In this document: positions 1 to 64,000 of the stretch, piece by piece
Position numbering within the stretch: position 1 is the first letter of the stretch
Layout of the letters: every line of letters begins with the position of its first letter
Source: Crossiella equi
GTDB taxonomy: Bacteria > Actinomycetota > Actinomycetes > Mycobacteriales > Pseudonocardiaceae
Direction: 5' to 3'
NCBI RefSeq assembly: GCF_017876755.1
Contig: NZ_JAGIOO010000001.1
Span: forward strand, 1,178,001-1,242,000
DNA: 64,000 nucleotides
Position numbers and translations under genes: made by a program
Notes under the pieces: generated by a model
What the model was told of the DNA's origin: nothing
Database searches by the model: none
What the model saw: the letters and a program-made list of their open reading frames with translations, nothing else

Positions 1-117
1 CTCGGCATCCTGGACCGCCGGGTGCGGGGCGACCTCGACCGGTTCAAGCGCTTCCTCGAGCAGCGCGGCAGCCAGAGCGGCCAGTGGCGCGGCGAGGTCG
101 ACCGGCCCGGCAGCTGA
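1..117 (+). CDS. C-terminal end of an SRPBCC (cyclase/dehydrase-like) protein, 5' truncated
   Basis: Only the last 38 codons are in the window, ending in TGA at 115-117. The visible tail has the pattern GDLDRFKRFLE followed by RG, SG and WRGEV. From memory this resembles the C-terminal helix and tail of actinobacterial SRPBCC proteins annotated as polyketide cyclase/dehydrase, which bind hydrophobic ligands in a helix-grip fold. The fold itself lies outside the window, so the assignment rests on a short stretch. The gene is followed directly by a strong hairpin. Confidence 0.5.
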   Translation, partial: LGILDRRVRGDLDRFKRFLEQRGSQSGQWRGEVDRPGS

Positions 118-136
118 GCCGCCGCGGCTGAGGCCT

Positions 137-165
137 GGCGACCGGGGGCAGCCGCCCCGGTCGCC
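137..165. terminator. Hairpin after the SRPBCC gene
   Basis: A perfect 11-bp stem (137-147 with 155-165, arm GGCGACCGGGG) closes a 7-nt loop 20 bases after the first stop codon. There is no T-tract, which is usual for actinobacterial terminators. It separates the first gene from the BLUF gene. Confidence 0.6.
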
Positions 166-201
166 GGGCGCGGTACGCCCGCTGTGTGTTAGGCATCCGC
201 T

Positions 202-624
202 GTGCTCCACACGCTCACCTACTCCAGCGCGGCCTCCTTCGTCCTGAGCGAACGGGAGGTGACCGTGCTGCTGGCCCGCAGCCGCGAGCTCAACGTGGCC
301 GACAACATCACCGGCCTGCTCGTCTACCTGCGCCTGGCCGAGGACCGGGCGGCGTTCGTGCAGGTCCTGGAGGGCGACCGGGACGCGGTCGAGCGGACCT
401 ACGCCCGGATCGAGGGCGATGAGCTCCACACCGACCTGAGGGTGCTGCACCGCGCCGAGACCGAGCGGCGCCGTTTCTCCCGGTGGTCGATGAAGTTCGC
501 CCGCCTGGACCCGCTCGCCCTGCCCGAGGTGCTCGCCGGAGCGGGCGACCCGCTCGCGGACCGGGCGTGGGTGGAGCGGGTGATCGCCGCGGTGGCGGGG
601 CAGGCGGACGCCTTCGGCAGCTGA
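202..624 (+). CDS. BLUF-domain blue-light sensor, single domain (140 aa)
   Basis: BLUF domains bind FAD and sense blue light through a hydrogen-bond switch around a Tyr/Gln pair. The key positions are visible: Tyr7, Asn31 in the SRELN helix, Gln54 in FVQVLEG, and the WSM motif near residue 104. About five extra residues (AEDRA region) lie in the strand turn before the conserved Gln, compared with the usual spacing. No output domain is fused, so it must act through a partner not identifiable here. The start is GTG at 202; no upstream alternative aligns with the fold. It converges on the acyl-CoA ligase gene. Confidence 0.88.
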   Translation: MLHTLTYSSAASFVLSEREVTVLLARSRELNVADNITGLLVYLRLAEDRAAFVQVLEGDRDAVERTYARIEGDELHTDLRVLHRAETERRRFSRWSMKFARLDPLALPEVLAGAGDPLADRAWVERVIAAVAGQADAFGS

Positions 625-650
625 CCCACCGGCGGTGCGGGCCGCACCCC

Positions 651-668
651 GCCGGGCAGCAGCCCGGC
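651..668. terminator. Small hairpin between convergent genes
   Basis: GCCGGGC (651-657) pairs with GCCCGGC (662-668) around a 4-nt loop. It sits between the BLUF gene and the end of the convergent ligase gene, so a bidirectional terminator is plausible. The stem is short, so confidence is moderate. Confidence 0.4.
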
Positions 669-769
669 CACCAGGAGCACCACCGCGGACAGCACTGACC
701 AGGTCGTACCAGTGCCTGGCGGGCAGTGCGGTGCCGGTCTCGTCCACCGGACGTGGCCGGGTGCCTGGC

Positions 770-2248
770 TCAGGGCACCTGGCCCTGCCGTTCGGCGGCC
801 AGGCGGGACCGGCGCACCTTGCCCGCGTCGTCGCGCAGCGGTGTGTCCACGAACTCGTAGGAGCGCGGGCACTTGTACCGGACCAGGCGCGTGCGGGCGA
901 ACTCATCGAGTGCGTCCGCGTCGACCTCGTCCGCCCGCTCGGGGTCGAGCCGCACCAGGGCGTGCGTGCGCTGGCCCAGGTCGGAGTCGGTGAGACCGAG
1001 GACGACCGCCTCAAGCACCGAGGGGTGTGCCATCAGGGCCAGCTCGACCTCGGCCGGGTAGATGTTGGCGCCGCCGGAGATGATGAGGTCCTGGCGGCGG
1101 TCGGCCAGGAACAGGTAGCCGTCGGCGTCGAAGTGCCCCAGGTCGCCGACGGTCTCCCAGCCGTCCTCGTCCGCCGGGCTGTCCTGGCCGACGTAGGTGA
1201 AGGCGGGCGGGGTTCCGGCCGGGCGGCGCATCCAGATCGTGCCGATGACACCGGGCGGGCACTTCTCGCCGTCCGGTCCCCGGACCTCCATCTCGCCGCT
1301 GACCACCCGGCCGACGGTGCCCGGGCGGGCCAGCCACTCGTGGCCGTCGCACAGGGTCATCGCGGACTGCTCGGTGGCCGTGTAGTTCTCGATGAGCCGG
1401 TCCGGGCCGATCCAGTCCAGCCAGGCGCGCTTGACCTCCGGCGGGCAGGGCGCCGCGTTGTGCACCAGCTTGTCCAGACTGGACAGGTCGTGGCGGGCGC
1501 GCACCTCCTCCGGCAGCCGCCACATCCGGCTGAGCATGGTCGGCACCATGATCGTGAACCGCACGCGGTGCCGGTCGATCAGGCGCAGGGTCAGCTCCGG
1601 GTCGAACCGCTCCTCCAGCACCACGTGGTTGCGCAGGCTCAGACTGGCCAGGATGCCCAGCACGGCCGTGTTGTGGTACATCGGCCCGGCGAACAGGCAG
1701 CACCCGTCGACGGGGAAACCCGCGCGGCGCAACGGGTTGTCCTCGCCGTCGTCGATGACGGCGGGCTGCCCGGCGAGGATGATCTTCGGTCGGCCGGTGC
1801 TGCCGCCGGAGGTCGGCGCCTTCCAGGAGGGCGAGACGACCTCGGGCAGGTCGTCCTCGGCGTAGCCGGTCAGGTCAGGCCCTCCGATCAGGACCGGGCG
1901 GCCCGCCGCGCCGTCCTCGGTGGTGGCGACGACCAGGCGCGGCTCCGCCAGCACGACCAGCTGTTCCCGCTCGATCCGGGGCAGCTGGTGCGAGATCGGG
2001 TTCGGGATGGCGCCCAGCTTGAGCGTGGCCAGCAGTGCCTCGACCGCGTCGATCCCGTTGGGCAGGGCGATGGTGACGAAGTCGCCCTCGCGGACACCGC
2101 GCTCGGCGAACAGCCGCGCGAGCTGGTTGGTGCGGCGCTGGAGCACGCCCCACGACACCGACGGGGCGTCGCCGAACGTCACGGCCGGGGCATCGGGCCG
2201 CTCCCGCGCCATCCGCGCCCACACACCGACCATCGAGGACACAGCCAT
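770..2248 (-). CDS. Acyl-CoA synthetase / AMP-dependent ligase (ANL superfamily)
   Basis: This 492-residue enzyme activates a carboxylic acid to an acyl-adenylate and then to its CoA thioester. Visible ANL motifs are the P-loop TSGGSTGRPK near residue 150, the adenine motif YTATEQ, the hinge region DRRQDLIISGGANIYP, and a C-terminal DAGKVRR with the catalytic lysine. The motif style is like enzymes annotated as fatty-acid or bile-acid CoA ligases, but the substrate cannot be read from sequence. The ATG at 2248 is preferred because GAGGGAG precedes it and it lies 2 bp after the esterase stop, which indicates translational coupling. It is the second gene of an operon read from the promoter at 3700-3800. 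Confidence 0.85.
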   Translation of the reverse strand: MAVSSMVGVWARMARERPDAPAVTFGDAPSVSWGVLQRRTNQLARLFAERGVREGDFVTIALPNGIDAVEALLATLKLGAIPNPISHQLPRIEREQLVVLAEPRLVVATTEDGAAGRPVLIGGPDLTGYAEDDLPEVVSPSWKAPTSGGSTGRPKIILAGQPAVIDDGEDNPLRRAGFPVDGCCLFAGPMYHNTAVLGILASLSLRNHVVLEERFDPELTLRLIDRHRVRFTIMVPTMLSRMWRLPEEVRARHDLSSLDKLVHNAAPCPPEVKRAWLDWIGPDRLIENYTATEQSAMTLCDGHEWLARPGTVGRVVSGEMEVRGPDGEKCPPGVIGTIWMRRPAGTPPAFTYVGQDSPADEDGWETVGDLGHFDADGYLFLADRRQDLIISGGANIYPAEVELALMAHPSVLEAVVLGLTDSDLGQRTHALVRLDPERADEVDADALDEFARTRLVRYKCPRSYEFVDTPLRDDAGKVRRSRLAAERQGQVP

Positions 2249-2250
2249 GG

Positions 2251-3699
2251 TCACCACTCCCTCTTCCGCCAGGCGGCCAGCTCGGCATCCCGTGGGGCGG
2301 CCTGCACCTCGGAGGCCGGGTCCCCGAACACCATCGTCGAACGCGCGGTGTCCCAGCTCCGCCAGCCGGGGTCCCCCGTGGTGGCGAACCGCACCCAGGC
2401 GCCGTGCATCTCGTCGGCGATGCGCTGTGGCGCGTCCGGTCCGGCGAGCTTGACCCAGTCGGGCGAGGCGAGCCGGTCGAAGACGAACGGCAGCTCCATC
2501 GCGTGCGCGGCGCCCAGGTCGTCGACGGGGCTGCGCCACTGGAACTCGAACACGTGGGTCGTGGCACCGCGTTTGAGCCGGGCGTCGGCGATGCGGTGCA
2601 CGGGGACGCGGAGGATCCGGTCGATCATCATGATCGCCAGGAGGTCGCCCCGGCCCGCGTCCGGGTAGGCCTTCCGGTACGCCTTGCGCACCCGGCGGCC
2701 AGCGCCCATCCGCAGGCGCAGCAGGGCGGCCAGCAGCGGGCCGACCCGGTCGAAGGCGCCGTCGGCGGTGAAGAGCCGGTACTCCTCGGAAGTCCAGCCG
2801 ATCATCAGCGGCACCTGGTCCCCCGCTCCGGCGAGCGCGGCCTCCTGCGGGTCGCGGGGCACGGCCGCACCGCCGATGACGGGTTCGTACCCGCCGCCGA
2901 TGCCGGGCGCCCCGCCGCGCCGCGCCAGCTCGCGGTCGACCTCCAGCAGGCGTTCGGCGGGCACCGCGGCGAACGCGGCCCGGGTGGTGGGGATGCCGAG
3001 GTGCTTCGCCTGCCGCCGGGTCACCCTGGCCGCGGACTTCCGGCTCGCGCCGTGCGGCATGCCGCTCTGCGCGATCACGCGGTGGAACAGGTCCCCGGCG
3101 TGCGGGCTGACCAGCAGGTTGCCCACGACGACCCCGCCAGCGGACTCGCCGAAGATCGTCACCGCGCCGGGGTCGCCGCCGAACGCGGTGATCTCGGCCT
3201 GGACCCAGCGCAGCGCGGCGACGACGTCGGCGTAGCCGAGGTTCAGGGGCGCGTCGTCCAGGACCGAGAAGCCCTCGGCGCCGAGCCGGTAGTTCACGCT
3301 CACCAGCACAACGCCGTCGCGGGCGAAGGCGGACCCGTCATAGCCGTCGACGGCGTTGGAGCCGTGCCGGAGCGAGCCGCCGTGGATCCAGACCATGACC
3401 GGGCGTGCCACCGCCCCGGCCGGGGCCCACACGTTCACGTTGAGGTACTCCTCGCCGGGGGCGATGACGTTGGCGAGGTAGCGGGCCGAGGTCGGGCTCA
3501 TCGGGTTCTGCGGGGCGGTGGGGCCCATCCGCGTGGCATCCCGCGTGCCCGGCCACGGGGGAACGGGCGCGGGCTCGGCGAAGCGCCGGTCGCCGACGGG
3601 GGCCGCCGCGTAGAGGACTCCGAGGAAGCGGTCGACCCCCTCCTGGCGCACCCCGGCCAGGCCTCCGCTGGAGACGCGGACGGTGATGGGCTCGCTCAT
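2251..3699 (-). CDS. Type-B carboxylesterase / lipase (482 aa)
   Basis: A serine hydrolase of the carboxylesterase type-B family. Visible are the oxyanion-hole HGG (WIHGGSL), the nucleophile elbow FGESAGG, and the C-terminal VFEFQW and AMELPFVFD segments typical of the family. The ATG at 3699 is chosen over the longer frame because GGAGGA lies six bases upstream. No signal peptide is seen, so it is likely cytoplasmic. It is followed within 2 bp by an acyl-CoA ligase: the pair may cleave an ester and then activate the released acid. This is inference from linkage. A divergent TetR gene with paired boxes in the shared promoter is the likely regulator. Confidence 0.88.
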   Translation of the reverse strand: MSEPITVRVSSGGLAGVRQEGVDRFLGVLYAAAPVGDRRFAEPAPVPPWPGTRDATRMGPTAPQNPMSPTSARYLANVIAPGEEYLNVNVWAPAGAVARPVMVWIHGGSLRHGSNAVDGYDGSAFARDGVVLVSVNYRLGAEGFSVLDDAPLNLGYADVVAALRWVQAEITAFGGDPGAVTIFGESAGGVVVGNLLVSPHAGDLFHRVIAQSGMPHGASRKSAARVTRRQAKHLGIPTTRAAFAAVPAERLLEVDRELARRGGAPGIGGGYEPVIGGAAVPRDPQEAALAGAGDQVPLMIGWTSEEYRLFTADGAFDRVGPLLAALLRLRMGAGRRVRKAYRKAYPDAGRGDLLAIMMIDRILRVPVHRIADARLKRGATTHVFEFQWRSPVDDLGAAHAMELPFVFDRLASPDWVKLAGPDAPQRIADEMHGAWVRFATTGDPGWRSWDTARSTMVFGDPASEVQAAPRDAELAAWRKREW

Positions 3700-3745
3700 G
3701 TTCTCCTCCGTGCCTGACCAGCTCATCGGCTCCCCGACACTAACC

Positions 3746-3778
3746 TACAGCATGTATAGTTAGAAGATACAGCTTGTA
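3746..3778. promoter_or_regulatory. Twin palindromic boxes, probable TetR operator
   Basis: TACAGCATGTA (3746-3756) and TACAGCTTGTA (3768-3778) are two near-identical TACA-N3-TGTA palindromes with centres 22 bp apart, about two helical turns. They lie between the divergent esterase operon and the tetR gene. An outer CTAAC/GTTAG pair (3740-3744, 3759-3763) flanks the first box. Two dimers binding on the same DNA face would fit, as known for some TetR proteins. Confidence 0.7.
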
Positions 3779-3803
3779 AAGTCAGACCGAGAGGAGACGG
3801 GCC

Positions 3804-4403
3804 GTGGCGGAGCAGCGCACGCGGTTGTCCCGCGAAGCCCGCAACGCCCAGCTGCTCGACGTGGCCGAGGCCCTGTTCGCCGAGCACGGTTTCGAGGGCA
3901 CCTCGATGGAGGACATCGCCCGCGCGGCCGGGGTCACCAGGCCGGTGATCTACTCGCACTACCCGGGCAAGGACGAGGTCTTCCTGGCCTGCGTCCGCCG
4001 CGCCCGGGCCGAGCTCGAAGCCGGGATCCGCGAACCGGAGATCATGATCGAGGCCGGCGCCAGCGTCGAACGCGTGATGGAACGCGCGGGCGAGGTGCTG
4101 TTCTCCCTGCTGGAACGCGACCCGCGCCGGTGGATGGTGCTGTTCAACCCGAGCATCGCGCTGTCGAAGGCGCTCTCCGACCAGCTGCTCGCGATGCGCC
4201 GCCAGACCATCGCCCGGATCGCGCGGATGCTGCGCCACTACGCCGCGGACGAGGAGACCGGCAGCGCCTTCGCCCACGCCATCAGCGGCGTCGGCGAACA
4301 GCTCGGCCGCTGGTGGCTGGCCAACCCGGGCATCCCGAAAGCCCGCGTGATCGCCCTGTACCGCGATTTCGTCACCACGGGGCTGACCTCGCTGCGGGAC
4401 TGA
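3804..4403 (+). CDS. TetR-family transcriptional regulator
   Basis: A 199-residue regulator with a classic N-terminal TetR helix-turn-helix: ALFAEHGFEGTSMEDIARAAGVTRPVIYSHYPGKDEVF at about residues 18-55, followed by a helical ligand-binding domain. The GTG at 3804 has GAGGAG upstream. It is divergent from the esterase/acyl-CoA ligase operon, and the two TACA-N3-TGTA boxes between them suggest it represses both itself and that operon. The ligand may be a substrate or product of that pathway. The gene converges on a fossil region at its 3' side. Confidence 0.9.
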   Translation: MAEQRTRLSREARNAQLLDVAEALFAEHGFEGTSMEDIARAAGVTRPVIYSHYPGKDEVFLACVRRARAELEAGIREPEIMIEAGASVERVMERAGEVLFSLLERDPRRWMVLFNPSIALSKALSDQLLAMRRQTIARIARMLRHYAADEETGSAFAHAISGVGEQLGRWWLANPGIPKARVIALYRDFVTTGLTSLRD

Positions 4404-4404
4404 G

Positions 4405-4587
4405 GAGGCCGCCACGACCATGCGGGTGTGTTCCCGGCGCTCGTCCTCGTACTGGCGCAGCGCCGCGACCGGGTTGGCGGTGCGGGCCAGGGCGCGCGCG
4501 AGGACCACGCCGTCCTCGATCGCCATGGCCGAGCCCTGGCCCAGGCTGGTGAGCATCGGGGGCCACATCGCCCAGCAGCGTCACCAG
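4405..4587 (-). pseudogene. Remnant of an FAD-dependent monooxygenase (C-terminal part, frameshifted)
   Basis: The minus strand encodes a piece of a class A flavin monooxygenase: a LVTLLGD segment (the FAD ribityl-binding GD motif), then PMLTSLGQG, AIEDGVVLARAL, and a helix ending VVAAS. LVTLLGD and PMLTSLGQG lie in different frames. The intervening bases fit the canonical GDAAHP codons with two nucleotides missing. The N-terminal dinucleotide-binding domain is absent. The fragment is joined directly to polyketide-synthase sequence on its 5' side. Confidence 0.75.
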
Positions 4588-5041
4588 GCCGGTGCCATGC
4601 GCCTCCACGGCCTCCACTTCGGAGGGTCGCAGACCCGCGTCGGCCAGGGCGTGCCGGATGACCGCGGCCGCCTCGGTATGCACGAGGTCGAGCAGGCGGA
4701 CCCGGCGTTCGGGCTCGTTCAGGCCGGTGAGGTCCAGGCCACGCCAGGCCGGGGCGGCCTCGCCGACGAGGTCGCGCAGCAGCGCGGGCAGCTCGGACCC
4801 CAGGGCGCGCAGAGCCTTGCGGTCCAGGACGGCCGGGACGAGGTCGGCACGGGGTGCGTGCAGGGCGGTGTCGAGCATCCGCAGTGCCTCGGCCACCGGG
4901 GCCCCACGGGCCAGGCGGGCGGAGTCGGTCTCGCCCAGGCGGGCGGTCATGCCGCCGGTCGGTTCCCACGCGCCCCAGGCCAGCGACACCGCCGGGTACC
5001 CGGCCGCGCGCCTGCGCACGGCGAGGGCGATGAAGACGGAG
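4588..5041 (-). pseudogene. Remnant of a modular type I polyketide synthase (KR-ACP-KS pieces)
   Basis: On the minus strand three pieces follow in one open frame. First is the end of a ketoreductase domain (ALAVRRRAAGYPAVSLAWGAW, about 5040-4980, then a linker). Next is the first helix of an acyl carrier protein (RVRLLDLVHTEAAAV, ~4720-4665). Last is a ketosynthase piece with VEAHGTG around the catalytic His (4664-4588). The phosphopantetheine Ser region and most of the ketosynthase are missing. The ACP-KS junction sits at residues similar in both domains, suggesting an in-frame deletion through short homology. No intact polyketide synthase is in the window, so this is a scar of a lost cluster. 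Confidence 0.8.
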
Positions 5042-5635
5042 GTGCCGGCGAGGACCTCGGCGACCTGGGCGTGCGTGCGGTCGCGGCTGTCCCGCGGCTC
5101 CACGCCCTCGCTGCGCGGGTCGTTGCGCAGGATCTGCTTGAGCAGCGCGGACACCGAGGGCCGCTTGCGCGACATCCACGCGATGCTGGACACCTTCGCC
5201 TTCGGCCAGAACATCTCGGCGTCGATCTGGTTGGGCACCGGCGGCGGCCGGTTCAGGTTCGGGATGGCGCGGCTGAGCAGGTCCACCCCGCCGCGGGAGA
5301 TCGTCCACAGCGTCGGCGGCACACTCCACCCGGGATAGGGGTTGAGCTCGGGGCGGGTCAGGAACGTCATGAAGTGCCCCCGCACGAAGATGACCTTGCG
5401 GCCGCCCGGCACGGGATCGCGGCCGGACAGCGTCGGCACGGTGTTCTCGAACCAGTTGTACCGGAAACCCGGTGTGGGCGACCACCGGTAGGCCTCCACC
5501 CCGGCCACGACGAGCAGCTCCACGTGCTCGGTGAGCAAGCGGTTGCCACCTACGAACCCGGCGTAGATGACACGACCAGCCACCGCCCACCCCGCATCCG
5601 CAGGTAAGGCAACGCGAATGCCCTCTGCCACAGGG
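5042..5635 (-). other. Open reading frame of unknown origin fused in frame to the polyketide-synthase remnant
   Basis: The frame upstream of the polyketide-synthase scar stays open and has protein-like composition. It includes AEGIRVALPADAGW near the beginning, then VIYAGFVGGNRLLTEHVELLVVAG, WFENTVPTLSGRDPVPGGRK, and WPKAKVSSIAWMSRKRPSVSALLKQIL. I do not recognise the family. A GTG near 5635 could start it, but no convincing ribosome site is seen. It could be the 5' part of a real gene whose 3' part was replaced by the fossil, giving a chimeric protein of about 420 residues if translated through to 4372. The divergent LysR gene starts at 5713, leaving room for a promoter. Confidence 0.4.
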
Positions 5636-5712
5636 AAATCCACTCGGTGCGGCCGACAGCTGCTCCCCCAGTCGTTCCGGGCTCCCCTGGCCGCTGGGTA
5701 GCGTCTGCGGTT

Positions 5713-6621
5713 GTGGACCTGCGTACGCTGCGCTACTTCGTCGCCGTCGCCGAGGAACGCCATGTCGGGCGGGCCGCGGCACGGCTGCACATGACCCAGC
5801 CCCCGCTCAGCCGGGCCCTGCGGGCACTGGAGCGCGAGCTGGGGGTGGAGCTGCTGGCGCGGTCCGCGCAGGGTGTGGTGCCCACCGCGGCCGGGGTGGT
5901 GCTGCTGGCCGAGGCGCGGGAGCTGCTGGCCCGGGCCGAGGTGCTGCGACAGCGCGTCACCGCGGCCGGTGAGCTGCGGCTGGGCTCCCTGGCCAGCGGG
6001 CTCGGCGAGGCCGCCGCCGCGCTGGCCGACGAGTTCCGGCGCGCGCACCCCGAGGCCTCGGTCCGGGTGCGCGAGGCCGACCTGACCGACCCGTCCTGCG
6101 GGCTGCGGGCCGGTCTGGTCGACGTCGCGGTGACCCGGACCCCGTTCGACACCACCGGGATCGAGACCCGGCTGCTGCGGCGCGAGGGGGTCGGGGTGGT
6201 GCTGCGCGCCGACGACCCGCTGGCCGGGCGCGCCCGGCTGGTGCGGGCCGACCTGGCGGGACGCCGGTGGTTCCGCTTCGCCGAGGGCACCGACCCGGGG
6301 TGGGCGGCCTACTGGCAGGGACCCGGCGCGGACTCGGTGGAGGCGCCGGTGGTGCGCACGGTCAGCGACTGCCAGCAGGCGGTGCTGTGGAGCGGCAGCG
6401 TCGGACTGGCCCCGCTCGGGCACCACCTCGGTGACGGCCTGGTCGTGGTACCCCTGGCCGACCAGCCGCCCAGCGACCTCGTGGTGGCCTGGCGCACGGG
6501 CGGGGACACCGCGCTGGTGCGCACGTTCACGCGGATCGCGCTGCGGGTGCTCGGTCAGGACAGCGCGAACAGCTCCGTGCTGGCCCCGCCGCCGCAGGTG
6601 GGCGCGCCCCCGGCGAAGTAG
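5713..6621 (+). CDS. LysR-family transcriptional regulator
   Basis: A 302-residue LysR regulator. The N-terminus VDLRTLRYFVAVAEERHVGRAAARLHMTQPPLSRALRALE is the textbook LysR winged helix, followed by a periplasmic-binding-like effector domain. The GTG at 5713 aligns with the family start; the longer frame from 5647 adds residues with no family match. Its 3' end overlaps the convergent kelch gene by 67 bp. Divergent from it is the unknown open frame and polyketide-synthase scar, so its original target may be lost. Confidence 0.88.
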   Translation: MDLRTLRYFVAVAEERHVGRAAARLHMTQPPLSRALRALERELGVELLARSAQGVVPTAAGVVLLAEARELLARAEVLRQRVTAAGELRLGSLASGLGEAAAALADEFRRAHPEASVRVREADLTDPSCGLRAGLVDVAVTRTPFDTTGIETRLLRREGVGVVLRADDPLAGRARLVRADLAGRRWFRFAEGTDPGWAAYWQGPGADSVEAPVVRTVSDCQQAVLWSGSVGLAPLGHHLGDGLVVVPLADQPPSDLVVAWRTGGDTALVRTFTRIALRVLGQDSANSSVLAPPPQVGAPPAK

Positions 6622-7541
6622 GCCACGCCGTCCACCGTCGCCGCGCCGAAGGCGTGCCGGGGCGCGGGCAGCGGGGCCAGCTCGGTCCAGGCGGCCGCGG
6701 CCGGGTCGTAGGCGTAGGTGGTGGTGTAGGCGGGGGTGCCGCCGGAGGTGCCGCGGTCGGAGCATTCGCCGCCCGCGTACAGGATCCGGCCGTCGAGCAC
6801 GGTGCAGGCGCCGGAGGAGCGCGGGGCGGGCAGCGGGGCGGCCTCGGTCCAGGTGTCGGTGCCGGGGTCGTAGACGTCGTGGCGGGTGAGGTTGTCGTTG
6901 ATGTCCTCCGACCGGCCGCCGAAGACGTGGATCCTCCCGGCCAGCACGGCGATGCCCTGGTGGTCCCTCGCCGGGCCGGGCAAGGGCGCAGCCGTACGCC
7001 ACTGGTTGGTCGACGGCTGGAACACCTGGTGCGTGCGCACGGTGCCCAGCCCGGCGGACAGCTCGGGCCCACCGGGACCGGTGTCCAGGCGGACGACGCG
7101 TTCGGAGGTCCGGCCGCCGAGCACGTGCAGCTGCCCGGCCACGGCGGCCACCGCGACCGAGCCGGTGGCCTGGGGCAGCGGCGGCAGCTCGGTCCAGCGG
7201 TCGGTGGCCGGGTCGTAGGCGCAGGCCAGGCGCTGCGGGTGCAGGTGCACCGGCTCCTGGAACCCGCCGACGGCGTACAGCCTGCCGTCAAGCTCCGCGA
7301 CCCCGGTGTGGGACAACGGGATGGGCAGCGGGGCAAGCTGCTGCCAGGTGTCCGTGCCGGGGTCGTAGGCGGTGTTGAGCGTGCTGGCCCACCGCGGCGG
7401 CCCGTCGGTGACCACCGTGCCGCCGAGCACGTGCACCCGGCCACCGAGCGCGGCGACCCCGACCTCCGCGCGGGCTTCCGGCAGCGCCGCCCGCTGGCTC
7501 CACTCACTGGTTCTCATACCGGCGATCGAAGCCGCGCCCAC
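6555..7541 (-). CDS. Kelch-repeat beta-propeller protein
   Basis: A 328-residue protein made of about six kelch blades. Each has a double-glycine strand (VHVLGGT, LYAVGGF, LHVLGGR, IHVFGGR, ILYAGGE, AYFAGGA) followed about 20-25 residues later by a YDPGTDTW-type Tyr/Trp pair. The propeller should close as a single domain. There is no signal peptide or fused catalytic domain, so a cytoplasmic binding role is likely. The start may be the GTG at 7541 or the ATG at 7517; the latter begins just before the first blade. A galactose-oxidase-type active site is not visible. Confidence 0.85.
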   Translation of the reverse strand: MGAASIAGMRTSEWSQRAALPEARAEVGVAALGGRVHVLGGTVVTDGPPRWASTLNTAYDPGTDTWQQLAPLPIPLSHTGVAELDGRLYAVGGFQEPVHLHPQRLACAYDPATDRWTELPPLPQATGSVAVAAVAGQLHVLGGRTSERVVRLDTGPGGPELSAGLGTVRTHQVFQPSTNQWRTAAPLPGPARDHQGIAVLAGRIHVFGGRSEDINDNLTRHDVYDPGTDTWTEAAPLPAPRSSGACTVLDGRILYAGGECSDRGTSGGTPAYTTTYAYDPAAAAWTELAPLPAPRHAFGAATVDGVAYFAGGAPTCGGGASTELFALS

Positions 7542-7572
7542 CGGGCCCGGTCCAATACCGGTGCCGATGCCC

Positions 7573-7591
7573 CGATACCCGGCCGGTATCG
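7573..7591. promoter_or_regulatory. Inverted repeat between the kelch gene and the terpenoid-synthase-like gene
   Basis: CGATACC (7573-7579) and GGTATCG (7585-7591) form a perfect 7-bp inverted repeat with a 5-bp spacer in the 260-bp divergent intergenic region (7542-7801). The rest of that region is AT-richer than its surroundings, consistent with promoters. The binding protein is unknown. Confidence 0.45.
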
Positions 7592-7801
7592 CACCGGGTC
7601 AGCAGTCCGCGAGGTCCGCCAACAGCGCCCGGCCTCCCCTTTCCTCTAGTCAACAAATCGGCGAAACCACAAAAAGCGCAGTCAAAGAACACCACCGAGT
7701 GCTACCGATATCCCCTACCGGCCAGTATTCTCTCGGGTTGCCGCGAATACGGCGTCACACCGTTCAAGCACCGCACCCCTGCGGCACGAGGACAAGCGGA
7801 C

Positions 7802-8551
7802 ATGACCACGTTGGACGACGCCCACACGATGGTCCACGCCTACAGCACCACGTGGTACGAGCCCGTGGTGTCGATGCCGCCTGGCCTGAACGAGGCCACC
7901 ACCTCGGCCTACCTGTGCATGCGGGCCATCGACGAGATCGAGGACCACCCCGGGCTGGACGGGCTGGCGAAAGCCGCGCTGCTGGAGGCGGTCAGCCGGA
8001 TCCTCCAGACCCGGTTCACCGCGGCCGACTTCACCACCGCCTTCACCGGTCACGCCGACGAACTGCCCGAGGTGACACTGCGCATCGCCGACTGGGCCGC
8101 CCTCGCACCGGCGGAGGCCGCTCCCCGCGTCTGGGAGACCTTCGCCGCGATGGCCGAACGCATGGCCGACTGGGCCCGCGCCGGGTTCGCCGTCAACACC
8201 GAACGCGACCTGGACCGCTACACCTACGCGGTCTCCGGCACGCTCGTGCTCATGCTCTCCGACCTCTGGGCGTGGCACGACGGCACCCGCACCAACCGCA
8301 CCCACGGCATCGGCTACGGCCGCGCCCTGCAGTCCGGCAACATCCTCCTCGACCAGGAAACCGACCACGCCCGCGGCGTGGACTTCTGGCCAACCGGCTG
8401 GCAGCGCCGGGACATGCTGGGCTACGTCCGCGCCGAGCTGCCCCTGGCCCGGGAGTACGTGGCCGCGTTGCCCGCCGGTCCGGCCCGGGACTTCTGCGCC
8501 CCCGCGCTGCACCGCTACGAGCAAGCCCTTTCCGCACGCCCGCCGCACTGA
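7802..8551 (+). CDS. Short squalene/phytoene synthase-like enzyme (trans-isoprenyl diphosphate synthase, head-to-head)
   Basis: A 249-residue all-helical protein with two Asp-rich motifs in the arrangement of squalene/phytoene synthases: LCMRAIDEIEDHP near residue 45 and GRALQSGNILLDQETDHARGVDFWP near residue 175. In the family these bind the diphosphates through Mg2+. It is shorter than typical phytoene synthases (about 300 residues), mostly at both ends. The second motif reads DQETD rather than the usual D(V/I)xED form. The ATG at 7802 has a GAGG a little upstream. No desaturase, cyclase or prenyl transferase lies next to it, so the product cannot be inferred. Confidence 0.72.
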   Translation: MTTLDDAHTMVHAYSTTWYEPVVSMPPGLNEATTSAYLCMRAIDEIEDHPGLDGLAKAALLEAVSRILQTRFTAADFTTAFTGHADELPEVTLRIADWAALAPAEAAPRVWETFAAMAERMADWARAGFAVNTERDLDRYTYAVSGTLVLMLSDLWAWHDGTRTNRTHGIGYGRALQSGNILLDQETDHARGVDFWPTGWQRRDMLGYVRAELPLAREYVAALPAGPARDFCAPALHRYEQALSARPPH

Positions 8552-8659
8552 CCGCACCTCCCGTTTTCCGCAGGGCAGAAAGAACGGTCCGCTGCGCAGA
8601 ACAGTTGTTTAGAGTTCAACCAGCCCCACCGAGGGGCCTCTGGACAACCGGGAGGAACC

Positions 8660-9136
8660 ATGCGAAAGGCCTTGCTGGCAACGGGTCTGGCCCTCGTGCT
8701 CACCGCGGGCGCCGCCTCCGCCGCGGCCCCGTCGGGCCGGATCACGTTCAACCCGGTCCCCGGCTCCTCCGACCCCAGCTCCCCGGCGAGCCGGCTCCCG
8801 CTCTCCGACAGCACCCGCGTGGACGGCCTGCTCCACGTCTCCGGCCAGATCGGCAACACCGAACCCGGCATCCCGGTCGTCCCCGGCGGGATCCCGGCCG
8901 AAGCACGCCAGACCATGGACAACGTCAAGGCCGCCCTGGCCCGCCAGGGCCTGGGCTTCAACGACGTCTTCAAGTGCACCGTCTTCATCACCGACATGGC
9001 CCAGCTCGGCGACTTCAACGCCGTCTACACCAGCTACTTCGCCAAGAACCGCCTGCCCGCGCGCTCCGCCATCGGCGTGGCCGCACTGACCCTGGGCGCA
9101 CACGTCGAGGTGGAGTGCGTGGCCGCCCGGCCCTGA
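8660..9136 (+). CDS. Exported RidA/YjgF/UK114-family protein
   Basis: A 158-residue protein beginning with a clear Sec signal peptide (MRKALLATGLALVLTAG, then an AASA-type cleavage site near residue 22), followed by a RidA-fold domain. Family signatures seen are LLHVSGQIG, the helix QTMDNVKAALARQGLGFNDVFKCTVFITDM, and PARSAIGVAAL with the conserved Arg that contacts the substrate carboxylate in RidA enamine/imine deaminases. The C-terminal VEVECVA keeps the conserved Glu. Cytoplasmic RidA removes reactive 2-aminoacrylate; an exported form must have another job. The start ATG has GGGAGGAA upstream. It is tail-to-tail with the IclR gene, one base apart. Confidence 0.9.
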   Translation: MRKALLATGLALVLTAGAASAAAPSGRITFNPVPGSSDPSSPASRLPLSDSTRVDGLLHVSGQIGNTEPGIPVVPGGIPAEARQTMDNVKAALARQGLGFNDVFKCTVFITDMAQLGDFNAVYTSYFAKNRLPARSAIGVAALTLGAHVEVECVAARP

Positions 9137-9137
9137 G

Positions 9138-9872
9138 TCACGGCATGAGCCCGGCCTCCACCTGGGCCGCCGCCTCGTGCAGCGCCGCCACCCAGGAGGT
9201 GAGGCGGTTGCGGTCGAAGCGCACGGTCGGCATGGCCAGCGCGAGCGCCCCCACCGGCTGCCCCTCGGGGTCCCGCAGCGCGACACCGACCGCGGTCACC
9301 CCGGTCTCGGTGAGCTGGTTGTTGATCGCGTGCCCGCGCCTGCGCACCGAGGCCAGCACGGACGCCAGCTTGGCCAGGTCCACGTCCTCGTCGCGGTAGC
9401 GGGCCGCCAGCTCGGCCTTCGGCAGCAGGGCCAGCATCGCCCGGCCGCCCGCCGTGCGGTCCGCGGGCAGCGCCCGGCCCATCCGGTTGCCCACCCGCAG
9501 CAGGTGGTCGGACTCGACGGTGGCCACCACGCGCATCTCCGTGCCCGCCAGCACGGTGAGGTTCACCGTCTCCCCGATCTGCCGCACCAGTGACCGCAGG
9601 TGCGGCAGCGCCACCCGCCGCAGCTGCGCCACCGGGGCCTCCGCGCCCACCGCCGGGCGCAGCACCTTGCCCGGCCCGTACCTGCGGTCCGGCAGCTGCT
9701 CGGCGAAGTCCCGGTACACCAGCATCGTCAGCAGCCGGTGCGCGGTGGACGGGGCGACGCCGATGAGGTTGGCCGCGTCGGTCACCCGCAGCGCGCCTTC
9801 CTGCTGCAGCAACGTCGCCAGCCGGAGCGCGTGGTCGACCGAGCTGACCGAGTACTGTGGCTGGTTCCTCAT
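9138..9872 (-). CDS. IclR-family regulator of the gentisate operon
   Basis: A 244-residue IclR protein. The winged helix is at residues 8-70 (SVDHALRLATLLQQEGALRVTDAANLIGVAPSTAHRLL) and the effector domain follows (GRAMLALLPKAELAARY, AINNQLTETGVTAVGVALRDPEG). The ATG at 9872 matches the family start. It is divergent from the gentisate catabolic operon; a perfect inverted repeat at 9885-9903 lies between the two starts. IclR proteins commonly control aromatic-acid catabolism, so gentisate or its precursor is the probable effector. Confidence 0.92.
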   Translation of the reverse strand: MRNQPQYSVSSVDHALRLATLLQQEGALRVTDAANLIGVAPSTAHRLLTMLVYRDFAEQLPDRRYGPGKVLRPAVGAEAPVAQLRRVALPHLRSLVRQIGETVNLTVLAGTEMRVVATVESDHLLRVGNRMGRALPADRTAGGRAMLALLPKAELAARYRDEDVDLAKLASVLASVRRRGHAINNQLTETGVTAVGVALRDPEGQPVGALALAMPTVRFDRNRLTSWVAALHEAAAQVEAGLMP

Positions 9873-9884
9873 GGCGGAAAAGTC

Positions 9885-9903
9885 TATTCCTCTCAGTGGA
9901 ATA
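9885..9903. promoter_or_regulatory. Probable IclR operator
   Basis: TATTCC and GGAATA form a perfect 6-bp inverted repeat with a 7-bp spacer. It lies 12 bp upstream of the IclR start and 17 bp upstream of the transporter start. It is the only AT-rich palindrome in the 48-bp divergent gap, so both promoters must overlap it. Confidence 0.7.
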
Positions 9904-9920
9904 TCACCAAGGACGGACCC

Positions 9921-11123
9921 ATGCCCCCCACCACTGCCGCGCCACCCCGGCGGGCCGCGGTCACGGTCACCGCCCTGTGCTGGGTGATCGTGGTCTTCGA
10001 CGGCTACGACCTCATCGTCTACGGCACCGCGCTCCCCCAGCTGTTCACCGAACCCGGCTGGGGCCTCACCCCGTCCGCCGCGGGCCTGCTCGGCAGCCTC
10101 GCCTTCGCGGGCATGCTCGTCGGCGCGGTGCTCGCGGGCACCCTGGCCGACCGGCTCGGCCGTCGTCGCGTGGTCCTCCTGTGCTCGCTGTGGTTCTCCG
10201 TGTGCACCGGGCTGTGCGCGGTGGCACCCGGGCCCGAGGTGTTCGGCGCGCTGCGCTTCCTCGCCGGGCTCGGCCTGGGCGGGCTGGTGCCCAGTGCCAG
10301 CGCGCTCACCGCCGAGTTCGTCAGCCCCCGCCACCGGTCCCTGGTGTCGACACTGATGATGTCCGGCGTCCCGGTCGGCGGCTGCGTCGCCGCGCTGGTC
10401 GGCATCCCCGTGCTGCCCACCGCGGGCTGGCGGCCGATGTTCGCGCTGGGGCTGCTGGCCCTGCTCGTGGTGCCCGTGGCCCTGCGGTGGCTGCCCGAGT
10501 CCCCGGCCGCACCGCGGCCCGCGACGGTGTCCCGGCCGCTGCGGACGCTGACCCGCCCGCCGTACCGCAGGCCGACCGCGTTGTTCGTGCTGGCCACCAC
10601 GATGACCCTGTTCACCTGGTACGGGCTGGCGACCTGGCTGCCGCAGCTGATGCGGCAGAGCGGCGTCAACCTCGGCTCGGCGCTGACCTACCTGCTGGCG
10701 CTCTCGCTCGGCGCGGTCGCCGGGTCCCTGGTCACCGCGTGGGCGGGCACCCGGTTCGGCCCGGTGCCCACCGGGATCGGGGCCTCGCTGGCCGCCGCGC
10801 TCGGCCTGCTCCTGCTGCTCACCGGCCCGGGTCCGGCGCTGGCCTACGGCGCGCTGGTGCTGGCGGGCATCGGGACGCACGGCACGCAGTGCCTGGTCAT
10901 CGCGGCCGTCGCCTCGCACTACCCGGCGCACCTGCGTGGTTCGGCGCTCGGGTTCGCGCTCGGCTTCGGCCGGGTCGGGGCCGTGCTCGCCCCCCAGACC
11001 GGGGGCTGGCTGCTGGCCGCGGGCCTGGGCACCAACGCCAACTTCACCACCTTCGCCGCGGCCGCCGCCGCGTGCGCCGTCCTGCTCGCCCTCGTCCCCC
11101 GTGAAGGAGCCCGCACGCCATGA
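9921..11123 (+). CDS. MFS aromatic-acid:proton symporter, gentisate uptake
   Basis: A 400-residue transporter with 12 predicted membrane helices. The first helix carries FDGYDLIVYGTALPQL, the Asp-containing signature of the aromatic acid:H+ symporter (AAHS) family. Loop 2-3 carries the MFS motif GTLADRLGRRRV. The ATG at 9921 has AAGGAC upstream; the longer open frame to 9600 overlaps the divergent regulator and is rejected. It is the first gene of a four-gene operon whose other products degrade gentisate, so uptake of gentisate or a hydroxybenzoate is inferred. The stop overlaps the next start by 4 bp. Confidence 0.88.
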   Translation: MPPTTAAPPRRAAVTVTALCWVIVVFDGYDLIVYGTALPQLFTEPGWGLTPSAAGLLGSLAFAGMLVGAVLAGTLADRLGRRRVVLLCSLWFSVCTGLCAVAPGPEVFGALRFLAGLGLGGLVPSASALTAEFVSPRHRSLVSTLMMSGVPVGGCVAALVGIPVLPTAGWRPMFALGLLALLVVPVALRWLPESPAAPRPATVSRPLRTLTRPPYRRPTALFVLATTMTLFTWYGLATWLPQLMRQSGVNLGSALTYLLALSLGAVAGSLVTAWAGTRFGPVPTGIGASLAAALGLLLLLTGPGPALAYGALVLAGIGTHGTQCLVIAAVASHYPAHLRGSALGFALGFGRVGAVLAPQTGGWLLAAGLGTNANFTTFAAAAAACAVLLALVPREGARTP

Positions 11124-12166
11124 CCGACGACCTCGACAAGCTCTACCACGAGCTCGCGGACGAACAACTCGTTCCACTGTGGACCGAGATCGGCGAGCTG
11201 ATGCCCGCGCAACCGGTCTCCCGGGCCCTGCCGCACCGCTGGCGCTGGTCGAACCTGCTGCCGATGGCCGAGCAGGCCGGGGAGCTGGTCCCGCTGGGCC
11301 GGGGCGGGGAACGCCGTGCGCTGGCCCTGGCCAACCCCGGGCTGGGCGGCAGGCCGTTCGCCACCCCGACGCTGTGGGCGGCGATCCAGTACCTCAACCC
11401 CGGCGAGAACGCCCCCGTGCACCGGCACACGCAGAACGCCTTCCGGTTCGTGGTGGAGGGCGAGGGCGTGTGGACGGTGGTCAACGGCGACCCGGTGGCC
11501 ATGCGCCGGGGCGACTTCCTGCCGCAGGCGGGCTGGCACTGGCACGGCCACCACAACGCCAGCGACCGCCCGATGGCCTGGCTGGACGGCCTGGACATCC
11601 CGTTCCAGCACTACGCCGACAGCACGTTCTTCGAGTTCGGCCCGGACGACGTCGGCACCCGGGAGGCGCCGGAGCGCTCGCGCTCGGAACGGCTGTGGGG
11701 CCACCCCGGCCTGCGCCCGCTCACCCACCTCGCCCCGACCCCGGCGACCCCACTGCTGGCCTACCGCTGGGAGCACACCGACCGCGCGCTGCACGACCAG
11801 CTCGCCCTGGAGGCCGAGGGCGTACCGTCCACAGTGGAGCCCGGCCACGCGGCCGTCCGCTACACCGACCCGACCACCGGCGGTGACGTGCTTCCCACGG
11901 TGCGCGCGGAGTTCCACCGCCTGGCCCCGGACACCGCCACCGCCCCGGCCCGCGAGGTCGGTTCCTCGGTGTGGCAGGTCTTCGAGGGCACCGGCGAGGT
12001 CCGGGTCGGCTCACACACCTGGACCGCCGCGCGCGGCGACCTGTTCGTCGTGCCGTCGTGGCAGCCGTTGGCCATCAGCACCGAACACGGGCTCGACCTG
12101 TTCCGCTTCGGCGACGCCCCGATCCACGAACGCCTCGGCCAGCACCGCGCGGAGGGCACCCGATGA
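11120..12166 (+). CDS. Gentisate 1,2-dioxygenase
   Basis: A 348-residue bicupin that opens the gentisate ring to maleylpyruvate with Fe(II) and O2. The N-terminal cupin shows NAPVHRHTQNAFRFVVEGEG at about residues 98-118, giving His-x-His metal ligands. It is followed by GDFLPQAGWHWHGHHN with the third His, and by LDGLDIPFQH, typical of gentisate dioxygenases. The C-terminal cupin (SSVWQVFEGTGEVRVG, GDLFVVPSW) is intact but lacks an obvious metal triad. The ATGA overlap couples it to the transporter. Gene order transporter-dioxygenase-hydrolase-isomerase supports the assignment. Confidence 0.93.
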   Translation: MTDDLDKLYHELADEQLVPLWTEIGELMPAQPVSRALPHRWRWSNLLPMAEQAGELVPLGRGGERRALALANPGLGGRPFATPTLWAAIQYLNPGENAPVHRHTQNAFRFVVEGEGVWTVVNGDPVAMRRGDFLPQAGWHWHGHHNASDRPMAWLDGLDIPFQHYADSTFFEFGPDDVGTREAPERSRSERLWGHPGLRPLTHLAPTPATPLLAYRWEHTDRALHDQLALEAEGVPSTVEPGHAAVRYTDPTTGGDVLPTVRAEFHRLAPDTATAPAREVGSSVWQVFEGTGEVRVGSHTWTAARGDLFVVPSWQPLAISTEHGLDLFRFGDAPIHERLGQHRAEGTR

Positions 12167-13035
12167 GACTCGCGACCACCCGCACCGCCACTGGCACCTC
12201 GGCCGTGGTGCGGACCCCGGAGGGCTTCGCGCACACCGGTTTCGCGGATGTCGGGGCGCTCCTGGCCAGCAGCGCACGCCCCGGCGGGGACGCGCTCGCC
12301 GGGATCCTCGATGCCCTCGCCCCGCGGACCAGCGACCCGGCCCCGGGCCCGGACGTGCTGACCGGTCCACTGGACCTCGCACCCGTCATCCCCCGGCCGG
12401 GCAAGCTCCTGTGCGTCGGCCTGAACTACCGCACGCACATCCTGGAGATGGGCCGCCCGATCCCCGAGCACCCAACGCTGTTCGCGAAGTTCGCCGACGC
12501 CCTGGTCGGCCCGACCGACGACATCGACCTGGCCCCGGAGTCCGCCCAGGTGGACTGGGAGGCCGAACTGGCCGTGGTCATCGGCTCCCCGGTGCGCCGC
12601 GCGGACGAGGACCAGGCCGCCAAGGCCATCGCGGGCTTCACCGTGCTCAACGACGTGACCATGCGCGACTGGCAGTTCCGCACCCGGGAGTGGTTGCAGG
12701 GCAAAACCTTCGAGGCGACCACCCCGCTCGGCCCGGTCCTGGTGACCCCGGACGAGCTGCCCGGCGGCGTCCGCCCGGAGCTGGCGATCCGCTGCACGGT
12801 CAACGGCGAGGTGGTCCAGGAGGCCAACACCGGCGACCTGGTCTTCGACCCGGTGACCCTGGTGCGCTACCTGTCCACGATCCTGACCCTGCACCCCGGC
12901 GACGTGATCGCCACCGGCACCCCGGGCGGTGTAGGACACGCCCGCACCCCACCCCGCTACCTGGCCGACGGCGACGTCCTGGGCACCGAGATCGAGCACC
13001 TGGGCCAGCTGGTGAACACCGCGAGGCGGCGGTGA
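12163..13035 (+). CDS. Fumarylpyruvate hydrolase (FAH superfamily)
   Basis: A 290-residue fumarylacetoacetate-hydrolase-fold enzyme. The core starts at LLCVGLNYRTHILEMG. It carries the Mg2+-binding acidic set in DWEAELAVVIG near residue 131 and in FTVLNDVTMRDWQ, and ends with PGDVIATGTPGGVG. In the glutathione- or mycothiol-dependent gentisate pathway this step cleaves fumarylpyruvate to fumarate and pyruvate. The N-terminal 70 residues form the small FAH cap domain. ATGA and GTGA overlaps couple it to the genes on both sides. Confidence 0.9.
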   Translation: MRLATTRTATGTSAVVRTPEGFAHTGFADVGALLASSARPGGDALAGILDALAPRTSDPAPGPDVLTGPLDLAPVIPRPGKLLCVGLNYRTHILEMGRPIPEHPTLFAKFADALVGPTDDIDLAPESAQVDWEAELAVVIGSPVRRADEDQAAKAIAGFTVLNDVTMRDWQFRTREWLQGKTFEATTPLGPVLVTPDELPGGVRPELAIRCTVNGEVVQEANTGDLVFDPVTLVRYLSTILTLHPGDVIATGTPGGVGHARTPPRYLADGDVLGTEIEHLGQLVNTARRR

Positions 13036-13619
13036 GCCCCCGGGAGTGGCTGGCCACGGGCACGGAGGTCTTCCTCCGGACCGTCGCGGCCCTGCCCGAC
13101 GAGCACTTCGCCGATCCCAGCGGCCTGCCGGGCTGGCGCCGGGCACACGTGGTGGCGCACGTGCACCACAACGCCGAAGCCCTGCGCCGCCTGGTCCGCT
13201 GGGCCGCCACCGGGGTCGAGCACCGCATGTACCGCGACGCGGCGCAGCGCCAGGCCGAGATCGACCACGGCGCCACCCTGTCCCCGGGCGAGCTGCGCAC
13301 GCTGCTGCACCGTTCCGCGACGGCCCTGGCCGCCGACCTGGCCGCGCTGTCCGAGACGGCCTGGCGGCGCCCGGTGGTCACCGCACAGGGCCGGACCGTG
13401 CCCGCGACCGAGATCCCCTGGCTGCGGGCACGCGAGGTGTGGGTGCACGCGGTCGACCTGGCCTGCGGGGTGGGCTTCGCCGACCTGCCACCGGACTTCC
13501 TCACCGCACTGGTGACCGAGGTCTCCGGCAGGCACGCCACCGGCGCGCACGCGGCGGAGCTGGCGGAGTGGCTCACCGGCCGCGGCGACACCGCACCCGC
13601 CCTCGGCCGCTGGCTGTGA
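13032..13619 (+). CDS. Maleylpyruvate isomerase, mycothiol-dependent DinB-like family
   Basis: A 195-residue protein of the DinB/MDMPI fold. The first helix region has GLPGWRRAHVVAHVHHNAEALRRLV with the His residues that, with ARAREVWVHAVDL (here LRAREVWVHAVDLACG), bind the metal. The C-terminal small domain common in longer MDMPI proteins is absent apart from a short tail. Actinobacteria use mycothiol instead of glutathione for maleyl-to-fumarylpyruvate isomerization, which fits between the dioxygenase and hydrolase steps. The GTG at 13032 overlaps the previous stop (GTGA). It is the last gene of the operon. Confidence 0.9.
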   Translation: MSPREWLATGTEVFLRTVAALPDEHFADPSGLPGWRRAHVVAHVHHNAEALRRLVRWAATGVEHRMYRDAAQRQAEIDHGATLSPGELRTLLHRSATALAADLAALSETAWRRPVVTAQGRTVPATEIPWLRAREVWVHAVDLACGVGFADLPPDFLTALVTEVSGRHATGAHAAELAEWLTGRGDTAPALGRWL

Positions 13620-13664
13620 GCAAATCCAGATGACATCCGAGACCGTTCCGGGACACTGGCCGCC

Positions 13665-14411
13665 ATGCACGAAGTCGAGGTGGTGGTGGCCCACTCCGAA
13701 CGCGCGACCCTGCGCGTCGGCGACGTCTTCCTGAAGGTCGACCCCGACCAGTCGCGCCTGGACACCGAGATCACCGCGATGGCCCTGGCCCCGGTCCCGA
13801 CCCCGGAAGTCCGCTGGCACGAGCCGCCGGTGCTCGCACTCACCGCGGTCCCGGGCATCACGCTGGGCCGCCTCGGCCACCCCTCCACGGCCTCCCGGAC
13901 GGCCTGGGCCAGCGCGGGTGCCGCGATCCGGGCGCTGCACGAATCCCCGCCGCCCCCGTGGCCCGGCCGGGCCGGGCGGAGCCTCGACGAGCTGGTGGCG
14001 GAGCTCGACCGCGAGTCCGACTGGCTGGTGGCGAACGGCGTCCTGCCGCTGGACCTGGTCACCCGCAACCGCGAGGTCGCCGAGGCCGCGGTCCGACCGT
14101 GGACCCCGGCGTTCACCCACGGCGACCTCCAGATCGCGCACGTGTTCCTCGACGGCGACAAGGTCACCGGCATCATCGACTGGTCCGAGGCAGGCCGAGG
14201 CGATCCCCTGTACGACCTGGCCACCTTCACGCTGGGCCAGGAGGACCGCCTCGACGACCTGCTCGCGGGCTACGGCACCGACGCCGACCGCACCGTGATC
14301 CACGCGTGGTGGTCCATTCGCGGCCTGATGGGGATCCGGTGGCTGCTGGAACACGGCTTCGACCCGTTCACCCCGGGCGCGGAGGTCGACGTGCTGAGAG
14401 CCCGACGCTGA
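13665..14411 (+). CDS. Aminoglycoside-phosphotransferase-like (APH family) kinase
   Basis: A 248-residue protein kinase-like phosphotransferase. The catalytic loop is FTHGDLQIAHVFLDGDKVTGIIDWSEAGRGDPLYDLA at about residues 144-180. HGDL holds the catalytic Asp and IIDW is the APH counterpart of the DFG motif. The position usually occupied by Asn (HxDxxxxN) reads His here (HGDLQIAH). The N-lobe is short, with VFLKVD as the likely Lys strand. The substrate may be an antibiotic or a small metabolite; context gives no hint. Confidence 0.78.
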   Translation: MHEVEVVVAHSERATLRVGDVFLKVDPDQSRLDTEITAMALAPVPTPEVRWHEPPVLALTAVPGITLGRLGHPSTASRTAWASAGAAIRALHESPPPPWPGRAGRSLDELVAELDRESDWLVANGVLPLDLVTRNREVAEAAVRPWTPAFTHGDLQIAHVFLDGDKVTGIIDWSEAGRGDPLYDLATFTLGQEDRLDDLLAGYGTDADRTVIHAWWSIRGLMGIRWLLEHGFDPFTPGAEVDVLRARR

Positions 14412-14454
14412 CCGAGGCCTAGGCTCCTCCCAGCCAACACGACAGGAGCCCCTG

Positions 14455-14709
14455 GTGCCGGACAAGCTGACCGTGGACCTGCACCCGGTCTTCCGCAACG
14501 ACCGCGACATCGACCTGGCCGTCCGCAACGCCCTCTTCCGCGCGGCCCGCGAACACGTCCCCCTGGTGGAGATCATCCCGGGCAAGGGGTCCGGGAAGCT
14601 GCGGGCGCGGGTGCTCGCGGTGCTGCGGCAGCCGCACCTGAAGAAGCTGTACCGGCGGTTCGAGCTGGCGCCGGGCAACGACGGGGTGGTGCTGGTGCAC
14701 TTCCGCTAG
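14455..14709 (+). CDS. Stand-alone Smr-domain protein
   Basis: An 84-residue protein consisting of one Smr domain: LTVDLHP at the N-terminus (family LDLHG) and VEIIPGKGSGKLRARVLAVL (family HGKGxGxLR) in the middle. Smr domains, first seen in MutS2, are nucleases or nucleic-acid binders, and stand-alone copies are common in actinobacteria. The expected His before GKG is replaced by Pro here. The GTG at 14455 follows GACAGGAG. The gene ends overlapping by 4 bp with the convergent dipeptidase gene. Confidence 0.82.
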   Translation: MPDKLTVDLHPVFRNDRDIDLAVRNALFRAAREHVPLVEIIPGKGSGKLRARVLAVLRQPHLKKLYRRFELAPGNDGVVLVHFR

Positions 14710-15464
14710 GCGTACACCGACCGCCGCGCCACCGGGAAGTCGAAGTACGTCGTCGGGTACGGCTCCTCGTTGAGCGTGAAGTGCCACCACTCCTCAGCCA
14801 GGTTCCGGAACCCGGCCTCGGCCATCACGCGCACCAGCAGGTCCCGGTGGGCGCGGGCCTTGCCCGTGATGGCCGGGTTGGCGGTGTGCGACAGCGGGTC
14901 GAAGCAGTCGTAACCGGTGCCCATGTCGACCGTGTTGTCCGGGAAGCGGTGGGGCGCGAAGCACTCCACCAGGGGCTCGCCGGGGCGGTACGGGCGCTGC
15001 GGCCGCACCGGCAGACGCACCAGGGTCAGGTCCAGGGTGCTGCCCCGGCTGTGGCCCGACTTCTCGGCGATGTAGCCGTCCTCGAAGAGGCGGTTCTTGG
15101 GGACGTTCGGGTAGAACTCGCGCTTCATCTTCTCGTCCGGCAGGTCCTTGGCCCAGCGGACGAAGTGGTCCACCGCGCGTTGTGGGCGGTAGCAGTCGTA
15201 GACCTTGAGCGTGTAGCCCTGCCGCAGCACCGCGTGCTGGGCCCGGCGCAGCGCCTGGGCAGCCCGGCGGGTCAGGATGCACTGGGGTTCGGGGTAGCCG
15301 TCGATCCGGGTGCCGACGAAGTTGTGCGGGCCGTGGTAGCGGATGTCGTGCACGATCGACGGCGCGTAGTCGCGCAGCACCACGAACGGGCTGGGTGAAG
15401 CCGCGGCGGGGGTGGTCGCGGCGAGCACGAGAACCGTTGTGGCGGCGAGGATCCGGCGGAGCAT
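14706..15464 (-). CDS. Exported D-alanyl-D-alanine dipeptidase, VanX-type (peptidase M15D)
   Basis: A 252-residue zinc dipeptidase. VanX landmarks are VYDCYRP, SGHSRGSTLDLTL (zinc His138 and Asp145) and EEWWHF (Glu225 base, zinc His228). A Sec signal peptide (MLRRILAATTVLVLAATTPAAA) places it outside the membrane, whereas resistance VanX acts in the cytoplasm. VanH and VanA are not nearby. A role in scavenging D-Ala-D-Ala or in wall turnover is therefore more likely than glycopeptide resistance. The family length (about 200 plus signal) is complete. Confidence 0.88.
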   Translation of the reverse strand: MLRRILAATTVLVLAATTPAAASPSPFVVLRDYAPSIVHDIRYHGPHNFVGTRIDGYPEPQCILTRRAAQALRRAQHAVLRQGYTLKVYDCYRPQRAVDHFVRWAKDLPDEKMKREFYPNVPKNRLFEDGYIAEKSGHSRGSTLDLTLVRLPVRPQRPYRPGEPLVECFAPHRFPDNTVDMGTGYDCFDPLSHTANPAITGKARAHRDLLVRVMAEAGFRNLAEEWWHFTLNEEPYPTTYFDFPVARRSVYA

Positions 15465-15585
15465 CAGGCCTTCCTAGCCGACACCGGTCACGAACGGGTA
15501 ACGCCCGCCTGGCGAAAATTTGCCTGAACCAAACGCCGTTCCCAACCGACTACCACGACGTCCCTCCCCCTGCCCCGAGGACGCC

Positions 15586-16947
15586 ATGACCACCACAGAC
15601 ACCGTCCGGCCCCGGACCAGACGCACGCTGCGGCCCCTGCTGCTACGACTGCACTTCTACGCCGGGATCCTCATCGGCCCGTTCCTGCTCATCGCCGCCA
15701 CCTCCGGCCTGCTGTACGTGTTCACGCCCCAGTTGGAACGCGCCGTGTACGCCGACCAGCTCTACACCTCCCCCGGCGCCACCGCGCTGTCCCTGTCCCG
15801 CCAGGTGGACGCCGCGCGCACCGCCCTGCCGGACGCGACCCTGGTGCGCGTGCGTCCCGGCGCCAACCCCGAGGACACCACCCAGGTGATCTTCAGCCGG
15901 GCCGGCCTGGCGCCGAGCCACTGGCTGACCGCGTACGTCGACCCGTACACCGCCCGCGTCACCGGGACGCTGGAGACCTACGGCAGCAGCCAGGCCACAC
16001 CCGTGCGGACCTGGGTGGACGAGCTGCACCGCAGCCTGCACCTTGGCGACTTCGGCCGCCTGTACAGCGAGTTGGCGGCCAGCTGGCTGTGGGTGGTCGT
16101 GCTGGGCGGCCTGGTGCTGTGGTGGCGGCGCAGGGGCGTGCGCCGCCTGCTGCGCCTGGACCGCTCCGTGCGCGGGCGGCGCGGCCTGGTGTCCTGGCAC
16201 GGCGTGGTGGGCACGCTGGCCGCGGTGGTGCTGCTGTTCCTGTCCCTGACCGGCCTGACCTGGTCGCAGTACGGCGGGGAGAGCATCGCGGACCTGCGCA
16301 AGGCCCTGTCCTGGCAGACCCCGACGCTGTCGGCGAGCCTGTCCGAGCACAGCGCGCACGGCGCCCACCAGCCCCACACCGGCCACAGCGGCCCGGATGT
16401 CGGCCTGGACCGCGTGCTGGCCTCGGCCCGCACGGCCGGGTTGCACGGTCCGGTGGAGCTGACCGTGCCGGGCGGCGCGGGCAAGGCCTACCTGGTCAAG
16501 CAGAACAAGCTGAGCTGGCCGCAGCAGCTGGACGCGGCGGCGGTCGACCCGGCCACCGGCAGCGTGCTGGAAACCTTGCGGTTCCAGGACTTCCCGCTCG
16601 GCGCCAAGCTCGCGCGCTGGGGCATCGACGGCCACATGGGCCTGCTCTTCGGGCTGCCCAACCAGATAGTGCTGGCCGCGGTGTGCGTGGCGTTGATCGC
16701 CCTGGTGCTGTGGGGCTACCGGATGTGGTGGCACCGCCGCCCGGTGCGGGCGGAGCTCGGCGTGGGCAAACCGTTCCCGCGCGGCGGCTGGCGGCACGCG
16801 CACCCCGCGGCGCTGGGCGGCCTGGCGGTCGTGGCCCTGGCGGCGGCGTGGTGGCTGCCGGTGTTCGGGCTGTCCCTGCTGGCCTTCCTGGTGGTGGACC
16901 TGGTCCTGGCCAGGCGCCCTGGCCGCGTCGGCCCACCAGCTGCCTGA
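15586..16947 (+). CDS. PepSY-associated membrane protein
   Basis: A 453-residue protein with four main membrane segments: LHFYAGILIGPFLLIAATSGLLYVF near residue 25, a second at about 165, a third at about 205-225 and a fourth near 360. It ends with two more hydrophobic stretches. PepSY regions lie between the helices, and conserved His residues (LHFYAG, ELHRSLHLGD, SWHGVVG) match PepSY_TM proteins, which are often linked to iron or siderophore metabolism. A His-rich loop (SAHGAHQPHTGHSG, about residue 265) could bind metal. The start ATG has CCGAGG upstream. No siderophore genes are adjacent. Confidence 0.85.
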   Translation: MTTTDTVRPRTRRTLRPLLLRLHFYAGILIGPFLLIAATSGLLYVFTPQLERAVYADQLYTSPGATALSLSRQVDAARTALPDATLVRVRPGANPEDTTQVIFSRAGLAPSHWLTAYVDPYTARVTGTLETYGSSQATPVRTWVDELHRSLHLGDFGRLYSELAASWLWVVVLGGLVLWWRRRGVRRLLRLDRSVRGRRGLVSWHGVVGTLAAVVLLFLSLTGLTWSQYGGESIADLRKALSWQTPTLSASLSEHSAHGAHQPHTGHSGPDVGLDRVLASARTAGLHGPVELTVPGGAGKAYLVKQNKLSWPQQLDAAAVDPATGSVLETLRFQDFPLGAKLARWGIDGHMGLLFGLPNQIVLAAVCVALIALVLWGYRMWWHRRPVRAELGVGKPFPRGGWRHAHPAALGGLAVVALAAAWWLPVFGLSLLAFLVVDLVLARRPGRVGPPAA

Positions 16948-17119
16948 TCTCGGCGTGCAGCTCATCGACCAGGTACTCCGCCGCGGCCAGTCCGCCCTCG
17001 GCGCGGACGTGGGCGATGAGCTGCTCCGCCCGCCGGCAGTCCCCGCGCTCGGCTGCGGCCACCGGTTCGGTCGACCGCCGGGAAGCGGGTTGTTCCAGGT
17101 GCGGGCCTCGCGGAGCGGG

Positions 17120-20104
17120 TCAGCCGGTGTCCAGGATGTACGCGCCCAGCCCGAGCTCCTCCGCCACCGCGATGGTCTTGTGCAGCATGGCGCTGGCCCG
17201 CGTGTACCACTCCGCGTCCTCGGGCTCGCCCAGGAACCCCGCCACCGCCGCCAGCGTCTCGCGCAGCGTGGCCTTGGCCTCGTCGTAACGGCTCACCGCG
17301 CGGTAGGTCTCGGTCAGCTCGGCGCTCAGGCTGGTCAGGCCCTCCCGCAGTGCCGCGTTGGCCTCCTCGAACCGGCCGCCCGCGTGCCGCGCCTCGGCGA
17401 TGTAGATCAGCGAGCTGGTGGTCATGCGGTGCAGCAGCGAGGTGACCAGGTCGTCCATGTGGCCCATGTCCCGGATGTGGTCCAGCGCCCGCTGCCGGTA
17501 GTCCCCCGCCTCGTCGTAGCGCCCCAGGCTGTAGTAGGCGTGGCTGAGCACCTCCAGCACACTGCCCTGGCTGTACAGCTCGCCCTGGGCCTCCAGCAGG
17601 GCCAGGGCGTCCAGCGCCGGGGGGATGGCCTCGGCGTGGCGGCCCAGACGGGTCAGGCTCGCCGCCACCCCCACCAGGGCACCGCCCTGGCCGGACTCGC
17701 AGCCGGTCTGGCGGAACAGGTCCAGGGCCTCCTGGGCGGTGGTCAGGGCCTGCTCGAACTTGCTCTCCAGCTGGTACACGCCCAGGCGCTGGCGCAGCGT
17801 GAACGCCCGGGCTGTGACCTCGCCCGCCTCGTCGTAGCAGTCCAGCGCCTCGGCCAAGCGGCCCTGGGCCTGGGTGAAGCGGCCCTGGTGGCAGTCCACG
17901 CGGGCCAGGCCGCGCAGGGCGTAGGCGCGCAGCACGCGGTCGCCGATGCGGTCGGCCGCGGCCAGCGCCACCGTGTTCACGTGCTCCAGGTCGCGCCAGT
18001 GCCCGGCCCAGTCCAGGTAGTACCGCAGTGACCAGGACAGGCGGCAGGCCGCGTCCTCCAGGCCGTGTGCCGCCGCCCGTTCGATCATGGTTACCAGCAC
18101 CGAGTGGTGGCTGGCGAACCACTGCAGCGCCTCCTGGTAGCCGCCGAACTCGCGCGGGGAGATGTCCGGGGCGGGCTCGGCCCGCGCCGGGTGGTCCGGG
18201 TACGGCGCCATCCGCAGCAGCGCCCGGGCCGCGCTGTGCACGTGCGCCCACAGCGTGCGGATGCGCGCCGCCCGGATCTCCTCGGCGGTGTCCTCCTCGG
18301 CCAGCCGCTCCCCCGCGTACGCGCGCAGCAGCTCGTGCCAGGTGTGCTGGCCCGGCTGGCGTTCCTGCACCAGGTGCGCCGCGGTCAGCTCGCGCAGCAG
18401 CGCGTTCGCCCGGGACGGCGCGATCCCGGCGATGCTGGCGGCGGTGCGGGTCTCGATGACCTGGCCCGGGTAGAGGGAGAGCAGGCGGAACAGGCGCGCG
18501 GCCTCGGGGGTGAGCGCGCGGTAGGACCAGGACAGGATCGAGCGCACGTCGCTGCCGCTGTCCGACCCGGTGAACGCGTCCAGGCCGCCCCGCGCCTCGG
18601 CCAGCTCCTGGGCCAGCGCGCCCAGGCTGAACCCGGGGTGCAGCGCGGCTCGGGCGGCGACCACGGCCAGTGCCAGGGGCAGGCGGGCGCAGGCTTGCAC
18701 GATCGCCGACACCGCCTCCGGTTCGGCCGCCACCCGTGCCGAGCCCAGGCGCAGTTCCAGGAAGTGCACGGCCTCGCCGACGGTGAGCAGGTCCAGCGGC
18801 ACGGTGTGCGCGCCGGTGCCCGCGACCAGCCCGGACAGGTCACCCCGACTGGTGATCATGACCAGGGACCGGGAGTTGCCGGGCAGCAGCGGCAGCACCT
18901 GCCGGGTGTCGCGGGCGTTGTCGAGCATGACCAGGCAACGCCGGTCGGAGAGCACACTGCGGTACAGCGCGGTGAGTGTGTCCAGCCGGTTGGGCAGCTG
19001 GCCGCTGGGCACCCCGAGGGCGTCCAGGAACGTCCACAGCGCGTCCGCGGGGTCGACCGCGGTGTCCCCGTCCTCGAACCCGCGCAGGTCCAGGTACAGC
19101 TGGCCGTCCGGGAACCGCGGGGCGAGCTGGTGCGCGACCCGCACCGCGAACGTGGTCTTGCCGACCCCGGGCATGCCGTGCACGACCACCACCCCGGGCG
19201 CCTCCGGACCGGGCCGCACGGTCCGCAGCAGCTCCCCCAGCAGCTGGGTGCGCCCGGTGAACACCCGCAGGTCCACGGGCAGCTGCGCGGGTACGAGCAT
19301 CGGTGTGGCGGCGACGGGCTCGGGCGGTGCGGCCGGTGGCGGCGGGGCGAGCAGCCCGGGGTCGCCGCGCAGGATGCGGCCGTGCAGCTCCCGCAACGCG
19401 GGCCCGGGGTCCACGCCCAGTGCCTCGCTGAGCTGGCGGCGCAGGGTCTCGTACCGGTTGAGCGCCTCGGCCTGCCGCCCGGCGCGGCACAGGGACAGCA
19501 TGAGCAGCTCGTGCAGGCGTTCGCGCAGCGGTTCGGCGGCGGCGGCCTCGGTGAGCTCGGGCAGGATGTCCGGGCTGAGCCCGAGGTCCAGCTCCAGCGC
19601 GGCCAGCTCCTCCAGCACCGCCACCCGCCGCTGCACCAGCCGCCCGCGCTCGGAGTCGGCGAACTCCGAGGACAGGTCCGCCAAGGGCTGGCCGTGCCAC
19701 TGGGCCAGGGCCTGGTGCAGGTGCTCGGCAGCGCCTTCCCGGTCCCCGGTGGCCTTGGCCGCCTCGGCGGCGCGCACGTGGTGGCGGAACCGGCCCAGGT
19801 CCACGGCGTCCTCGGGCACGCGCAGCGCGTACCCACCGCTGGTCGAGTGCACGATGTCCTCGCCGCCGACCTCGAGGATGCGGCGCAGGCGGTGCACGTA
19901 GGTGCGGATGGTGCCGCGCGCGGCCCTGGGCGCCTGGTAGCCCCACAGCGCCGAGCACAGCTCGTCGGTGGCGACCACGCGACCCCGGGCCAGCAGCAGG
20001 ATCGCGAGCGTGGTGCGCTGCTGCGGCGGACCGAGCGGCAGGTCGACCCCGTTGTGGAGGGCGCGGACGTGGCCCAGCACGGCGAACGTCAGTCCCTGCG
20101 TCAA
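17120..20104 (-). CDS. AfsR/SARP-type pathway regulator (SARP DNA-binding, BTAD, NB-ARC, TPR)
   Basis: A regulator of about 994 residues with the full AfsR layout. An OmpR-like winged helix (FAVLGHVRALHNGVDLPLGPPQQRTTLAILLLARGRVV) is followed by a BTAD helical domain to about residue 250. Next comes an NB-ARC ATPase with P-loop HGMPGVGKTTFAVRVA and LVMLDNARD as Walker B, then about 350 residues of TPR repeats. Such proteins activate antibiotic clusters, but no such cluster is intact here. The TTG at 20104 is preferred because CGGGAG precedes it and it matches the family start; a longer frame reaches 20170. The 172 bp between its 3' end and the PepSY gene hold no supported gene. Confidence 0.9.
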   Translation of the reverse strand: MTQGLTFAVLGHVRALHNGVDLPLGPPQQRTTLAILLLARGRVVATDELCSALWGYQAPRAARGTIRTYVHRLRRILEVGGEDIVHSTSGGYALRVPEDAVDLGRFRHHVRAAEAAKATGDREGAAEHLHQALAQWHGQPLADLSSEFADSERGRLVQRRVAVLEELAALELDLGLSPDILPELTEAAAAEPLRERLHELLMLSLCRAGRQAEALNRYETLRRQLSEALGVDPGPALRELHGRILRGDPGLLAPPPPAAPPEPVAATPMLVPAQLPVDLRVFTGRTQLLGELLRTVRPGPEAPGVVVVHGMPGVGKTTFAVRVAHQLAPRFPDGQLYLDLRGFEDGDTAVDPADALWTFLDALGVPSGQLPNRLDTLTALYRSVLSDRRCLVMLDNARDTRQVLPLLPGNSRSLVMITSRGDLSGLVAGTGAHTVPLDLLTVGEAVHFLELRLGSARVAAEPEAVSAIVQACARLPLALAVVAARAALHPGFSLGALAQELAEARGGLDAFTGSDSGSDVRSILSWSYRALTPEAARLFRLLSLYPGQVIETRTAASIAGIAPSRANALLRELTAAHLVQERQPGQHTWHELLRAYAGERLAEEDTAEEIRAARIRTLWAHVHSAARALLRMAPYPDHPARAEPAPDISPREFGGYQEALQWFASHHSVLVTMIERAAAHGLEDAACRLSWSLRYYLDWAGHWRDLEHVNTVALAAADRIGDRVLRAYALRGLARVDCHQGRFTQAQGRLAEALDCYDEAGEVTARAFTLRQRLGVYQLESKFEQALTTAQEALDLFRQTGCESGQGGALVGVAASLTRLGRHAEAIPPALDALALLEAQGELYSQGSVLEVLSHAYYSLGRYDEAGDYRQRALDHIRDMGHMDDLVTSLLHRMTTSSLIYIAEARHAGGRFEEANAALREGLTSLSAELTETYRAVSRYDEAKATLRETLAAVAGFLGEPEDAEWYTRASAMLHKTIAVAEELGLGAYILDTG

Positions 20105-20202
20105 TGCGGCTCCCGGGTCAGGGCGGGCCGCAATGATAAGTGCGGGGCGCACGACGCAGGTCCGCCCCACGCTCCGCGCTCACTCGACCGTGGCGCGCGG
20201 GA

Positions 20203-20739
20203 TCAGACCCCGCCGCCGCGCAGCAGCATGGCCTCGATGAACTCCGGCGCCTGCCGCGCGCCCATCCACTCCTCCAGCACCAGTTCCCACGCGGTCTCGG
20301 CGAGGCCGCAGAAGGTGGCGGCGAGCCAGGTGGCGGGCATGCCGGGCATGAAGTAGCCCTCCTGCTGCCCCTTGCCCACCAGCTCGACCACGTGGTTGAA
20401 CACCTGGTCGGCGCGTTCGGCCAGCTCGGGCTCGCCCAGGGAGTTGGCCTCGATGTAGACCACGCCCCACAGCTGGGCGAAGGCGATGTGGTCGCGCATG
20501 AGGATGCCGAAGGCCTCCTTGGCGGACATGTCCTCGCCGATCTCGGCCACGGCGCGCGCGCAGTCGTCGATGATCTTCTCCGCGGCGGCCCGGACGAGGG
20601 CCTGCCGGGTGGGGAAGAGCCTGGTCAGGGTGGCCCGGCTGACGCCAGCGCGGTCGGCGATCGCCTGCATGGAGGCCGAGCGGTCCTTGGCCAGGATCGA
20701 GCCCACCGCCGTCAGCACCTCGGCCGCATCCGTGCGCAC
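20203..20739 (-). CDS. TetR-family transcriptional regulator
   Basis: A 178-residue TetR regulator. The helix-turn-helix is at residues 10-50 (SILAKDRSASMQAIADRAGVSRATLTRLFPTRQALVRAA). The effector domain contains MRDHIAFAQLWGVVYIEAN. The GTG at 20739 matches the family start, and the N-terminal arm is short. It is divergent from the permuted amine oxidase; the 142-bp gap contains an AT-rich stretch with TCTGTCTCAGA at about 20814-20824. Control of the amine oxidase is a reasonable inference. Confidence 0.88.
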   Translation of the reverse strand: MRTDAAEVLTAVGSILAKDRSASMQAIADRAGVSRATLTRLFPTRQALVRAAAEKIIDDCARAVAEIGEDMSAKEAFGILMRDHIAFAQLWGVVYIEANSLGEPELAERADQVFNHVVELVGKGQQEGYFMPGMPATWLAATFCGLAETAWELVLEEWMGARQAPEFIEAMLLRGGGV

Positions 20740-20881
20740 TCAGCTCCCCTGCCTGCCTGGTCCGATATCCGGCCCAATCTACCCCTGCCTCAACTCTGCA
20801 TCCGATGAGCGGATTCTGTCTCAGAAGACATGATATGCTCTCTACAGAAGCTGAACCTCATGCAGAAGAGGGTGTATAGCC

Positions 20882-22171
20882 ATGGCTCCCGAGCTGAGCC
20901 GACGGCTTTTCCTGGGCGGCGCGCTGGCCGCCGCCGCACTGCCCACCGGCACCGCGCGTGCGAGCGCGATCCCGGACCCGGTGCGACACCTGCGGACCTC
21001 GTGGTCGGCGGACCCGTTCGCCCGGTGCTCGTACTCCTACCTCGCCCCCAGTCCACTGGGCACCGACGTGCGCCCGATGCTGGCCGCACCGGTGGGCCGC
21101 CTGCACTTCGCGGGCGAGGCCACCTCCGCCGAGGCCCCGGCCACCACGCACGGCGCGCTGGAGAGCGGCCGCCGCGCGGCGCGGGAGGTCCTGGCCGAGG
21201 GCGCCCGTTCAGTGGTCGTGGTCGGCTCGGGCTTCGCGGGCACGGCCTGCGCCCGCGCCCTGGCCGACCGGGGCGTCGCGGTGACGGTGCTGGAGGCCCG
21301 CGACCGGGTCGGCGGGCGCATCTGGACCGCGCGCCTGGGCGAGCTGCCCGCGGACCTGGGCGCGTCCTGGATCCACGGCCAGCAGCACAACCCGGTCACC
21401 GACCTGCTCAACGCGACGGGCGACCGCCGCCACCGCTTCGACCACGGCAACGCCGACGGCCGGGACCAGGCGGCGTTCGCGGAGCTGGCGCGGTACCAGG
21501 ACAAGCTCGACGGCCTGCCCCGCCCGACCGAGGTGCCGGTCGCCACGGTCTTCCCGGACCCGGCGCCCACGGCCCTGGCCTACGCGGCGAGCGTGGTCTA
21601 CAGCCAGGAGTACGGCGCGGACATCGAGGACCTGTCGGCCCACGCCGAGCAGGAGGGCCGCGCGGCCCGGGGTGGCGACCTGCTGCTCCCGGACGGCTAC
21701 GACCGCCTGCTGGCGCACCTGCGGGGCGAGGTCGGCATCCGCATCCGCGCGGTGGTCCAGTCGGTCGGCCAGCGCGCGGACGGCGTGCGCCTGACCCTGA
21801 CCGGCGGCGAGACGGTCGAGGCGGACCGCGTGGTGCTGACCGTCCCGATCGGCGTCCTGAAGGCGGGCACGATCAGCTTCGACCCGCCGCTGCCCCAGGC
21901 CAAGCGCCAGGCGATCAGCACGATCGGCGCGGGCCTGCTGGACAAGCTGTGGCTGGAGTTCCCGAAGCGCTTCTGGCCCGCCGACGCCGACGTCCTGGAC
22001 TGGTGCGACCCGCACTCCCCGGGCCGCTGGTCCTGGTGGGTCAACGGCTACAAGCTCTTCGGCCGCCCGATCCTGCTGGGCTTCAACTCCGGCCGCGAGG
22101 CCCGCCGCCTGGCCAACGCCCCGGACCGCGAGGTCGTGGCCAGCGCCCTGGATGCCCTGCGGCGCAGGTGA
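20882..22171 (+). CDS. Tat-exported flavin amine oxidase with circularly permuted halves
   Basis: This 429-residue flavoprotein has all parts of a flavin monoamine oxidase but in swapped order. After a Tat signal (SRRLFLGGAL, Arg7-Arg8) come about 70 residues that normally end the family: SWSADPFARCSYSYLAP, VGRLHFAGEAT and PATTHGALESGRRAA. Only then comes the FAD-binding start (VVVVGSGFAG near residue 111, LEARDRVGGRIWT), the substrate domain, and VLTVPIGVLKAGTISFDPPLP. The protein stops at VASALDALRR, exactly where the canonical protein would continue into the segment now at the N-terminus. Each part occurs once, so this is a permutation, not a duplication. The start ATG follows a GAGGGTGTATAGCC leader. 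A TetR gene is divergent. Confidence 0.85.
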   Translation: MAPELSRRLFLGGALAAAALPTGTARASAIPDPVRHLRTSWSADPFARCSYSYLAPSPLGTDVRPMLAAPVGRLHFAGEATSAEAPATTHGALESGRRAAREVLAEGARSVVVVGSGFAGTACARALADRGVAVTVLEARDRVGGRIWTARLGELPADLGASWIHGQQHNPVTDLLNATGDRRHRFDHGNADGRDQAAFAELARYQDKLDGLPRPTEVPVATVFPDPAPTALAYAASVVYSQEYGADIEDLSAHAEQEGRAARGGDLLLPDGYDRLLAHLRGEVGIRIRAVVQSVGQRADGVRLTLTGGETVEADRVVLTVPIGVLKAGTISFDPPLPQAKRQAISTIGAGLLDKLWLEFPKRFWPADADVLDWCDPHSPGRWSWWVNGYKLFGRPILLGFNSGREARRLANAPDREVVASALDALRRR

Positions 22172-22198
22172 TTCCGCGCTCCCGGTAGGCTGCGCGCC

Positions 22199-22789
22199 AT
22201 GCCCGACCGCACCATCTTCGTCATCGGCGCCCCGGGCAGCGGCAAGTCGACGCTGACCGAAGCCCTGGCCCGCCGCCTCGGCTACGCCAGCTTCTACAGC
22301 GGCGAGGCCTTCCGGCAGGCCGCACAGTCCTATCCGGACACTCGCACGCGGGAGCGGATCGTGCGCCGGATGGCCGTCAACCGCCCGATGCCGATCTCGG
22401 TGTACTGCGAGGTGATCGCGCACAGCGTGCACCGCGGCGAACCGGGCCTGGTGGTGGACGGCTTCCCGCGCTCGAGGGTGCAGTGCCTGGCCATCCCCCG
22501 GATCCTGGCGGCACTGCACCGAGCGGCCACCTCGGTCGTCGGCATCGCCCTGCACGCCCCCGAACCCACACTCGTCACGCGGGTGCTGGGCCGGGCGGCG
22601 CGCAGGGACGATGACGATGAGACGACCCTGCGCCGCCGCCTGCGCCTGCACCACAGCGAACAGGCCACCATCGAGGCGGAGTTCGGGAAGCGGTGGCAGC
22701 TGCACCACATCAACTCCGCCCAGCCCTTCGCCGAGGTGGTGGGCGAGACGATCGAGGCGATCGAGTCGGCGCCGGTCAGGACATCCTGA
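22199..22789 (+). CDS. Adenylate-kinase-like nucleoside monophosphate kinase
   Basis: A 196-residue P-loop kinase. The Walker A GAPGSGKSTLTEALARRLG is at residues 10-28. YSGEAFR corresponds to the NMP-binding start and LVVDGFPRS to the adenylate-kinase DGFPR motif. The lid is short (VLGRAARRDDDDETTLRRRL), with the conserved Arg pairs. The sequence is diverged from housekeeping Adk. It ends 14 bp inside the convergent phosphoribosyltransferase gene, which links it physically to the nucleotide-handling triad; a functional link is inference. Confidence 0.78.
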   Translation: MPDRTIFVIGAPGSGKSTLTEALARRLGYASFYSGEAFRQAAQSYPDTRTRERIVRRMAVNRPMPISVYCEVIAHSVHRGEPGLVVDGFPRSRVQCLAIPRILAALHRAATSVVGIALHAPEPTLVTRVLGRAARRDDDDETTLRRRLRLHHSEQATIEAEFGKRWQLHHINSAQPFAEVVGETIEAIESAPVRTS

Positions 22790-23648
22790 AACCCTCCCCG
22801 AACGCACCCTGTTCCCTGGCCAGCGCGTCGAGCCGCTCAGGCCGTTCCTCCCGTGCCAGTCCCGGCGAGCCGTGCAGACCGTGCACCTCGGCCTCGACCC
22901 AGCACAGCCGCGCGTACTTGGCCGGGCTCATCGCCTGGCTGCCGAAGTCCCAGCCCACCGCGGACACCGCCTGGCCGTCGAACTGCGCCCTGGCCAGCTC
23001 CCGGTACCGCGGTTCGGTGATGGTCTCCGGGTGCAGGAAAGACAGGTCGAACCCGTTGTGCCCCAACCCGAAAGCGGCCAGCCCGAACAGCAACGTGCAC
23101 CGGATCCCGTTGGCCTGGCAGTACGCTTCGATCCGCCGGGCCCCGGTCGTGGCACCAGCACACGAGAAGACGTACAGCTCCTCCACCCGGTGCACACTCC
23201 GGTAGGCCTCCAGGGCGGCCACCACGGTCGCGCCGGAGGCGACGGTGTCCCCGATGAGCAGTGTGGAGCCGGGCGCGTCGAAGCGGGCGTAGGAGACGTC
23301 GACCTTGGCGTCGTCGGCCAGCACTTTCAGCCGCGAGGTGGCGACCAGGTTGACTGGCAAGTTCCGCCGCAGCTCCAGTGCCACGGCGACGGGCAGCTGG
23401 TAGACGAGTCCCTTGCTCAGCAGGAGCAGCTCGACCGTGTCGTCCTTGTTGATCTCGTCGGCGACGTGGCCGACGAAATGCCTGCTGATCTCCAGACAGG
23501 TTTCGCGGAACGGCAGTCCGGTGAGGTTGCGGTCGAAGAGCAGAGTGCGCAATGGCTCGTTGTCCACGATGTGCAGCGATCCACAACCGCTCTCGTCCCC
23601 GATGTTGCGGACCGTGCTGCCACCCACTTGGCTGATCAACGAACTCAC
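22776..23648 (-). CDS. Phosphoribosyltransferase-fold protein
   Basis: A 290-residue protein with a type I phosphoribosyltransferase core. STLLIGDTVASGATVVAALEAY near residues 128-150 is the PRPP-binding loop (acidic residues before TxxSGxT), and LLLLSKGLVYQLPVAVALE matches the pyrophosphate-loop region. About 100 additional C-terminal residues (HPETITEPRYRELARAQFDGQ, MSPAKYARLCWVEAEVHG) are not in housekeeping enzymes. The GTG at 23648 overlaps the stop of the upstream gene (GTGA), so the two are co-translated. It is the last gene of a three-gene operon with a deoxyribosyltransferase-like protein. The substrate base is unknown. Confidence 0.75.
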   Translation of the reverse strand: MSSLISQVGGSTVRNIGDESGCGSLHIVDNEPLRTLLFDRNLTGLPFRETCLEISRHFVGHVADEINKDDTVELLLLSKGLVYQLPVAVALELRRNLPVNLVATSRLKVLADDAKVDVSYARFDAPGSTLLIGDTVASGATVVAALEAYRSVHRVEELYVFSCAGATTGARRIEAYCQANGIRCTLLFGLAAFGLGHNGFDLSFLHPETITEPRYRELARAQFDGQAVSAVGWDFGSQAMSPAKYARLCWVEAEVHGLHGSPGLAREERPERLDALAREQGAFGEGFRMS

Positions 23649-24256
23649 CTGTGCGAGGCGCAGGCGGCAACCGGACGATCGAGATTCAGTCGTTTGATGG
23701 CGTCCAACATGGGTGCGTCGCCGGGCAGGACGTTCTTCTGGTACTCGTCAATCGCGTCGGTGAGCCAGGGCGGGATCGACCCTGGTCCTGATCGCTTCTC
23801 CTGCGCGAGCTCGCCCAGGCGGCGCCCGGCTTCGACGAAGTCGTCCACCACCGCCACCGCGAGTGAGGCGACATGCGGGTGCACGTAGTCCTTGACCACC
23901 GCGCCCCGGTACTGGAGCTCGTCGGACCGGTATTTCGAGTTGCGCGGCGCCACCACGATGACAGGCACCGCCAAGGTTGCCGCCGCGGCCATTTCCACAC
24001 CGATGCCAAGCCCCCGGCGTTCCCGGGCGTCGACCACCACCGCCGTGGCCACCTGCACCTGGTAGAGATCCCGTCCGAACTGCCCCAGTGTGTTGCCCGG
24101 ATCGGTGATCGGGTCGTCCGGGTTCAGGAAGACCACGTCGTGCGGTTGTGCGCCGAGTGCCACCTGGTCGCGTTCGGCGTCGGTCCAGCATTGCTTCTTC
24201 GCGTCGCCCGCCCCTTTGGCTATGGAACCGGAGCAGTAGACGGACAGCGAGGACAT
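23645..24256 (-). CDS. Nucleoside 2-deoxyribosyltransferase-like fold protein
   Basis: A 203-residue alpha/beta protein starting SLSVYCSGSIAKG. VATAVVVDARERRGLGIGVEMAAAATLAVPVIVVAP resembles the strand-helix segment of nucleoside 2-deoxyribosyltransferases and related Rossmann-like N-glycosidases, where the Glu in the G-x-E helix is catalytic (here GVEMAAA). I cannot confirm catalysis. The ATG at 24256 has AAGGAG eight bases upstream. It sits between an unrecognised upstream protein (15-bp gap) and the phosphoribosyltransferase (4-bp overlap), so all three should be made together. Confidence 0.6.
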   Translation of the reverse strand: MSSLSVYCSGSIAKGAGDAKKQCWTDAERDQVALGAQPHDVVFLNPDDPITDPGNTLGQFGRDLYQVQVATAVVVDARERRGLGIGVEMAAAATLAVPVIVVAPRNSKYRSDELQYRGAVVKDYVHPHVASLAVAVVDDFVEAGRRLGELAQEKRSGPGSIPPWLTDAIDEYQKNVLPGDAPMLDAIKRLNLDRPVAACASHR

Positions 24257-24270
24257 CGCGATTCTCCTTG

Positions 24271-25413
24271 TCATGTTGTCAGCCGGGTCGCCACGGTCTC
24301 GACCGCCGCCATGGCATCGGCCAGGCGCACCGGCACTTCTCCCAGCCCGCCCCGACGGCAGGCGACCACCGCGGCGCGCAACCTCCGGCGGCCGGTCGTG
24401 GTCTGCGAGTGCTCGAGCACGAACCCGAACTCCGCCATCGCCCGCAGCCGCAGCACCTCCGGCCAGGTGGCGAGGCGGTGGACGTAGTCGTGCACCCCCA
24501 GCCAGCGCAGTGCGAGGTCGATGGCGAACGCGGAGGCGAGCCGGTCGCGCCGCCCGTCCAGGCCGCAGGACAGCTCCCCGAACGGGAACTCGGTCAGCAG
24601 GGTGGCGTCGGTGTCGTCGAGGTAGCTGCGCAGGTAGGACCTGGAGATGAACAGGTCGATGTACAGGCGTTCCCGAGGCGTCAGGCGCAGGGGCAGGACC
24701 TGGGTGACGAAGCGGGTGATGAACGCCCGGCCTTCCAGGCGTTCCGGTACCTCGCGCAGTTGTCTGTCCACATCCGACAGAGGCGTGCACAGGCGACGCT
24801 GGATACTCGTGCTCAGCCGGTGCAGCTGCGCCCGCGGGTCCAGTGCACTCGCCCAGTCCGCCTCGATGTCCTCGCAGGTGTCGAAGTTGCGCCGGGGCAC
24901 CCAGGGCAGGTCGTGCCAGGTCTCCCGGCGAGCCCGAATCGCGTACGGGCTCGTTTTGTCATCCCGGTAGGCGGTCAGTTTCTGTTCCCGGTAAGCGCTC
25001 ACATCGCCGATCGCGGAACAGTAGGACACCAAGCCCGACTCGAACAGCTCGCGGAAGATCTCCGTCAGCTGGCCGACCTCGAACAGGTAGGACGCCGGGA
25101 TGATGAGGTTCGCGTCGGTCGCCAGAATCGCGGTGCGGGTGGCGTGCACGGCCTCGTCGAGACTCAGCTGCCTGCGGTCAAAGCGAATCGGCCGCCCGTA
25201 GCAGGCGAGGATCTCCGGATTCAGGTACTGCACGAACACGGGTCTGTTGCGGTCGTAGGGCAACGGCGGATCCGCGGTGCGCGGACTCGGCACGCTACCC
25301 AGGTAGATGTCGCCACTGATCGAGCTGGCCTGCACCAGGTGTCCGGCCGCCCGTGCGAGATTGCTGTTCGACGTGCGGTGCTCCGCTATCGCGCAGTCAT
25401 GTTCTCCAGACAT
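24271..25413 (-). CDS. Unrecognised protein with a conflict-system-like N-terminal segment
   Basis: A 380-residue protein of no family I recognise. Its N-terminus (about residues 20-45, AAGHLVQASSISGDIYLG) resembles the short VVQAGSxxGdI motif found ahead of many actinobacterial predicted immunity and signalling proteins. The remaining 330 residues are probably a mixed alpha/beta domain; FLNP-like YLNPEILACYGRP, TDANLIIPASYLFEVGQ and ERLYIDLFISRSYLRSYL are notable. There is no signal peptide or membrane helix. The ATG at 25413 is chosen over a TTG at 25446; neither has a strong ribosome site. It is the first gene of the operon with the two nucleotide-fold proteins. Confidence 0.6.
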   Translation of the reverse strand: MSGEHDCAIAEHRTSNSNLARAAGHLVQASSISGDIYLGSVPSPRTADPPLPYDRNRPVFVQYLNPEILACYGRPIRFDRRQLSLDEAVHATRTAILATDANLIIPASYLFEVGQLTEIFRELFESGLVSYCSAIGDVSAYREQKLTAYRDDKTSPYAIRARRETWHDLPWVPRRNFDTCEDIEADWASALDPRAQLHRLSTSIQRRLCTPLSDVDRQLREVPERLEGRAFITRFVTQVLPLRLTPRERLYIDLFISRSYLRSYLDDTDATLLTEFPFGELSCGLDGRRDRLASAFAIDLALRWLGVHDYVHRLATWPEVLRLRAMAEFGFVLEHSQTTTGRRRLRAAVVACRRGGLGEVPVRLADAMAAVETVATRLTT

Positions 25414-25507
25414 TCGTCGGCCCCCCGCCAGGAAAGTGCTGCGCAACTTACCGTAGCGAGGAAAGGCGGTGCGTAGTCAGCCCGATGAGAGGTTTCCCCG
25501 GCACGGA

Positions 25508-26359
25508 CTAGGTCGCGCGGCAGGTCCTGAGGTAGCTGAGGAACGAGGCCTGGATGCCGGTCACGTGCGTTTCGCGCAGGACGTCGCTGGTGACCGCGGC
25601 GCCGCGTGCGGTGAGGTGGTGCAGGAAGGCGGCCGTGTTCCTCGCGGTGTTCTGGTAGATGGCCAGTTCGCCGAGGAGCTCCCGGTCGTTGAGGGTGATG
25701 TGCAGCTTGGCGGGCGGGCTGTCGGCCAGGGCTTGGAGTTGGGCGAAGACCTGACTGTCCGCGCTGGCGATGCCCGGGCTGCCCGCGCCGATGCTGTCGA
25801 ACAGCGGGTTGCCGGTGAGCCAGGCGTAGAGGGCGAACAGACCACCGTAGGAGTAGCCGAAGAGGCCGTGGCCGCTCGTGGCCGTGCCGTAGTCGCGTTC
25901 GATCCGCGGGTGCAGCTCGTCGGTGAGGAAGGCCAGGAAGGCGTCGGCCCGGGTGTCGCGCAGTTCGGCGAGGTAGGCGTCGGCTTCCTCGCGGGCCATC
26001 GCACCCGTTCGGGTGGCCAGCTGCACGGCGTCGACGAGCTCCTGGGCGATGGGTTCGCCGGGCGGGACGAGGTCGCGGTTGCGCAGTCGCGCCCAGTGCT
26101 GGGCTTGTTCGCCCGCGTAGCCGATGCTGACCTGGAGGTAGGGCTGGATCGGTTGCAGCGGGTCCCGCTGGGAGACGATGAGCGGAGCCGTCAGGCCCAC
26201 GGCCATGTTGCCGTCGAGCACGTACAGGACGGGCACCCGCGTGGTGGCGGGGTCGTAGTCCGGCGGTGTGGTGACCCAGATGCCGTAGGCGTGGCCACCG
26301 CTGGACACCACCTCGAAGTAGTCGGTGTCGGCGAGACAGCCCTGCCACATGGCACTCAT
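25508..26359 (-). CDS. Alpha/beta hydrolase, esterase-D/IroE-like
   Basis: A 283-residue serine esterase. VPVLYVLDGNMAVG is the oxyanion strand region and GHGLFGYSYGGLFALYAWL near residues 165-183 is the nucleophile elbow (GYSYGG). The late His in RETHVTG completes the triad. The family includes enterochelin-type esterases and esterase D. The ATG at 26359 has GTGGAGG upstream. No signal peptide is seen. It is divergent from a TetR gene that is probably its regulator. Confidence 0.82.
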   Translation of the reverse strand: MSAMWQGCLADTDYFEVVSSGGHAYGIWVTTPPDYDPATTRVPVLYVLDGNMAVGLTAPLIVSQRDPLQPIQPYLQVSIGYAGEQAQHWARLRNRDLVPPGEPIAQELVDAVQLATRTGAMAREEADAYLAELRDTRADAFLAFLTDELHPRIERDYGTATSGHGLFGYSYGGLFALYAWLTGNPLFDSIGAGSPGIASADSQVFAQLQALADSPPAKLHITLNDRELLGELAIYQNTARNTAAFLHHLTARGAAVTSDVLRETHVTGIQASFLSYLRTCRAT

Positions 26360-26394
26360 CGTGGGTCCTCCACTGCGCTTCCGGTCTGGACAAA

Positions 26395-26410
26395 CCATCT
26401 TTTCCAATGG
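26395..26410. promoter_or_regulatory. Probable operator between esterase and tetR
   Basis: CCAT (26395-26398) and ATGG (26407-26410) form a small inverted repeat in the 58-bp divergent gap. A direct repeat GGAYAAAC (26389-26396 and 26409-26416) overlaps it. Candidate TetR site and promoter core; short and unproven. Confidence 0.4.
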
Positions 26411-26417
26411 ATAAACT

Positions 26418-26990
26418 GTGGGGGTGGACCTGTCAAGCGCAGAACGCGGCGGCGACGCGCGCGAACGCCTCCTGGCCCGGCTCCTCGACGCCTTCGGCGA
26501 GGAACTGCCCGCTCCGGAGGTGTCGCTGCGCGAGGTCGCCGCCCGGGCCGGGACCAGTCACGCCCTCCTGCGGTACCACTTCGGCTCACTGCCAGGCGTG
26601 CTGGCGGCCGTGCTCGGGGCGCAGCGGTCCCGGGACAACGCGGTGCTCGTCGAGGCCGCCCACCAGAGCACCTTCGAGGAGCTGGCCTTGGCGATCTGGC
26701 GGGCCTACACCCGCCCGGAGCAGTTGTCGCGGGCCCGCGGCTTCTTCCACGTCGTGGGACTGGCCGCGTACCGGCCCGAGGACTTCCGCGAGTTCATCGA
26801 CTCACTCGACGACCTGACCGCGGTGCTGGCCTCACTCGCCGAACGTCAGGGGCTCGGCGCCGAGCAGGCGCGGACCACGGCCGTCGTCGCCATCGCCGCG
26901 TTCCGCGGGCTGCTCCTGCGGGAGGTGCTGTCCCCGGGCTCCGACTCCGAGGACGCGGTCGCCTTGGTCCTGCGCATGTGCACGGGCTGA
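26418..26990 (+). CDS. TetR-family transcriptional regulator
   Basis: A 190-residue TetR regulator. The helix-turn-helix is at about residues 17-58 (RLLARLLDAFGEELPAPEVSLREVAARAGTSHALLRYHFGSLPGVL), followed by a helical domain with GFFHVVGLAAYRPEDFREF. The start may be GTG 26418 or GTG 26424. The gene is divergent from the alpha/beta hydrolase gene, whose promoter it shares. It ends just before a strong bidirectional hairpin. Confidence 0.88.
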   Translation: MGVDLSSAERGGDARERLLARLLDAFGEELPAPEVSLREVAARAGTSHALLRYHFGSLPGVLAAVLGAQRSRDNAVLVEAAHQSTFEELALAIWRAYTRPEQLSRARGFFHVVGLAAYRPEDFREFIDSLDDLTAVLASLAERQGLGAEQARTTAVVAIAAFRGLLLREVLSPGSDSEDAVALVLRMCTG

Positions 26991-26996
26991 GCCGCC

Positions 26997-27032
26997 CCCG
27001 GCCCGGGGTCCTGTCACGGACCCCGGGCCGGG
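26997..27032. terminator. Strong bidirectional terminator hairpin
   Basis: A perfect 15-bp stem (arm CCCGGCCCGGGGTCC at 26997-27011, partner at 27018-27032) with a 6-nt loop lies between the convergent tetR and DUF1062 genes and can serve both. Confidence 0.8.
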
Positions 27033-27040
27033 CAGCGGGT

Positions 27041-27589
27041 TCAGCGTTTGAGCGTGAAGGTGAAGTCGCCGGAGGTCTTGCCGTTCAGGCGGACCGCCGA
27101 GACGACTTTGCCCTCCGCGACCATCCTCTCCACCTCGGACCGCGACAGCGCGCAGCCCTCGGCGATCAGGCGGACCGGCCGGACCGGGATCCGCGCCGCG
27201 AAGCGCACCTCGACGTCGACGACGTCCAGGTCCAGGTGGTCCGAGCCGTGGGTGTCCAGGCGCCAGGCGCCGGTCCAGTCCAGGGTGACGCGGTTGCGGT
27301 GCTGCACGGTCGGGTCCTGGAGCAGCTCGGCCGCCAGGGTGGGGTCGTTGTCGTGCAGGCGGGCCAGCAGTTCCGGGCGGACCGAGCGCACGTGCACCCG
27401 TTCCAGGACCGAGAGCTTGGCCGTGTCACCGCAGCCGGTGCACAGCACCAGGAGCCAGGCGTCGAGCAGCTTGTGGTTGGCGTTGACGCGGTACTTCTCG
27501 CTGGCCCGGAAACGACCGGACCCGCACACGTGGCAACGACGGACGACGATGGGCAGGCAGGTGGGAACAACCACCCAATGGTTGAGCAC
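27041..27589 (-). CDS. DUF1062-family protein
   Basis: A 182-residue protein matching DUF1062 from memory: a CxxC knuckle (RRCHVCGSGRFR), then KYRVNANHKLLDAWLLVLCTGCG with a second CxxC, suggesting one zinc site in the N-terminal 60 residues. The C-terminal half has an S4-like flavour (LSRSEVERMVAEGKVV). The function of the family is not known. The start is GTG 27589, with other GTGs a few codons inside. It is divergent from the P450 gene across 229 bp that contain no other gene. Confidence 0.75.
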   Translation of the reverse strand: MLNHWVVVPTCLPIVVRRCHVCGSGRFRASEKYRVNANHKLLDAWLLVLCTGCGDTAKLSVLERVHVRSVRPELLARLHDNDPTLAAELLQDPTVQHRNRVTLDWTGAWRLDTHGSDHLDLDVVDVEVRFAARIPVRPVRLIAEGCALSRSEVERMVAEGKVVSAVRLNGKTSGDFTFTLKR

Positions 27590-27818
27590 AGGTGTACACC
27601 CGTTTCGGTGAGATTTCCGCAGCGGAAGGAAGCGCGGCGCAGGAGGCGCGACGCGCTACAGATCAGCTCTTGGGAGGTCTCACACGGTGTACAACGGCAC
27701 GTCCTCACCCAGACAACACGGTCGGGCGGCACGGTAGCGGCACAGCGCGCCGCGGTGCCACCGGTTTTCGCGCGACCGGACCTGCCGGGGACCGGGACGG
27801 CGACGGCATCCTTGGCTG

Positions 27819-29012
27819 ATGACGTCCTCCCACCCGGATCCCCTGCCGAGCGCGCGCAAGGTCGACCGCGGCGAGCCCGCCCCGCAGTGCCCGGTGACGC
27901 GGGGCGAGGACGGCGTGTGGCGCATCCGGGGCTACCTCGCGGGCCGGGCGGCCCTGCGCGGCACCGGCACCGTGCAGGCGGGGCTGGGCATTGAGACGAT
28001 GGACAAGCTGCCCGCCCGCATCCGGCGCCCGGTCCTCTACCGCGACGGACCGGAACACCGGGAGCACCGGCGGCAGACCGCCCGCTTCTTCACCGCCAAG
28101 CACGTCGACGAGCACTACCTCGGCACCATGGCGCGCATCGCGGACGAGCAGCTGGCCCGGCTGCGGCAGCACGGCCGGGCCGACCTGTCCGAGCTCAGCT
28201 TCGGGCTGGCCGTGGCGGTGGCCAAGTCGGTGGTCGGGCTGACCGAGAGCCGCCCCGGCACCGAGCGGCGGTTGAACCGGTTCTTCCCCGACGAGTTCGG
28301 CCAACCGGGTTTCACCAGCCTGCGCGGGCTCTACTGGTTCGGCAGGCAGCTGTTCTCGTGGGTGTCCTTCTACCTCAACGACGTCCGGCCGTCGGTGCGG
28401 CCGCGGCGGCGGGTCCGGCGCGACGACCTGATCTCGCACCTGGTCGACGAGGGCTGCACCGACGGCGAGATCCTCGGCGAGTGCCTGACCATCGCCGCGG
28501 CCGGGATGGTCACCACCCGGGAGTTCATCAACGTCGCGGCCTGGCACCTGTTCACCGACGAGGACCTGCGCGCCCGCTACCTCGACGGGGACGAGACGAC
28601 GCGGTTCGCCGTGCTGCACGAGCTGCTGCGGCTGGAGCCGGTGGTGGGCAACCTGGTGCGGCGCACGACCGAGCCGCTGGAGCTGCCGGACGGCACGCGC
28701 GTGCCCGCGGGCGAGCTCGTGGACATCGCCGTCGCCGAGGCCAACCTCGACCCGGCGGTGATGGGCCCGGACCCGCGGGCGGTGTGCCCGGCCCGGCCCA
28801 CCGGCGCGGGCACCGGCCCGGCCGGGCTCACCTTCGGCGACGGGCCGCACCGGTGCCCGGGCACGCACGTGGCCGTCCGGGAGTCCGACATCTTCCTGTC
28901 CAAGCTGTTCGCCGAGCCGGGGCTGAGGATGGCTTCCCCGCCCCGGGTGCGCCTGCAGCCCGCCATCTCCGGCTACGAGCTGCGCGGCCTGGTGGTCACG
29001 GTCGAGGGGTGA
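27819..29012 (+). CDS. Cytochrome P450
   Basis: A 397-residue P450. Visible are the I-helix AAAGMVTTREF, the ExxR motif in ELLRLEP, and the heme loop FGDGPHRCPGTH with Cys at about residue 346 as thiolate ligand. The length is typical of soluble bacterial P450s, but the region before the heme loop (GPDPRAVCPARPT) is short. No ferredoxin gene is adjacent. The ATG at 27819 is the first in frame. The gene ends 3 bp from the convergent LuxR gene. The substrate is unknown. Confidence 0.9.
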   Translation: MTSSHPDPLPSARKVDRGEPAPQCPVTRGEDGVWRIRGYLAGRAALRGTGTVQAGLGIETMDKLPARIRRPVLYRDGPEHREHRRQTARFFTAKHVDEHYLGTMARIADEQLARLRQHGRADLSELSFGLAVAVAKSVVGLTESRPGTERRLNRFFPDEFGQPGFTSLRGLYWFGRQLFSWVSFYLNDVRPSVRPRRRVRRDDLISHLVDEGCTDGEILGECLTIAAAGMVTTREFINVAAWHLFTDEDLRARYLDGDETTRFAVLHELLRLEPVVGNLVRRTTEPLELPDGTRVPAGELVDIAVAEANLDPAVMGPDPRAVCPARPTGAGTGPAGLTFGDGPHRCPGTHVAVRESDIFLSKLFAEPGLRMASPPRVRLQPAISGYELRGLVVTVEG

Positions 29013-29015
29013 ACC

Positions 29016-29705
29016 TCAGATCGCGCCCACCCGCAGCGCGTAGGAGACGGCGTGCGCGCGGTTGCGCAGCTCCAGACGGGACAGCAGGTCCTTCACGATC
29101 TTCTTGATGGTGCGCTCGGAGTAGTTGAGCTGGGCGGCGATGGCCGCGGTCTCCTCGCCCTTGGCGATGAGCTTGATGACCTCGACCTCGCGCACGGTCA
29201 GCCCGCCGACGGTCAGGCCCTGCGTGGCGAGCAGGTTGGTCTGCACGAACCGCGTCTCGTCCACCAGCCAGCGGGTCAGGCGCTCCGGCAGGACCGCGTG
29301 GCCCTGGTGGCTGGCGACCAGCGCCCGGACCACCATCCGGGGGCTGACCTCCCGGCGGGGCAGGATGCTGACCACCCCGGCGCCGAAGATCCGTGCCAGG
29401 TGGCGTTCCCGCAGCGGGCCCGCCACCAGTACGAACCGCTGCGCCTTGTTCACCGCCCGGGCCGAGAGCCCGTCCAGCTCGATCAGGAGCGCGTCGGTGA
29501 CGATCTCGGCCAGGACCAGCACGATATCTGCGAGAGCGCTCTCAGTCGCCGGGAGGAGGCGGAGGTCCGGGGACAGGGCCAGCACCGGCATCAGATCCGC
29601 CGCCAGGCGCTGGTCACCGGTGTGCACCGCGACCGCGAGGCGTTCGCGCTGGGTGGTGGTGCTGCTTGCCGAGCTGTCCGCCGCGGCGATCGTGACCACG
29701 CTCAC
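29016..29705 (-). CDS. LuxR/NarL-type transcriptional regulator
   Basis: A 229-residue protein with a C-terminal LuxR helix-turn-helix: LTVREVEVIKLIAKGEETAAIAAQLNYSERTIKKIVKDLLSRLELRNRAHAVSYALR. The N-terminal 150 residues have a receiver-like order (VAVHTGDQRLAADLMPVLA, DALLIELDGL, RFVLVAGPL) but lack a clear phospho-acceptor Asp set, so it may be an atypical receiver. The GTG at 29705 with GGGAG upstream is favoured over an ORF extending to 29807. It converges on the P450 gene; orphan, with no kinase next to it. Confidence 0.82.
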   Translation of the reverse strand: MSVVTIAAADSSASSTTTQRERLAVAVHTGDQRLAADLMPVLALSPDLRLLPATESALADIVLVLAEIVTDALLIELDGLSARAVNKAQRFVLVAGPLRERHLARIFGAGVVSILPRREVSPRMVVRALVASHQGHAVLPERLTRWLVDETRFVQTNLLATQGLTVGGLTVREVEVIKLIAKGEETAAIAAQLNYSERTIKKIVKDLLSRLELRNRAHAVSYALRVGAI

Positions 29706-29823
29706 CTCGGTCTCCCTTCGCTTGCCGACGTACCCGATTACGTCGTGGCCCCAGGAGACCAGCGCGATGTCAACAGGTCGTACACGGCCTGTCAACGACC
29801 CCCACACCGGATGAAACAGCAGG

Positions 29824-30729
29824 TCAGCGCTGATCCAGGGCGGTCAGCGCGGCGCGGGTGGCCTCGGCCAGCAGCGCGTCGCCGGACTCCGCGCCGGGCT
29901 TGCCCCGGTCGGACAGCAGCGCGAGCACCAGGGGCGCCCGGCCACCGTCGGGCCAGACCACCGCGACATCGTTGCGCGTGCCGTAGCCGCCGCTGCCCGT
30001 CTTGTCCCCCACGCGCCAGCCCGCGGGCACCCCGGCGCGGACGTACGGCCCGCCGGTGGTGTTGCCCTGCAACAGCTCCACCAGGACCTGGCGACGCGGC
30101 GGGGTCAGGGCGTCACCGAGGGCGAGCGCGCGCAGCGTGGTGGCCAGGGCGGCGGGTGTGGTGGTGTCGCGCGGGTCGCCGGGGGTGGCCTCGTTGAGGG
30201 CGGGTTCGACGCGGTCCACCTGGATCGTCACATCGCCCAGCGCGCGCAGTTCCCGTTGCAGCGCCTGCGGTCCACCGAGGTAGGTGAAGATCAGGTTGGC
30301 CGCGGTGTTGTCGCTGTACCGCACGGAGGCATCCAGCAGTTCACGCAGCGACATCCCCGTGCCCACGCGCTGCTTGGTGATCGGCGCGTACTCCAGCAGG
30401 TCCTTCTCGGTGTACTGGATGACGCGGTCCAGGTCGGCGTCGGAGGCACGGCGCAGCACCACACCCGCGGCCAGGGCCTTGAACGTGGAGGCGTGGGCGA
30501 AGCGCTCGTCGGCGCGGTAGGCCAGCGTGCGGCCGCTGCCGGTGTCCACAACGGACACCCCGAGCCGGGCCCCGAACTTCCGCTCCAGCGCGAGGAAGGC
30601 CTCGTCGGCCCGCACGGTCTGCACCGCGCTGGCGGCGACGGGCGGCTGCGGGACGGCTGTGCTGGTCGTGCAGCCCGCGAGCAGGCCGAGCCCCAGCACG
30701 AGCGCGGCGGCGCGAATGGCGACGATCAT
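29824..30729 (-). CDS. Class A beta-lactamase, lipoprotein
   Basis: A 301-residue class A serine beta-lactamase. The catalytic Ser81 and Lys84 lie in STFK, Ser139-Asp140-Asn141 form the SDN loop, Glu175 lies in the omega-loop EPALN, and Lys243-Thr-Gly is KTG. The N-terminus has a lipobox (LLAGC, Cys20), so it should be anchored outside the membrane. The ATG at 30729 has GGGGAGG upstream. It is divergent from a LysR gene, the arrangement of ampR-controlled beta-lactamases, so induction by beta-lactams or wall fragments is plausible. Confidence 0.93.
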   Translation of the reverse strand: MIVAIRAAALVLGLGLLAGCTTSTAVPQPPVAASAVQTVRADEAFLALERKFGARLGVSVVDTGSGRTLAYRADERFAHASTFKALAAGVVLRRASDADLDRVIQYTEKDLLEYAPITKQRVGTGMSLRELLDASVRYSDNTAANLIFTYLGGPQALQRELRALGDVTIQVDRVEPALNEATPGDPRDTTTPAALATTLRALALGDALTPPRRQVLVELLQGNTTGGPYVRAGVPAGWRVGDKTGSGGYGTRNDVAVVWPDGGRAPLVLALLSDRGKPGAESGDALLAEATRAALTALDQR

Positions 30730-30810
30730 GTGCCCAGCCTCCCCGCCGCGACCCATGCCGTCAAAGACACCAACCGCTGTTTTCATGCGATCTCGGTATA
30801 GTCGGTGCTC

Positions 30811-31665
30811 ATGGACTTGGTGGCGGCCTGCCGGGTGTTCGTGCACGTGGGTGAGCGCGGCAGCTTCACCCAGGGCGCGGCCGCTGCGGGAGTGCCGCAG
30901 CCGGTGGCCAGCCGCCGCATCGCGGCCTTGGAACGCCACCTGGGCGCGCGCCTGTTCGACCGCTCCACCCGCCGCGCGGCCCTGACGGCCTTCGGCCGCG
31001 ACATGATCCCCCCGGCCACCCGCCTGGTCCGCCTCGCCGACGAGCTCTCCGACCACGCCGCGCTGGCCCTGCTGCGCCCGCTGTCGGTCGCGGTCCCGGA
31101 GACCTGCTCGGTCCGCCGCCTGGCCCAGCTGGACGCGGCGGCCCGCGAGGACGGCACGGTGCTGGAGTTCCGCACGGCCACCCCGGCCGGACGGGCCGAG
31201 CTGCTCAACGCCCGCGAGGTCCGCCTGGCCCTGCTGGCCACCCCCGTCGACGAGGCCACGTGGGTGGTCCCGCTCGGCGTGGCGTCCACTGTGGACGAGG
31301 ACCGGCCGCTGCGGGTGGAGACCCTCCGGCCGAGCCGCACCCGGCGGGAGCCTCGGCGGCTGTGGGTACAGCCGGAGGACGACGTGCCGCACGTGCGCGA
31401 CCGCCTCACCCAGCTCGGCAACCGGGCGGCACTGCTGCCCGCGCAGATCGCGGTGGCCCCGTCGCTGACCTCGGCGGTCTCGGACGTGCTGCGCTCCCCC
31501 GGCAACCTGCTGCTGTGCCCGTCCGGCCAGGCCGAGGAGCTGGGCCTGCGCTGGCGACCGCTGGCCGGGGTGGCGCTGGCCCGGGGGTACGTGCTGGCCT
31601 CGACACCGGGCGAGGCCGCGCCCGACCTGCACGACCCGCTCGCCGCGTGCCTGGGGGCCTCGTGA
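30811..31665 (+). CDS. LysR-family regulator, probable AmpR-like controller
   Basis: A 284-residue LysR regulator. The winged helix is at residues 1-60 (VAACRVFVHVGERGSFTQGAAAAGVPQPVASRRIAALERHLGARLFDRSTRR), followed by a diverged effector domain. The ATG at 30811 is preferred; a GTG at 30805 is possible. It is divergent from the class A beta-lactamase, and its stop overlaps the start of a second penicillin-recognising enzyme (GTGA), so both hydrolases are linked to it. The 81-bp gap between the divergent starts should contain the LysR site; I see no clear T-N11-A repeat. Confidence 0.85.
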   Translation: MDLVAACRVFVHVGERGSFTQGAAAAGVPQPVASRRIAALERHLGARLFDRSTRRAALTAFGRDMIPPATRLVRLADELSDHAALALLRPLSVAVPETCSVRRLAQLDAAAREDGTVLEFRTATPAGRAELLNAREVRLALLATPVDEATWVVPLGVASTVDEDRPLRVETLRPSRTRREPRRLWVQPEDDVPHVRDRLTQLGNRAALLPAQIAVAPSLTSAVSDVLRSPGNLLLCPSGQAEELGLRWRPLAGVALARGYVLASTPGEAAPDLHDPLAACLGAS

Positions 31666-32570
31666 TCACCCTGCTCCGCGAGCTGCGCGCCCGCCTGGCC
31701 GAGGGCGGCCTGACCGGCTCGTTCCTGGTCCGCGACCTGGACTCCGGCACCGAGATCGGCATCGACCCCGAGGTGGAGTACCCGGTCGCCTCCCTGGTGA
31801 AGGTCCCCCTGGCACTGGCGGTCTGCCTACGCCTGGCCGAGGGCACCCTGGACGGCGCCCGCCAGCTCGACCTCGCCCCGGGCCGCGCCACCACCCCGGG
31901 CCCGACCGACCTGGGCAAGTTCCGCCACCCGGCCCGTGTGGCCGTCGACGACCTGCTCTACCTGAGCACGGCGCTGAGCGACAACCTCGCCGCGGACGCC
32001 CTGTTCGGCCTGGTCCCCCCGGCCGAGGTGCACCGCGCGGTCCTGGCCGCCGGGGTGCACGGGCTGGCCGTGCGCCACCTGCTGGGCGACCTGGTGCGCA
32101 CCCCCGCGGAGACCCTCGCCCCCGCCGACACCCACCTGGCGCACTCACTGGCCATCGGCGCGGGCACACCCGGCCGGGGCCACCCGGTCCCGCAGCTGGA
32201 CGTCAGCCGCGCCAACTCCGGCACCGCACGCGCCCTGGTCGACCTCCTGCACGCCCTGTGGCGCCCGTCGACGGTCCCCGCCCCGGCCGCCGCGCGGGTG
32301 CGGGAGCTCATGGGGGACAACGTGATCCGGCACCGCCTCACGCCGGACTTCGCCTCCGACGCCTCGCGCTGGTCGGCCAAGACCGGCACGCTGCTCAACC
32401 TGCGGCACGAGATCGGTGTGGTCGAGCACGAGGACGGCGCCACGTTCGCGGTCGCGGCGCTCACCGAGTCCCGCGTGCCCGCCGTGGTCCAGCCCGCCGC
32501 GGAGGCGCTCATGGGGCAGGTCGCACGTGCCCTGCACGACCACCTCCGCGGCTGGACGAGTGATCCCTAA
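31662..32570 (+). CDS. Beta-lactamase-like serine hydrolase without signal peptide
   Basis: A 302-residue protein of the class A beta-lactamase/PBP-like fold. Ser44-Leu-Val-Lys47 is the SxxK motif, Ser106-Asp107-Asn108 is SDN, and Lys241-Thr-Gly is KTG. The omega-loop Glu is not obvious. There is no signal peptide or lipobox, so it should stay in the cytoplasm, which is unusual for an enzyme of this fold. The GTG at 31662 overlaps the LysR stop. It may act on a cytoplasmic amide or ester rather than on antibiotics. Confidence 0.8.
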   Translation: MITLLRELRARLAEGGLTGSFLVRDLDSGTEIGIDPEVEYPVASLVKVPLALAVCLRLAEGTLDGARQLDLAPGRATTPGPTDLGKFRHPARVAVDDLLYLSTALSDNLAADALFGLVPPAEVHRAVLAAGVHGLAVRHLLGDLVRTPAETLAPADTHLAHSLAIGAGTPGRGHPVPQLDVSRANSGTARALVDLLHALWRPSTVPAPAAARVRELMGDNVIRHRLTPDFASDASRWSAKTGTLLNLRHEIGVVEHEDGATFAVAALTESRVPAVVQPAAEALMGQVARALHDHLRGWTSDP

Positions 32571-32575
32571 CTGGG

Positions 32576-32660
32576 TCAGTGGTCGTAGGCGGTCAAGGAC
32601 CGGGTCACGGGTTGGCCGGTGGCGCGGTTGTGCCAGATGGGGGCGAGGTCGGCAATCCCG
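32576..32660 (-). pseudogene. C-terminal remnant of an IS982-type transposase
   Basis: The minus strand encodes PIWHNRATGQPVTRSLTAYDH followed by a stop at 32576-32578. This matches the C-terminal end of IS982 transposases, and the intact copy at 39424-40314 ends with IWHNWTIG and LTAFDH. Upstream the match fades within about 25 codons. It is a scar of a former insertion between the hydrolase and the GntR operon. Confidence 0.7.
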
Positions 32661-32740
32661 GCCCCGGCGTGTTCCCGCCAGGCCCCGCCACCCGCTCGGG
32701 TAACATCCGCGGCACTACTGGACCTTTGGAGATGTGCGGG

Positions 32741-33127
32741 TTGATCGAATTCCGGATCGACCGGAGATCCGGGGTCGCCACGTACCTGCAACTCGTGGAC
32801 CAGGTCAAGAAGGCGTTGCGCCTCGGTGTGATCGGCCCCGGCGACCGGCTGCCGACGGCGAAGGACGTGGTTGAGGCCACTGGCATCAACCCCAACACCG
32901 TGCACAAGGCCTACCGCGAGCTCGAACGCGAGGGACTGGCCGACCCGCGCCCCGGTCTGGGCACGTTCATCCGGCGCTCCCTCACCACGCCCGGCGTGGC
33001 CGAGGACTCGCCGCTGCGCGGGGACCTCCAGGACTGGGTCGAGCGTGCGGTCGGCATGGGGATGGGGCGCGAGGACGTGCTCGCGTTGTTCCAGGCGGTC
33101 CTCGACAAGAGGTTGCCGCCGCAGTGA
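32741..33127 (+). CDS. GntR-family regulator, YtrA subfamily
   Basis: A 128-residue regulator. The start IEFRIDRRSGVATYLQLVDQVKKALRLGVIGPGDRLPTAKDVVEATGINPNTVHKAYREL is the YtrA-type GntR winged helix; the effector part is only a short helical tail. The TTG at 32741 is chosen because it matches the family start and GGAG lies nine bases upstream; an ATG at 32732 is too close to that site. YtrA regulators usually control the ABC operon that follows, which is the case here. Confidence 0.88.
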   Translation: MIEFRIDRRSGVATYLQLVDQVKKALRLGVIGPGDRLPTAKDVVEATGINPNTVHKAYRELEREGLADPRPGLGTFIRRSLTTPGVAEDSPLRGDLQDWVERAVGMGMGREDVLALFQAVLDKRLPPQ

Positions 33128-33141
33128 CTGGGGAGAACGGC

Positions 33142-34008
33142 ATGACGGAGTACGCGGTGGCGGCGGAGGGGCTCGGGCTGCGCTACCGGTCCGGCTGGGT
33201 GGTGCGAGGACTGGACTTCCAGGTGCCGAGCGGCGCGGTGACCGCCCTGGTAGGGCGCAACGGCGCGGGCAAGAGCACGCTGCTGCACGCCTTGGCCGGG
33301 TTGCGGCGGCCCTCGGAGGGCAGCGTCCGCGTGCTGGGCAGGCCGCCGTGGGCACGTGGGCCCGGCGGTGTCGGGTTCCTCGCCCAGGACAAGCCGCTCT
33401 ACGGCTCTTTCACCGTCGCCGAGACGGTCACCGCCGCCCGCCACCTCAACCCCGGCTGGGACCAGGCACTGGCGGACCGGCTCCTGGAGGAGGCCGAGCT
33501 GCCGCCCCGGGCGCGGGTCGGGTCGCTCTCCGGCGGGCACCGCGCCCGGCTGGCCCTTACCGTGGCGCTGTGCCGCCGCCCCGACCTGCTGCTCCTGGAC
33601 GAGCCGATGGCCGAGATGGACCCGGTGGCCCGGCAGGACATGGTCCGCGCGCTGATGGGCGCGGTCGCCGAGACCGGCATGGGCCTGGTGGTCTCCTCGC
33701 ACACCATCTCCGAGCTGGAGGAGGTCTGCGACCACCTGCTGCTGTTGCGCGCGGGCGGGCTGCTGCTCCAGGGACCGGTGGAGGAGCTGGCCGACCAGCA
33801 CCGCGTGGTGATCGCCGCCCGGCACGAGCGCGAACCCGACTTCGCCCCGCACGAGGTGGTGGCCCTGCGCCGCGGCGAACGCCAGGTACGGGCCTTCCTG
33901 CGTGTCAACGGCGAGGCGGGCGCGCCGGACTGGACGGTCACCCGGCCCGGCCTGGACGAGCTGGTGCAGGGCTACCTGCGCCCCGCCGGGCGGGAGGACG
34001 TGGCGTGA
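33142..34008 (+). CDS. ABC transporter ATP-binding protein
   Basis: A 288-residue ABC ATPase. Walker A is GRNGAGKST near residue 38, the signature is reduced to SLSGGHRARL, Walker B is LLLLDEPMAEMD, and the switch His is in SSHTISELE. The ATG at 33142 with GGGGAG six bases upstream is preferred over the GTG at 33124, which overlaps the regulator stop. Its C-terminal 70 residues are a small extra domain common in this YtrA-linked family. It is followed by two permease genes with overlapping or adjacent starts. Confidence 0.92.
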   Translation: MTEYAVAAEGLGLRYRSGWVVRGLDFQVPSGAVTALVGRNGAGKSTLLHALAGLRRPSEGSVRVLGRPPWARGPGGVGFLAQDKPLYGSFTVAETVTAARHLNPGWDQALADRLLEEAELPPRARVGSLSGGHRARLALTVALCRRPDLLLLDEPMAEMDPVARQDMVRALMGAVAETGMGLVVSSHTISELEEVCDHLLLLRAGGLLLQGPVEELADQHRVVIAARHEREPDFAPHEVVALRRGERQVRAFLRVNGEAGAPDWTVTRPGLDELVQGYLRPAGREDVA

Positions 34009-34973
34009 CCTGGCTGGCCTGGCGCCAGCACCGGGTCGCGGTGCTGCTCCTGCTCGCCTACGCCTTGGCCGGGGTGAGCGCTACGGTCTGGCTCGGCCTG
34101 CACGTGCGGTCGGTGTTCGCGGACGTGCCGGGCTGCCTGGTCACGCAGCCGGGCACCGGCTTCTGCCCGGAATCCGCCTGGCACCTGTTCTCCCGGGTCT
34201 GGGAGCCCGGCACCCCGATGTGGGTCCTGGCTCGGCCCCTCAAGCACTGGGCGGCGGGCTTCGTGGTGCTGGCCGGGCTGCTGGTGGGCGCGCCCCTGTT
34301 CGCCCGCGAGTACGCGCAGGGCACGCAGCGGTTCGTGCTGGCCCAGTCGGTGGACCGGCGGCGCTGGTACCTGACCAAGCTCGCGGTGGTCGCGGTGCCC
34401 CTCACACTGGCCGCGGTCGCGTCGCAGCTGGCTTACACGTGGCTGGGCGCGACGCTCGGGCCGGTGATGCGTGTCTGGTCCCGGTTCGACCCCGGCGAGT
34501 TCGAGGTGCGCGGTCTCCTGCTGCCCTTCTACACGCTGTTCGCGGTGGCGCTCGGCGCCGTCACCGGCCTGCTGGTGCGGCGCTCGGTCGCCGCGATCAC
34601 CGTGACGGCGGCGACCGGCGGCATGCTCGCGGTGCTGGTGCCCTGGGTACTTCGGCGGAACTTCTACCTGCCCCCGGCGTTCCGCTACACCGGAGAGCCC
34701 CGGCCGGTCCTGCACCAGTGGGTGGTGGACTTCGGGTTCACCGACGGCCACCGGCTCCTGGGCGCGGAGGAGGCGGACGCACTGTTCAAGCAGTGCCCGG
34801 ACCCCGCCTACGAGGCCTGCCTGCGCCACAGCGGGTTGACCGGCCAGGCCGTCCTCGAACACCCCGCGGACCGGTTCTGGCCCTTCCAGTACATCGAGGC
34901 AGGCCTGTTCCTGCTGCTCACCACCGGGGTGCTGGCCCTGGGCCTGTGGACGCTGAGGCGGAGGACCGGCTGA
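34005..34973 (+). CDS. ABC transporter permease, copy 1
   Basis: A 322-residue ABC-2-like permease starting TWLAWRQHRVAVLLLLAYAL. About six membrane helices alternate with an extracytoplasmic loop rich in Cys and Pro (CLVTQPGTGFCPES). The conserved cytoplasmic element FAREYAQGTQRFVLAQSVDRRRWYLTKL is shared with the next gene. The GTG at 34005 overlaps the ATPase stop. The second large loop before the last helix contains paired Cys (CPDPAYEAC). The substrate is unknown; relatives are linked to antibiotic or envelope stress. Confidence 0.85.
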   Translation: MTWLAWRQHRVAVLLLLAYALAGVSATVWLGLHVRSVFADVPGCLVTQPGTGFCPESAWHLFSRVWEPGTPMWVLARPLKHWAAGFVVLAGLLVGAPLFAREYAQGTQRFVLAQSVDRRRWYLTKLAVVAVPLTLAAVASQLAYTWLGATLGPVMRVWSRFDPGEFEVRGLLLPFYTLFAVALGAVTGLLVRRSVAAITVTAATGGMLAVLVPWVLRRNFYLPPAFRYTGEPRPVLHQWVVDFGFTDGHRLLGAEEADALFKQCPDPAYEACLRHSGLTGQAVLEHPADRFWPFQYIEAGLFLLLTTGVLALGLWTLRRRTG

Positions 34974-34974
34974 G

Positions 34975-35943
34975 ATGACCTGGCTCGCGTGGCGTCAGCA
35001 CCGGCTGGCGGTGCTCCTCCTGCTCGGCTACGCCCTGCTCGGCGTGACCGGCATGCTCGTACTGGGCCTGCACGTGGAATCCGCGTTCACCCGCAACGGC
35101 CTGCGCGCCTGCCTGACCGACACCCCGGTCTGCCCGGACACCGCGGAGATCGTCGTCGAGGGGTTCTGGCAGCCCGGCGGGCTGCTCCGGGCCGCGGTGC
35201 GCCCCCTCCAGTTCTGGTTGGCGGGTTCTGTGGTGCTGGCCGGGCTGCTGGTGGGCGCGCCACTGTTCGCCCGCGAGTACGCGCAGGGCACGCAGCGGTT
35301 TGCGCTCACGCAGTCGGTGGGCCCGGCCCGCTGGTACCTGACCAAGCTCGCCGTGGTCGCGGTGCCCGCCGTGCTGGCCGCCACCGCACTCCAGCTCGCC
35401 TACCTGTGGCTGACCGCGACCCTCGGGCCGGTGTTGCGCACGTGGCCGCGGTTCGAGCCGGGCGAGTTCGAGCTGCGCGGTTTGGTGCTGCCGTTCTACA
35501 CGCTGTTCGCGGTGGTGCTCGGTGCGGTGGTCGGCCTGCTGGCCCGGCGTCTGGTCGCCGCGATCAGCGTGACGCTGGTGGCCGTTGCCCTGCTCGTACT
35601 GGTCGTGCCGACGCTGCTGCGGCCGCACTACCAGCCCCCGGTGTTCGAGGCCGACAGCACGGAGCGGCCCGTCGCCGTGCGGTCCTGGCTGCTGGACTCC
35701 GCGGCCCCGAACGGGCCCGGGACGGCACACGTCTGGGGGCCGTACTCGAGCTTCCCCGCCTGCCCCGCCCCGAACGAGGCCGGGCTCTGCGTGCACGGCA
35801 CCGGCGCGGTGGACACGGTCTACCGCGTGCAGCCCGGGGACCGGTTCTGGACCTTCCAGTACGTCGAGGCGGGCCTGTTCCTGCTGCTCACGGCTGGTGT
35901 GCTGGCCCTGGGGGCGTGGGCGCTGCGGCGGCGGCCGGGCTGA
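34975..35943 (+). CDS. ABC transporter permease, copy 2 (tandem paralogue)
   Basis: A 322-residue paralogue of the preceding gene, of exactly equal length, starting MTWLAWRQHRLAVLLLLGYAL and carrying the same FAREYAQGTQRF segment and the same WTFQYVEAGLFLLLT C-terminus. The extracytoplasmic loops differ most (CLTDTPVCPDTAE against CLVTQPGTGFCPES), while helices and cytoplasmic loops are close. The two probably form a heterodimeric channel with the shared ATPase. The start ATG is 1 bp after the previous stop. Confidence 0.85.
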   Translation: MTWLAWRQHRLAVLLLLGYALLGVTGMLVLGLHVESAFTRNGLRACLTDTPVCPDTAEIVVEGFWQPGGLLRAAVRPLQFWLAGSVVLAGLLVGAPLFAREYAQGTQRFALTQSVGPARWYLTKLAVVAVPAVLAATALQLAYLWLTATLGPVLRTWPRFEPGEFELRGLVLPFYTLFAVVLGAVVGLLARRLVAAISVTLVAVALLVLVVPTLLRPHYQPPVFEADSTERPVAVRSWLLDSAAPNGPGTAHVWGPYSSFPACPAPNEAGLCVHGTGAVDTVYRVQPGDRFWTFQYVEAGLFLLLTAGVLALGAWALRRRPG

Positions 35944-36065
35944 GCTGGCTCGCCCGCCGCCGCGCTCCCGGCCTGCTTCAGTTTTTCTGCGCACTACCCC
36001 CGCTCCTGCTGTTCCCGCTGGTCACGGCAGTGCTGGTGGCCGCGGGCACCCGGGTCGCCGGCTGA
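35940..36065 (+). CDS. Possible tiny membrane protein with CTG start
   Basis: A 41-residue frame (LSWLARRRAPGLLQFFCALPPLLLFPLVTAVLVAAGTRVAG) overlaps the permease stop as CTGA, the same geometry as the GTGA junctions upstream. It has one strong hydrophobic helix and begins like the permeases (xWLA). It may be a small accessory subunit or a fragment of a third permease copy. CTG starts are rare, so this is uncertain. Confidence 0.3.
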   Translation: MSWLARRRAPGLLQFFCALPPLLLFPLVTAVLVAAGTRVAG

Positions 36066-36120
36066 GTTCCGCGACCGGGGACTTCTACTAAGGCACTAGT
36101 AGTATAAGGTTGCGCCCATC

Positions 36121-36157
36121 CCGAGGTGCTCCTTCCTCGGCACCCCTGTACTGGGGT
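36121..36157. promoter_or_regulatory. Two small hairpins upstream of the GT87 gene
   Basis: CCGAGG/CCTCGG (36121-36126, 36135-36140) and ACCCC/GGGGT (36142-36146, 36153-36157) follow each other and end in TTTC, 18-20 bp before the glycosyltransferase start. They may end the ABC operon or act in the leader of the next gene. Confidence 0.35.
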
Positions 36158-36177
36158 TTCACTATGAGCTTAGTGGG

Positions 36178-37338
36178 ATGGTGATGGCCATGCGGACAGC
36201 TTGGCGTTGGGGACTGCCCGCATTGCTGGTGACCGTCGACCTTGTCGCACTGGTGCTGGCCGTGCTGCGGTACGCGGGGGCCCAGGGCGATTTCGGCGTC
36301 TACCACGTGGGCGCGAGCACCTGGCTGGCCGGCGGCGAACTGTACGGGCAGCTGCCCTACACCTCCTACGGGCAGGGCTGGCCATTCACCTACCCGCCGA
36401 TCGCGGCGGTGCTGTTCAGCCCGTTCACGCTGCTGTCCTACCCCGCGGCTTCGGTGGTGTTCACCGCGCTGACCGGCCTGGTGCTGCTGCTGTGCCTGGT
36501 CCTGCTCGGGCGGGAGCTGCGCGCGCCGTGGTGGCTGGCCCCGGCCGTGCTGCCCGCGGCGCTGTTCCTCGACCCGGTGCACACCACGTTCGGCTTCGGC
36601 CAGATCAACCTGGTGCTGCTCGCCCTGGTGCTGATGGACTGCCTGGCGCGCACCCCGCACTGGCCCCGGGGGCTGCTGGTCGGCCTGGCGGCCGGGATCA
36701 AGCTGACCCCGCTGGTGTTCCTGCTGTTCTTCCTCCTCCGGGGCCACCGCCAGGCCATCTGGGCCGCCGCGGGCACGTTCGCGAGCACGGTGGTGCTGGG
36801 CTTCCTGGCCGCGCCCTCCGACGCGTGGCGTTACTGGACCAGCGCGCTGTTCCAGACCGACCGGGTCGGCCGCGCCGACGCCCCGGGCAACGCCTCGCTG
36901 CGCGGGCTGATCGCCTCGGCGAAACTGCCTGAGATCACCCAGACCCTGTTGTGGCTGGGCGCGATCGCGCTCGTGCTGACCGTGGCGGTGGGCGCGATGC
37001 GGCGCAGCCTGGAGGCGGGCCTGCCCGGCCACGCCCTGGTCGCCAACGCCTTCGCCGGACTGCTCATCACCCCGGTGTCCTGGTACCACCACTGGGTGTG
37101 GGCCCTGCCCGCGATCGCGGTGCTCGCGGCCGCGTGGTGGCACTCGCGCGACCGGTTCACCTTGTGGCTCACCGGGATCGCCGCGGTCCTGTTCGTGCTG
37201 CCGGTGCCGGGCAAGCTCAGCACCGGGTACGTCTTCTACGCCCTGCTGGTGCTGATCTGCCTGTCCTGCGGACTCGGGCTCGGGCTCCGGGCACACCAGG
37301 CACAGCGGGAGCACCGCGTACCGGTACCGGTGGGCTGA
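36178..37338 (+). CDS. GT87-family mannosyltransferase-like membrane protein (DUF2029)
   Basis: A 386-residue polytopic protein with about ten membrane helices. The first loop contains DFGVYHVGASTWLAGGELYG, where the Asp matches the GT-C catalytic position, followed by WPFTYPPIAAVLFSPF, the GT87 signature. Later elements are GFGQINLVLLALVLMD and GLAAGIKLTPLVF. GT87 enzymes such as PimE use polyprenyl-phosphate mannose outside the membrane. The start may be ATG 36178 or 36184. The IS630 element lies seven bases after its stop, so the gene is intact but its downstream neighbour was displaced. Confidence 0.88.
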   Translation: MVMAMRTAWRWGLPALLVTVDLVALVLAVLRYAGAQGDFGVYHVGASTWLAGGELYGQLPYTSYGQGWPFTYPPIAAVLFSPFTLLSYPAASVVFTALTGLVLLLCLVLLGRELRAPWWLAPAVLPAALFLDPVHTTFGFGQINLVLLALVLMDCLARTPHWPRGLLVGLAAGIKLTPLVFLLFFLLRGHRQAIWAAAGTFASTVVLGFLAAPSDAWRYWTSALFQTDRVGRADAPGNASLRGLIASAKLPEITQTLLWLGAIALVLTVAVGAMRRSLEAGLPGHALVANAFAGLLITPVSWYHHWVWALPAIAVLAAAWWHSRDRFTLWLTGIAAVLFVLPVPGKLSTGYVFYALLVLICLSCGLGLGLRAHQAQREHRVPVPVG

Positions 37339-37346
37339 CGGCGAGC

Positions 37347-38543
37347 TAGTGGCTTGTCGCGGATCGTTGACCCGGTTATCGGTCTTCCGGGTGGACCGGC
37401 AGGCTGGTCCCGCATGTCGAGTGTGGGAGGTGGTCATGGCTCGGCGACCGAGCGTGTTCGTCCGACCGTTGTCGATGGAGGACGGCCGCAAACTGCAGCG
37501 GATCAGCCGGAGCTCGAAAGACCCGGTCCGGCTGCGGCGAGCGATCGTGGTGCTGATGTCCGGACAAGGCCAAACCGTCCAGGACATCACCTCGTTGATG
37601 CAGGTCAGCCAGGACTACGTGCGCGATGTCATCCACGCCTTCAACGAACGGGGGTTCGCGGCGCTGGACCCAAAATGGAGCGGGGGACGCCCGAGGACGA
37701 TCGGTGAGCACATCCGTGACCGGATCTGCCTGATCGCCCGGACCTCCCCCGCCGACTGGGGCATCACAGCCTTCGCCACCTGGTCACTGGCCAAGCTGCG
37801 CGAGCACCTGCTCAAGCGTGGCACCGTGGCCGCGATCAGCCGGGAGACCCTGCGCCGCATCCTGGGCGAGGCCGGGATCTCCTGGCAGACCACGACCACG
37901 TGGAAGACCTCCCCCGACCCGGACTTCATCGCCAAGATGCACCGGGTGCTCGACCTCTACGACCACCCGCCCACCGACGGGCGGGTGATCTGTGTGGACG
38001 AGTTCGGTCCGTTGAACCTGCTACCACGCAAGGGGAAGGCCTGGCGGCCCCAGAGCAGGCCGAAACGGCTGCGGGCGACCTACCACCGCCACGGCGGGGT
38101 CATGCAGATGCTCGCCGCGCTCGATCTGGCCACCGGCAAGCTGTTCTACCGGATCCGGCCACGCAAGCGTGCGCTCGAGTTCCTGTCCTTCCTCAAGACC
38201 CTGCGGGCGCGGTGGGCCGGTGAGAAGTTGTATGTCATCTGCGACAACTACTCCCCGCACCGCGACCTCGACGTCCGCGCCTGGTGCGCGGACAACCAGA
38301 TCGAGCTGGTCTACCTGCCGACCTACGGATCCTGGCTGAACTGGATCGAGGCCGAGTTCGCCGCCCTGCGCTACTTCGCCCTGGGCGGCACCGACCACCG
38401 CAGCCACACCGAGCAGAACGCCGCCATCAACGCCTACATCCGCTGGCACAACACCCGGGCTGAGCCCAAGACCGGCTTCGCCACCGACTCACCCATCCGC
38501 ACCTGGACCCATTACCCGTCCAAGGCTGCGTGACAAGCCACTA
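37347..38543 (+). mobile_element. IS630-family insertion sequence, intact, inserted at CTAG
   Basis: The element runs from GTGGCTTGTC (37349) to GACAAGCCAC (ends 38541), with TA duplicated on each side (37347-37348, 38542-38543). The target was CTAG, the known preference of IS630. The perfect terminal repeat of 10 bp continues imperfectly for another 10. It carries one intact transposase gene and looks recent. Confidence 0.9.
37436..38533 (+). CDS. IS630-family transposase
   Basis: A 365-residue DDE transposase. An N-terminal helix-turn-helix (VQDITSLMQVSQDYVRDVIHAFNERGF) is followed by the catalytic domain: ICVDEFGPLNLLP with the first Asp, YVICDNYSPHRD with the second, and LPTYGSWLNWIEAEFAALRYFAL with the last acidic residue. 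The ATG at 37436 has GGGAGG six bases upstream. The frame is unbroken and the stop codon lies inside the right terminal repeat, as is common in this family. Confidence 0.93.
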   Translation: MARRPSVFVRPLSMEDGRKLQRISRSSKDPVRLRRAIVVLMSGQGQTVQDITSLMQVSQDYVRDVIHAFNERGFAALDPKWSGGRPRTIGEHIRDRICLIARTSPADWGITAFATWSLAKLREHLLKRGTVAAISRETLRRILGEAGISWQTTTTWKTSPDPDFIAKMHRVLDLYDHPPTDGRVICVDEFGPLNLLPRKGKAWRPQSRPKRLRATYHRHGGVMQMLAALDLATGKLFYRIRPRKRALEFLSFLKTLRARWAGEKLYVICDNYSPHRDLDVRAWCADNQIELVYLPTYGSWLNWIEAEFAALRYFALGGTDHRSHTEQNAAINAYIRWHNTRAEPKTGFATDSPIRTWTHYPSKAA

Positions 38544-38545
38544 GC

Positions 38546-38771
38546 CCCAATGGCGCCACAGGTGGGCGCGGCACCGCAGGTTCTGGTCTCCGGTGAGCCG
38601 AGGCTGCTGGACCCACAGGTGGCCGGGTCGCTGCCGGACTGGACCCGGCGCGCCGCCGAGCACGGCCGTGTGCTGCTGACCTACGGCCCCGTCACATGGT
38701 CGGAGCACTCACTGCCTGCCCACAGCTCGGCCGCCGAAGCTCCACCGGGTTACCGGTCCCCGGCTACGTGG
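38546..38771. other. 226-bp remnant between IS630 and IS701, no supported gene
   Basis: The plus strand has an open frame from 38550 (MAPQVGAAPQVLVSGEPRLLDPQ, then PDWTRRAAEHGRVLLTYGP) with protein-like codon use, but it runs into the IS701 end with no recognisable domain. It is probably a piece of a gene destroyed by the insertions. Confidence 0.4.
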
Positions 38772-39343
38772 CTAGGTCGTGTCGTCAATCTACGGTGGCG
38801 TCTCGACGGTGTAGGCGAACACGACCTTGGGCCGTGGTTCTCGTGCATCGCCCGGGGACAGCGCGGGAGCACTGTCGCCGACACAGACCGTAGCGATAGG
38901 CACCGACAGCACCCGATCACGCGAGAACGAGCTGCTCACCGTCCCTCACGGCCCGCTCCCCCTCCCCCCCGCAAAGATCAGCCCCCCTCAGCCACCAAGA
39001 TGGAGCGGGCCTGGGGGGGCACGGGGGCGCCCGGTGCGGCAGGGCAGCGGCCTCGGCAGCCAGGACTCCGGCAGGACCAGCCGCCAGCCCAGCGGGCAGG
39101 AGGCGGTGTCGGTGACGGCGTGCACGCTGCCCCGATCTGACAGTTGGCGACCTTGCCAAGGGTCCCGGACTACTGCCGGGTCACGCCGGGTGAACTCCTG
39201 CCGTCTTCAGGGAATCCGCTGTCATCGACCGCCCAGGCCACGCGGGCGATGGCCCGCACCGCCGGCGGGGCCAGCCGGGCCCCTACCGCGGCGGTGTCCC
39301 AGGTCGAGGTGGTCACGAACTGTTGCAGTCCTTGATGATCCCC

Positions 39344-40343
39344 CCTAGATGATTGATCGCGTGAAGCTTGGGTGAAGTAGCCCCCGGCCACAGACGTGGA
39401 CGGAGGGTGTTCAAGATCGAGTTGTGAGCAACGACCTGAACACCCTCCTCACCGCACTTTACGTGTTGATCGACGACCGCGTGGTACCGCCCCGCACTGG
39501 CCGGGGACGCCGTCCCCGGCTCACCGACAGCGAACTGATCTGCTTGGCCGTGGCCCAGGCACTGCTGGGCTTTCACAACGAACGACGCTGGGTCCGGCAC
39601 GTGCACACCAACACCGAGTTGCACGCGATGTTCCCGGCCATGCCCCACCAGTCGGGCTATCACGTCCGGCTGAAGAAGGCCCGCCCCCTACTGTGCAAGA
39701 CGATCCGCACCCTGGCCATCTCCTGCCCATCCTGGTTCGACGATCTGTGGATCACCGACGCGACCCCGGTGCCCTGCGGCATGTCACGCGAGACGGTCAA
39801 GCGTTCCGACCTGGCAGGACATGCCGGATACGGCTACTGCCGGTCCCATTCCCGCTGGTACTGGGGACTGAAGCTGTATCTGGTGTGCTCCGGGGACGGC
39901 ATGCCGGCCATGTGGTGCCTGGCCAACCCCAAGATCGGCGAACGCGAGGTACTGGGCGCCCTGCTCGGGCACAACCAGCACCTCCTGCGCGACGGCCAGG
40001 TCCTGCTCGCCGACAAGGGCTTCGCCGGCCGGGACTTCGAGGGGCTCACCCGTGAGATGGGACTTTGGCTGCTGCGACCAGATCGCAAGAACGAACCGTT
40101 CCGCCACGGTGATCTCGGCGGCGTTCGCCAGTGGATCGAGTCGGTCAACCAGACCCTGAAGGGCCAGCTTGACCTTGAACGACACGGTGCACGCACCCCT
40201 CACGGCGTGTTCACCCGCATCGCGCAGCGCCTACTGGCTATGTCCGCGGGCATCTGGCACAACTGGACCATCGGCGTGACCAGCAAACGAGCACTGACCG
40301 CCTTCGATCACTAACACCAACTTCACGCGATCAATCATCTAGG
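39344..40343 (+). mobile_element. IS982-family insertion sequence inside the IS701 transposase
   Basis: Perfect 23-bp terminal inverted repeats (39344-39366 and 40321-40343, beginning CCTAGATGATTGATCGCGTG) bound a 1-kb element with one intact transposase gene. No clear target duplication is visible. It landed in the minus-strand IS701 gene, so it is the younger element. Confidence 0.9.
39424..40314 (+). CDS. IS982-family transposase
   Basis: A 296-residue transposase with the IS982 order. The N-terminus (SNDLNTLLTALYVLIDDRVVPPRTGRG) is followed by WITDATPVPCGMSRETVKRSDLAGHAGYGYC, LYLVCSGDGMPAMWCLANPKIGEREV, and LLADKGFAGRDFE, which carries a catalytic Asp. The end is RQWIESVNQTLKGQLDLERHG with the final Glu. 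The frame is intact from GTG 39424 to TAA. A shorter relic of the same family sits at 32576-32660. Confidence 0.93.
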   Translation: MSNDLNTLLTALYVLIDDRVVPPRTGRGRRPRLTDSELICLAVAQALLGFHNERRWVRHVHTNTELHAMFPAMPHQSGYHVRLKKARPLLCKTIRTLAISCPSWFDDLWITDATPVPCGMSRETVKRSDLAGHAGYGYCRSHSRWYWGLKLYLVCSGDGMPAMWCLANPKIGEREVLGALLGHNQHLLRDGQVLLADKGFAGRDFEGLTREMGLWLLRPDRKNEPFRHGDLGGVRQWIESVNQTLKGQLDLERHGARTPHGVFTRIAQRLLAMSAGIWHNWTIGVTSKRALTAFDH

Positions 40344-40570
40344 CGTCCCGCCATCGGCTGCATTGACTTACGCCGCCCGCCTAGCAACAGTCCGCGCAGA
40401 CATGTTTCGTCCTTGGCACGCTGGTCGGAGCGGAGCAGGGGAGCGAACACCTCTCCCGCGAAGTCCTCCAGGCGTTGCCGGGCCCCGGCGAGCTCGCCGG
40501 GGGTCACCAGGGTATGCAATCACCCCCGCCGATCCAGCCACCCCCGACACTCCGACCTGACAGAACACTA

Positions 40571-42109
40571 CTAGGCGGGGGGCCGCTGGGGACCGCGCAC
40601 GGTGATGTAGACGAACAGCACCGCCATGACGGCGACACCCACCCACATCGCCTGCTGCCAGCCGTCCACGAAGGACTCACGGGCGGCCTGGAGGATCTGC
40701 TGCGCGTGGGCACCGGCGCTGTGCGAGACCTCGGTGGCGTTGGCGATGCCCGAGCGGGCGAGCTCCGCGGCCTCCGCCGGGACACCGGAGAGCCGGGGGT
40801 CGACCGCGCTCCGGTAGCCCGCGGACACCAGCGCGCCCAGCAGCGCGACCCCCAGGGCGGTGCCGAACTCGCGGGTGATGTCGTTGAGCGCGGAGGCGAC
40901 GCCCTGCTTGTCCCGCGGCAGCGCGGTGGTGATGGCCTCGGTGGACGGCGTCATGGACAGGCCCATGCCCACGCCCATCGCCAGCAGACCGGGCAGGATC
41001 GGCAGGTAGCCGCCCTCCACGGACACGAACAGTGCCAGGAGCGCCAGTCCGGTACCGACGAGCGCGATGCCCGTGGCCATGGTCGCCCGGGGCCCGATCC
41101 GCGCGGACAGTGCGGCCGCCAGGCCGGAGGAGAGCATCATCGCCCCGCCCATGGACATCAAGGCCGCCGTCGACAGCAGGCCGGACCAGCCCAGCACGGC
41201 CTGGAAGTACGGGAACAGCACCACGCCGATGCCCGCCTGGACACCGAAGACCACGAGCAGCGCGATCGAGCCGCTCAGCAGGCCGCGTTCCCGGAACAGG
41301 CGCACGTCCAGCAGCGCCGCGCCTCGGCGGCGCAGCTCCCAGTGGACGAAGCCGATGGTGGCGATGGCGCCGACGGCGAAGCTGATCAAGGTCTCGGGCG
41401 CGGTCCAGCCGCGTTCGGGTCCTTCCTGCAGGAAGAAGATGAGGCCGGTGATCGCGGCGGTGGAGGTCAGCGCGCCCACGGTGTCGAAGGGGTGCGCCGA
41501 GCGCTCCCTGGAGTTGGGCACCGACCTCAGGGTCAGCACCAACGCCGCGGCGATCAGGGCGAGCGGCAGCGCGAACAGCCAACGCCAGTCCGCGAGGTCG
41601 ACGAGGACGGCGGAGAGGAACATGCCCAGCACCCCGCCGCCGCCCGCGACGCCGGTCCACACGCCGATCGCCTTGCCCCGCCGGTCTTCGGGGAAGGTGG
41701 AGGTGATGACGGCGAGGGTGATCGGCATGACCATCGCGGCGCCGACACCGCTGAGCACGCGTGCGGCGATCATGATCTCGGCGTTCGGGGCGAGGGCCGC
41801 CAGGACGTTCGCGGCGCCGAAGAGGCCGAGTCCGGCGGTCAGCACGGGCTTGCGGCCCAGGCGGTCGCCGATCGCGCCGAGCGGCAGCAGCAGGGCGGCC
41901 AGGGTCAGGGGGTAGACGTTGATGATCCACAGCACCGTGCCCTGGGACGCCCCGAACTCGACGGCCAGGTGGGTCTGGGCGACGTTCAGCCCCGAGACCG
42001 ACGCGATGACGGCCATCAGCGCGATGGACACGGTGAGGAGGATGGTGCGCAGCTGCTTGGCTTCCGGTGCGCTGCTCCCGGCCTGTGCGGTGGTCTGGTT
42101 CGTGCTCAT
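40571..42109 (-). CDS. MFS drug-efflux pump, DHA2 (EmrB/QacA) family
   Basis: A 512-residue transporter with 14 predicted helices. LWIINVYPLTLAALLLPLGAIGDRLGRKPV carries MFS motif A, and VLSGVGAAMVMPITLAVITSTFPEDRRGKAIGVW is motif C, the antiporter signature. The ATG at 42109 has AAGAGG upstream. The stop overlaps the end of the IS701 remnant, so the insertion just spared the gene. It is downstream of a flavoprotein gene in the same direction (32-bp gap) and near an XRE-cupin regulator; a shared regulon is inferred. Confidence 0.9.
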   Translation of the reverse strand: MSTNQTTAQAGSSAPEAKQLRTILLTVSIALMAVIASVSGLNVAQTHLAVEFGASQGTVLWIINVYPLTLAALLLPLGAIGDRLGRKPVLTAGLGLFGAANVLAALAPNAEIMIAARVLSGVGAAMVMPITLAVITSTFPEDRRGKAIGVWTGVAGGGGVLGMFLSAVLVDLADWRWLFALPLALIAAALVLTLRSVPNSRERSAHPFDTVGALTSTAAITGLIFFLQEGPERGWTAPETLISFAVGAIATIGFVHWELRRRGAALLDVRLFRERGLLSGSIALLVVFGVQAGIGVVLFPYFQAVLGWSGLLSTAALMSMGGAMMLSSGLAAALSARIGPRATMATGIALVGTGLALLALFVSVEGGYLPILPGLLAMGVGMGLSMTPSTEAITTALPRDKQGVASALNDITREFGTALGVALLGALVSAGYRSAVDPRLSGVPAEAAELARSGIANATEVSHSAGAHAQQILQAARESFVDGWQQAMWVGVAVMAVLFVYITVRGPQRPPA

Positions 42110-42141
42110 GGGTTCCTCTTGACGGGTGTGGACGGTCGGGG

Positions 42142-43131
42142 TCACGCGGTGACGGCGCGGTGCTGCGCCGCTTCGGTGTCGGCGGTGACCAGCAGGGAGT
42201 TGATGTGGGCCCCGGCCAGGGCGCCAGCCGCGGCGGAGGCGCCGACCTGCGCGGTCAGGTCGGTGGCGTTGCCCGCCACCCACACCCCGGGCACCCCGGT
42301 GCTCCCGGCGAGGCCGGAGACGAGGCGGCACCCCATGCCGTCGGGCAGTTCCTCGACGGGCAGCCCGAGCCCGTCCAGCCCCTCGGTGCGGGCCAGCATC
42401 CGGGTGACCACCGCCAGGACGCGCCGGGCGACGAACTCGCCGTCGGCCAGGCGCAGGCCCGCGACTCCGCCGTCAGCCCCCGCCACGACCTCCGCCACCG
42501 GCGTGTCGACGATGCGGATGTCCCTGGCCGCGAAGCGCGCGCGGGTGTTCTCGTCGAGCCCGGCACCCTGGGTGAAGAAGACGAGGTCGTCGGTCAGCTG
42601 CCGGAACAGCAGGGCGTGGTGGACGGACGCGGGACCGGTGGCGAGGACGCCGATGGGCTCGTCCCGCACCTCCCAGCCGTGGCAGTACGGGCAGTGCACC
42701 ACACCGCGCCCCCAGTGCTCGGCGAGGCCGGGCACCTCGGGCAGCACGTCGCGCAGACCGGTGGCCACGAGCACCCGGCGTGCCGTGACGGTCCTGCCGT
42801 CGGCCAGCGTGATGGCGAAGCGCAGGTCCCCGTCGGCCGCCGGGGCAGCGGGTTCGGCCGCGGCCACCGCGCCGAGGACGACCCGGCCGCCGTACCGGCG
42901 CACCTGCTCCCGGCCGCGCGCGAGGATGTCGGCGGGCGGCGTGCCGTCCAGCACGATGAAGCCGTGCATCGTGTCGGCCGGGGCGTTGCGGGGCACGCCG
43001 CTGTCGATCACGACCACGGAGCGGCGGGACCGGGCGAGCATCAGCGCGCCGTTGAGCCCGGCGGCGCCTCCGCCGATCACCACCACGTCCACGGTCTCTT
43101 CGGGAAGTACATCGCTCGCGTACGCGGACAT
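42142..43131 (-). CDS. Thioredoxin-reductase-like FAD/NAD(P) oxidoreductase
   Basis: A 329-residue flavoprotein. The FAD site is VVVIGGGAAGLNGALMLARS near residue 17, the redox motif CPYCHGWE lies near residue 147, and the C-terminal FAD loop is GVWVAGNATDLTAQVGASAAAG. CPYC differs from the CxTC of true thioredoxin reductases. The family includes disulfide-forming enzymes of dithiolopyrrolone and gliotoxin-type pathways. It is divergent from an XRE-cupin gene and is followed by the efflux pump. The ATG at 43131 lies directly after GCGAGGAG, with GAGGG further upstream. Confidence 0.85.
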   Translation of the reverse strand: MSAYASDVLPEETVDVVVIGGGAAGLNGALMLARSRRSVVVIDSGVPRNAPADTMHGFIVLDGTPPADILARGREQVRRYGGRVVLGAVAAAEPAAPAADGDLRFAITLADGRTVTARRVLVATGLRDVLPEVPGLAEHWGRGVVHCPYCHGWEVRDEPIGVLATGPASVHHALLFRQLTDDLVFFTQGAGLDENTRARFAARDIRIVDTPVAEVVAGADGGVAGLRLADGEFVARRVLAVVTRMLARTEGLDGLGLPVEELPDGMGCRLVSGLAGSTGVPGVWVAGNATDLTAQVGASAAAGALAGAHINSLLVTADTEAAQHRAVTA

Positions 43132-43190
43132 CTCCTCGCACCCTCTCTGCTGTGCGGGCTCGAGCTGATCCGAGCCGTCTTCCTCGACGG

Positions 43191-43228
43191 TAGGCAAACT
43201 TTGCTCGTATCGCATACACTCTTGCCTA
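43191..43228. promoter_or_regulatory. Probable operator of the XRE-cupin regulator
   Basis: TAGGCAA (43191-43197) is repeated inverted as TTGCCTA (43222-43228), and GCAAACTTTGC (43194-43204) is itself a palindrome. The right arm overlaps the ATG of the regulator. TACACT at 43215-43220 could be a -10 box, which would make the regulator mRNA leaderless or nearly so. Confidence 0.55.
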
Positions 43229-43815
43229 TGAAGCAAGAAGAAGGGGAACTGGACGGCCTCGTGCGCAAGCGGATCCGGGCCCTGCGCGTGGCACAAGGCC
43301 TGTCGCTGGAGGAACTGGCCAGCCGTGTCCACTTGGGACCGTCCTCGCTGAGCCGCATCGAGAACGGCCAGCGACGCCTGGCACTGGACCAGCTCGTCGA
43401 CCTGGCCCGCGCCCTGGACACCACTCTCGACCAGCTGGTCGAGAACTCCGTGGACGACGTCGTCATCAGCCCGATGAACCACGGTCCCCACGGCCTGAGC
43501 TGGCCGATGAAGGCGGACCCGACCATGAGCGTGATGCGCCGACGCCTGACCGACCCGCCACCGGACAACCTCGCCAAGATGCGCGCCCACGCGGGCCGGG
43601 AGTGGCTCGTCGTGCTGTCCGGCACCGCGACCCTGCTGCTGGGCGAGCACCGCTTCCGGGTCGAGACCAACCAGGCCGCCGAGTTCCCCACGATGCTGCC
43701 ACACGCGATCGGCGCGGCGGGCCGTCCGTGCGACGTGATGTTCATCTTCGACCGGGACGCCCGCCGGGGACACCGCGACGCCGACGACGAGACCTCGCGC
43801 GGCGCGGGCGGGTAA
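43228..43815 (+). CDS. XRE-cupin transcriptional regulator
   Basis: A 195-residue protein with an XRE helix-turn-helix at about residues 10-68 (VRKRIRALRVAQGLSLEELASRVHLGPSSLSRIENGQRRL) and a C-terminal cupin (REWLVVLSGTATLLLGEHRFRV, FPTMLPHAI). The cupin part probably senses a small ligand. The ATG at 43228 lacks a ribosome site and lies eight bases after a candidate -10 box. It is divergent from the flavoprotein-pump operon and upstream of a methyltransferase gene, which suggests it governs this block. Confidence 0.88.
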   Translation: MKQEEGELDGLVRKRIRALRVAQGLSLEELASRVHLGPSSLSRIENGQRRLALDQLVDLARALDTTLDQLVENSVDDVVISPMNHGPHGLSWPMKADPTMSVMRRRLTDPPPDNLAKMRAHAGREWLVVLSGTATLLLGEHRFRVETNQAAEFPTMLPHAIGAAGRPCDVMFIFDRDARRGHRDADDETSRGAGG

Positions 43816-43877
43816 CCTCGCCTGCCACCGCGAATCCCGCGTGGGTTTGCCCGTGCGGCACACCGCGAGCCGAATGC

Positions 43878-43894
43878 CTTGCGTATTACGCAAG
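43878..43894. promoter_or_regulatory. Perfect 17-bp palindrome upstream of the methyltransferase
   Basis: CTTGCGTATTACGCAAG reads the same on both strands around a single central base (8+1+8). It lies 40 bp before the methyltransferase ATG in an AT-richer stretch, the expected place for a promoter. It shares the core TTGCG with no other site seen here; the binding protein is unknown. Confidence 0.65.
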
Positions 43895-43934
43895 ACACTG
43901 TGCTTCTCGCGCATTTCACTTCTACAGTGCGGAC

Positions 43935-44777
43935 ATGAGCCACGCACAGACCCACCACCACCACGACGCCGACAGCGCACAGGCGGAGATCCTCGAGCTG
44001 GACGCGGAGGTACTGGCGAAGCACACCGCCGACATCATCAACTGGCTGCCGTTGACGACCGGTCCCCGCCAGATCGTGGACCTCGCCTCCGGCACCGGAG
44101 CGGGCACCTTCGCCCTGCTCGACAGCTTCCCCCACGCCTCCGTCACCGCCGTGGACGCCTCGCCCGGACATCTGCGACGGTTGGCGGAGAAGGCCAGCGC
44201 CAAGGGCGTGGCCACCCAGGTGCGCACGGTGCTGGCCAACCTCGACGACACCACCTGGCCCGACCTCGGCGCCCCCGACCTCGTGTGGGCCTCGGGCTCG
44301 ATGCACCACATGGCGGATCCGGGCCGCGCCCTGCGCGCCGTCCGCGACACCCTCGCCCCCGACGGCCTCTTCGTCGTCGTCGAGATGGCCGGTCTGCCCC
44401 GGTTCCTGCCCGAGAACGCACCCGCCTGGCGGCCGGGCCTGGAGGATCGCGTGCACGCGGCGGGTGACCGCCTGCACGCCGCGCACCTCCCCCACCGCGG
44501 CGCCGACTGGGGCCCGAAGCTGTCCGCGGCCGGGTTCGAGGTCGTGGGTGAGCGCACCGTCGCCGTGGACGTGCCCGGGGCGGGCAACGACGCGGTCACC
44601 CGGTACGCCCTGGGTGTGCTGCACCGCGTGCGCGGCGCGGTCGCGGCGGAGCTGGCGGAGGAGGACCTGGCCGCACTCGACCGGCTGCTCGACACCGGCA
44701 GCGCGGACGGCCTCCAGCACCGCGCCGACCTCGCGGTGCGCACCGAGCGTTCCGTCTGGGTCGCACGCCCCGCCTGA
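43935..44777 (+). CDS. Class I SAM-dependent methyltransferase with His-rich N-terminus
   Basis: A 280-residue methyltransferase. Motif I is IVDLASGTGAGTFALL near residue 47, SVTAVDAS is the acidic strand, and DLVWASGSMHHMADPGRALRAV is motif III. The N-terminus SHAQTHHHHDAD contains five His residues, a possible metal-binding tag, as in several actinobacterial relatives. The ATG at 43935 has weak AGTGCGGAC upstream. It follows a perfect palindrome and precedes the DUF1684-SnoaL fusion, 23 bp apart. The substrate is unknown. Confidence 0.87.
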   Translation: MSHAQTHHHHDADSAQAEILELDAEVLAKHTADIINWLPLTTGPRQIVDLASGTGAGTFALLDSFPHASVTAVDASPGHLRRLAEKASAKGVATQVRTVLANLDDTTWPDLGAPDLVWASGSMHHMADPGRALRAVRDTLAPDGLFVVVEMAGLPRFLPENAPAWRPGLEDRVHAAGDRLHAAHLPHRGADWGPKLSAAGFEVVGERTVAVDVPGAGNDAVTRYALGVLHRVRGAVAAELAEEDLAALDRLLDTGSADGLQHRADLAVRTERSVWVARPA

Positions 44778-44800
44778 ACACACACGACTTGAGGAGCGCC

Positions 44801-46006
44801 ATGAGCGAGTCCCGAATCCCGGAAACCGCCCCCGAGCACCACTTCGCCTGGCAGAAGAGCAGGTGGGACGAGGTCGCCGGGCCCATGGGCAAGCTGGCGG
44901 TCGTCGTCCTGGGCGAGATCACCGGTTCCGGCCCGCAGACCGTGCCGGGCGCCCCCGGACAGTGGGCCATCACCGAGACTGGTGAGCTGACGGTGACCGC
45001 CACCGCCCAGGACGGCCTCCGGATCAACGGCGAGCTCGTGGACGGCACCGTCCCCGTACCCGCCAACGTCCCGCTGGGGTTCCCCGACGGCAGAACGGGG
45101 TTCGCGGGCGGCGCGAACGGGGCCTACGGCCTGGCCGCCATCGATCCCGAGGCCGTCCAGCGCTCCGGCCTCACCGGCATCGACGCCTACCCCTACGACC
45201 CGGCCTGGGTGTTCGAGGGCCGCCTCCGCGCGGCGGAGGAGGGACGTCGGCTCACGTTGAACCGGCTGGGCGATCCGTCCACTGTGGAGGCGTTCCCGGC
45301 CCCCGCCGACCTCGTTGTCACCGTGCGGGGCCAGGAGTTCGTACTGCCCCTGGTCGAGGACCTCCCGGGACGGCTGCTGCTGATCTTCACCGACCTGACC
45401 AACGGCACGGAGACACCCACGATCGGCCGCTGGCTGGTGCTGCCCCCGCTCGATGCGGGCAGCAGCCCGACCATCGACTTCAACCAGGCCTCGCTGCCCC
45501 ACCACCTGCTGTCCGCGGAGGTGTTCACCTGCCCCGCGGCACCAACCGCGAACCACCTGCCGGTGCGGGTGGAGGCCGGTGAACGGGCTTTCACCCGGAC
45601 CGCACCCGCTCAACCCGAAGGAAGTACCGCGATGAGCAGCCAGAACCTGACCGGCAAGGCGACCGCCTTCCTCCGCAACCTGCAGAACCGCGACTGGGCC
45701 GCCGCGCGGGCGCTGTGCGCCGACAACGCGACCGTCTGGCACAGCGACGGCAAGGGCGACTCGGGCATCGACGAGAACATCAGGAGCATGGCCGAGGGCA
45801 TGGACGGCATCGAGTCCATCGAGTACACCATCACCCGCCAGCTCGCCAGCGACGAGGACGTGTTGCAGCAGCACGTCCTCGACGTCACCACCTCGGACGG
45901 CGCCCACGTCCAGATCAACGTCGCCGCCCGCTTCGGCTTCACGGACGGCCTCATCTCCCGCATCGAGGAGTACGGCAGCGCGCCCGCCGGGCTCGAGCGG
46001 AGCTGA
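44801..46006 (+). CDS. DUF1684 protein fused to a SnoaL/NTF2-like domain
   Basis: A 401-residue two-domain protein. Residues 1-265 match DUF1684 in order: GFPDGRTGFAGGANGAYGLAAIDP, AYPYDPAWVFEGRL, LLLIFTDLTNGTETPTIGRWL, and IDFNQA and TCPAAPTANHLPVRVEAGE near the end. Where DUF1684 usually has NPPC, this copy has LPHHL. Residues 275-400 form a SnoaL-like fold (FLRNLQNRDWAAARALCADNATVWHSDG, YEGxx-type IRSMAEGMDGIESIEYTI, VAARFGFTDGLISRIEEY). The ATG at 44801 has GAGGAG upstream. Both functions are unknown; the fusion suggests they act on one small substrate. Confidence 0.8.
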   Translation: MSESRIPETAPEHHFAWQKSRWDEVAGPMGKLAVVVLGEITGSGPQTVPGAPGQWAITETGELTVTATAQDGLRINGELVDGTVPVPANVPLGFPDGRTGFAGGANGAYGLAAIDPEAVQRSGLTGIDAYPYDPAWVFEGRLRAAEEGRRLTLNRLGDPSTVEAFPAPADLVVTVRGQEFVLPLVEDLPGRLLLIFTDLTNGTETPTIGRWLVLPPLDAGSSPTIDFNQASLPHHLLSAEVFTCPAAPTANHLPVRVEAGERAFTRTAPAQPEGSTAMSSQNLTGKATAFLRNLQNRDWAAARALCADNATVWHSDGKGDSGIDENIRSMAEGMDGIESIEYTITRQLASDEDVLQQHVLDVTTSDGAHVQINVAARFGFTDGLISRIEEYGSAPAGLERS

Positions 46007-46021
46007 CCGGGCGGCCCGGTC
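46005..46021. terminator. Hairpin at the stop codon of the DUF1684 gene
   Basis: GACCGGG (46005-46011) pairs with CCCGGTC (46015-46021) around a 3-nt loop, overlapping the TGA stop. It probably ends the methyltransferase-DUF1684 transcript. Confidence 0.5.
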
Positions 46022-46099
46022 CACATACGACTTTGGTGCTACCCGGGTCTGCCGCCACCGCTGATGCCGGATCCGCGCGCCCGCGTGATGCTGGGGCAC

Positions 46100-46450
46100 A
46101 TGATCCGCAGTGCCCTCGTGGCCTTGCTCCCGCCCGCCATCCTGCTCAGTCCGGTCGTGGACGCGCAGCCGGGTGCCCGCTCGCTGGGCGAGCGGCTGTT
46201 CCCCGGCCTGGGCAACGGCGGCTACGAGGTCCAGGTCGACGGCAGGCAGGCGGGTTTCCGGCAGGAGCAGGAGAGGCTGGACCTGACCCCGGCCGCACCG
46301 CTGGCGAAGAACCGGCTGGCCACGATCGAGGTGTCCTACACCGCCGGCCGGAACCAGAACCCCAGCCCGCCGGCCACCCGGAGTGGTCGGCCGGGTGCCC
46401 CCCGATCGAGTGACCGTGTCGACCACCCGTCAGACAGTCGTGCCAGGTAA
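46100..46450 (+). pseudogene. Internally deleted remnant of an exported M1-family aminopeptidase
   Basis: The frame starts with a signal peptide (IRSALVALLPPAILLSPVVDA) and the M1 aminopeptidase opening GARSLGERLFPGLGNGGYEVQ. It then jumps to a later strand pair (VDGRQAGFRQEQERLDLTPAAPLAKN, IEVSYTAG) and ends in low-complexity sequence. HEXXH and the whole catalytic domain are missing. About 60 residues between the two matching parts appear deleted. Confidence 0.65.
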
Positions 46451-46483
46451 AAGCGACTGTCCATTGGAGACGGGAGACCGGAC

Positions 46484-47629
46484 TTGTTCGTGAGGGTGAT
46501 GCCCGCCGCGCTGGCGATCGCGGGCGGCGTGTTCCTGGCGGTACTGCTGCTGGCACCATTCGTGTACCGCAGTTACCGCAGGCGCGGTGAGCTGGGCTGG
46601 CGACCGGTGGTGCTGGCCTTCGGCTTCCTGGTCTACGGCCTGGCCCTGGTCACCTACACGCTGTTCCCGATCCCGGTGGTGGACGCGGCCTGGTGCGCGG
46701 CCCACACCTCGCTGAGCCACGCCCAGCTGGACCCGCTGCGCTTCCTGGCCGACATCGTCAAGGAGGGCGCGGTACCCGCCCACCCGGGCCTGCTGGCGAA
46801 CCCGGCGGTGCAGCAGGTGGTCTTCAACGTGGCGCTGTTCGTCCCGCTGGGCGCCTACCTGCGGCTGTACCTGCGCAAGGGCGTGCTGTGGGCGACCGTG
46901 GCGGGCTTCGCCGTCTCGCTGCTCATCGAGTGCACGCAGCTGACCGGCAACTGGTTCCTGTTCGAGTGCCCGTACCGCCTCTTCGACGTCGACGACCTCC
47001 TGGCCAACACGCTGGGCGCGCTGTTCGGCACGGCGCTGACGCCGCTGCTGCGCCTCTTCCAGGGCGCCCCGTCCCTGGACTCCCCGGAGTGGGCGCGCCC
47101 GGTCACCACCAGCCGCCGCCTGCTGGGCATGCTGGTGGACTGGATCTCGGTGACGGTCCTGGGCGGCTTCCTGGCGGTCTCGGTGAACCTGGTGCTGCAC
47201 TTCGGCTTCGACACTTGGACGATCGACCTGCCGGGCGGCGACCTGGTCAACACGGTGCTGAGCATGTGGCTCCCGGCGGTCCTGCTGCTGGCCGTGCCCG
47301 CCCTGACCTCCGAGCACGGCACCACGCTCGGCCAGCGCGCGGTACGGCTGCGCCGGGTCCGCCACGACGGCACCCCGCCGGGCCGCCGGGTACTCCCGGC
47401 CCTGCTGCTGGGCTGCTCCGGCTACTACCTGCTCACCGGCCTGGCCCACCTGAGCGACACCACGAGCGGCCTGGCCAGCCTGCTGGCCTTCGGCGCCTTC
47501 GTCCTGGCCTGGCCAAAACCCCGCCACCCGGGTCTGTCGGGCCTGGCAACGGGCCTGGCCATGACCGACGCCCGCCCGGCCCAGCCCACCGAACCCCCGA
47601 TCCCCACCACCTCGAAAGGCACCCCGTGA
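46484..47629 (+). CDS. VanZ-like membrane protein with C-terminal RDD domain
   Basis: A 381-residue polytopic protein. Residues 1-185 form a VanZ-like unit (VTYTLFPIPVVD, NVALFVPLGAYLRL, SLLIECTQLTGNWFLFECPYRLFDVDDLLANTLGALFG), with the conserved Glu-Gln and Asp-Asp-Asn type residues. Residues 205-330 form an RDD domain (TSRRLLGMLVDWISVTVLGGF, GTTLGQRAVRLRRVR). VanZ proteins affect lipoglycopeptide tolerance and RDD domains are small transport-like units. The TTG at 46484 has GGGAG seven bases upstream. GTGA overlap links it to the next small gene. Confidence 0.85.
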   Translation: MFVRVMPAALAIAGGVFLAVLLLAPFVYRSYRRRGELGWRPVVLAFGFLVYGLALVTYTLFPIPVVDAAWCAAHTSLSHAQLDPLRFLADIVKEGAVPAHPGLLANPAVQQVVFNVALFVPLGAYLRLYLRKGVLWATVAGFAVSLLIECTQLTGNWFLFECPYRLFDVDDLLANTLGALFGTALTPLLRLFQGAPSLDSPEWARPVTTSRRLLGMLVDWISVTVLGGFLAVSVNLVLHFGFDTWTIDLPGGDLVNTVLSMWLPAVLLLAVPALTSEHGTTLGQRAVRLRRVRHDGTPPGRRVLPALLLGCSGYYLLTGLAHLSDTTSGLASLLAFGAFVLAWPKPRHPGLSGLATGLAMTDARPAQPTEPPIPTTSKGTP

Positions 47630-47868
47630 CCGACACCGGCACCGAACAGCTCTTCGGCATCGGCCTGTTCGGCGTCCTGGCCCTGATCGGCCTGGGCGCC
47701 CTGCTGCTGTTCCTCACCGCCCTGTTCAGCATCCTGGGCAGCAACCAGGACTGCCTGCCCAAGCTCCTGTGGCTCGCACTGGCCTTCGCCGCACCGTTTC
47801 TCGGGCCACTGCTGTGGTTCACGGTGGGCAAGCGGGCCACCCAGTACCCGCCGCCACCGCACAGCTAG
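47626..47868 (+). CDS. Small PLDc_N-like membrane protein
   Basis: An 80-residue protein with two hydrophobic helices (FGIGLFGVLALIGLGALLLFLTALFSIL and LPKLLWLALAFAAPFLGPLLWFTVG). The ending GPLLWFTVGKR is typical of the PLDc_N/phospholipase-D-nuclease N-terminal membrane segment found alone in actinobacteria. The GTG at 47626 overlaps the VanZ stop, so it is co-translated. It is followed by a strong bidirectional terminator. Confidence 0.75.
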   Translation: MTDTGTEQLFGIGLFGVLALIGLGALLLFLTALFSILGSNQDCLPKLLWLALAFAAPFLGPLLWFTVGKRATQYPPPPHS

Positions 47869-47872
47869 GCCG

Positions 47873-47906
47873 GGTGCTGCCCGCGGCCGGAGTCGCGGGC
47901 AGCACC
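47873..47906. terminator. Strong bidirectional terminator hairpin
   Basis: A perfect 13-bp stem (GGTGCTGCCCGCG at 47873-47885 with CGCGGGCAGCACC at 47894-47906) and an 8-nt loop lie between the convergent membrane-protein and lipoprotein genes. Confidence 0.8.
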
Positions 47907-47913
47907 ACTGGTG

Positions 47914-48504
47914 TCAGGAGGTGCCCCTGCAGTTCTTGGCGGTGGCCGCGGCCCGCATCAGCTCCTGCGACTCCAGCTTGAGCGACCCGATCGGGTCGAC
48001 GTTTTCGCCCGCGTGCTTCTGCGTCTCCTCCAGCGCCTTGAGGCCGGGGTCCAGTGAGCCGCCGGAGTCCACCTTCTTCTTGCCCTCCGCCGCGACGTCG
48101 CGGGCCGCGGTGAAGCTGTCGACGAAGGTCTTCTTCACCGCGTCGCCGTTCGGGACCGGGGAGGGCGCCAGCGCGGTCAGCTGGTCGACCGTCTTGCCCG
48201 CCAGGTCGGCGAATGCGGCCAGGTCCGCGCTGAGCGACTTCTTGGTCACGGTGCCGCCGGACTTCTCCTTCTTGAGGCGCTCGTTGTTGGCGATGCGATA
48301 GCCGTGCACGGCGCCACAGAAGCCGTCGAACCAGGCCACCGCCTTGGCCTCCGTGTCGGCCGGTGCCGTTGACGTCGGTGCCGCGGTCGCGCTGGTGGCC
48401 ACCGGCGTGGTCGCGGCGGGCGGCGGCGCCGGGTCACCGGAGCAGGCCGTCGTCGTGAACAGGGCCCCCAGCAGGCAGATCCCCAGGATTTTCGTGTTGT
48501 TCAT
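47914..48504 (-). CDS. Predicted lipoprotein of unknown function
   Basis: A 196-residue protein with a lipoprotein signal (NNTKILGICLLGALFTTTACSG; Cys near residue 21). A low-complexity Pro/Ala/Thr linker to about residue 50 is followed by a helical domain with two Cys (GFCGAVHGYR and a final AKNCRGTS) that could be disulfide bonded. No known family is recognised; similar helical lipoproteins are common in actinobacteria. The ATG at 48504 fits the signal peptide; a start nine bases upstream is possible. Confidence 0.75.
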   Translation of the reverse strand: MNNTKILGICLLGALFTTTACSGDPAPPPAATTPVATSATAAPTSTAPADTEAKAVAWFDGFCGAVHGYRIANNERLKKEKSGGTVTKKSLSADLAAFADLAGKTVDQLTALAPSPVPNGDAVKKTFVDSFTAARDVAAEGKKKVDSGGSLDPGLKALEETQKHAGENVDPIGSLKLESQELMRAAATAKNCRGTS

Positions 48505-48581
48505 TCCCCACATGCCCCTCTACACACCGGTGGGGTCCGGAAGGTTGCCAGGGTTCCCGGAAATGTTTTCTTGGCTCGCGG

Positions 48582-49433
48582 TCAGCTGCCGATCGCCTGG
48601 GCCAGGAGGGCCAGGGCGGCCTGGGCCGAGGAGCCCGGTTCGGCGGTGACCAGGACGAGGGACTGGTCCGGGGCGTGGGTCAGCAACAGGGTCTGCTGGT
48701 GCACGACCAGGTCGCCGACCAGGGGGTGGCGCATCTCGTACTGGGTGCTGCCGCACGTCTGGACCTCGTGCTCGGCCCACATCGTGGCGAACTCCTCGCT
48801 GCCGGTGACCAGCTCGCCGATCAGGGTGCTCAGCAGGCGGTCCTCGGGGTGGCGGCCCGCCGTGATGCGCAGGTTGCCCACCACCGCCCTGGCCTTGGGG
48901 CGCCACCGCGGGTAGAGGTCCCGAGTGTGGGCGTCCAGGAAGACCAGGCGGGCCATGTTCGGGCGGTCGTCCGGGTGGTTCGGGGCGTTGAAGTCCAGGT
49001 GTCCGGCGAAGAAGGCGTGGCCCAGGCGGTTCCAGGCCAGCACGTCGGTGCGGCGTCCCAGCACGATCGCCGGGCTGGCGGCCACCGTGGCCAGAAGCTG
49101 TTCGGTCTCCGCGTGCACGTGCTCGACCGGTGGTCGCCGCGCGGTCCGGCGGTGTGGTCGGCGGGCCAGGGCGCGGAGGTGTTCGTGCTCGTCGGGGTCC
49201 AGTTGCAGGGCTCGGGCGATGCCGTCGACGACCTCGTCGGAGGCGCTCACCGACTGGCCCTGTTCGAGCCTGATGTAGTACGACGCGCTCACCCCGGCCA
49301 GCCCCGCGACCTCCTCGCGGCGCAGGCCCGGAACGCGGCGGCGTTCGCCGTAGGTGGACAGGCCCACGTCCTCGGGCGCCAGGCGGGCACGGCGTGCCTG
49401 CAGGTACTCGGCGAGCTGTCCTTGGTCGGCCAT
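48582..49433 (-). CDS. XRE-family regulator with MmyB-like ligand-binding domain
   Basis: A 283-residue regulator. The N-terminal helix-turn-helix (LRREEVAGLAGVSASYYIRLEQGQ) and RRVPGLRREEVA are typical of the MmyB group. The PAS-like C-terminal part has VLAWNRLGHAFF, NMARLVFLDAHTRDLYPRW and MRHPLVGDLVVHQQTLLL, the fatty-acid-binding MmyB domain. It is divergent from the metallo-hydrolase/esterase genes and may control them; such regulators usually act on an adjacent oxidoreductase or hydrolase gene. Confidence 0.9.
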   Translation of the reverse strand: MADQGQLAEYLQARRARLAPEDVGLSTYGERRRVPGLRREEVAGLAGVSASYYIRLEQGQSVSASDEVVDGIARALQLDPDEHEHLRALARRPHRRTARRPPVEHVHAETEQLLATVAASPAIVLGRRTDVLAWNRLGHAFFAGHLDFNAPNHPDDRPNMARLVFLDAHTRDLYPRWRPKARAVVGNLRITAGRHPEDRLLSTLIGELVTGSEEFATMWAEHEVQTCGSTQYEMRHPLVGDLVVHQQTLLLTHAPDQSLVLVTAEPGSSAQAALALLAQAIGS

Positions 49434-49572
49434 GACCCGAGTATGCCGCTCCGGCTCCGGCCCAGCCTGACACTGGCGTTGGTAGGAAAACCTCGATCTG
49501 GTCCGGGTGGCCCCGGGCGGACCAGCCTGGCCGGGTACCAGGCGGAACGCCCTTCACCAGCGAGGACCAGTC

Positions 49573-50478
49573 ATGAACCAGATCATGCTCGGCGAGGTCA
49601 CGGTCACCCGTGTCACGGAGTACTACGGCCCGGTGGGCCTGAAGCCCGCCGAGTTCTTCCCCGGCACCCCCGAGAGCTCGTGGCAGGACAACCGCGACTG
49701 GCTGGCACCGGACTTCTTGGGGGCCGGTTCCGGCGAGGTCCACGCGGCCACCCAGAGCTGGCTGCTGCGCAGCGAGGGCCGCACGATCCTGGTCGACACC
49801 GGCGCGGGCAACCACAAGGAACGCCCGTACGCACGGCAGTGGAGCAGGCTCGACACCGGCTACCTGGCCAACCTGGCCGCCGCGGGCGTGCGCCCCGAGG
49901 ACGTCGACCTCGTGATCAACACCCACCTGCACATCGACCACGTGGGGTGGAACACCCGGTTGGCGGGCCGCGACTGGGTGCCGACCTTCCCCAACGCCAC
50001 CTACCTGATGCCGTTGCGGGACCACGAGTTCTGGAACCCGGCCAACGAGCACAAGACCGTGTTCGGCAGGGGCAACCAGAACGTGTTCGAGGACAGCGTC
50101 ACCCCCGTGCAGGAGGCGGGTCTCGTGCGGTTGTGGGACGACTCCTACCGGATCGACGGGAACCTGCGCCTGGAGCTCGCGCCCGGCCACACCCCGGGCT
50201 CGTCGGTGCTGCACCTGGAGTCGGGCGGGGACCGGGCGATGTTCGTCGGTGACCTCGTGCACTCCCCGGTGCAGCTCCTGGAGCCGGAGACCAACTCGTG
50301 CTTCTGCGAGGACGTCGTCGAGGCCCGCGCGACCCGGCACCGGCTGCTCGGGCAGGCCGCCGAGACCAACGCGCTCGTCTTCCCCGCGCACCTCGGCGGG
50401 CACGGGGCCGTGCACGTCGCCCGGGACGGGTCCCGGTTCGCCATCACCGGCTGGGCCGGGTTCCCCCGGATCGCCTGA
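49573..50478 (+). CDS. Metallo-beta-lactamase-fold hydrolase
   Basis: A 301-residue MBL-fold enzyme. The zinc motif is INTHLHIDHVGW near residues 115-126, preceded by ILVDTGAGNHK. ELAPGHTPGSSVLHL carries the next His, AMFVGDLVHSP the bridging Asp, and FPAHLGGHGAV the last His. The pattern is like lactonase/quorum-quenching and related hydrolases, but the substrate is unknown. The ATG at 49573 has GCGAGGA upstream. It is followed 10 bp later by a carboxylesterase gene, suggesting an operon. Confidence 0.88.
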   Translation: MNQIMLGEVTVTRVTEYYGPVGLKPAEFFPGTPESSWQDNRDWLAPDFLGAGSGEVHAATQSWLLRSEGRTILVDTGAGNHKERPYARQWSRLDTGYLANLAAAGVRPEDVDLVINTHLHIDHVGWNTRLAGRDWVPTFPNATYLMPLRDHEFWNPANEHKTVFGRGNQNVFEDSVTPVQEAGLVRLWDDSYRIDGNLRLELAPGHTPGSSVLHLESGGDRAMFVGDLVHSPVQLLEPETNSCFCEDVVEARATRHRLLGQAAETNALVFPAHLGGHGAVHVARDGSRFAITGWAGFPRIA

Positions 50479-50488
50479 GGAGGCGGCA

Positions 50489-51919
50489 ATGCACAGCGAC
50501 CCAGTCGTCCACCTCGGTTCCGGCAGCGTGCGCGGGGTGCGGGAGGAGTTCGGGGAGCGCTACCGCGCCATCCCCTACGCCGCGCCGATGCGTGGTGCCG
50601 CGCGCTTCCGGGCGCCGACCGTCCATCCGGGCTGGTCCGGGGTCCGGGACGGCACCCGGCCCTCGCCGACCGCTCCACAGCCGGGGCGGGACTTCGGGCG
50701 GCTCGACCTGTCGCCCTACTTCGGTCCCGGCTGGGTGGCGGGCGAGGAGTACCTGACCGTGGACGTCCGCACTCCGGCCACGGACGGCGGAGCCCGGCCC
50801 GTCATGGTGTTCGTGCACGGCGGCGGGCTGATCACCGGTTCCACCCGGGCCGCGCTCTACGACGGTGGTGCGTTCGCCCGCGACGGCGTGGTGTTCGTGG
50901 CGGTCAACTACCGGCTGGGCATCCCGGGATTCCTCGAACTGGAGGACGCTCCGGCCAACCGGGGGCTCCTCGACGTCGTGCTGGCCCTGGCGTGGGTTCG
51001 GGACAACATCGCCGCCTTCGGCGGTGATCCGGGCAGGGTCACCGTGTTCGGGCAGTCCGCGGGGGCCAAGCTCATCGCGGCTTTGCTGTCGGTTCCGGAG
51101 GCCGAGGGTCTGTTCCGCCGCGCGATCGTCCAGAGCGGCGGTGGCACCGGGGCGTTCGCGGCTGAGCAGGCACAGCGCGTCACCCGGGCGGCGGCCGGTG
51201 CGCTGGGCATCGCACCGACCGCCGAGGCCTTCGCCGGGATCCCGGACGAACGACTGCTCGAAACATTCCCAATTCTGTCCACAGTGGACTTGCGGACCGA
51301 TACCGCCTTCGACCCGCTCGTCGGACTGAGCCCGTTCAGCCTGGTGTTGCCGCTCGGGGAGCTGACAGCCAGCCATGCCGGGAACGTCGGCCTGCTGATC
51401 GGCACGAACACCGAGGAGGGCAACCTCTACCTTGTGCCGCAAGGGAAGTTCGAGTCCTCCACGGCTGCCGATGTGCACGCGGTCGCCGCGGCCACGCGCG
51501 GCGACCCCGATGCCGCGATCGCCGAGCACCTCGCGCGCCGACCGGCGGCGACGCCGGGCGAGCTGCGGTCGGGCCTGCTCGCCGACGCCCTGTTCGGGCT
51601 CGGGTCCGCACGGCTGACCGCCGCCCACGCCCGGCTGGCCCCCGGCCGCACCCACGCCTACTCCTTCGGCTACCGCTCCACCGCACTGGACGGCCGCCTG
51701 GGCGCCGCGCACACCGTGGAGCTGCCGTTCGTCTTCGACATCGCCGATGAACCCTGGCTGCACGGCGACACCGGCCTGCTCGGACCGGATCCGGCCCCAC
51801 CCGGGCTCGCGTCCCGGATGCACGCCGCGTGGGTCTCCTTCGCCGCCAACGGAGATCCGGGCTGGGCGGCGTACACGGAGCAGGATCCCGTCGTGGAGGT
51901 CTTCGGGGTCACACGGTGA
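50489..51919 (+). CDS. Type-B carboxylesterase (second copy), GQSAG elbow
   Basis: A 476-residue carboxylesterase. The oxyanion hole is VFVHGGGLITG, the nucleophile elbow FGQSAGA (Gln in place of the usual Glu, and Ala in place of the second Gly), and the C-terminal AAHTVELPFVFD closes the fold as in the esterase at 2251-3699. The ATG at 50489 has GAGGAGG upstream. The gene overlaps the convergent quinone-oxidoreductase gene by 11 bp. It is probably co-transcribed with the metallo-hydrolase. Confidence 0.87.
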   Translation: MHSDPVVHLGSGSVRGVREEFGERYRAIPYAAPMRGAARFRAPTVHPGWSGVRDGTRPSPTAPQPGRDFGRLDLSPYFGPGWVAGEEYLTVDVRTPATDGGARPVMVFVHGGGLITGSTRAALYDGGAFARDGVVFVAVNYRLGIPGFLELEDAPANRGLLDVVLALAWVRDNIAAFGGDPGRVTVFGQSAGAKLIAALLSVPEAEGLFRRAIVQSGGGTGAFAAEQAQRVTRAAAGALGIAPTAEAFAGIPDERLLETFPILSTVDLRTDTAFDPLVGLSPFSLVLPLGELTASHAGNVGLLIGTNTEEGNLYLVPQGKFESSTAADVHAVAAATRGDPDAAIAEHLARRPAATPGELRSGLLADALFGLGSARLTAAHARLAPGRTHAYSFGYRSTALDGRLGAAHTVELPFVFDIADEPWLHGDTGLLGPDPAPPGLASRMHAAWVSFAANGDPGWAAYTEQDPVVEVFGVTR

Positions 51920-52835
51920 GGACGAGCTTTCCCCGCAGACCCCCGCCCTCCAGCAGCCGGTGTGCGTCGGCGATCCGCTCGAAGGGGAACGCCTCCTGCA
52001 CGTGCACCCGGAGCTGGCCCCGTTCGACCAGGTCGACGAGGCCGCGCAGGCCGACCGGGTCGGGGTCGACGCCGATGCCGCTGAAGCGCAGGCCCGCCGC
52101 CTCGTACCGGGCGGCGAGCGCCACCTCCTCGTCGGCGACCGCCGTCACCAGGTGGCCGCCCGGCCGGAGCACGCCCAGGGAGCGCTCGGCGGTGTCGCCG
52201 CCGATCGTGTCGAACACGACGTCGACGTCGCGGACCACCTCGGCGAAGTCGACCGCGGTGTAGTCGACCACCTCGTCGGCGCCGAACCCCTCGACGAACT
52301 CCCGTTTGCCCGCGCTGGCGGTGGTGATCACGTGTGCGCCGAGGGCCTTCGCGACCTGGATCGCGATGTGGCCGACCCCGCCGCCACCGCCGTGGACCAG
52401 GACCCGGTCGCCCTCGCCCACCCCGGCGAGGTCGACCAGGCCCTGCCACGCGGTGAGCCCGACGATCGGCAGTGCCGCCGCCTCCACGTGGGAGAGCGAG
52501 GCCGGTTTGCGCACCAGGTGCACCGCCGGGGCCGCCACGAGCTCGGCGTAGGCGTTGGCCGCCCTGGGGAACATCGGCATGCCGAACACCTCGTCGCCCG
52601 GGCGGAACCGCCACGTCAGCGCTTGTTCGACCACACCGCTGACGTCCCAGCCGAGGATGAACGGCGGTTGGCCGAGCAGTGGGAACTCGCCTGCGCGCAG
52701 GCGCGCCTCCAGCGGGTTCAGGCCGATCGCCTTGACGCGGACCAGGACCTCGCCCGGCAGGGGCTGGGGTTCGGGGGCGTCCTCGACGGTGAGGACTTCG
52801 GGTCCGCCGAGCGTGTGCTGGGTGATGACTCGCAT
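51909..52835 (-). CDS. NADPH:quinone reductase-like zinc-independent medium-chain dehydrogenase
   Basis: A 308-residue MDR-family protein. GLNPLEARLRAGEFP and ILGWDVSGVV are the N-terminal GroES-like part. VLVHGGGGGVGHIAIQVAKALGAHV is the Rossmann NADP site with the quinone-reductase VHGGxGGVG signature, and ATIGGDT-like VFDTIGGDTAERSLGVLRPGG follows. No catalytic zinc ligands are seen. The ATG at 52835 aligns with the family start. It is divergent from an SDR gene, with an AT-rich 82-bp gap that contains TTGACA at 52883-52888. Confidence 0.88.
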   Translation of the reverse strand: MRVITQHTLGGPEVLTVEDAPEPQPLPGEVLVRVKAIGLNPLEARLRAGEFPLLGQPPFILGWDVSGVVEQALTWRFRPGDEVFGMPMFPRAANAYAELVAAPAVHLVRKPASLSHVEAAALPIVGLTAWQGLVDLAGVGEGDRVLVHGGGGGVGHIAIQVAKALGAHVITTASAGKREFVEGFGADEVVDYTAVDFAEVVRDVDVVFDTIGGDTAERSLGVLRPGGHLVTAVADEEVALAARYEAAGLRFSGIGVDPDPVGLRGLVDLVERGQLRVHVQEAFPFERIADAHRLLEGGGLRGKLVLTV

Positions 52836-52917
52836 GGCACCCACGCTAGATTTCCGCCAGGAACCGGCAGGTACCTCGAATGTTGACATTAGGACAATCC
52901 TGCGCGACGGTGGGGCG

Positions 52918-53694
52918 GTGAACTACGGCACGGGGAGGGGCGTCCTGGTCACCGGCGCGTCCCGGGGCATCGGGCGGGCAGTCGCCACCGCGTTCGCCGA
53001 GGGTGGCGACCGGGTCGCGCTGCACTACGCCAGCCGCCGGGCCGACGCCGAGGAGACGCTGCGCCAGCTGCCCGGGACCGGGCACGCGCTCATCGAGGGT
53101 GATCTCGGGGAAACCGGTGCGGGACAGCGGGTCGTGGCCGAGGCCGTGCGGGCGCTCGGGCAGGTGGACGTGCTGGTCAACAACGCCGCCCTGGCCCCCT
53201 CCGCCGATACTCTGCACCGGGTTACCGAGGTCTCCCTGGAGACCTGGCAGCAGGTGTGGCGGCGCATGCTGGAGGTCAACGTGCTGGGTGCGACCGAGGT
53301 GACCTGGGCCGTGGCCCGGCACCTCCTCGAGCGCGGTGCCGGTGGCGGCATCGTGAACGTCGGCTCCCGTGGGGCGTTCCGCGGTGAACCCGACTTCCCC
53401 GCCTACGGGGCGAGCAAGGCCGCGCTGCACGCCTTCGGACAGTCGATGGCCGTCGCGCTGGCGCCGCACGGCATCACCGTCACCTCGGTGGCCCCGGGTT
53501 TTGTCGCCACCGAACGGCAGTCCGGCAAGCTCGCCGGGCCCGACGGGGACCGCGTGCGCGACGAGAGCCCGTTCGGCCGGGTCGGCACGCCCGGGGAGAT
53601 CGCCGCGGCCGTGCACTTCCTCGCCTCGCCCGCCGCGGCGTGGGCCTCGGGCACCGTCGTCGACCTCAACGGCGCCTCGTACCTGCGGACCTGA
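52918..53694 (+). CDS. Short-chain dehydrogenase/reductase
   Basis: A 258-residue classical SDR. The cofactor loop is VLVTGASRGIGRAVATAF, VLVNNAALA carries the NNAG equivalent, and the catalytic set is Ser (VNVGSRGAFRG) with Tyr and Lys in YGASKAALHAF. The C-terminal part has PFGRVGTPGEIAAAVHFLASPAAAWASGTVVDLNG. The GTG at 52918 is chosen because the match begins there; the ribosome site is weak. It is divergent from the quinone-reductase gene and converges on a response-regulator gene 2 bp away. Confidence 0.87.
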   Translation: MNYGTGRGVLVTGASRGIGRAVATAFAEGGDRVALHYASRRADAEETLRQLPGTGHALIEGDLGETGAGQRVVAEAVRALGQVDVLVNNAALAPSADTLHRVTEVSLETWQQVWRRMLEVNVLGATEVTWAVARHLLERGAGGGIVNVGSRGAFRGEPDFPAYGASKAALHAFGQSMAVALAPHGITVTSVAPGFVATERQSGKLAGPDGDRVRDESPFGRVGTPGEIAAAVHFLASPAAAWASGTVVDLNGASYLRT

Positions 53695-53696
53695 GG

Positions 53697-54341
53697 TCAG
53701 CCCAGTCCGGCCTCGTGCACCAGGATCGCCACCTGGGTGCGGTTGGCCGCGTCCAGCTTGCCCTTGATGCGTCCGATGTGGACCTTCACGGTCGAGTCGC
53801 TCAGGAAGAGCTCGCCCGCGATCTCGGCGTTGCTGAGGCCGCGGCCGATCAGGACCGCCACCTCGCGCTCGCGCGGGGTCAGGGTGTCCAGGCGGGTGCG
53901 GGCGTCCTGGGCGGCGGCACCCTCGGCGAAGCGGCTGAGCAGGCGTTTGGTGATGCGCGGGGAGATCATCGCCTCGCCGCCCGCGACCACCCGGACGGCG
54001 TCCACCAGGGCCCTCGGCGGGCTGTCCTTGAGGAGGAAGCCCGCCGCGCCGTGGCGGAGGGCGGCGTAGACGTAGGCGTCCACGTCGAAGGTGGTGAGGA
54101 TGACCACCGCCGGGGCATCGTCCTGCTGGGAGAGGCGGCGGGCCACCTCGATGCCGTCCACCTTGGGCATCTGGATGTCGGTGAGCACCACGTCCGGGCG
54201 GTGCTGCTCGACCAGGGACACCACGTGCTCGCCGTCGGTGGCCTCGGCGACGACCTGGATGTCCTCGGCGGACTCCAGGATCATCCGGATGCCGCTGCGG
54301 ACCAGCTCGTCGTCCTCCAGCAGCAGCACCTTGACCGTCAC
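53697..54341 (-). CDS. NarL/FixJ response regulator
   Basis: A 214-residue response regulator. The receiver has Asp10-Asp11, phospho-acceptor Asp55 in DVVLTDIQMP, Thr in VVILTTFD and Lys in GFLLKD. The C-terminal LuxR helix-turn-helix is LTPREREVAVLIGRGLSNAEIAGELFLSDSTVKVHIGRIKGKL. The GTG at 54341 overlaps the stop of the kinase gene, so the pair is co-translated. Targets are not evident; no ABC or efflux gene adjoins it directly. Confidence 0.93.
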   Translation of the reverse strand: MTVKVLLLEDDELVRSGIRMILESAEDIQVVAEATDGEHVVSLVEQHRPDVVLTDIQMPKVDGIEVARRLSQQDDAPAVVILTTFDVDAYVYAALRHGAAGFLLKDSPPRALVDAVRVVAGGEAMISPRITKRLLSRFAEGAAAQDARTRLDTLTPREREVAVLIGRGLSNAEIAGELFLSDSTVKVHIGRIKGKLDAANRTQVAILVHEAGLG

Positions 54342-55477
54342 ATCGCCTCCATCGGGAACCTCGCCAGTACCTGGAACTGCTCGCCCAGTGGCCCCACGGT
54401 CAGGGCGCCGTCGGCGAGGTCGACCCGCTCGCGCATGCCCACCAGGCCGTAACCCGAGCCCGGGACCGCGGCGCCGGTGGCCGTGCGGCGGTTGGTCACG
54501 CGGACCACGAGCTCGTCCTCCTCGGCGGTGACCACCACGACGACCGGGGCACCGGGGGCGTGTTTGCCCGCGTTGGTCAGGGCTTCCTGGACCACGCGGT
54601 AGGCGGCGCGGCCGATCGGGATCGGCACCTCCGGCATCGGGTCGGGCAGGGTCAGGGACACCTGGCCGCCACCGGCCACCACGTCCTCGACCAGCTCGCG
54701 CACCGAGGCCAGCATGCCCGTGCCCGCCCGGCGCTCGGGCTCCTCGTCACCACCGTCCTCGCGGAGGACCTTGAGGATGCCGCGCAGCTCGTCCAGGGCG
54801 GTCACGCTGACCTGCCGGATCGTCTCGGCCGACTGCTCGGTCTGGGCATCGGGCGCCCGCACGGACAGCGCCCCGGCCTGCAGGGCGATGGCGGTGACCC
54901 GGTGCGCGACCACGTCGTGCATCTCCCGGGCGATCCGCCTGCGCTCGGCCGACACCGCCTGCTCGGCCAGCAGCGTGCGGTTGCGCTCGGCCTCCTCGGC
55001 CCGTTCGCGCAACAACTGGAGCACGGCGGCCCGCTGGTGCATCCACAACCCGCCGAGCGTGGGCGCCAGGAAGAACAGGCCCAGCTGGATCGTGAACGGC
55101 ACCAGGTCGAACTCACCGTCGCCGAACGTCATGTCCAACCCGGTGGCCACAACCGCCACCACACCAATGCCCAAGGTCACCAGGTGCACGCCGAACCGCG
55201 CGGCCACCGAGTACATGCCCACCGTGATCGGCAGCAGCGTGAGCCCGAAGTACATGCCGACCAGCCCGACGACCAGCAGCACCAAGGGGTACCGCCGCCG
55301 CATGAGCATCGCCGCGGTCAGCGCGGCGATCGCGACCGGGTAGGCGGACTGGTTCTGCGCCGAGCGCGTACCCCAGAGGTCGAAGAACAGCATGCCCCCG
55401 GTGAGGACCAGGTCGAGCACCAGGAGCTCGACCCGCCCGTCCCACCAGGTGCGCCACACGCGCTGGTACCACCGCAT
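54338..55477 (-). CDS. Two-component sensor histidine kinase, NarL-partner type (HisKA_3)
   Basis: A 379-residue kinase. Four to five membrane helices in the first 150 residues form a small sensing domain, followed by a coiled coil. The HisKA_3 box is RRIAREMHDVVAHRVTAIALQAG, with phosphorylated His near residue 187. ALTNAGKHAPGAPVVV and GSGYGLVGMRERV are the ATP-binding N and G boxes. The start is ATG 55477. The cognate regulator follows with a 4-bp overlap. The lack of a large extracellular loop suggests sensing within the membrane. Confidence 0.92.
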   Translation of the reverse strand: MRWYQRVWRTWWDGRVELLVLDLVLTGGMLFFDLWGTRSAQNQSAYPVAIAALTAAMLMRRRYPLVLLVVGLVGMYFGLTLLPITVGMYSVAARFGVHLVTLGIGVVAVVATGLDMTFGDGEFDLVPFTIQLGLFFLAPTLGGLWMHQRAAVLQLLRERAEEAERNRTLLAEQAVSAERRRIAREMHDVVAHRVTAIALQAGALSVRAPDAQTEQSAETIRQVSVTALDELRGILKVLREDGGDEEPERRAGTGMLASVRELVEDVVAGGGQVSLTLPDPMPEVPIPIGRAAYRVVQEALTNAGKHAPGAPVVVVVTAEEDELVVRVTNRRTATGAAVPGSGYGLVGMRERVDLADGALTVGPLGEQFQVLARFPMEAM

Positions 55478-55538
55478 CGGTGACCACTCTAGGCCGTCCG
55501 GCCCAGCGGGCGGTCCCGGCGTCGACGGCGCGGCGGGT

Positions 55539-56092
55539 TCAGGTCGCCAGCACGGTCACGGCGAACTGCACCGCGTTGGGGCGGAGAGCAACGTCGTGGT
55601 CGGGCTCACCGGCCAGCACCATGGCACCGCCAGCCCGGTAGCCAAGTTGGGTGCCGGGAACGGCGATCAAGGGCACCTGGCAGGAGCGCCCATCGCCGGG
55701 TCCTAGTCCCCCGGGCACGGTGGGGCCCAGGACTTCCGGCACGGTGGAGTCGGTGTTCTGGTGGTTGAAGAACGCTTCGGGGGTGGGGGAAGCGAGCGGT
55801 CGATGTTGACGAAGAACGGGGTGACGAACTTGAGGCTGACCGGGTGACGCGTCGGGTGGGGGCGCGGTTTTCCACGAACACCTCCAGGACACCCCGGGGC
55901 GTTCTCGCCTCGCCGTTGATCATGGTGTTCTCGGTGCACACCATCAACCCGTTGTCCTGCAGCACCTCGTGCGAGGCGTGGACGCTCCCACCGCCAGCGG
56001 GGCCCGCGGCCGCTTCTCCTGATCCCAGCACCACCGCCGCACCCTCCCCCTGCCTGGATGAACTGCCGCCGTGACAACGACTCCGCACCCAT
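55539..56092 (-). pseudogene. Frameshifted Tat-exported protein of unknown family
   Basis: From ATG 56092 a Tat signal (SLSRRQFIQAGG) opens a frame. The coherent sequence then switches frame to LQDNGLMVCTENTMINGEARTPRGVLEVFVENRAP, then to VSLKFVTPFFVNIDRSLPP, and then to EAFFNHQNTDSTVPEVLGPTVPGGLGPGDG and AVPGTQLGYRAGGAMVLAGE. It ends at a stop at 55539. At least three frameshifts have broken the gene. I do not recognise the family; the restored protein would be about 185 residues. Confidence 0.6.
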
Positions 56093-56232
56093 GACCGACT
56101 CCCCCGTTCCGCAGGATCCCGGCAAGGCATCGCATTGCCGCGCAGCAGGAGGGTTCCGCTGGCACAGCCGATCCGGCGAAGACCTTCGCCCACCGAGAAA
56201 GCGCGCTCGGCGAGATCGGGGCTTGCTCACTG

Positions 56233-56405
56233 TCAGTAGCGAGTTCGGTCCTGCCTGAGATGGCGCAGTGCCGCCTCGGACTCGGAACCCGGCGCCGCCT
56301 GGTAGATCCACAGCTGGCGGAACCGGGTACTGCGCATGGACAGCTCGTCGACCAGCTCGGTCAGGCGGGGCGGGTGCGGCGGGCGGCCCGTGGCGGCGCG
56401 CAGGG
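56233..56405 (-). pseudogene. C-terminal remnant of an MmyB-like XRE regulator
   Basis: The minus strand reads ATGRPPHPPRLTELVDELSMRSTRFRQLWIY, then QAAPGSESEAALRHLR and a stop at 56233. LTELVDELSxRSxxFRxLW is the signature of the MmyB-type ligand-binding domain seen intact at 48582-49433. Everything upstream, including the helix-turn-helix, is missing at a junction near 56405. Confidence 0.6.
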
Positions 56406-56820
56406 AACCAGGCCCGCCTGTTCGGGGCGTACCAGCGCACCGTCATGGATGCCATGACCGAGGCACTGGCCAGCGCGGGCACCGGGCCGGTGGTCGGGCC
56501 GCGCCACCTGGAACAGCGGGTGAACGCGTTGAACGCGGTGGTGACGCGCCTGCTGGCCGGGTACTTCGTGAAGAACCTGCTCGGCCAGGTGCCGGGCATC
56601 CGGCGCGACGGCGTCCTCTGGCCCTTCAACACCACCCCGACATCGGCCGGGCGGCGGCGCACAGCCTGCTCACCCCGGTCGCCGCGGCGGAGGTCGTCGA
56701 GCTGCAGGGTGAACGCCACCCGAGCATGGCCGAGGCCACCGCCGTCATCGGGCGGATCGCCGGGCTGCCGGACCGGCGTTGTGTGTGGCAGGGCAGCACG
56801 AGGGGGTACTGCCGGTCTAA
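56405..56820 (+). pseudogene. Fragment of an unrecognised protein, frameshifted
   Basis: The plus strand reads NQARLFGAYQRTVMDAMTEAL, then ALNAVVTRLLAGYFVKNLLGQVPGIRRDGVLWPF, switches frame near 56640, and continues AAAHSLLTPVAAAEVVELQGERHPSMAEATAVIGRIAG to a stop near 56820. It has no credible start. The family is unknown. The region 56093-56232 before it holds nothing recognisable. Confidence 0.45.
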
Positions 56821-57722
56821 CGCTTGTGCCCCTTGTGCACCCACTTCGCCGTCATGATCTCCTTCTCGTAGACGGCGCCGTAGCGGTCGCTGGTGCCGGT
56901 GAGGTGGAACGGCCCGTCCGGTGGCTGGATCCGCACGGACTGGGGTGTGCCATCGATGACGAGGTCCGCCTGGAGCGCCCAGGTGTAGTGGGCCTTCTTC
57001 GCATGTGCCTCGATGCGCATCACCACGGCCTCGCCGTCGGCGAGGGTGATGCTGTTCTCCTCGAAGTAGCGACCGCGGAGCTGACCGTCCTTGATCGTCC
57101 GCGCTGACCGGTCCTGCTCGTCGAGGTTGAAGCCCAGGACCAGGTTCGACTGGTTGCCCGCCGACGGGATGCTCAGCAAGGTTCCCGAGAGGTTCGGTTC
57201 CTCTTTGACGACCTCGGCCCGCAGATTGGTGATCACGACGTTGCGCGAGGTGGCGCCCTCGATGGTGACCGTACTGCTGAGCACACCGACCTTGACGCCC
57301 GTGCTCAGGGCGTGCGGCGACCGGGCCCGGTAGGCGTCCGAGCTGGGCAGCTCGTGCTGCCGCTCCGGAGGGACGGCTGCCGCCATGGCGTAGCTGGTGT
57401 CACGGTCCTGGGCGTCGTCACGGGTGGCCGTGGTCAACACCGGTGGCCGCACGATGTCCCGGGTACTGTTCCAGATCCACGGTGCCGCCACGGCGACCAC
57501 GGCCACCACCACTGTCGTGATCAGGAACTTGCCGCTGCCGAAGACCGCCGTCACCACCGATTTGGCGCCCTCTCGGCTGGCGGCCGGTCCCGCCGCCACC
57601 TCCAGCTGCTCCTTGTCGGGCGAAGCGCTGTCCTTGGCACTGTCAGTGGTCTCTGGCGGTGGCCGGTGCTCCTCGTCCGCCGGACTCGCGGCCTTGCCGG
57701 GGAGGCCGTCCTCGTCGGTCAC
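56817..57722 (-). CDS. Membrane-anchored protein of unknown function, operon with the following gene
   Basis: A 301-residue protein. A charged, disordered cytoplasmic N-terminus (~60 residues) is followed by one membrane helix (FLITTVVVAVVAVAAPWIW, about residues 67-87) and a predicted beta-rich outer domain (VGVLSSTVTIEGATSRNVVITNLRAEVV, VLGFNLDEQDRSARTIKDGQ, GEAVVMRIEAHAKKAHYTWALQADLVIDG). I do not recognise the family; immunoglobulin-like folds of this kind occur in actinobacterial accessory envelope proteins. The start is GTG 57722. It lies 44 bp after the frameshifted gene in the same direction, with which it likely forms an operon. Confidence 0.72.
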   Translation of the reverse strand: MTDEDGLPGKAASPADEEHRPPPETTDSAKDSASPDKEQLEVAAGPAASREGAKSVVTAVFGSGKFLITTVVVAVVAVAAPWIWNSTRDIVRPPVLTTATRDDAQDRDTSYAMAAAVPPERQHELPSSDAYRARSPHALSTGVKVGVLSSTVTIEGATSRNVVITNLRAEVVKEEPNLSGTLLSIPSAGNQSNLVLGFNLDEQDRSARTIKDGQLRGRYFEENSITLADGEAVVMRIEAHAKKAHYTWALQADLVIDGTPQSVRIQPPDGPFHLTGTSDRYGAVYEKEIMTAKWVHKGHKR

Positions 57723-57765
57723 CGTGCGGCCCCTTCCGCGCTCATCCGGTCTCGCAGCACGTTCG

Positions 57766-59330
57766 TCACCGGCGAACTTCCTCCTTCACCCGGGTGAAAG
57801 CACCGCGCTGCCACTGGAGCCACGTGGTGACGGGGACGTCCGCCTTGCCCGTGCGGCTCTGGTCCCGCCAGGTGAGACTGTGCACGACCAGCAGACCGTC
57901 GGCCCCCACTGACACCCCGGTCGGCCACAACCCTGCCGGTGCGGCCCCGGGTTCACCTCGCAGCAAAGCCTGCACCAGGACCGGAGAGTCCGGGGAGGAT
58001 GCGCCGTCGTAGACCAACACCTCGCCCGGCACAGGAGAACGCAGGTAGCTGCAGGTGATGGCAAGCAGGGCGTCCTTGTGGCCGTCGCCGGTCACGTCCA
58101 GGAACAGCGCCTGCCCGATGACGGGACCGTAACCATCCGCTCCTCGGCACACCGCGCGGTTGACCTTGGTCGGCCAGTCCACCGCCCCGAGCTGCCCGTG
58201 GGGGTGTCCTCGCACATGCTGCGCGCGGGTCCGGTCGACGTGGTGCAGTCCCGGACGAACGCACTCCACCGCACTTCCACCGCCGCGTCGATGAAGGTCT
58301 TGCTCCGTCCGGTGGTGAAGACCGCCACCGAGGGACCGTCCCGGAACACGAGCGCGCCGTCGCGCCTGGCCGGGCGCGACCTCAGCACCCGGGCGAGCAC
58401 CTCCGGATCGTCCAGCACCAGTGAGTCCTGGGGCACTGCGACCTGGTGGTCCAGCACCACCGGTCCGGGCATCGCCGAGCGCAACCAGCTGGCATCGCCC
58501 CGGCAGGCCGCATCGTGCAGGCCGATCAGTCGCCCCGCCTCCCCGGAGCGGGCGTTTGGTGCGGTGGCGTCCCGGTCCGGGTACGGCATGTCGGCGGCAG
58601 CGACGACCGGGGACCCACAGCCACCACCGGATGGGGCTGAGCGGCCGAACTCGGTGCCCAGCACCGGGTCCCAGGCGCGGGCAAGGTTTCGCAGGACCTC
58701 GGTCACGGCGGCTACCGAGGTGTCGTTGTGCGCGCCCGCGGTGCTGGTGACCTGCAGGCCCCATTCCTGTGAGGAGCTGAAGGTCCAGATGCTGTGGGCG
58801 TTGTTCGCGTTGCCGAGACGGTAGGCGGCACCCGCGCCACCGAACCACGGGGTGTCCAGCTTGGTCCAGGTGCTCCGCCAGGCCGGGGCCGGGGAGTGCG
58901 TGCAGTGCCGCGCCGCTCGCAGGCCCTGTTCGACAGCGACGACCGCTCCGGGCTTGATCCGGTACAGCAGTACGTAGACCAGGCCAGTGTTGTCCTGCAC
59001 GCCGTACGCGATCGACACCACCGGAGTGCGGTCGCTGAGCACCTCCGTGAGCTCCGCGCTCGCGCACTCCGCCGGCAACGGCTCATGGTCACGGTTGTGC
59101 TCGGGCTCGTCCTCACGGGTGTGGAACGGCCCTTGCCAGGCCGCGGGCGCCGCCTTGTACAGCGCCTGCACCTGCGCAGACCGAATCTTGAACATCGACA
59201 GATCCGCGGCGGTCCGCGCGGGTTCTGCCGCCGAACCGAGCAACCCGATGCCCACACCGGCCGCGGCGACCACAGCGAGCACGAGCAACCGCAGGCCCAC
59301 AACCCCCCGCCCGCTCACAGACACCCCCAC
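57766..59330 (-). pseudogene. Membrane-anchored protein with FG-GAP-like C-terminus, broken by one frameshift
   Basis: The first frame (59330-58092) starts with a membrane anchor (LRLLVLAVVAAAGVGIGLLG) and runs about 375 residues to MCEDTP. The coherent sequence then continues in another frame from HGQLGAVDWPTKVNRAVCRG to a stop at 57766, including LFLDVTGDGHKDALLAITC, an FG-GAP-like calcium loop. The shift lies in a run of five C near 58195; one more C restores a protein of about 521 residues. It may be a true mutation, a phase-variable tract or a sequencing error. The family is unknown. The downstream membrane-protein gene suggests a joint envelope function. Confidence 0.7.
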
Positions 59331-59932
59331 ACGCGACGTTCGATCACTCAGCGAGATCAGTTCATCACCCAGGTGATGCTACCGGCGGTCTGGTCACGGC
59401 GGGGGCGGTTTGGCTCCAGCGGTCATCAGCTTCGCCTCGCAGGATGAGCGGATGCCCGGCCGCTGCCCGGTACCGAAGGCGCTACCTCGGGTTTCCCGAG
59501 ACAGGGACGCCACAGCGCCCGACCGAGGCCGGTCCCGATCTACCCAGTGTCGCGGTTGTCCGCAGCCAGCGAAACCGTCGGCCAGGATGACGTGGCCAGG
59601 CTTGAGCGCCACAAGCAGGCCACGGCGACCCGTTGTCGCCCGCCACCGCGGAACGAGTAGATGCCGCGAGGTCTGGCCCGGGCGACCGGCCTGCCACACA
59701 GCCCCGACGATGCGCTGCCGCACGGATTCGCGCGACTGTCCGGCCGCCGCTGGAGCGAGGCCCTGAACAGGTGGCCGTGGCCGTGCACGTGCCCGCGCAG
59801 CTGCCCCGGGCGCACCACCCGGCCCCCCAGCGGTCTGGTGGGGACAGTGCGCGAGTGGGTGCGGACGCTGCCACGGAGTCGTGGCTGAACTGGTTGCGAT
59901 CGGCGTGAGGGTGTTGCGGGCCTTCGGTGCTG
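59331..59932. other. 602-bp region without a supported gene
   Basis: Open frames on both strands here lack coherent protein sequence. On the minus strand a stretch reading GHVILADGFAG resembles the LADxxF motif of IS4-type transposases, with upstream pieces that could be a decayed N-terminus, but no frame holds together. The first 60 bp presumably hold the promoter of the frameshifted gene. Confidence 0.4.
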
Positions 59933-60805
59933 TCAGCGCAGGCCCTGCTTCTCCAGGAAACCGGTGATGATGGCAGCGACCTCGTGCAGGTGGGTTTCCA
60001 GGAGGAAGTGGCCGCCGTCCAGGAGGTGGAGTTCGGTGTTGGGCTGGTCCCTGGTGAAGGCCTTGGCGCCTTCCGGGCCGAAGATCTCGTCGTTGCGGCC
60101 CCAGACGGCCAGGACCGGGATGTCCTTGGTGCGCAGCAGGTTGTGGAGTTCCGGGTAGAGCGGGGGGTTGGTGGCGTAGTCCAGGAAGAGCTTGAGCTGG
60201 ATCTTGTCGTTGCCCGGGCGGGAGATCTGGGTGTGGTCGTGCAGCCAGGTGTTCGGGTCGACCAGCGACTCGTCCGGAACGCCGTGCAGGTACTGCCACT
60301 TGATGGCGTCCAGGCTCAGGGCTTCGCTGATGCCCTTGGCGGTTTCCGGGGTCTGGGCGCGGTGGTAGGCCCAGACCGGCTCCCAGAAGGCGGGGACGAA
60401 GCCCTCTTCGTAGCCGTTGCCGTTCTGGGTGATGATGCCCGTAATGGCGTCCGGGTTGCGCAGGGCCAGGCGCCAGCCCACCGGGGCGCCGTAGTCCTGG
60501 ACGTAGATCGTGTAGCAGGTCACACCCAGGTCGGAGAGCAGGGCCTCGGTGAGGTCGGCCAAGGCTTCGAAGGTGTAGTCGAAGTCCTCGGCGGACGGGG
60601 CGTCCGAGTGGCCGAAGCCCAGGTAGTCCGGGGCGATCACTCGGTTGCGGTCAGCCAGCAGGGGGATCAGGTTGCGGAACATGAACGAGCTGGTCGGGTA
60701 GCCGTGGAGCAGGACCACGACCGGGGCGTCCTGCGGGCCCGCCTCGCGGTAGAAGAGGCGGTGGCCTTGCACGGTGGTGTGGCGGTGGTGGACCCGGACG
60801 GACAT
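59933..60805 (-). CDS. Alpha/beta hydrolase with Asp nucleophile (haloalkane-dehalogenase/epoxide-hydrolase type)
   Basis: A 290-residue hydrolase. The oxyanion hole is LLHGYPTSSFMFRNLIP, the nucleophile elbow YVQDYGAPVGWRLAL near residues 101-115 has Asp in place of Ser, and the terminal LLDGGHFLLET carries the catalytic His. This pattern is shared by haloalkane dehalogenases and epoxide hydrolases; halide-binding Trp residues are not clear. The ATG at 60805 has AAGGAG upstream. A perfect hairpin separates it from the upstream CGNR regulator gene, which reads in the same direction. Confidence 0.87.
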   Translation of the reverse strand: MSVRVHHRHTTVQGHRLFYREAGPQDAPVVVLLHGYPTSSFMFRNLIPLLADRNRVIAPDYLGFGHSDAPSAEDFDYTFEALADLTEALLSDLGVTCYTIYVQDYGAPVGWRLALRNPDAITGIITQNGNGYEEGFVPAFWEPVWAYHRAQTPETAKGISEALSLDAIKWQYLHGVPDESLVDPNTWLHDHTQISRPGNDKIQLKLFLDYATNPPLYPELHNLLRTKDIPVLAVWGRNDEIFGPEGAKAFTRDQPNTELHLLDGGHFLLETHLHEVAAIITGFLEKQGLR

Positions 60806-60818
60806 GGGTAACTCCTTC

Positions 60819-60850
60819 GAGGCGGTTTGCCGGTTAGAGCAAACCGCCTC
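60819..60850. promoter_or_regulatory. Hairpin or operator between the CGNR gene and the hydrolase
   Basis: GAGGCGGTTTGC (60819-60830) pairs with GCAAACCGCCTC (60839-60850), a perfect 12-bp stem with an 8-nt loop, directly upstream of the hydrolase ribosome site. The loop carries GGTTAGAG, whose complement CTCTAACC recurs upstream of the CGNR gene (61403-61410), and CTAACCTG recurs at 60855-60862. It may be both a terminator of the CGNR transcript and a regulatory site. Confidence 0.5.
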
Positions 60851-60888
60851 GGGGCTAACCTGTCAAATCGGCTTAGGGGGTTAGGCGG

Positions 60889-61392
60889 TCAGTTCTCGCG
60901 GGAGCGCTGGTAGTGCCGTCTCGCCTTCATGCGGTTGCCGCACAGCGCCATCGAGCACCAGCGCGCGTTGTTGGCCTTGCTGCGGTCGACCAGGAAACGG
61001 GCGCAGTCCGGGTTCGCGCACGGGCGCATGCGGCCCGGGTACCTGCTCTCGAACTGGGCCCACGCCATCACCACGTGCACCGCCACCGAGCGGGCCGAGT
61101 CGCTGTCCATCAGCCACCGCACCTCGCCGTTCGCCAGGTCCGGGGTCGCCTGCACCTCGCGCAGGAACACCATCAGCGAGCCCGCGCCCTCCTCGCCCCG
61201 GACCACAGCCTTCAACGCCTCCCGCACCTCGCGCAGCGCGCGTGCCGAGTTGCCCTGGACCGGCCAGCCCAGGGCCTGGAGCCAGGTCCGGGCGCCCTCG
61301 GCGTCGGCGAGCTGGTCGGTGGGCACGCCGTCCACCACCGGGGTCGTGTTCAGCAATGCCAGCACCAGGGCCTCGTCCACGGCCTGCACCAC
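60889..61392 (-). CDS. CGNR zinc-finger transcriptional regulator
   Basis: A 167-residue protein with the C-terminal CGNR finger: MRPCANPDCARFLVDRSKANNARWCSMALCGNRMKARRHYQR, with four zinc-binding Cys, typical of ABATE-domain regulators. The N-terminal 110 residues are the helical ABATE-like ligand domain (VLALLNTTPVVDG, SARALREVREALKAVVRG). The start is GTG 61392. It lies 84 bp upstream of the alpha/beta hydrolase in the same direction and is probably its regulator, given shared CTCTAACC elements. Confidence 0.9.
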   Translation of the reverse strand: MVQAVDEALVLALLNTTPVVDGVPTDQLADAEGARTWLQALGWPVQGNSARALREVREALKAVVRGEEGAGSLMVFLREVQATPDLANGEVRWLMDSDSARSVAVHVVMAWAQFESRYPGRMRPCANPDCARFLVDRSKANNARWCSMALCGNRMKARRHYQRSREN

Positions 61393-61430
61393 GGGTAACC
61401 ACCTCTAACCTGCCTGTGCGCACGAACAGG

Positions 61431-62129
61431 TTACGCCACGCGGCGAGCCAGGGTGGCCGCCGAGCCGAGCAGGCCCACCAGCACGAGCCCGGCCAGCACC
61501 AGCGGTGCGGTCGCGGCCTCCGGCACGGTGAACGCCGAGGCCGTGCCGGTCAAAGGCAGCAGCGAGATCGGCACGTCCAGGAGACCGCCCAGCAGGTTCT
61601 CCGCCAGCAGCGCCCACACCGCGAACAGCCCCACCGCGACCGCCGTGTGCCGCAGCAGACCGCCCAGCGCCAGCCCGGCCAGGGCCGCCAGCATCGACAG
61701 CAGCACCGTGTTGCCGAAGAGCGCCACCACATCGGTCGTACTGCCCGCCGGACTACCGCCCGCGACCAGGACCACCGCCAGCCCGGAGGAGGCGAACAGC
61801 AGGCCGCCCAGCAGGCCCAGTGCGGCGAGCACCGCGGCCTTGGCCGCCGTCACCACCGCCGGGCGGCGCAGTACCAGGCGCGTGGCCACGATCGTGCCGT
61901 GCTGGAAGTCCGTGGTGAACGCGCACGCGCCCAGCGCCGCCACCAGCAGCACCGCCACCCGCACCGGCAGGCCCATCGTGGCCGCGTAGGCGTCCATCAT
62001 GCCCAGGTCCCGCTTCGAGCCCCAGAGCAATCCCGCCGCGAGCACGACCGCGACGCCCGCCAGCAACAGCACCCAGGTCGAGCGCAGCGAACGCACCCGG
62101 TGCCACTCGTAGGCCAGCCCGCGCGTCAC
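61431..62129 (-). CDS. ABC-2-type permease subunit
   Basis: A 232-residue membrane protein with six predicted helices. TRGLAYEWHRVRSLRSTWVLLLAGVAVV opens like ABC-2 permeases that carry the R-S-T-W cytoplasmic element, and FTTDFQHGTIVATRLVLRRPAVVTAAKAAV is the family's coupling segment. The GTG at 62129 overlaps the stop of the ATPase gene (4 bp). With the ATPase it forms a two-gene exporter; the substrate is unknown. Confidence 0.85.
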   Translation of the reverse strand: MTRGLAYEWHRVRSLRSTWVLLLAGVAVVLAAGLLWGSKRDLGMMDAYAATMGLPVRVAVLLVAALGACAFTTDFQHGTIVATRLVLRRPAVVTAAKAAVLAALGLLGGLLFASSGLAVVLVAGGSPAGSTTDVVALFGNTVLLSMLAALAGLALGGLLRHTAVAVGLFAVWALLAENLLGGLLDVPISLLPLTGTASAFTVPEAATAPLVLAGLVLVGLLGSAATLARRVA

Positions 62130-63028
62130 AGGGCGCCCCGGTGCTGCGCGGTGTGGGCGGTCGCGGCCATGAAGGCCTCCTCCAGGTCGCTGCGGCGGAC
62201 GAACAGTTCCAGCACCGGGATGCCTTCCCGCGCGATGACCTCGCCCACCTGGTCGGTGTTGTCGGTGTTGATCTCCAGCACGGCCGGGGACGGCTGCCGC
62301 ACCGGGAGCCCGGTGCCGGCCAGCGCCTGCGCCAGGCGGGCCGCCTCCGGGGTGCGCACCACCACGGTGCTGCTCGTGTGCCCGGCCACGAACTCCGCCA
62401 TCGAACCGGCCGAGAGCAGCCGCCCGCCGCCGATCACGATCACGTCCTGTGCCAGCAACGCCATCTCGGCCAGCAGGTGCGAGGAGGCGAACACGGTCCG
62501 CCCCTCCGCGGCCAGCCGCTGCGCGAAGTGGCGGAACCAGCGCACGCCCTCGGGGTCCAGGCCGTTGGCGGGCTCGTCCAGGATCAGGTACTGCGGATCG
62601 CCCAGCAACGCGGTGGCCAGCCCCAGGCGCTGCCGCATGCCCAGGCTGAACTGCCCGACCCGCTGCCCCGCCACGGTGCCGAGCCCGACGAGGTCGAGCA
62701 CCTCGCCGACCCGGGTGGCGGGCAGCCCTCCCCCGGCCGCGACCATGCGCAGGTGTGCCCGCGCGGTGCGGGCCGGGTGCACGGCGCCCGGGTCGACGAG
62801 CGCGCCGACGGTGCGCAGCGGATCGGGCAGCTCCTGGTAGGCCACGCCCCCGAACGTGGCCCGTCCCGAACCCGGCAGGAGCCCGAGCATCAGCTTGATG
62901 GCGGTGGACTTGCCCGCGCCGTTCGGTCCGAGGAACCCGGTGACGGCGCCGGGCCGCACGGTGAACGACAGGTCGTGCACCCCACCACCTCCCCGGAACT
63001 GCCGGGTCAGACCTTCCACAACGATCAT
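62126..63028 (-). CDS. ABC transporter ATP-binding protein
   Basis: A 300-residue ABC ATPase. Walker A is FLGPNGAGKSTAIKLMLGLL near residue 36, the signature QFSLGMRQRLGLATALLGDP, Walker B YLILDEPANGLDP, and the switch His is in FASSHLLAEM. The C-terminal 70 residues (VVVRTPEAARLAQALAG, LEEAFMAAT) are the DUF4162-like regulatory tail seen in drug-exporter ATPases. The ATG at 63028 has GGAGGG upstream. It is the first gene of the exporter operon. Confidence 0.92.
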   Translation of the reverse strand: MIVVEGLTRQFRGGGGVHDLSFTVRPGAVTGFLGPNGAGKSTAIKLMLGLLPGSGRATFGGVAYQELPDPLRTVGALVDPGAVHPARTARAHLRMVAAGGGLPATRVGEVLDLVGLGTVAGQRVGQFSLGMRQRLGLATALLGDPQYLILDEPANGLDPEGVRWFRHFAQRLAAEGRTVFASSHLLAEMALLAQDVIVIGGGRLLSAGSMAEFVAGHTSSTVVVRTPEAARLAQALAGTGLPVRQPSPAVLEINTDNTDQVGEVIAREGIPVLELFVRRSDLEEAFMAATAHTAQHRGAL

Positions 63029-63200
63029 CTCTGCCCTCCGTGGGGATCGGTCCCCACCGAGGCTGCCCACGCGAAGGCCCCGCGACATCGGCGCCAGCGG
63101 TACGGCGGCGTACGACTTTCGGGCAAGTGGCGGTTGCCGTCCAGGGCTACAACGTTGCAAACTGGCAGCTCAGGCCCATGGCACTCTTGGGGGAGAATCC

Positions 63201-64000
63201 ATGCGGACATCAGTCGTCGCCGTGTCGGCGGCACTCACGCTCAGCGCCATCGGACTCGTACCGGCCTCCGCCTCGCCCGTCGGCGGAGCCTGCGCCTGGC
63301 ACGCCACCGAGGTGGCCGCGCCGAAGGGCCACGAGGCCCGTTTCCTCACCGTCACCGGGGCGGACGGCCGAGGCGACTACTCCGGCTACCACGCCCCGAC
63401 CAGCGCCGACATCGGGTTCATCCGCTGGCACAACGGGATCCCGGAGGTGCAGAAGGCCCCGCCGGGCGCGGAGGACCCGCTGCCCCGGGACGAGAACGGC
63501 TCGGGCACCGTGGCGCTCACCGCGCTGCGGCCGGGCGGGGAACGCGCGCCGTACCTGCAACGCCGCGACGGCACCTACCAGGCCCTGCCCGTACCGCCCG
63601 GGCTCGCTGACGCCGAGGTGGTGGCCGTCAACGACCGGGGTGATGCCGTCGGCAACGCGGTGCGCACCACGGACAACCGGCGGGTCGTCGTGCTGTGGCC
63701 GCACATCGGCATCGGCCCCGGCCCGGTCGTGCTCGACCCGCCGGAGCTGCCGTACCCGGTGGCGATCGACCTCGACGAGGACGGCTCGCTGCTGCTGGGC
63801 GGCGGCTACGACGCCTACCTCTGGCGCACCGGCACGCTGACCAAGCTGCCCGAGCCGAGGTTCCCGACCATCGCGCGGGGCCTGGCCGGTGGCCTGGCGG
63901 TGGGCATGGACCTCAACCAGCCGACCGTGCGCGCCTGGCTGTGGGACACCGTCGGTGGCAAGGTCGGCTACCTGGACCGCAGCGGCATCGCCGAGTCGGT
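63201..64000 (+). CDS. Secreted, propeller-like protein, 3' truncated
   Basis: At least 266 residues, running off the window. A Sec signal peptide (MRTSVVAVSAALTLSAIGLVPASAS) with cleavage near residue 25 is followed by repeats of the type VVAVNDRGDAVGNAV, AIDLDEDGSLLLGGGYDAYLWRTG, and VGMDLNQPTVRAWLWD. This is the recurrent N-xxG-xxVG-x-W pattern of HAF/propeller-type extracellular proteins. The ATG at 63201 has GGGGGAG upstream. The function is unknown; it is divergent from the ABC exporter. Confidence 0.82.
   Translation, partial: MRTSVVAVSAALTLSAIGLVPASASPVGGACAWHATEVAAPKGHEARFLTVTGADGRGDYSGYHAPTSADIGFIRWHNGIPEVQKAPPGAEDPLPRDENGSGTVALTALRPGGERAPYLQRRDGTYQALPVPPGLADAEVVAVNDRGDAVGNAVRTTDNRRVVVLWPHIGIGPGPVVLDPPELPYPVAIDLDEDGSLLLGGGYDAYLWRTGTLTKLPEPRFPTIARGLAGGLAVGMDLNQPTVRAWLWDTVGGKVGYLDRSGIAES

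Follow-up and report, generated by a model that had tools for sequence, protein, structure and literature searches.

Can a flavin amine oxidase begin with the segment that normally closes it? This question is raised by a gene of Crossiella equi that lies within the 64,000-nucleotide stretch of DNA analyzed here, hereafter the window. The initial annotation described its product as a circularly permuted enzyme in which the closing segments follow a Tat-type signal at the N-terminus and precede the GxGxxG motif, each half is present once, and the chain stops at the point to which the moved segment would usually be attached. The amino acid sequence has exactly this layout. SWSADPFARCSYSYLAP, LHFAGEAT, and PATTHGALESG all fall within residues 40–96, downstream of MAPELSRRLFLGG...ARASA and ahead of the GSGFAG motif at residues 115–120. 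The 429-residue protein terminates in VASALDALRRR, just before the point where the moved segment would usually begin, and the match to a profile of canonical relatives stops there, at profile position 351.

Table 1. Features of the permuted amine oxidase gene and of the adjoining regulator gene, in window coordinates.
Feature	Coordinates	Strand	Basis or remark
Permuted flavin amine oxidase gene, complete CDS including stop (429 aa)	20882..22171	+	ATG at 20882
Twin-arginine signal MAPELSRRLFLGGALAAAALPTGTARASA, residues 1–29, AxA-type end, without lipobox Cys	20882..20968	+	by eye
Moved segment, residues 30–106, at the C-terminal end in canonical flavin amine oxidases	20969..21199	+	profile, LSD2 alignment
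FAGEAT motif, residues 76–81	21107..21124	+	usual place near C-terminus
N-terminal FAD-binding (Rossmann) part of canonical order, residues 107–205	21200..21496	+	canonical profile 6–104
GxGxxG motif GSGFAG, residues 115–120	21224..21241	+	
Middle part, residues 238–428; chain end is the usual attachment point of the moved segment	21593..22165	+	canonical profile 164–351
K355, presumed equivalent of the flavin-N5 lysine	21944..21946	+	LSD2 alignment
TetR-family regulator, 178 aa, divergent, adjoins permuted gene	20203..20739	-	PF00440

The Pfam family PF01593 recognizes the protein with an E value of 1.5e-73 and 249.1 bits (cut-off 19.8), the match being split into three stretches. A phmmer search of PDB sequences places LSD2 at the top (E 6.3e-44), followed by spermine oxidase and LSD1, and the alignment to the LSD2 chain of 776 residues maps query residues 109–187 to 337–416, 260–376 to 519–636, and 27–104 to 697–774. 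With a profile built from 28 canonical relatives, positions 355–433 align to residues 28–106, positions 6–104 to residues 109–205, and positions 164–351 to residues 238–428; in this swapped order the three pieces score 86, 112, and 184 bits. The swap is identical in all 28 of the permuted proteins searched with the canonical profile, and the reverse test, a permuted profile run against 28 canonical rows, gives the opposite swap in all ten rows printed. On these alignments the rotated order is far beyond chance. A linear order with the FAD start first and the GEAT motif last is not what the gene encodes, so the protein is, as judged by its sequence, a homologous permuted form and not a canonical PF01593 member.

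Each half is indeed present once. Profile positions 105–163 find no match in the window protein and none of the others is matched twice, and tblastn of the three segments at the locus returns one match each in the coding frame, with no second C-terminal copy; an additional weak antisense match of the N-terminal piece (31%) was taken as spurious. A long direct repeat that would mark a recent duplication is absent from 20200–22200, where the longest repeat is 33 nt at 76%. In canonical relatives a short linker joins the last helix of the substrate domain (...ALDALRR) to the closing segment of the FAD domain (..IPDPVRHLRTSWSADPF), which carries the conserved Trp. It is in this linker that the permuted chain is broken, and what was the C-terminal helix now runs on, via a loop of a few residues, into the first Rossmann strand.

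An AlphaFold2 model of the protein is confident (pLDDT 87.9, pTM 0.87), with pLDDT below 50 over residues 1–26, and places a helix at residues 89–105 followed by a strand at 110–114. Residues 107–429 of the model superpose sequentially on LSD1 277–734; the model of a canonical relative, aligned sequentially as a control, covers LSD1 274–827. LSD2 and LSD1 lead the fold ranking of the permuted model, with maize PAO and mouse acetylpolyamine oxidase among the matches. Residues 107–429 are confidently predicted to adopt the canonical fold, and residues 30–106 would pack at the equivalent site. Sequence and model together support both the circular permutation and the amine-oxidase identity.

The residues expected of a flavin amine oxidase are retained. 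The window protein contains the PF01593 motifs, namely GxGxxG...E, GGR, and a GEAT-type flavin motif, and W41, G78, E79, G115, G117, G120, and G144–R146 (GGR) are present in all 70 permuted rows, with E138 in 69. A lysine occupies the position of K355 in 57 of the 70 permuted rows, the window protein included, and in 86 of 87 canonical rows; we take K355 to be the equivalent of LSD2 K661, presumably the lysine that acts at flavin N5. Among the 13 permuted rows that lack it, 11 carry other residues (family code f51) and two carry Arg (f44; loci L136 and L141), so not all permuted members need be oxidases. The f51 subgroup, in which Leu, Val, Thr, or Ala stands in for the lysine (L123, L125–L127, L129, L132, L133, L135, L137, L138, and L145), keeps the Trp and, within GEAT, the GE pair. 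Because LSD and spermine oxidase are its closest sequence analogues, the window protein probably acts on an amine or polyamine. Position 49 is Gly in 62 of the 70 permuted rows and Cys in eight, among them the window protein. Cys49 is presumably next to the position at which MAO carries the Cys that binds its flavin covalently; a covalent flavin through Cys49 is not claimed, since most permuted rows carry Gly there.

The N-terminus of the window protein has the features of a Tat signal, SRRLFLGGALAAAALPTGTARASA, with an SRRxFL-type motif, a hydrophobic stretch, and an AxA cleavage site, recognized by eye and by a crude rule that asks for RR followed by a hydrophobic stretch. By the same rule, a Tat-like start is found in 63 of 72 permuted ORFs and a lipobox in 42, vs 26 and 4, respectively, of 88 canonical ORFs. 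The lipobox is absent from the window protein and present in its nearest relative, L009. Nine of the 72 permuted ORFs lack a signal by this crude rule (L013 and L014, both Nocardiopsis, and L120, L124, L159, and L180–L183), so export is no constant companion of permutation; L160, counted as signal-bearing, is a probable false positive whose likely start lies downstream of the RR. In Cryobacterium breve ERMR7:08 (L029), codons that match the signal peptide of the sister species seem to be in a different frame from the enzyme, upstream of position 4028, apparently through a frameshift or sequencing error. Export and permutation are often found together and neither requires the other. Since canonical relatives can also bear Tat-like signals, the rotation may have come after the signal. 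The proposal that an export signal was added at the new start therefore divides into two parts: a Tat-type signal does stand at the N-terminus, as the sequence bears out, and its having been added is the weaker part, since 26 of 88 canonical ORFs are also Tat-like and nine of 72 permuted ORFs have no signal. The suggestion that the permutation might alter how the FAD loops fold ahead of export is likewise among the weaker parts.

The swapped order is kept by homologues, as anticipated, in 70 complete distinct permuted ORFs plus two truncated ones, vs 87 complete canonical ORFs. The permuted ORFs share the break region and come from Actinomycetota as well as from the phylum to which Pseudomonas belongs. 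A closing segment at both ends, that is, a normal C-terminal GEAT segment with an additional copy, which the initial annotation had named as the finding that would speak against it, occurs in none of the classified ORFs. A scan of genome contigs yielded 143 relatives; among the best 80, the order is permuted in 27, from Streptomyces, an Amycolatopsis MAG, Nocardiopsis, Microbacteriaceae including Cryobacterium, and an Actinomycetota MAG, and canonical in 53. Draws of genomes were then searched with a profile of the new C-to-N junction, giving counts that are lower bounds because only part of the candidates per genome was scored: 28 of the 394 class-draw genomes (own genome included; all 28 permuted on inspection, two truncated), eight of 296 in the phylum draw (four shared with the class draw), one of five in the genus draw (the window's own genome), three of 299 in the phylum from which the Pseudomonas locus L034 comes, and eight of 244 and six of 244 in two orders of that phylum, genomes found earlier included.

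Several junction-profile matches proved not to be permuted and were left uncounted. They comprise partial matches in five of the 13 genomes matched in the phylum draw (G042, G123, G139, G174, and G547) and in 11 of 19 matched genomes of an order-level draw in the Pseudomonas phylum, as well as a fourth match in the phylum of L034 (G719), which is the canonical L034 gene itself. A Rhizobium plasmid match, H10, seemingly collinear over residues 31–428, and the best plasmid match, H1, both turned out canonical once their segments were mapped; the mapping covered these two of the 227 plasmid records. Loci L089–L117, made from 60 relatives that represent best matches only, include none in the order of closing, N-terminal, and middle parts (C-N-M). 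Searches at E 1e-26, run without a positive control, in the phyla of loci L087 (Planctomycetota) and L039 (Deinococcota) found the permuted form in 0 of 199 and 0 of 111 genomes, respectively, so that it may yet occur there. Among phage records, one shows a partial match to the FAD start.

Comparison with known systems sets the rotation in relief. LSD2/KDM1B and LSD1/KDM1A have the FAD start, the lysine, and the closing WSxDP...GEAT...GA..SG segment in common with the window protein, which differs from them in its rotated order and its Tat signal. LSD proteins bear additional nuclear domains, and these are absent from the 429-residue chain. Spermine oxidase, which scores highest among PDB chains with the junction profile (113 bits in two pieces), has a similar closing motif, STTHGALLSGQREAARL; both it and LSD2, the two best chains, place the FAD start first and GEAT last, whereas the window protein reverses them. 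The junction-profile search of PDB sequences found no solved structure in the permuted order. Canonical bacterial Tat-like amine oxidases such as L037, L032, and L034 reach 36% identity over 327 aligned columns in a profile comparison; they have the N-M-C order with the signal before the first Rossmann strand, whereas in the window protein the signal precedes the closing segment. Glutathione synthetase offers a natural circular permutation in another enzyme (PMC2876114), the same kind of event in a different fold. The literature matches listed (titles and abstract openings, with few subscription papers covered) include no natural permuted flavin amine oxidase, and the protein is, within the literature searched, an undescribed rotated form of a well-known enzyme fold, often provided with a Tat-like signal. 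Few flavoenzymes have been studied as thoroughly as monoamine oxidases, LSD1, and polyamine oxidases. The rotated form is a natural experiment on which connections the fold needs, on cofactor loading before Tat export, and on anchor placement, and annotation based solely on the presence of the Pfam domain would hide it.

We consider it highly probable that the gene encodes a Tat-exported FAD-dependent amine oxidase of the LSD/polyamine-oxidase-like kind, circularly permuted in the linker before the closing FAD-domain segment. In such a protein, the moved segment would pack into its usual place and complete the FAD site, FAD would be loaded in the cytoplasm, and the folded holoenzyme would leave via Tat, to be free outside the membrane in Crossiella equi and probably lipid-anchored in more than half of its relatives. 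Amines, perhaps of the polyamine type, would be oxidized with O2 to an imine or aldehyde plus H2O2, with K355 near flavin N5, and the chemistry is probably the same as that of the canonical relatives. The divergent TetR regulator may control the gene. This reading claims no advantage for the rotation and is compatible with a real permutation that is functionally neutral. In that version, to which we give an even chance, the linker tolerated an accident long ago, folding, export, and catalysis stayed as they were, and the protein works like any canonical exported amine oxidase. Tat-like signals in 26 of 88 canonical relatives, the related TetR neighbor of the canonical Pseudomonas locus L034, and the sharing of most motif residues between permuted and canonical rows all agree with neutrality; the persistence of order and break region over deep divergence in two phyla is allowed by it but not predicted. 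Selection for the rotation appears unlikely. Under such selection, the rotation would be favored for remodeling the making of an exported flavoenzyme, perhaps in more than one event at the one linker: with GEAT and GxGxxG both in the first 120 residues, the cofactor site could start forming early, before the substrate domain is synthesized, and the Tat signal or lipid anchor would move from the first Rossmann strand to a domain boundary, turning the active site differently toward the membrane. That the protein is instead a non-catalytic, exported FAD-binding redox sensor or scaffold seems quite improbable; the N5 lysine is missing in 13 of the 70 permuted relatives, but K355 is kept in the window protein and 56 others, and W41, G78, and E79 are invariant. 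That the order is an artefact of assembly or annotation, or that the gene has decayed, is a negligible prospect: nothing was found in its favor, and the same order in many independent genomes, the open frame, and the conserved motifs rule it out.

Whether the preferred reading, a permuted and exported amine oxidase, involves one origin or several was addressed with trees from which ten long-branch canonical rows were left out and in which rows more similar than a set identity (68%, later 60%) were thinned. The permuted order is inherited, and its simplest history would be a single origin, after which the export signal was sometimes lost or altered. Circular permutations usually arise when a gene is duplicated in tandem and the outer parts of the pair are then lost, and such a duplication of a canonical gene is a likely route here; a duplication intermediate was not seen among the classified ORFs. 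Independent permutations are possible but doubtful; they would have struck the same structurally tolerant linker several times, with one or more events each in Actinomycetota and the Pseudomonas phylum. The best trees imply three and four changes of order, starred branches of the first tree force at least two, and the permuted rows form one side of a branch in none of 200 bootstrap trees for either tree. In a 56-row set with 37 permuted rows, a single permuted clade is rejected (AU p 0.031); yet it is not rejected when L158 is left out (p 0.289, two changes) or in a set of 57 rows richer in members of the Pseudomonas phylum (p 0.264). Moreover, the tree backbone is poorly resolved, and the common break region also fits a single event.

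Relatives of the adjoining TetR gene lie near the permuted loci L009 (56%), L016 (48%), and L165 (30%) and the canonical locus L034 (38%). Other neighbors differ between lineages across 27 permuted loci; apart from gene sets specific to a lineage, the one common neighbor seen is TetR, in a few loci. A promoter- or terminator-like pattern was not found in 20700–22300. A large SARP/AfsR-type regulator with BTAD, NB-ARC, and TPR regions (17120–20170, minus strand) adjoins the TetR gene on its other side, and two adjacent ORFs of 287 and 203 aa at 22776–24256 (minus strand) have no Pfam match at E 0.001. The same genome also encodes canonical amine oxidases, one of which (L002:1006-2928; G000:C1 near 95580–96869) carries a C-terminal cyclic-nucleotide-binding domain (PF00027, E 7.7e-9). 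Its same-family relatives L090–L094 match within open frames of 644–690 aa, and the fusion may be conserved. Finally, the signal-less permuted gene of Nocardiopsis L013 (3965–5218) overlaps by 4 bases an upstream ORF (2634–3968) that resembles an FAD enzyme by eye (VIVIGGGIGG), an overlap that suggests co-translation of the pair.
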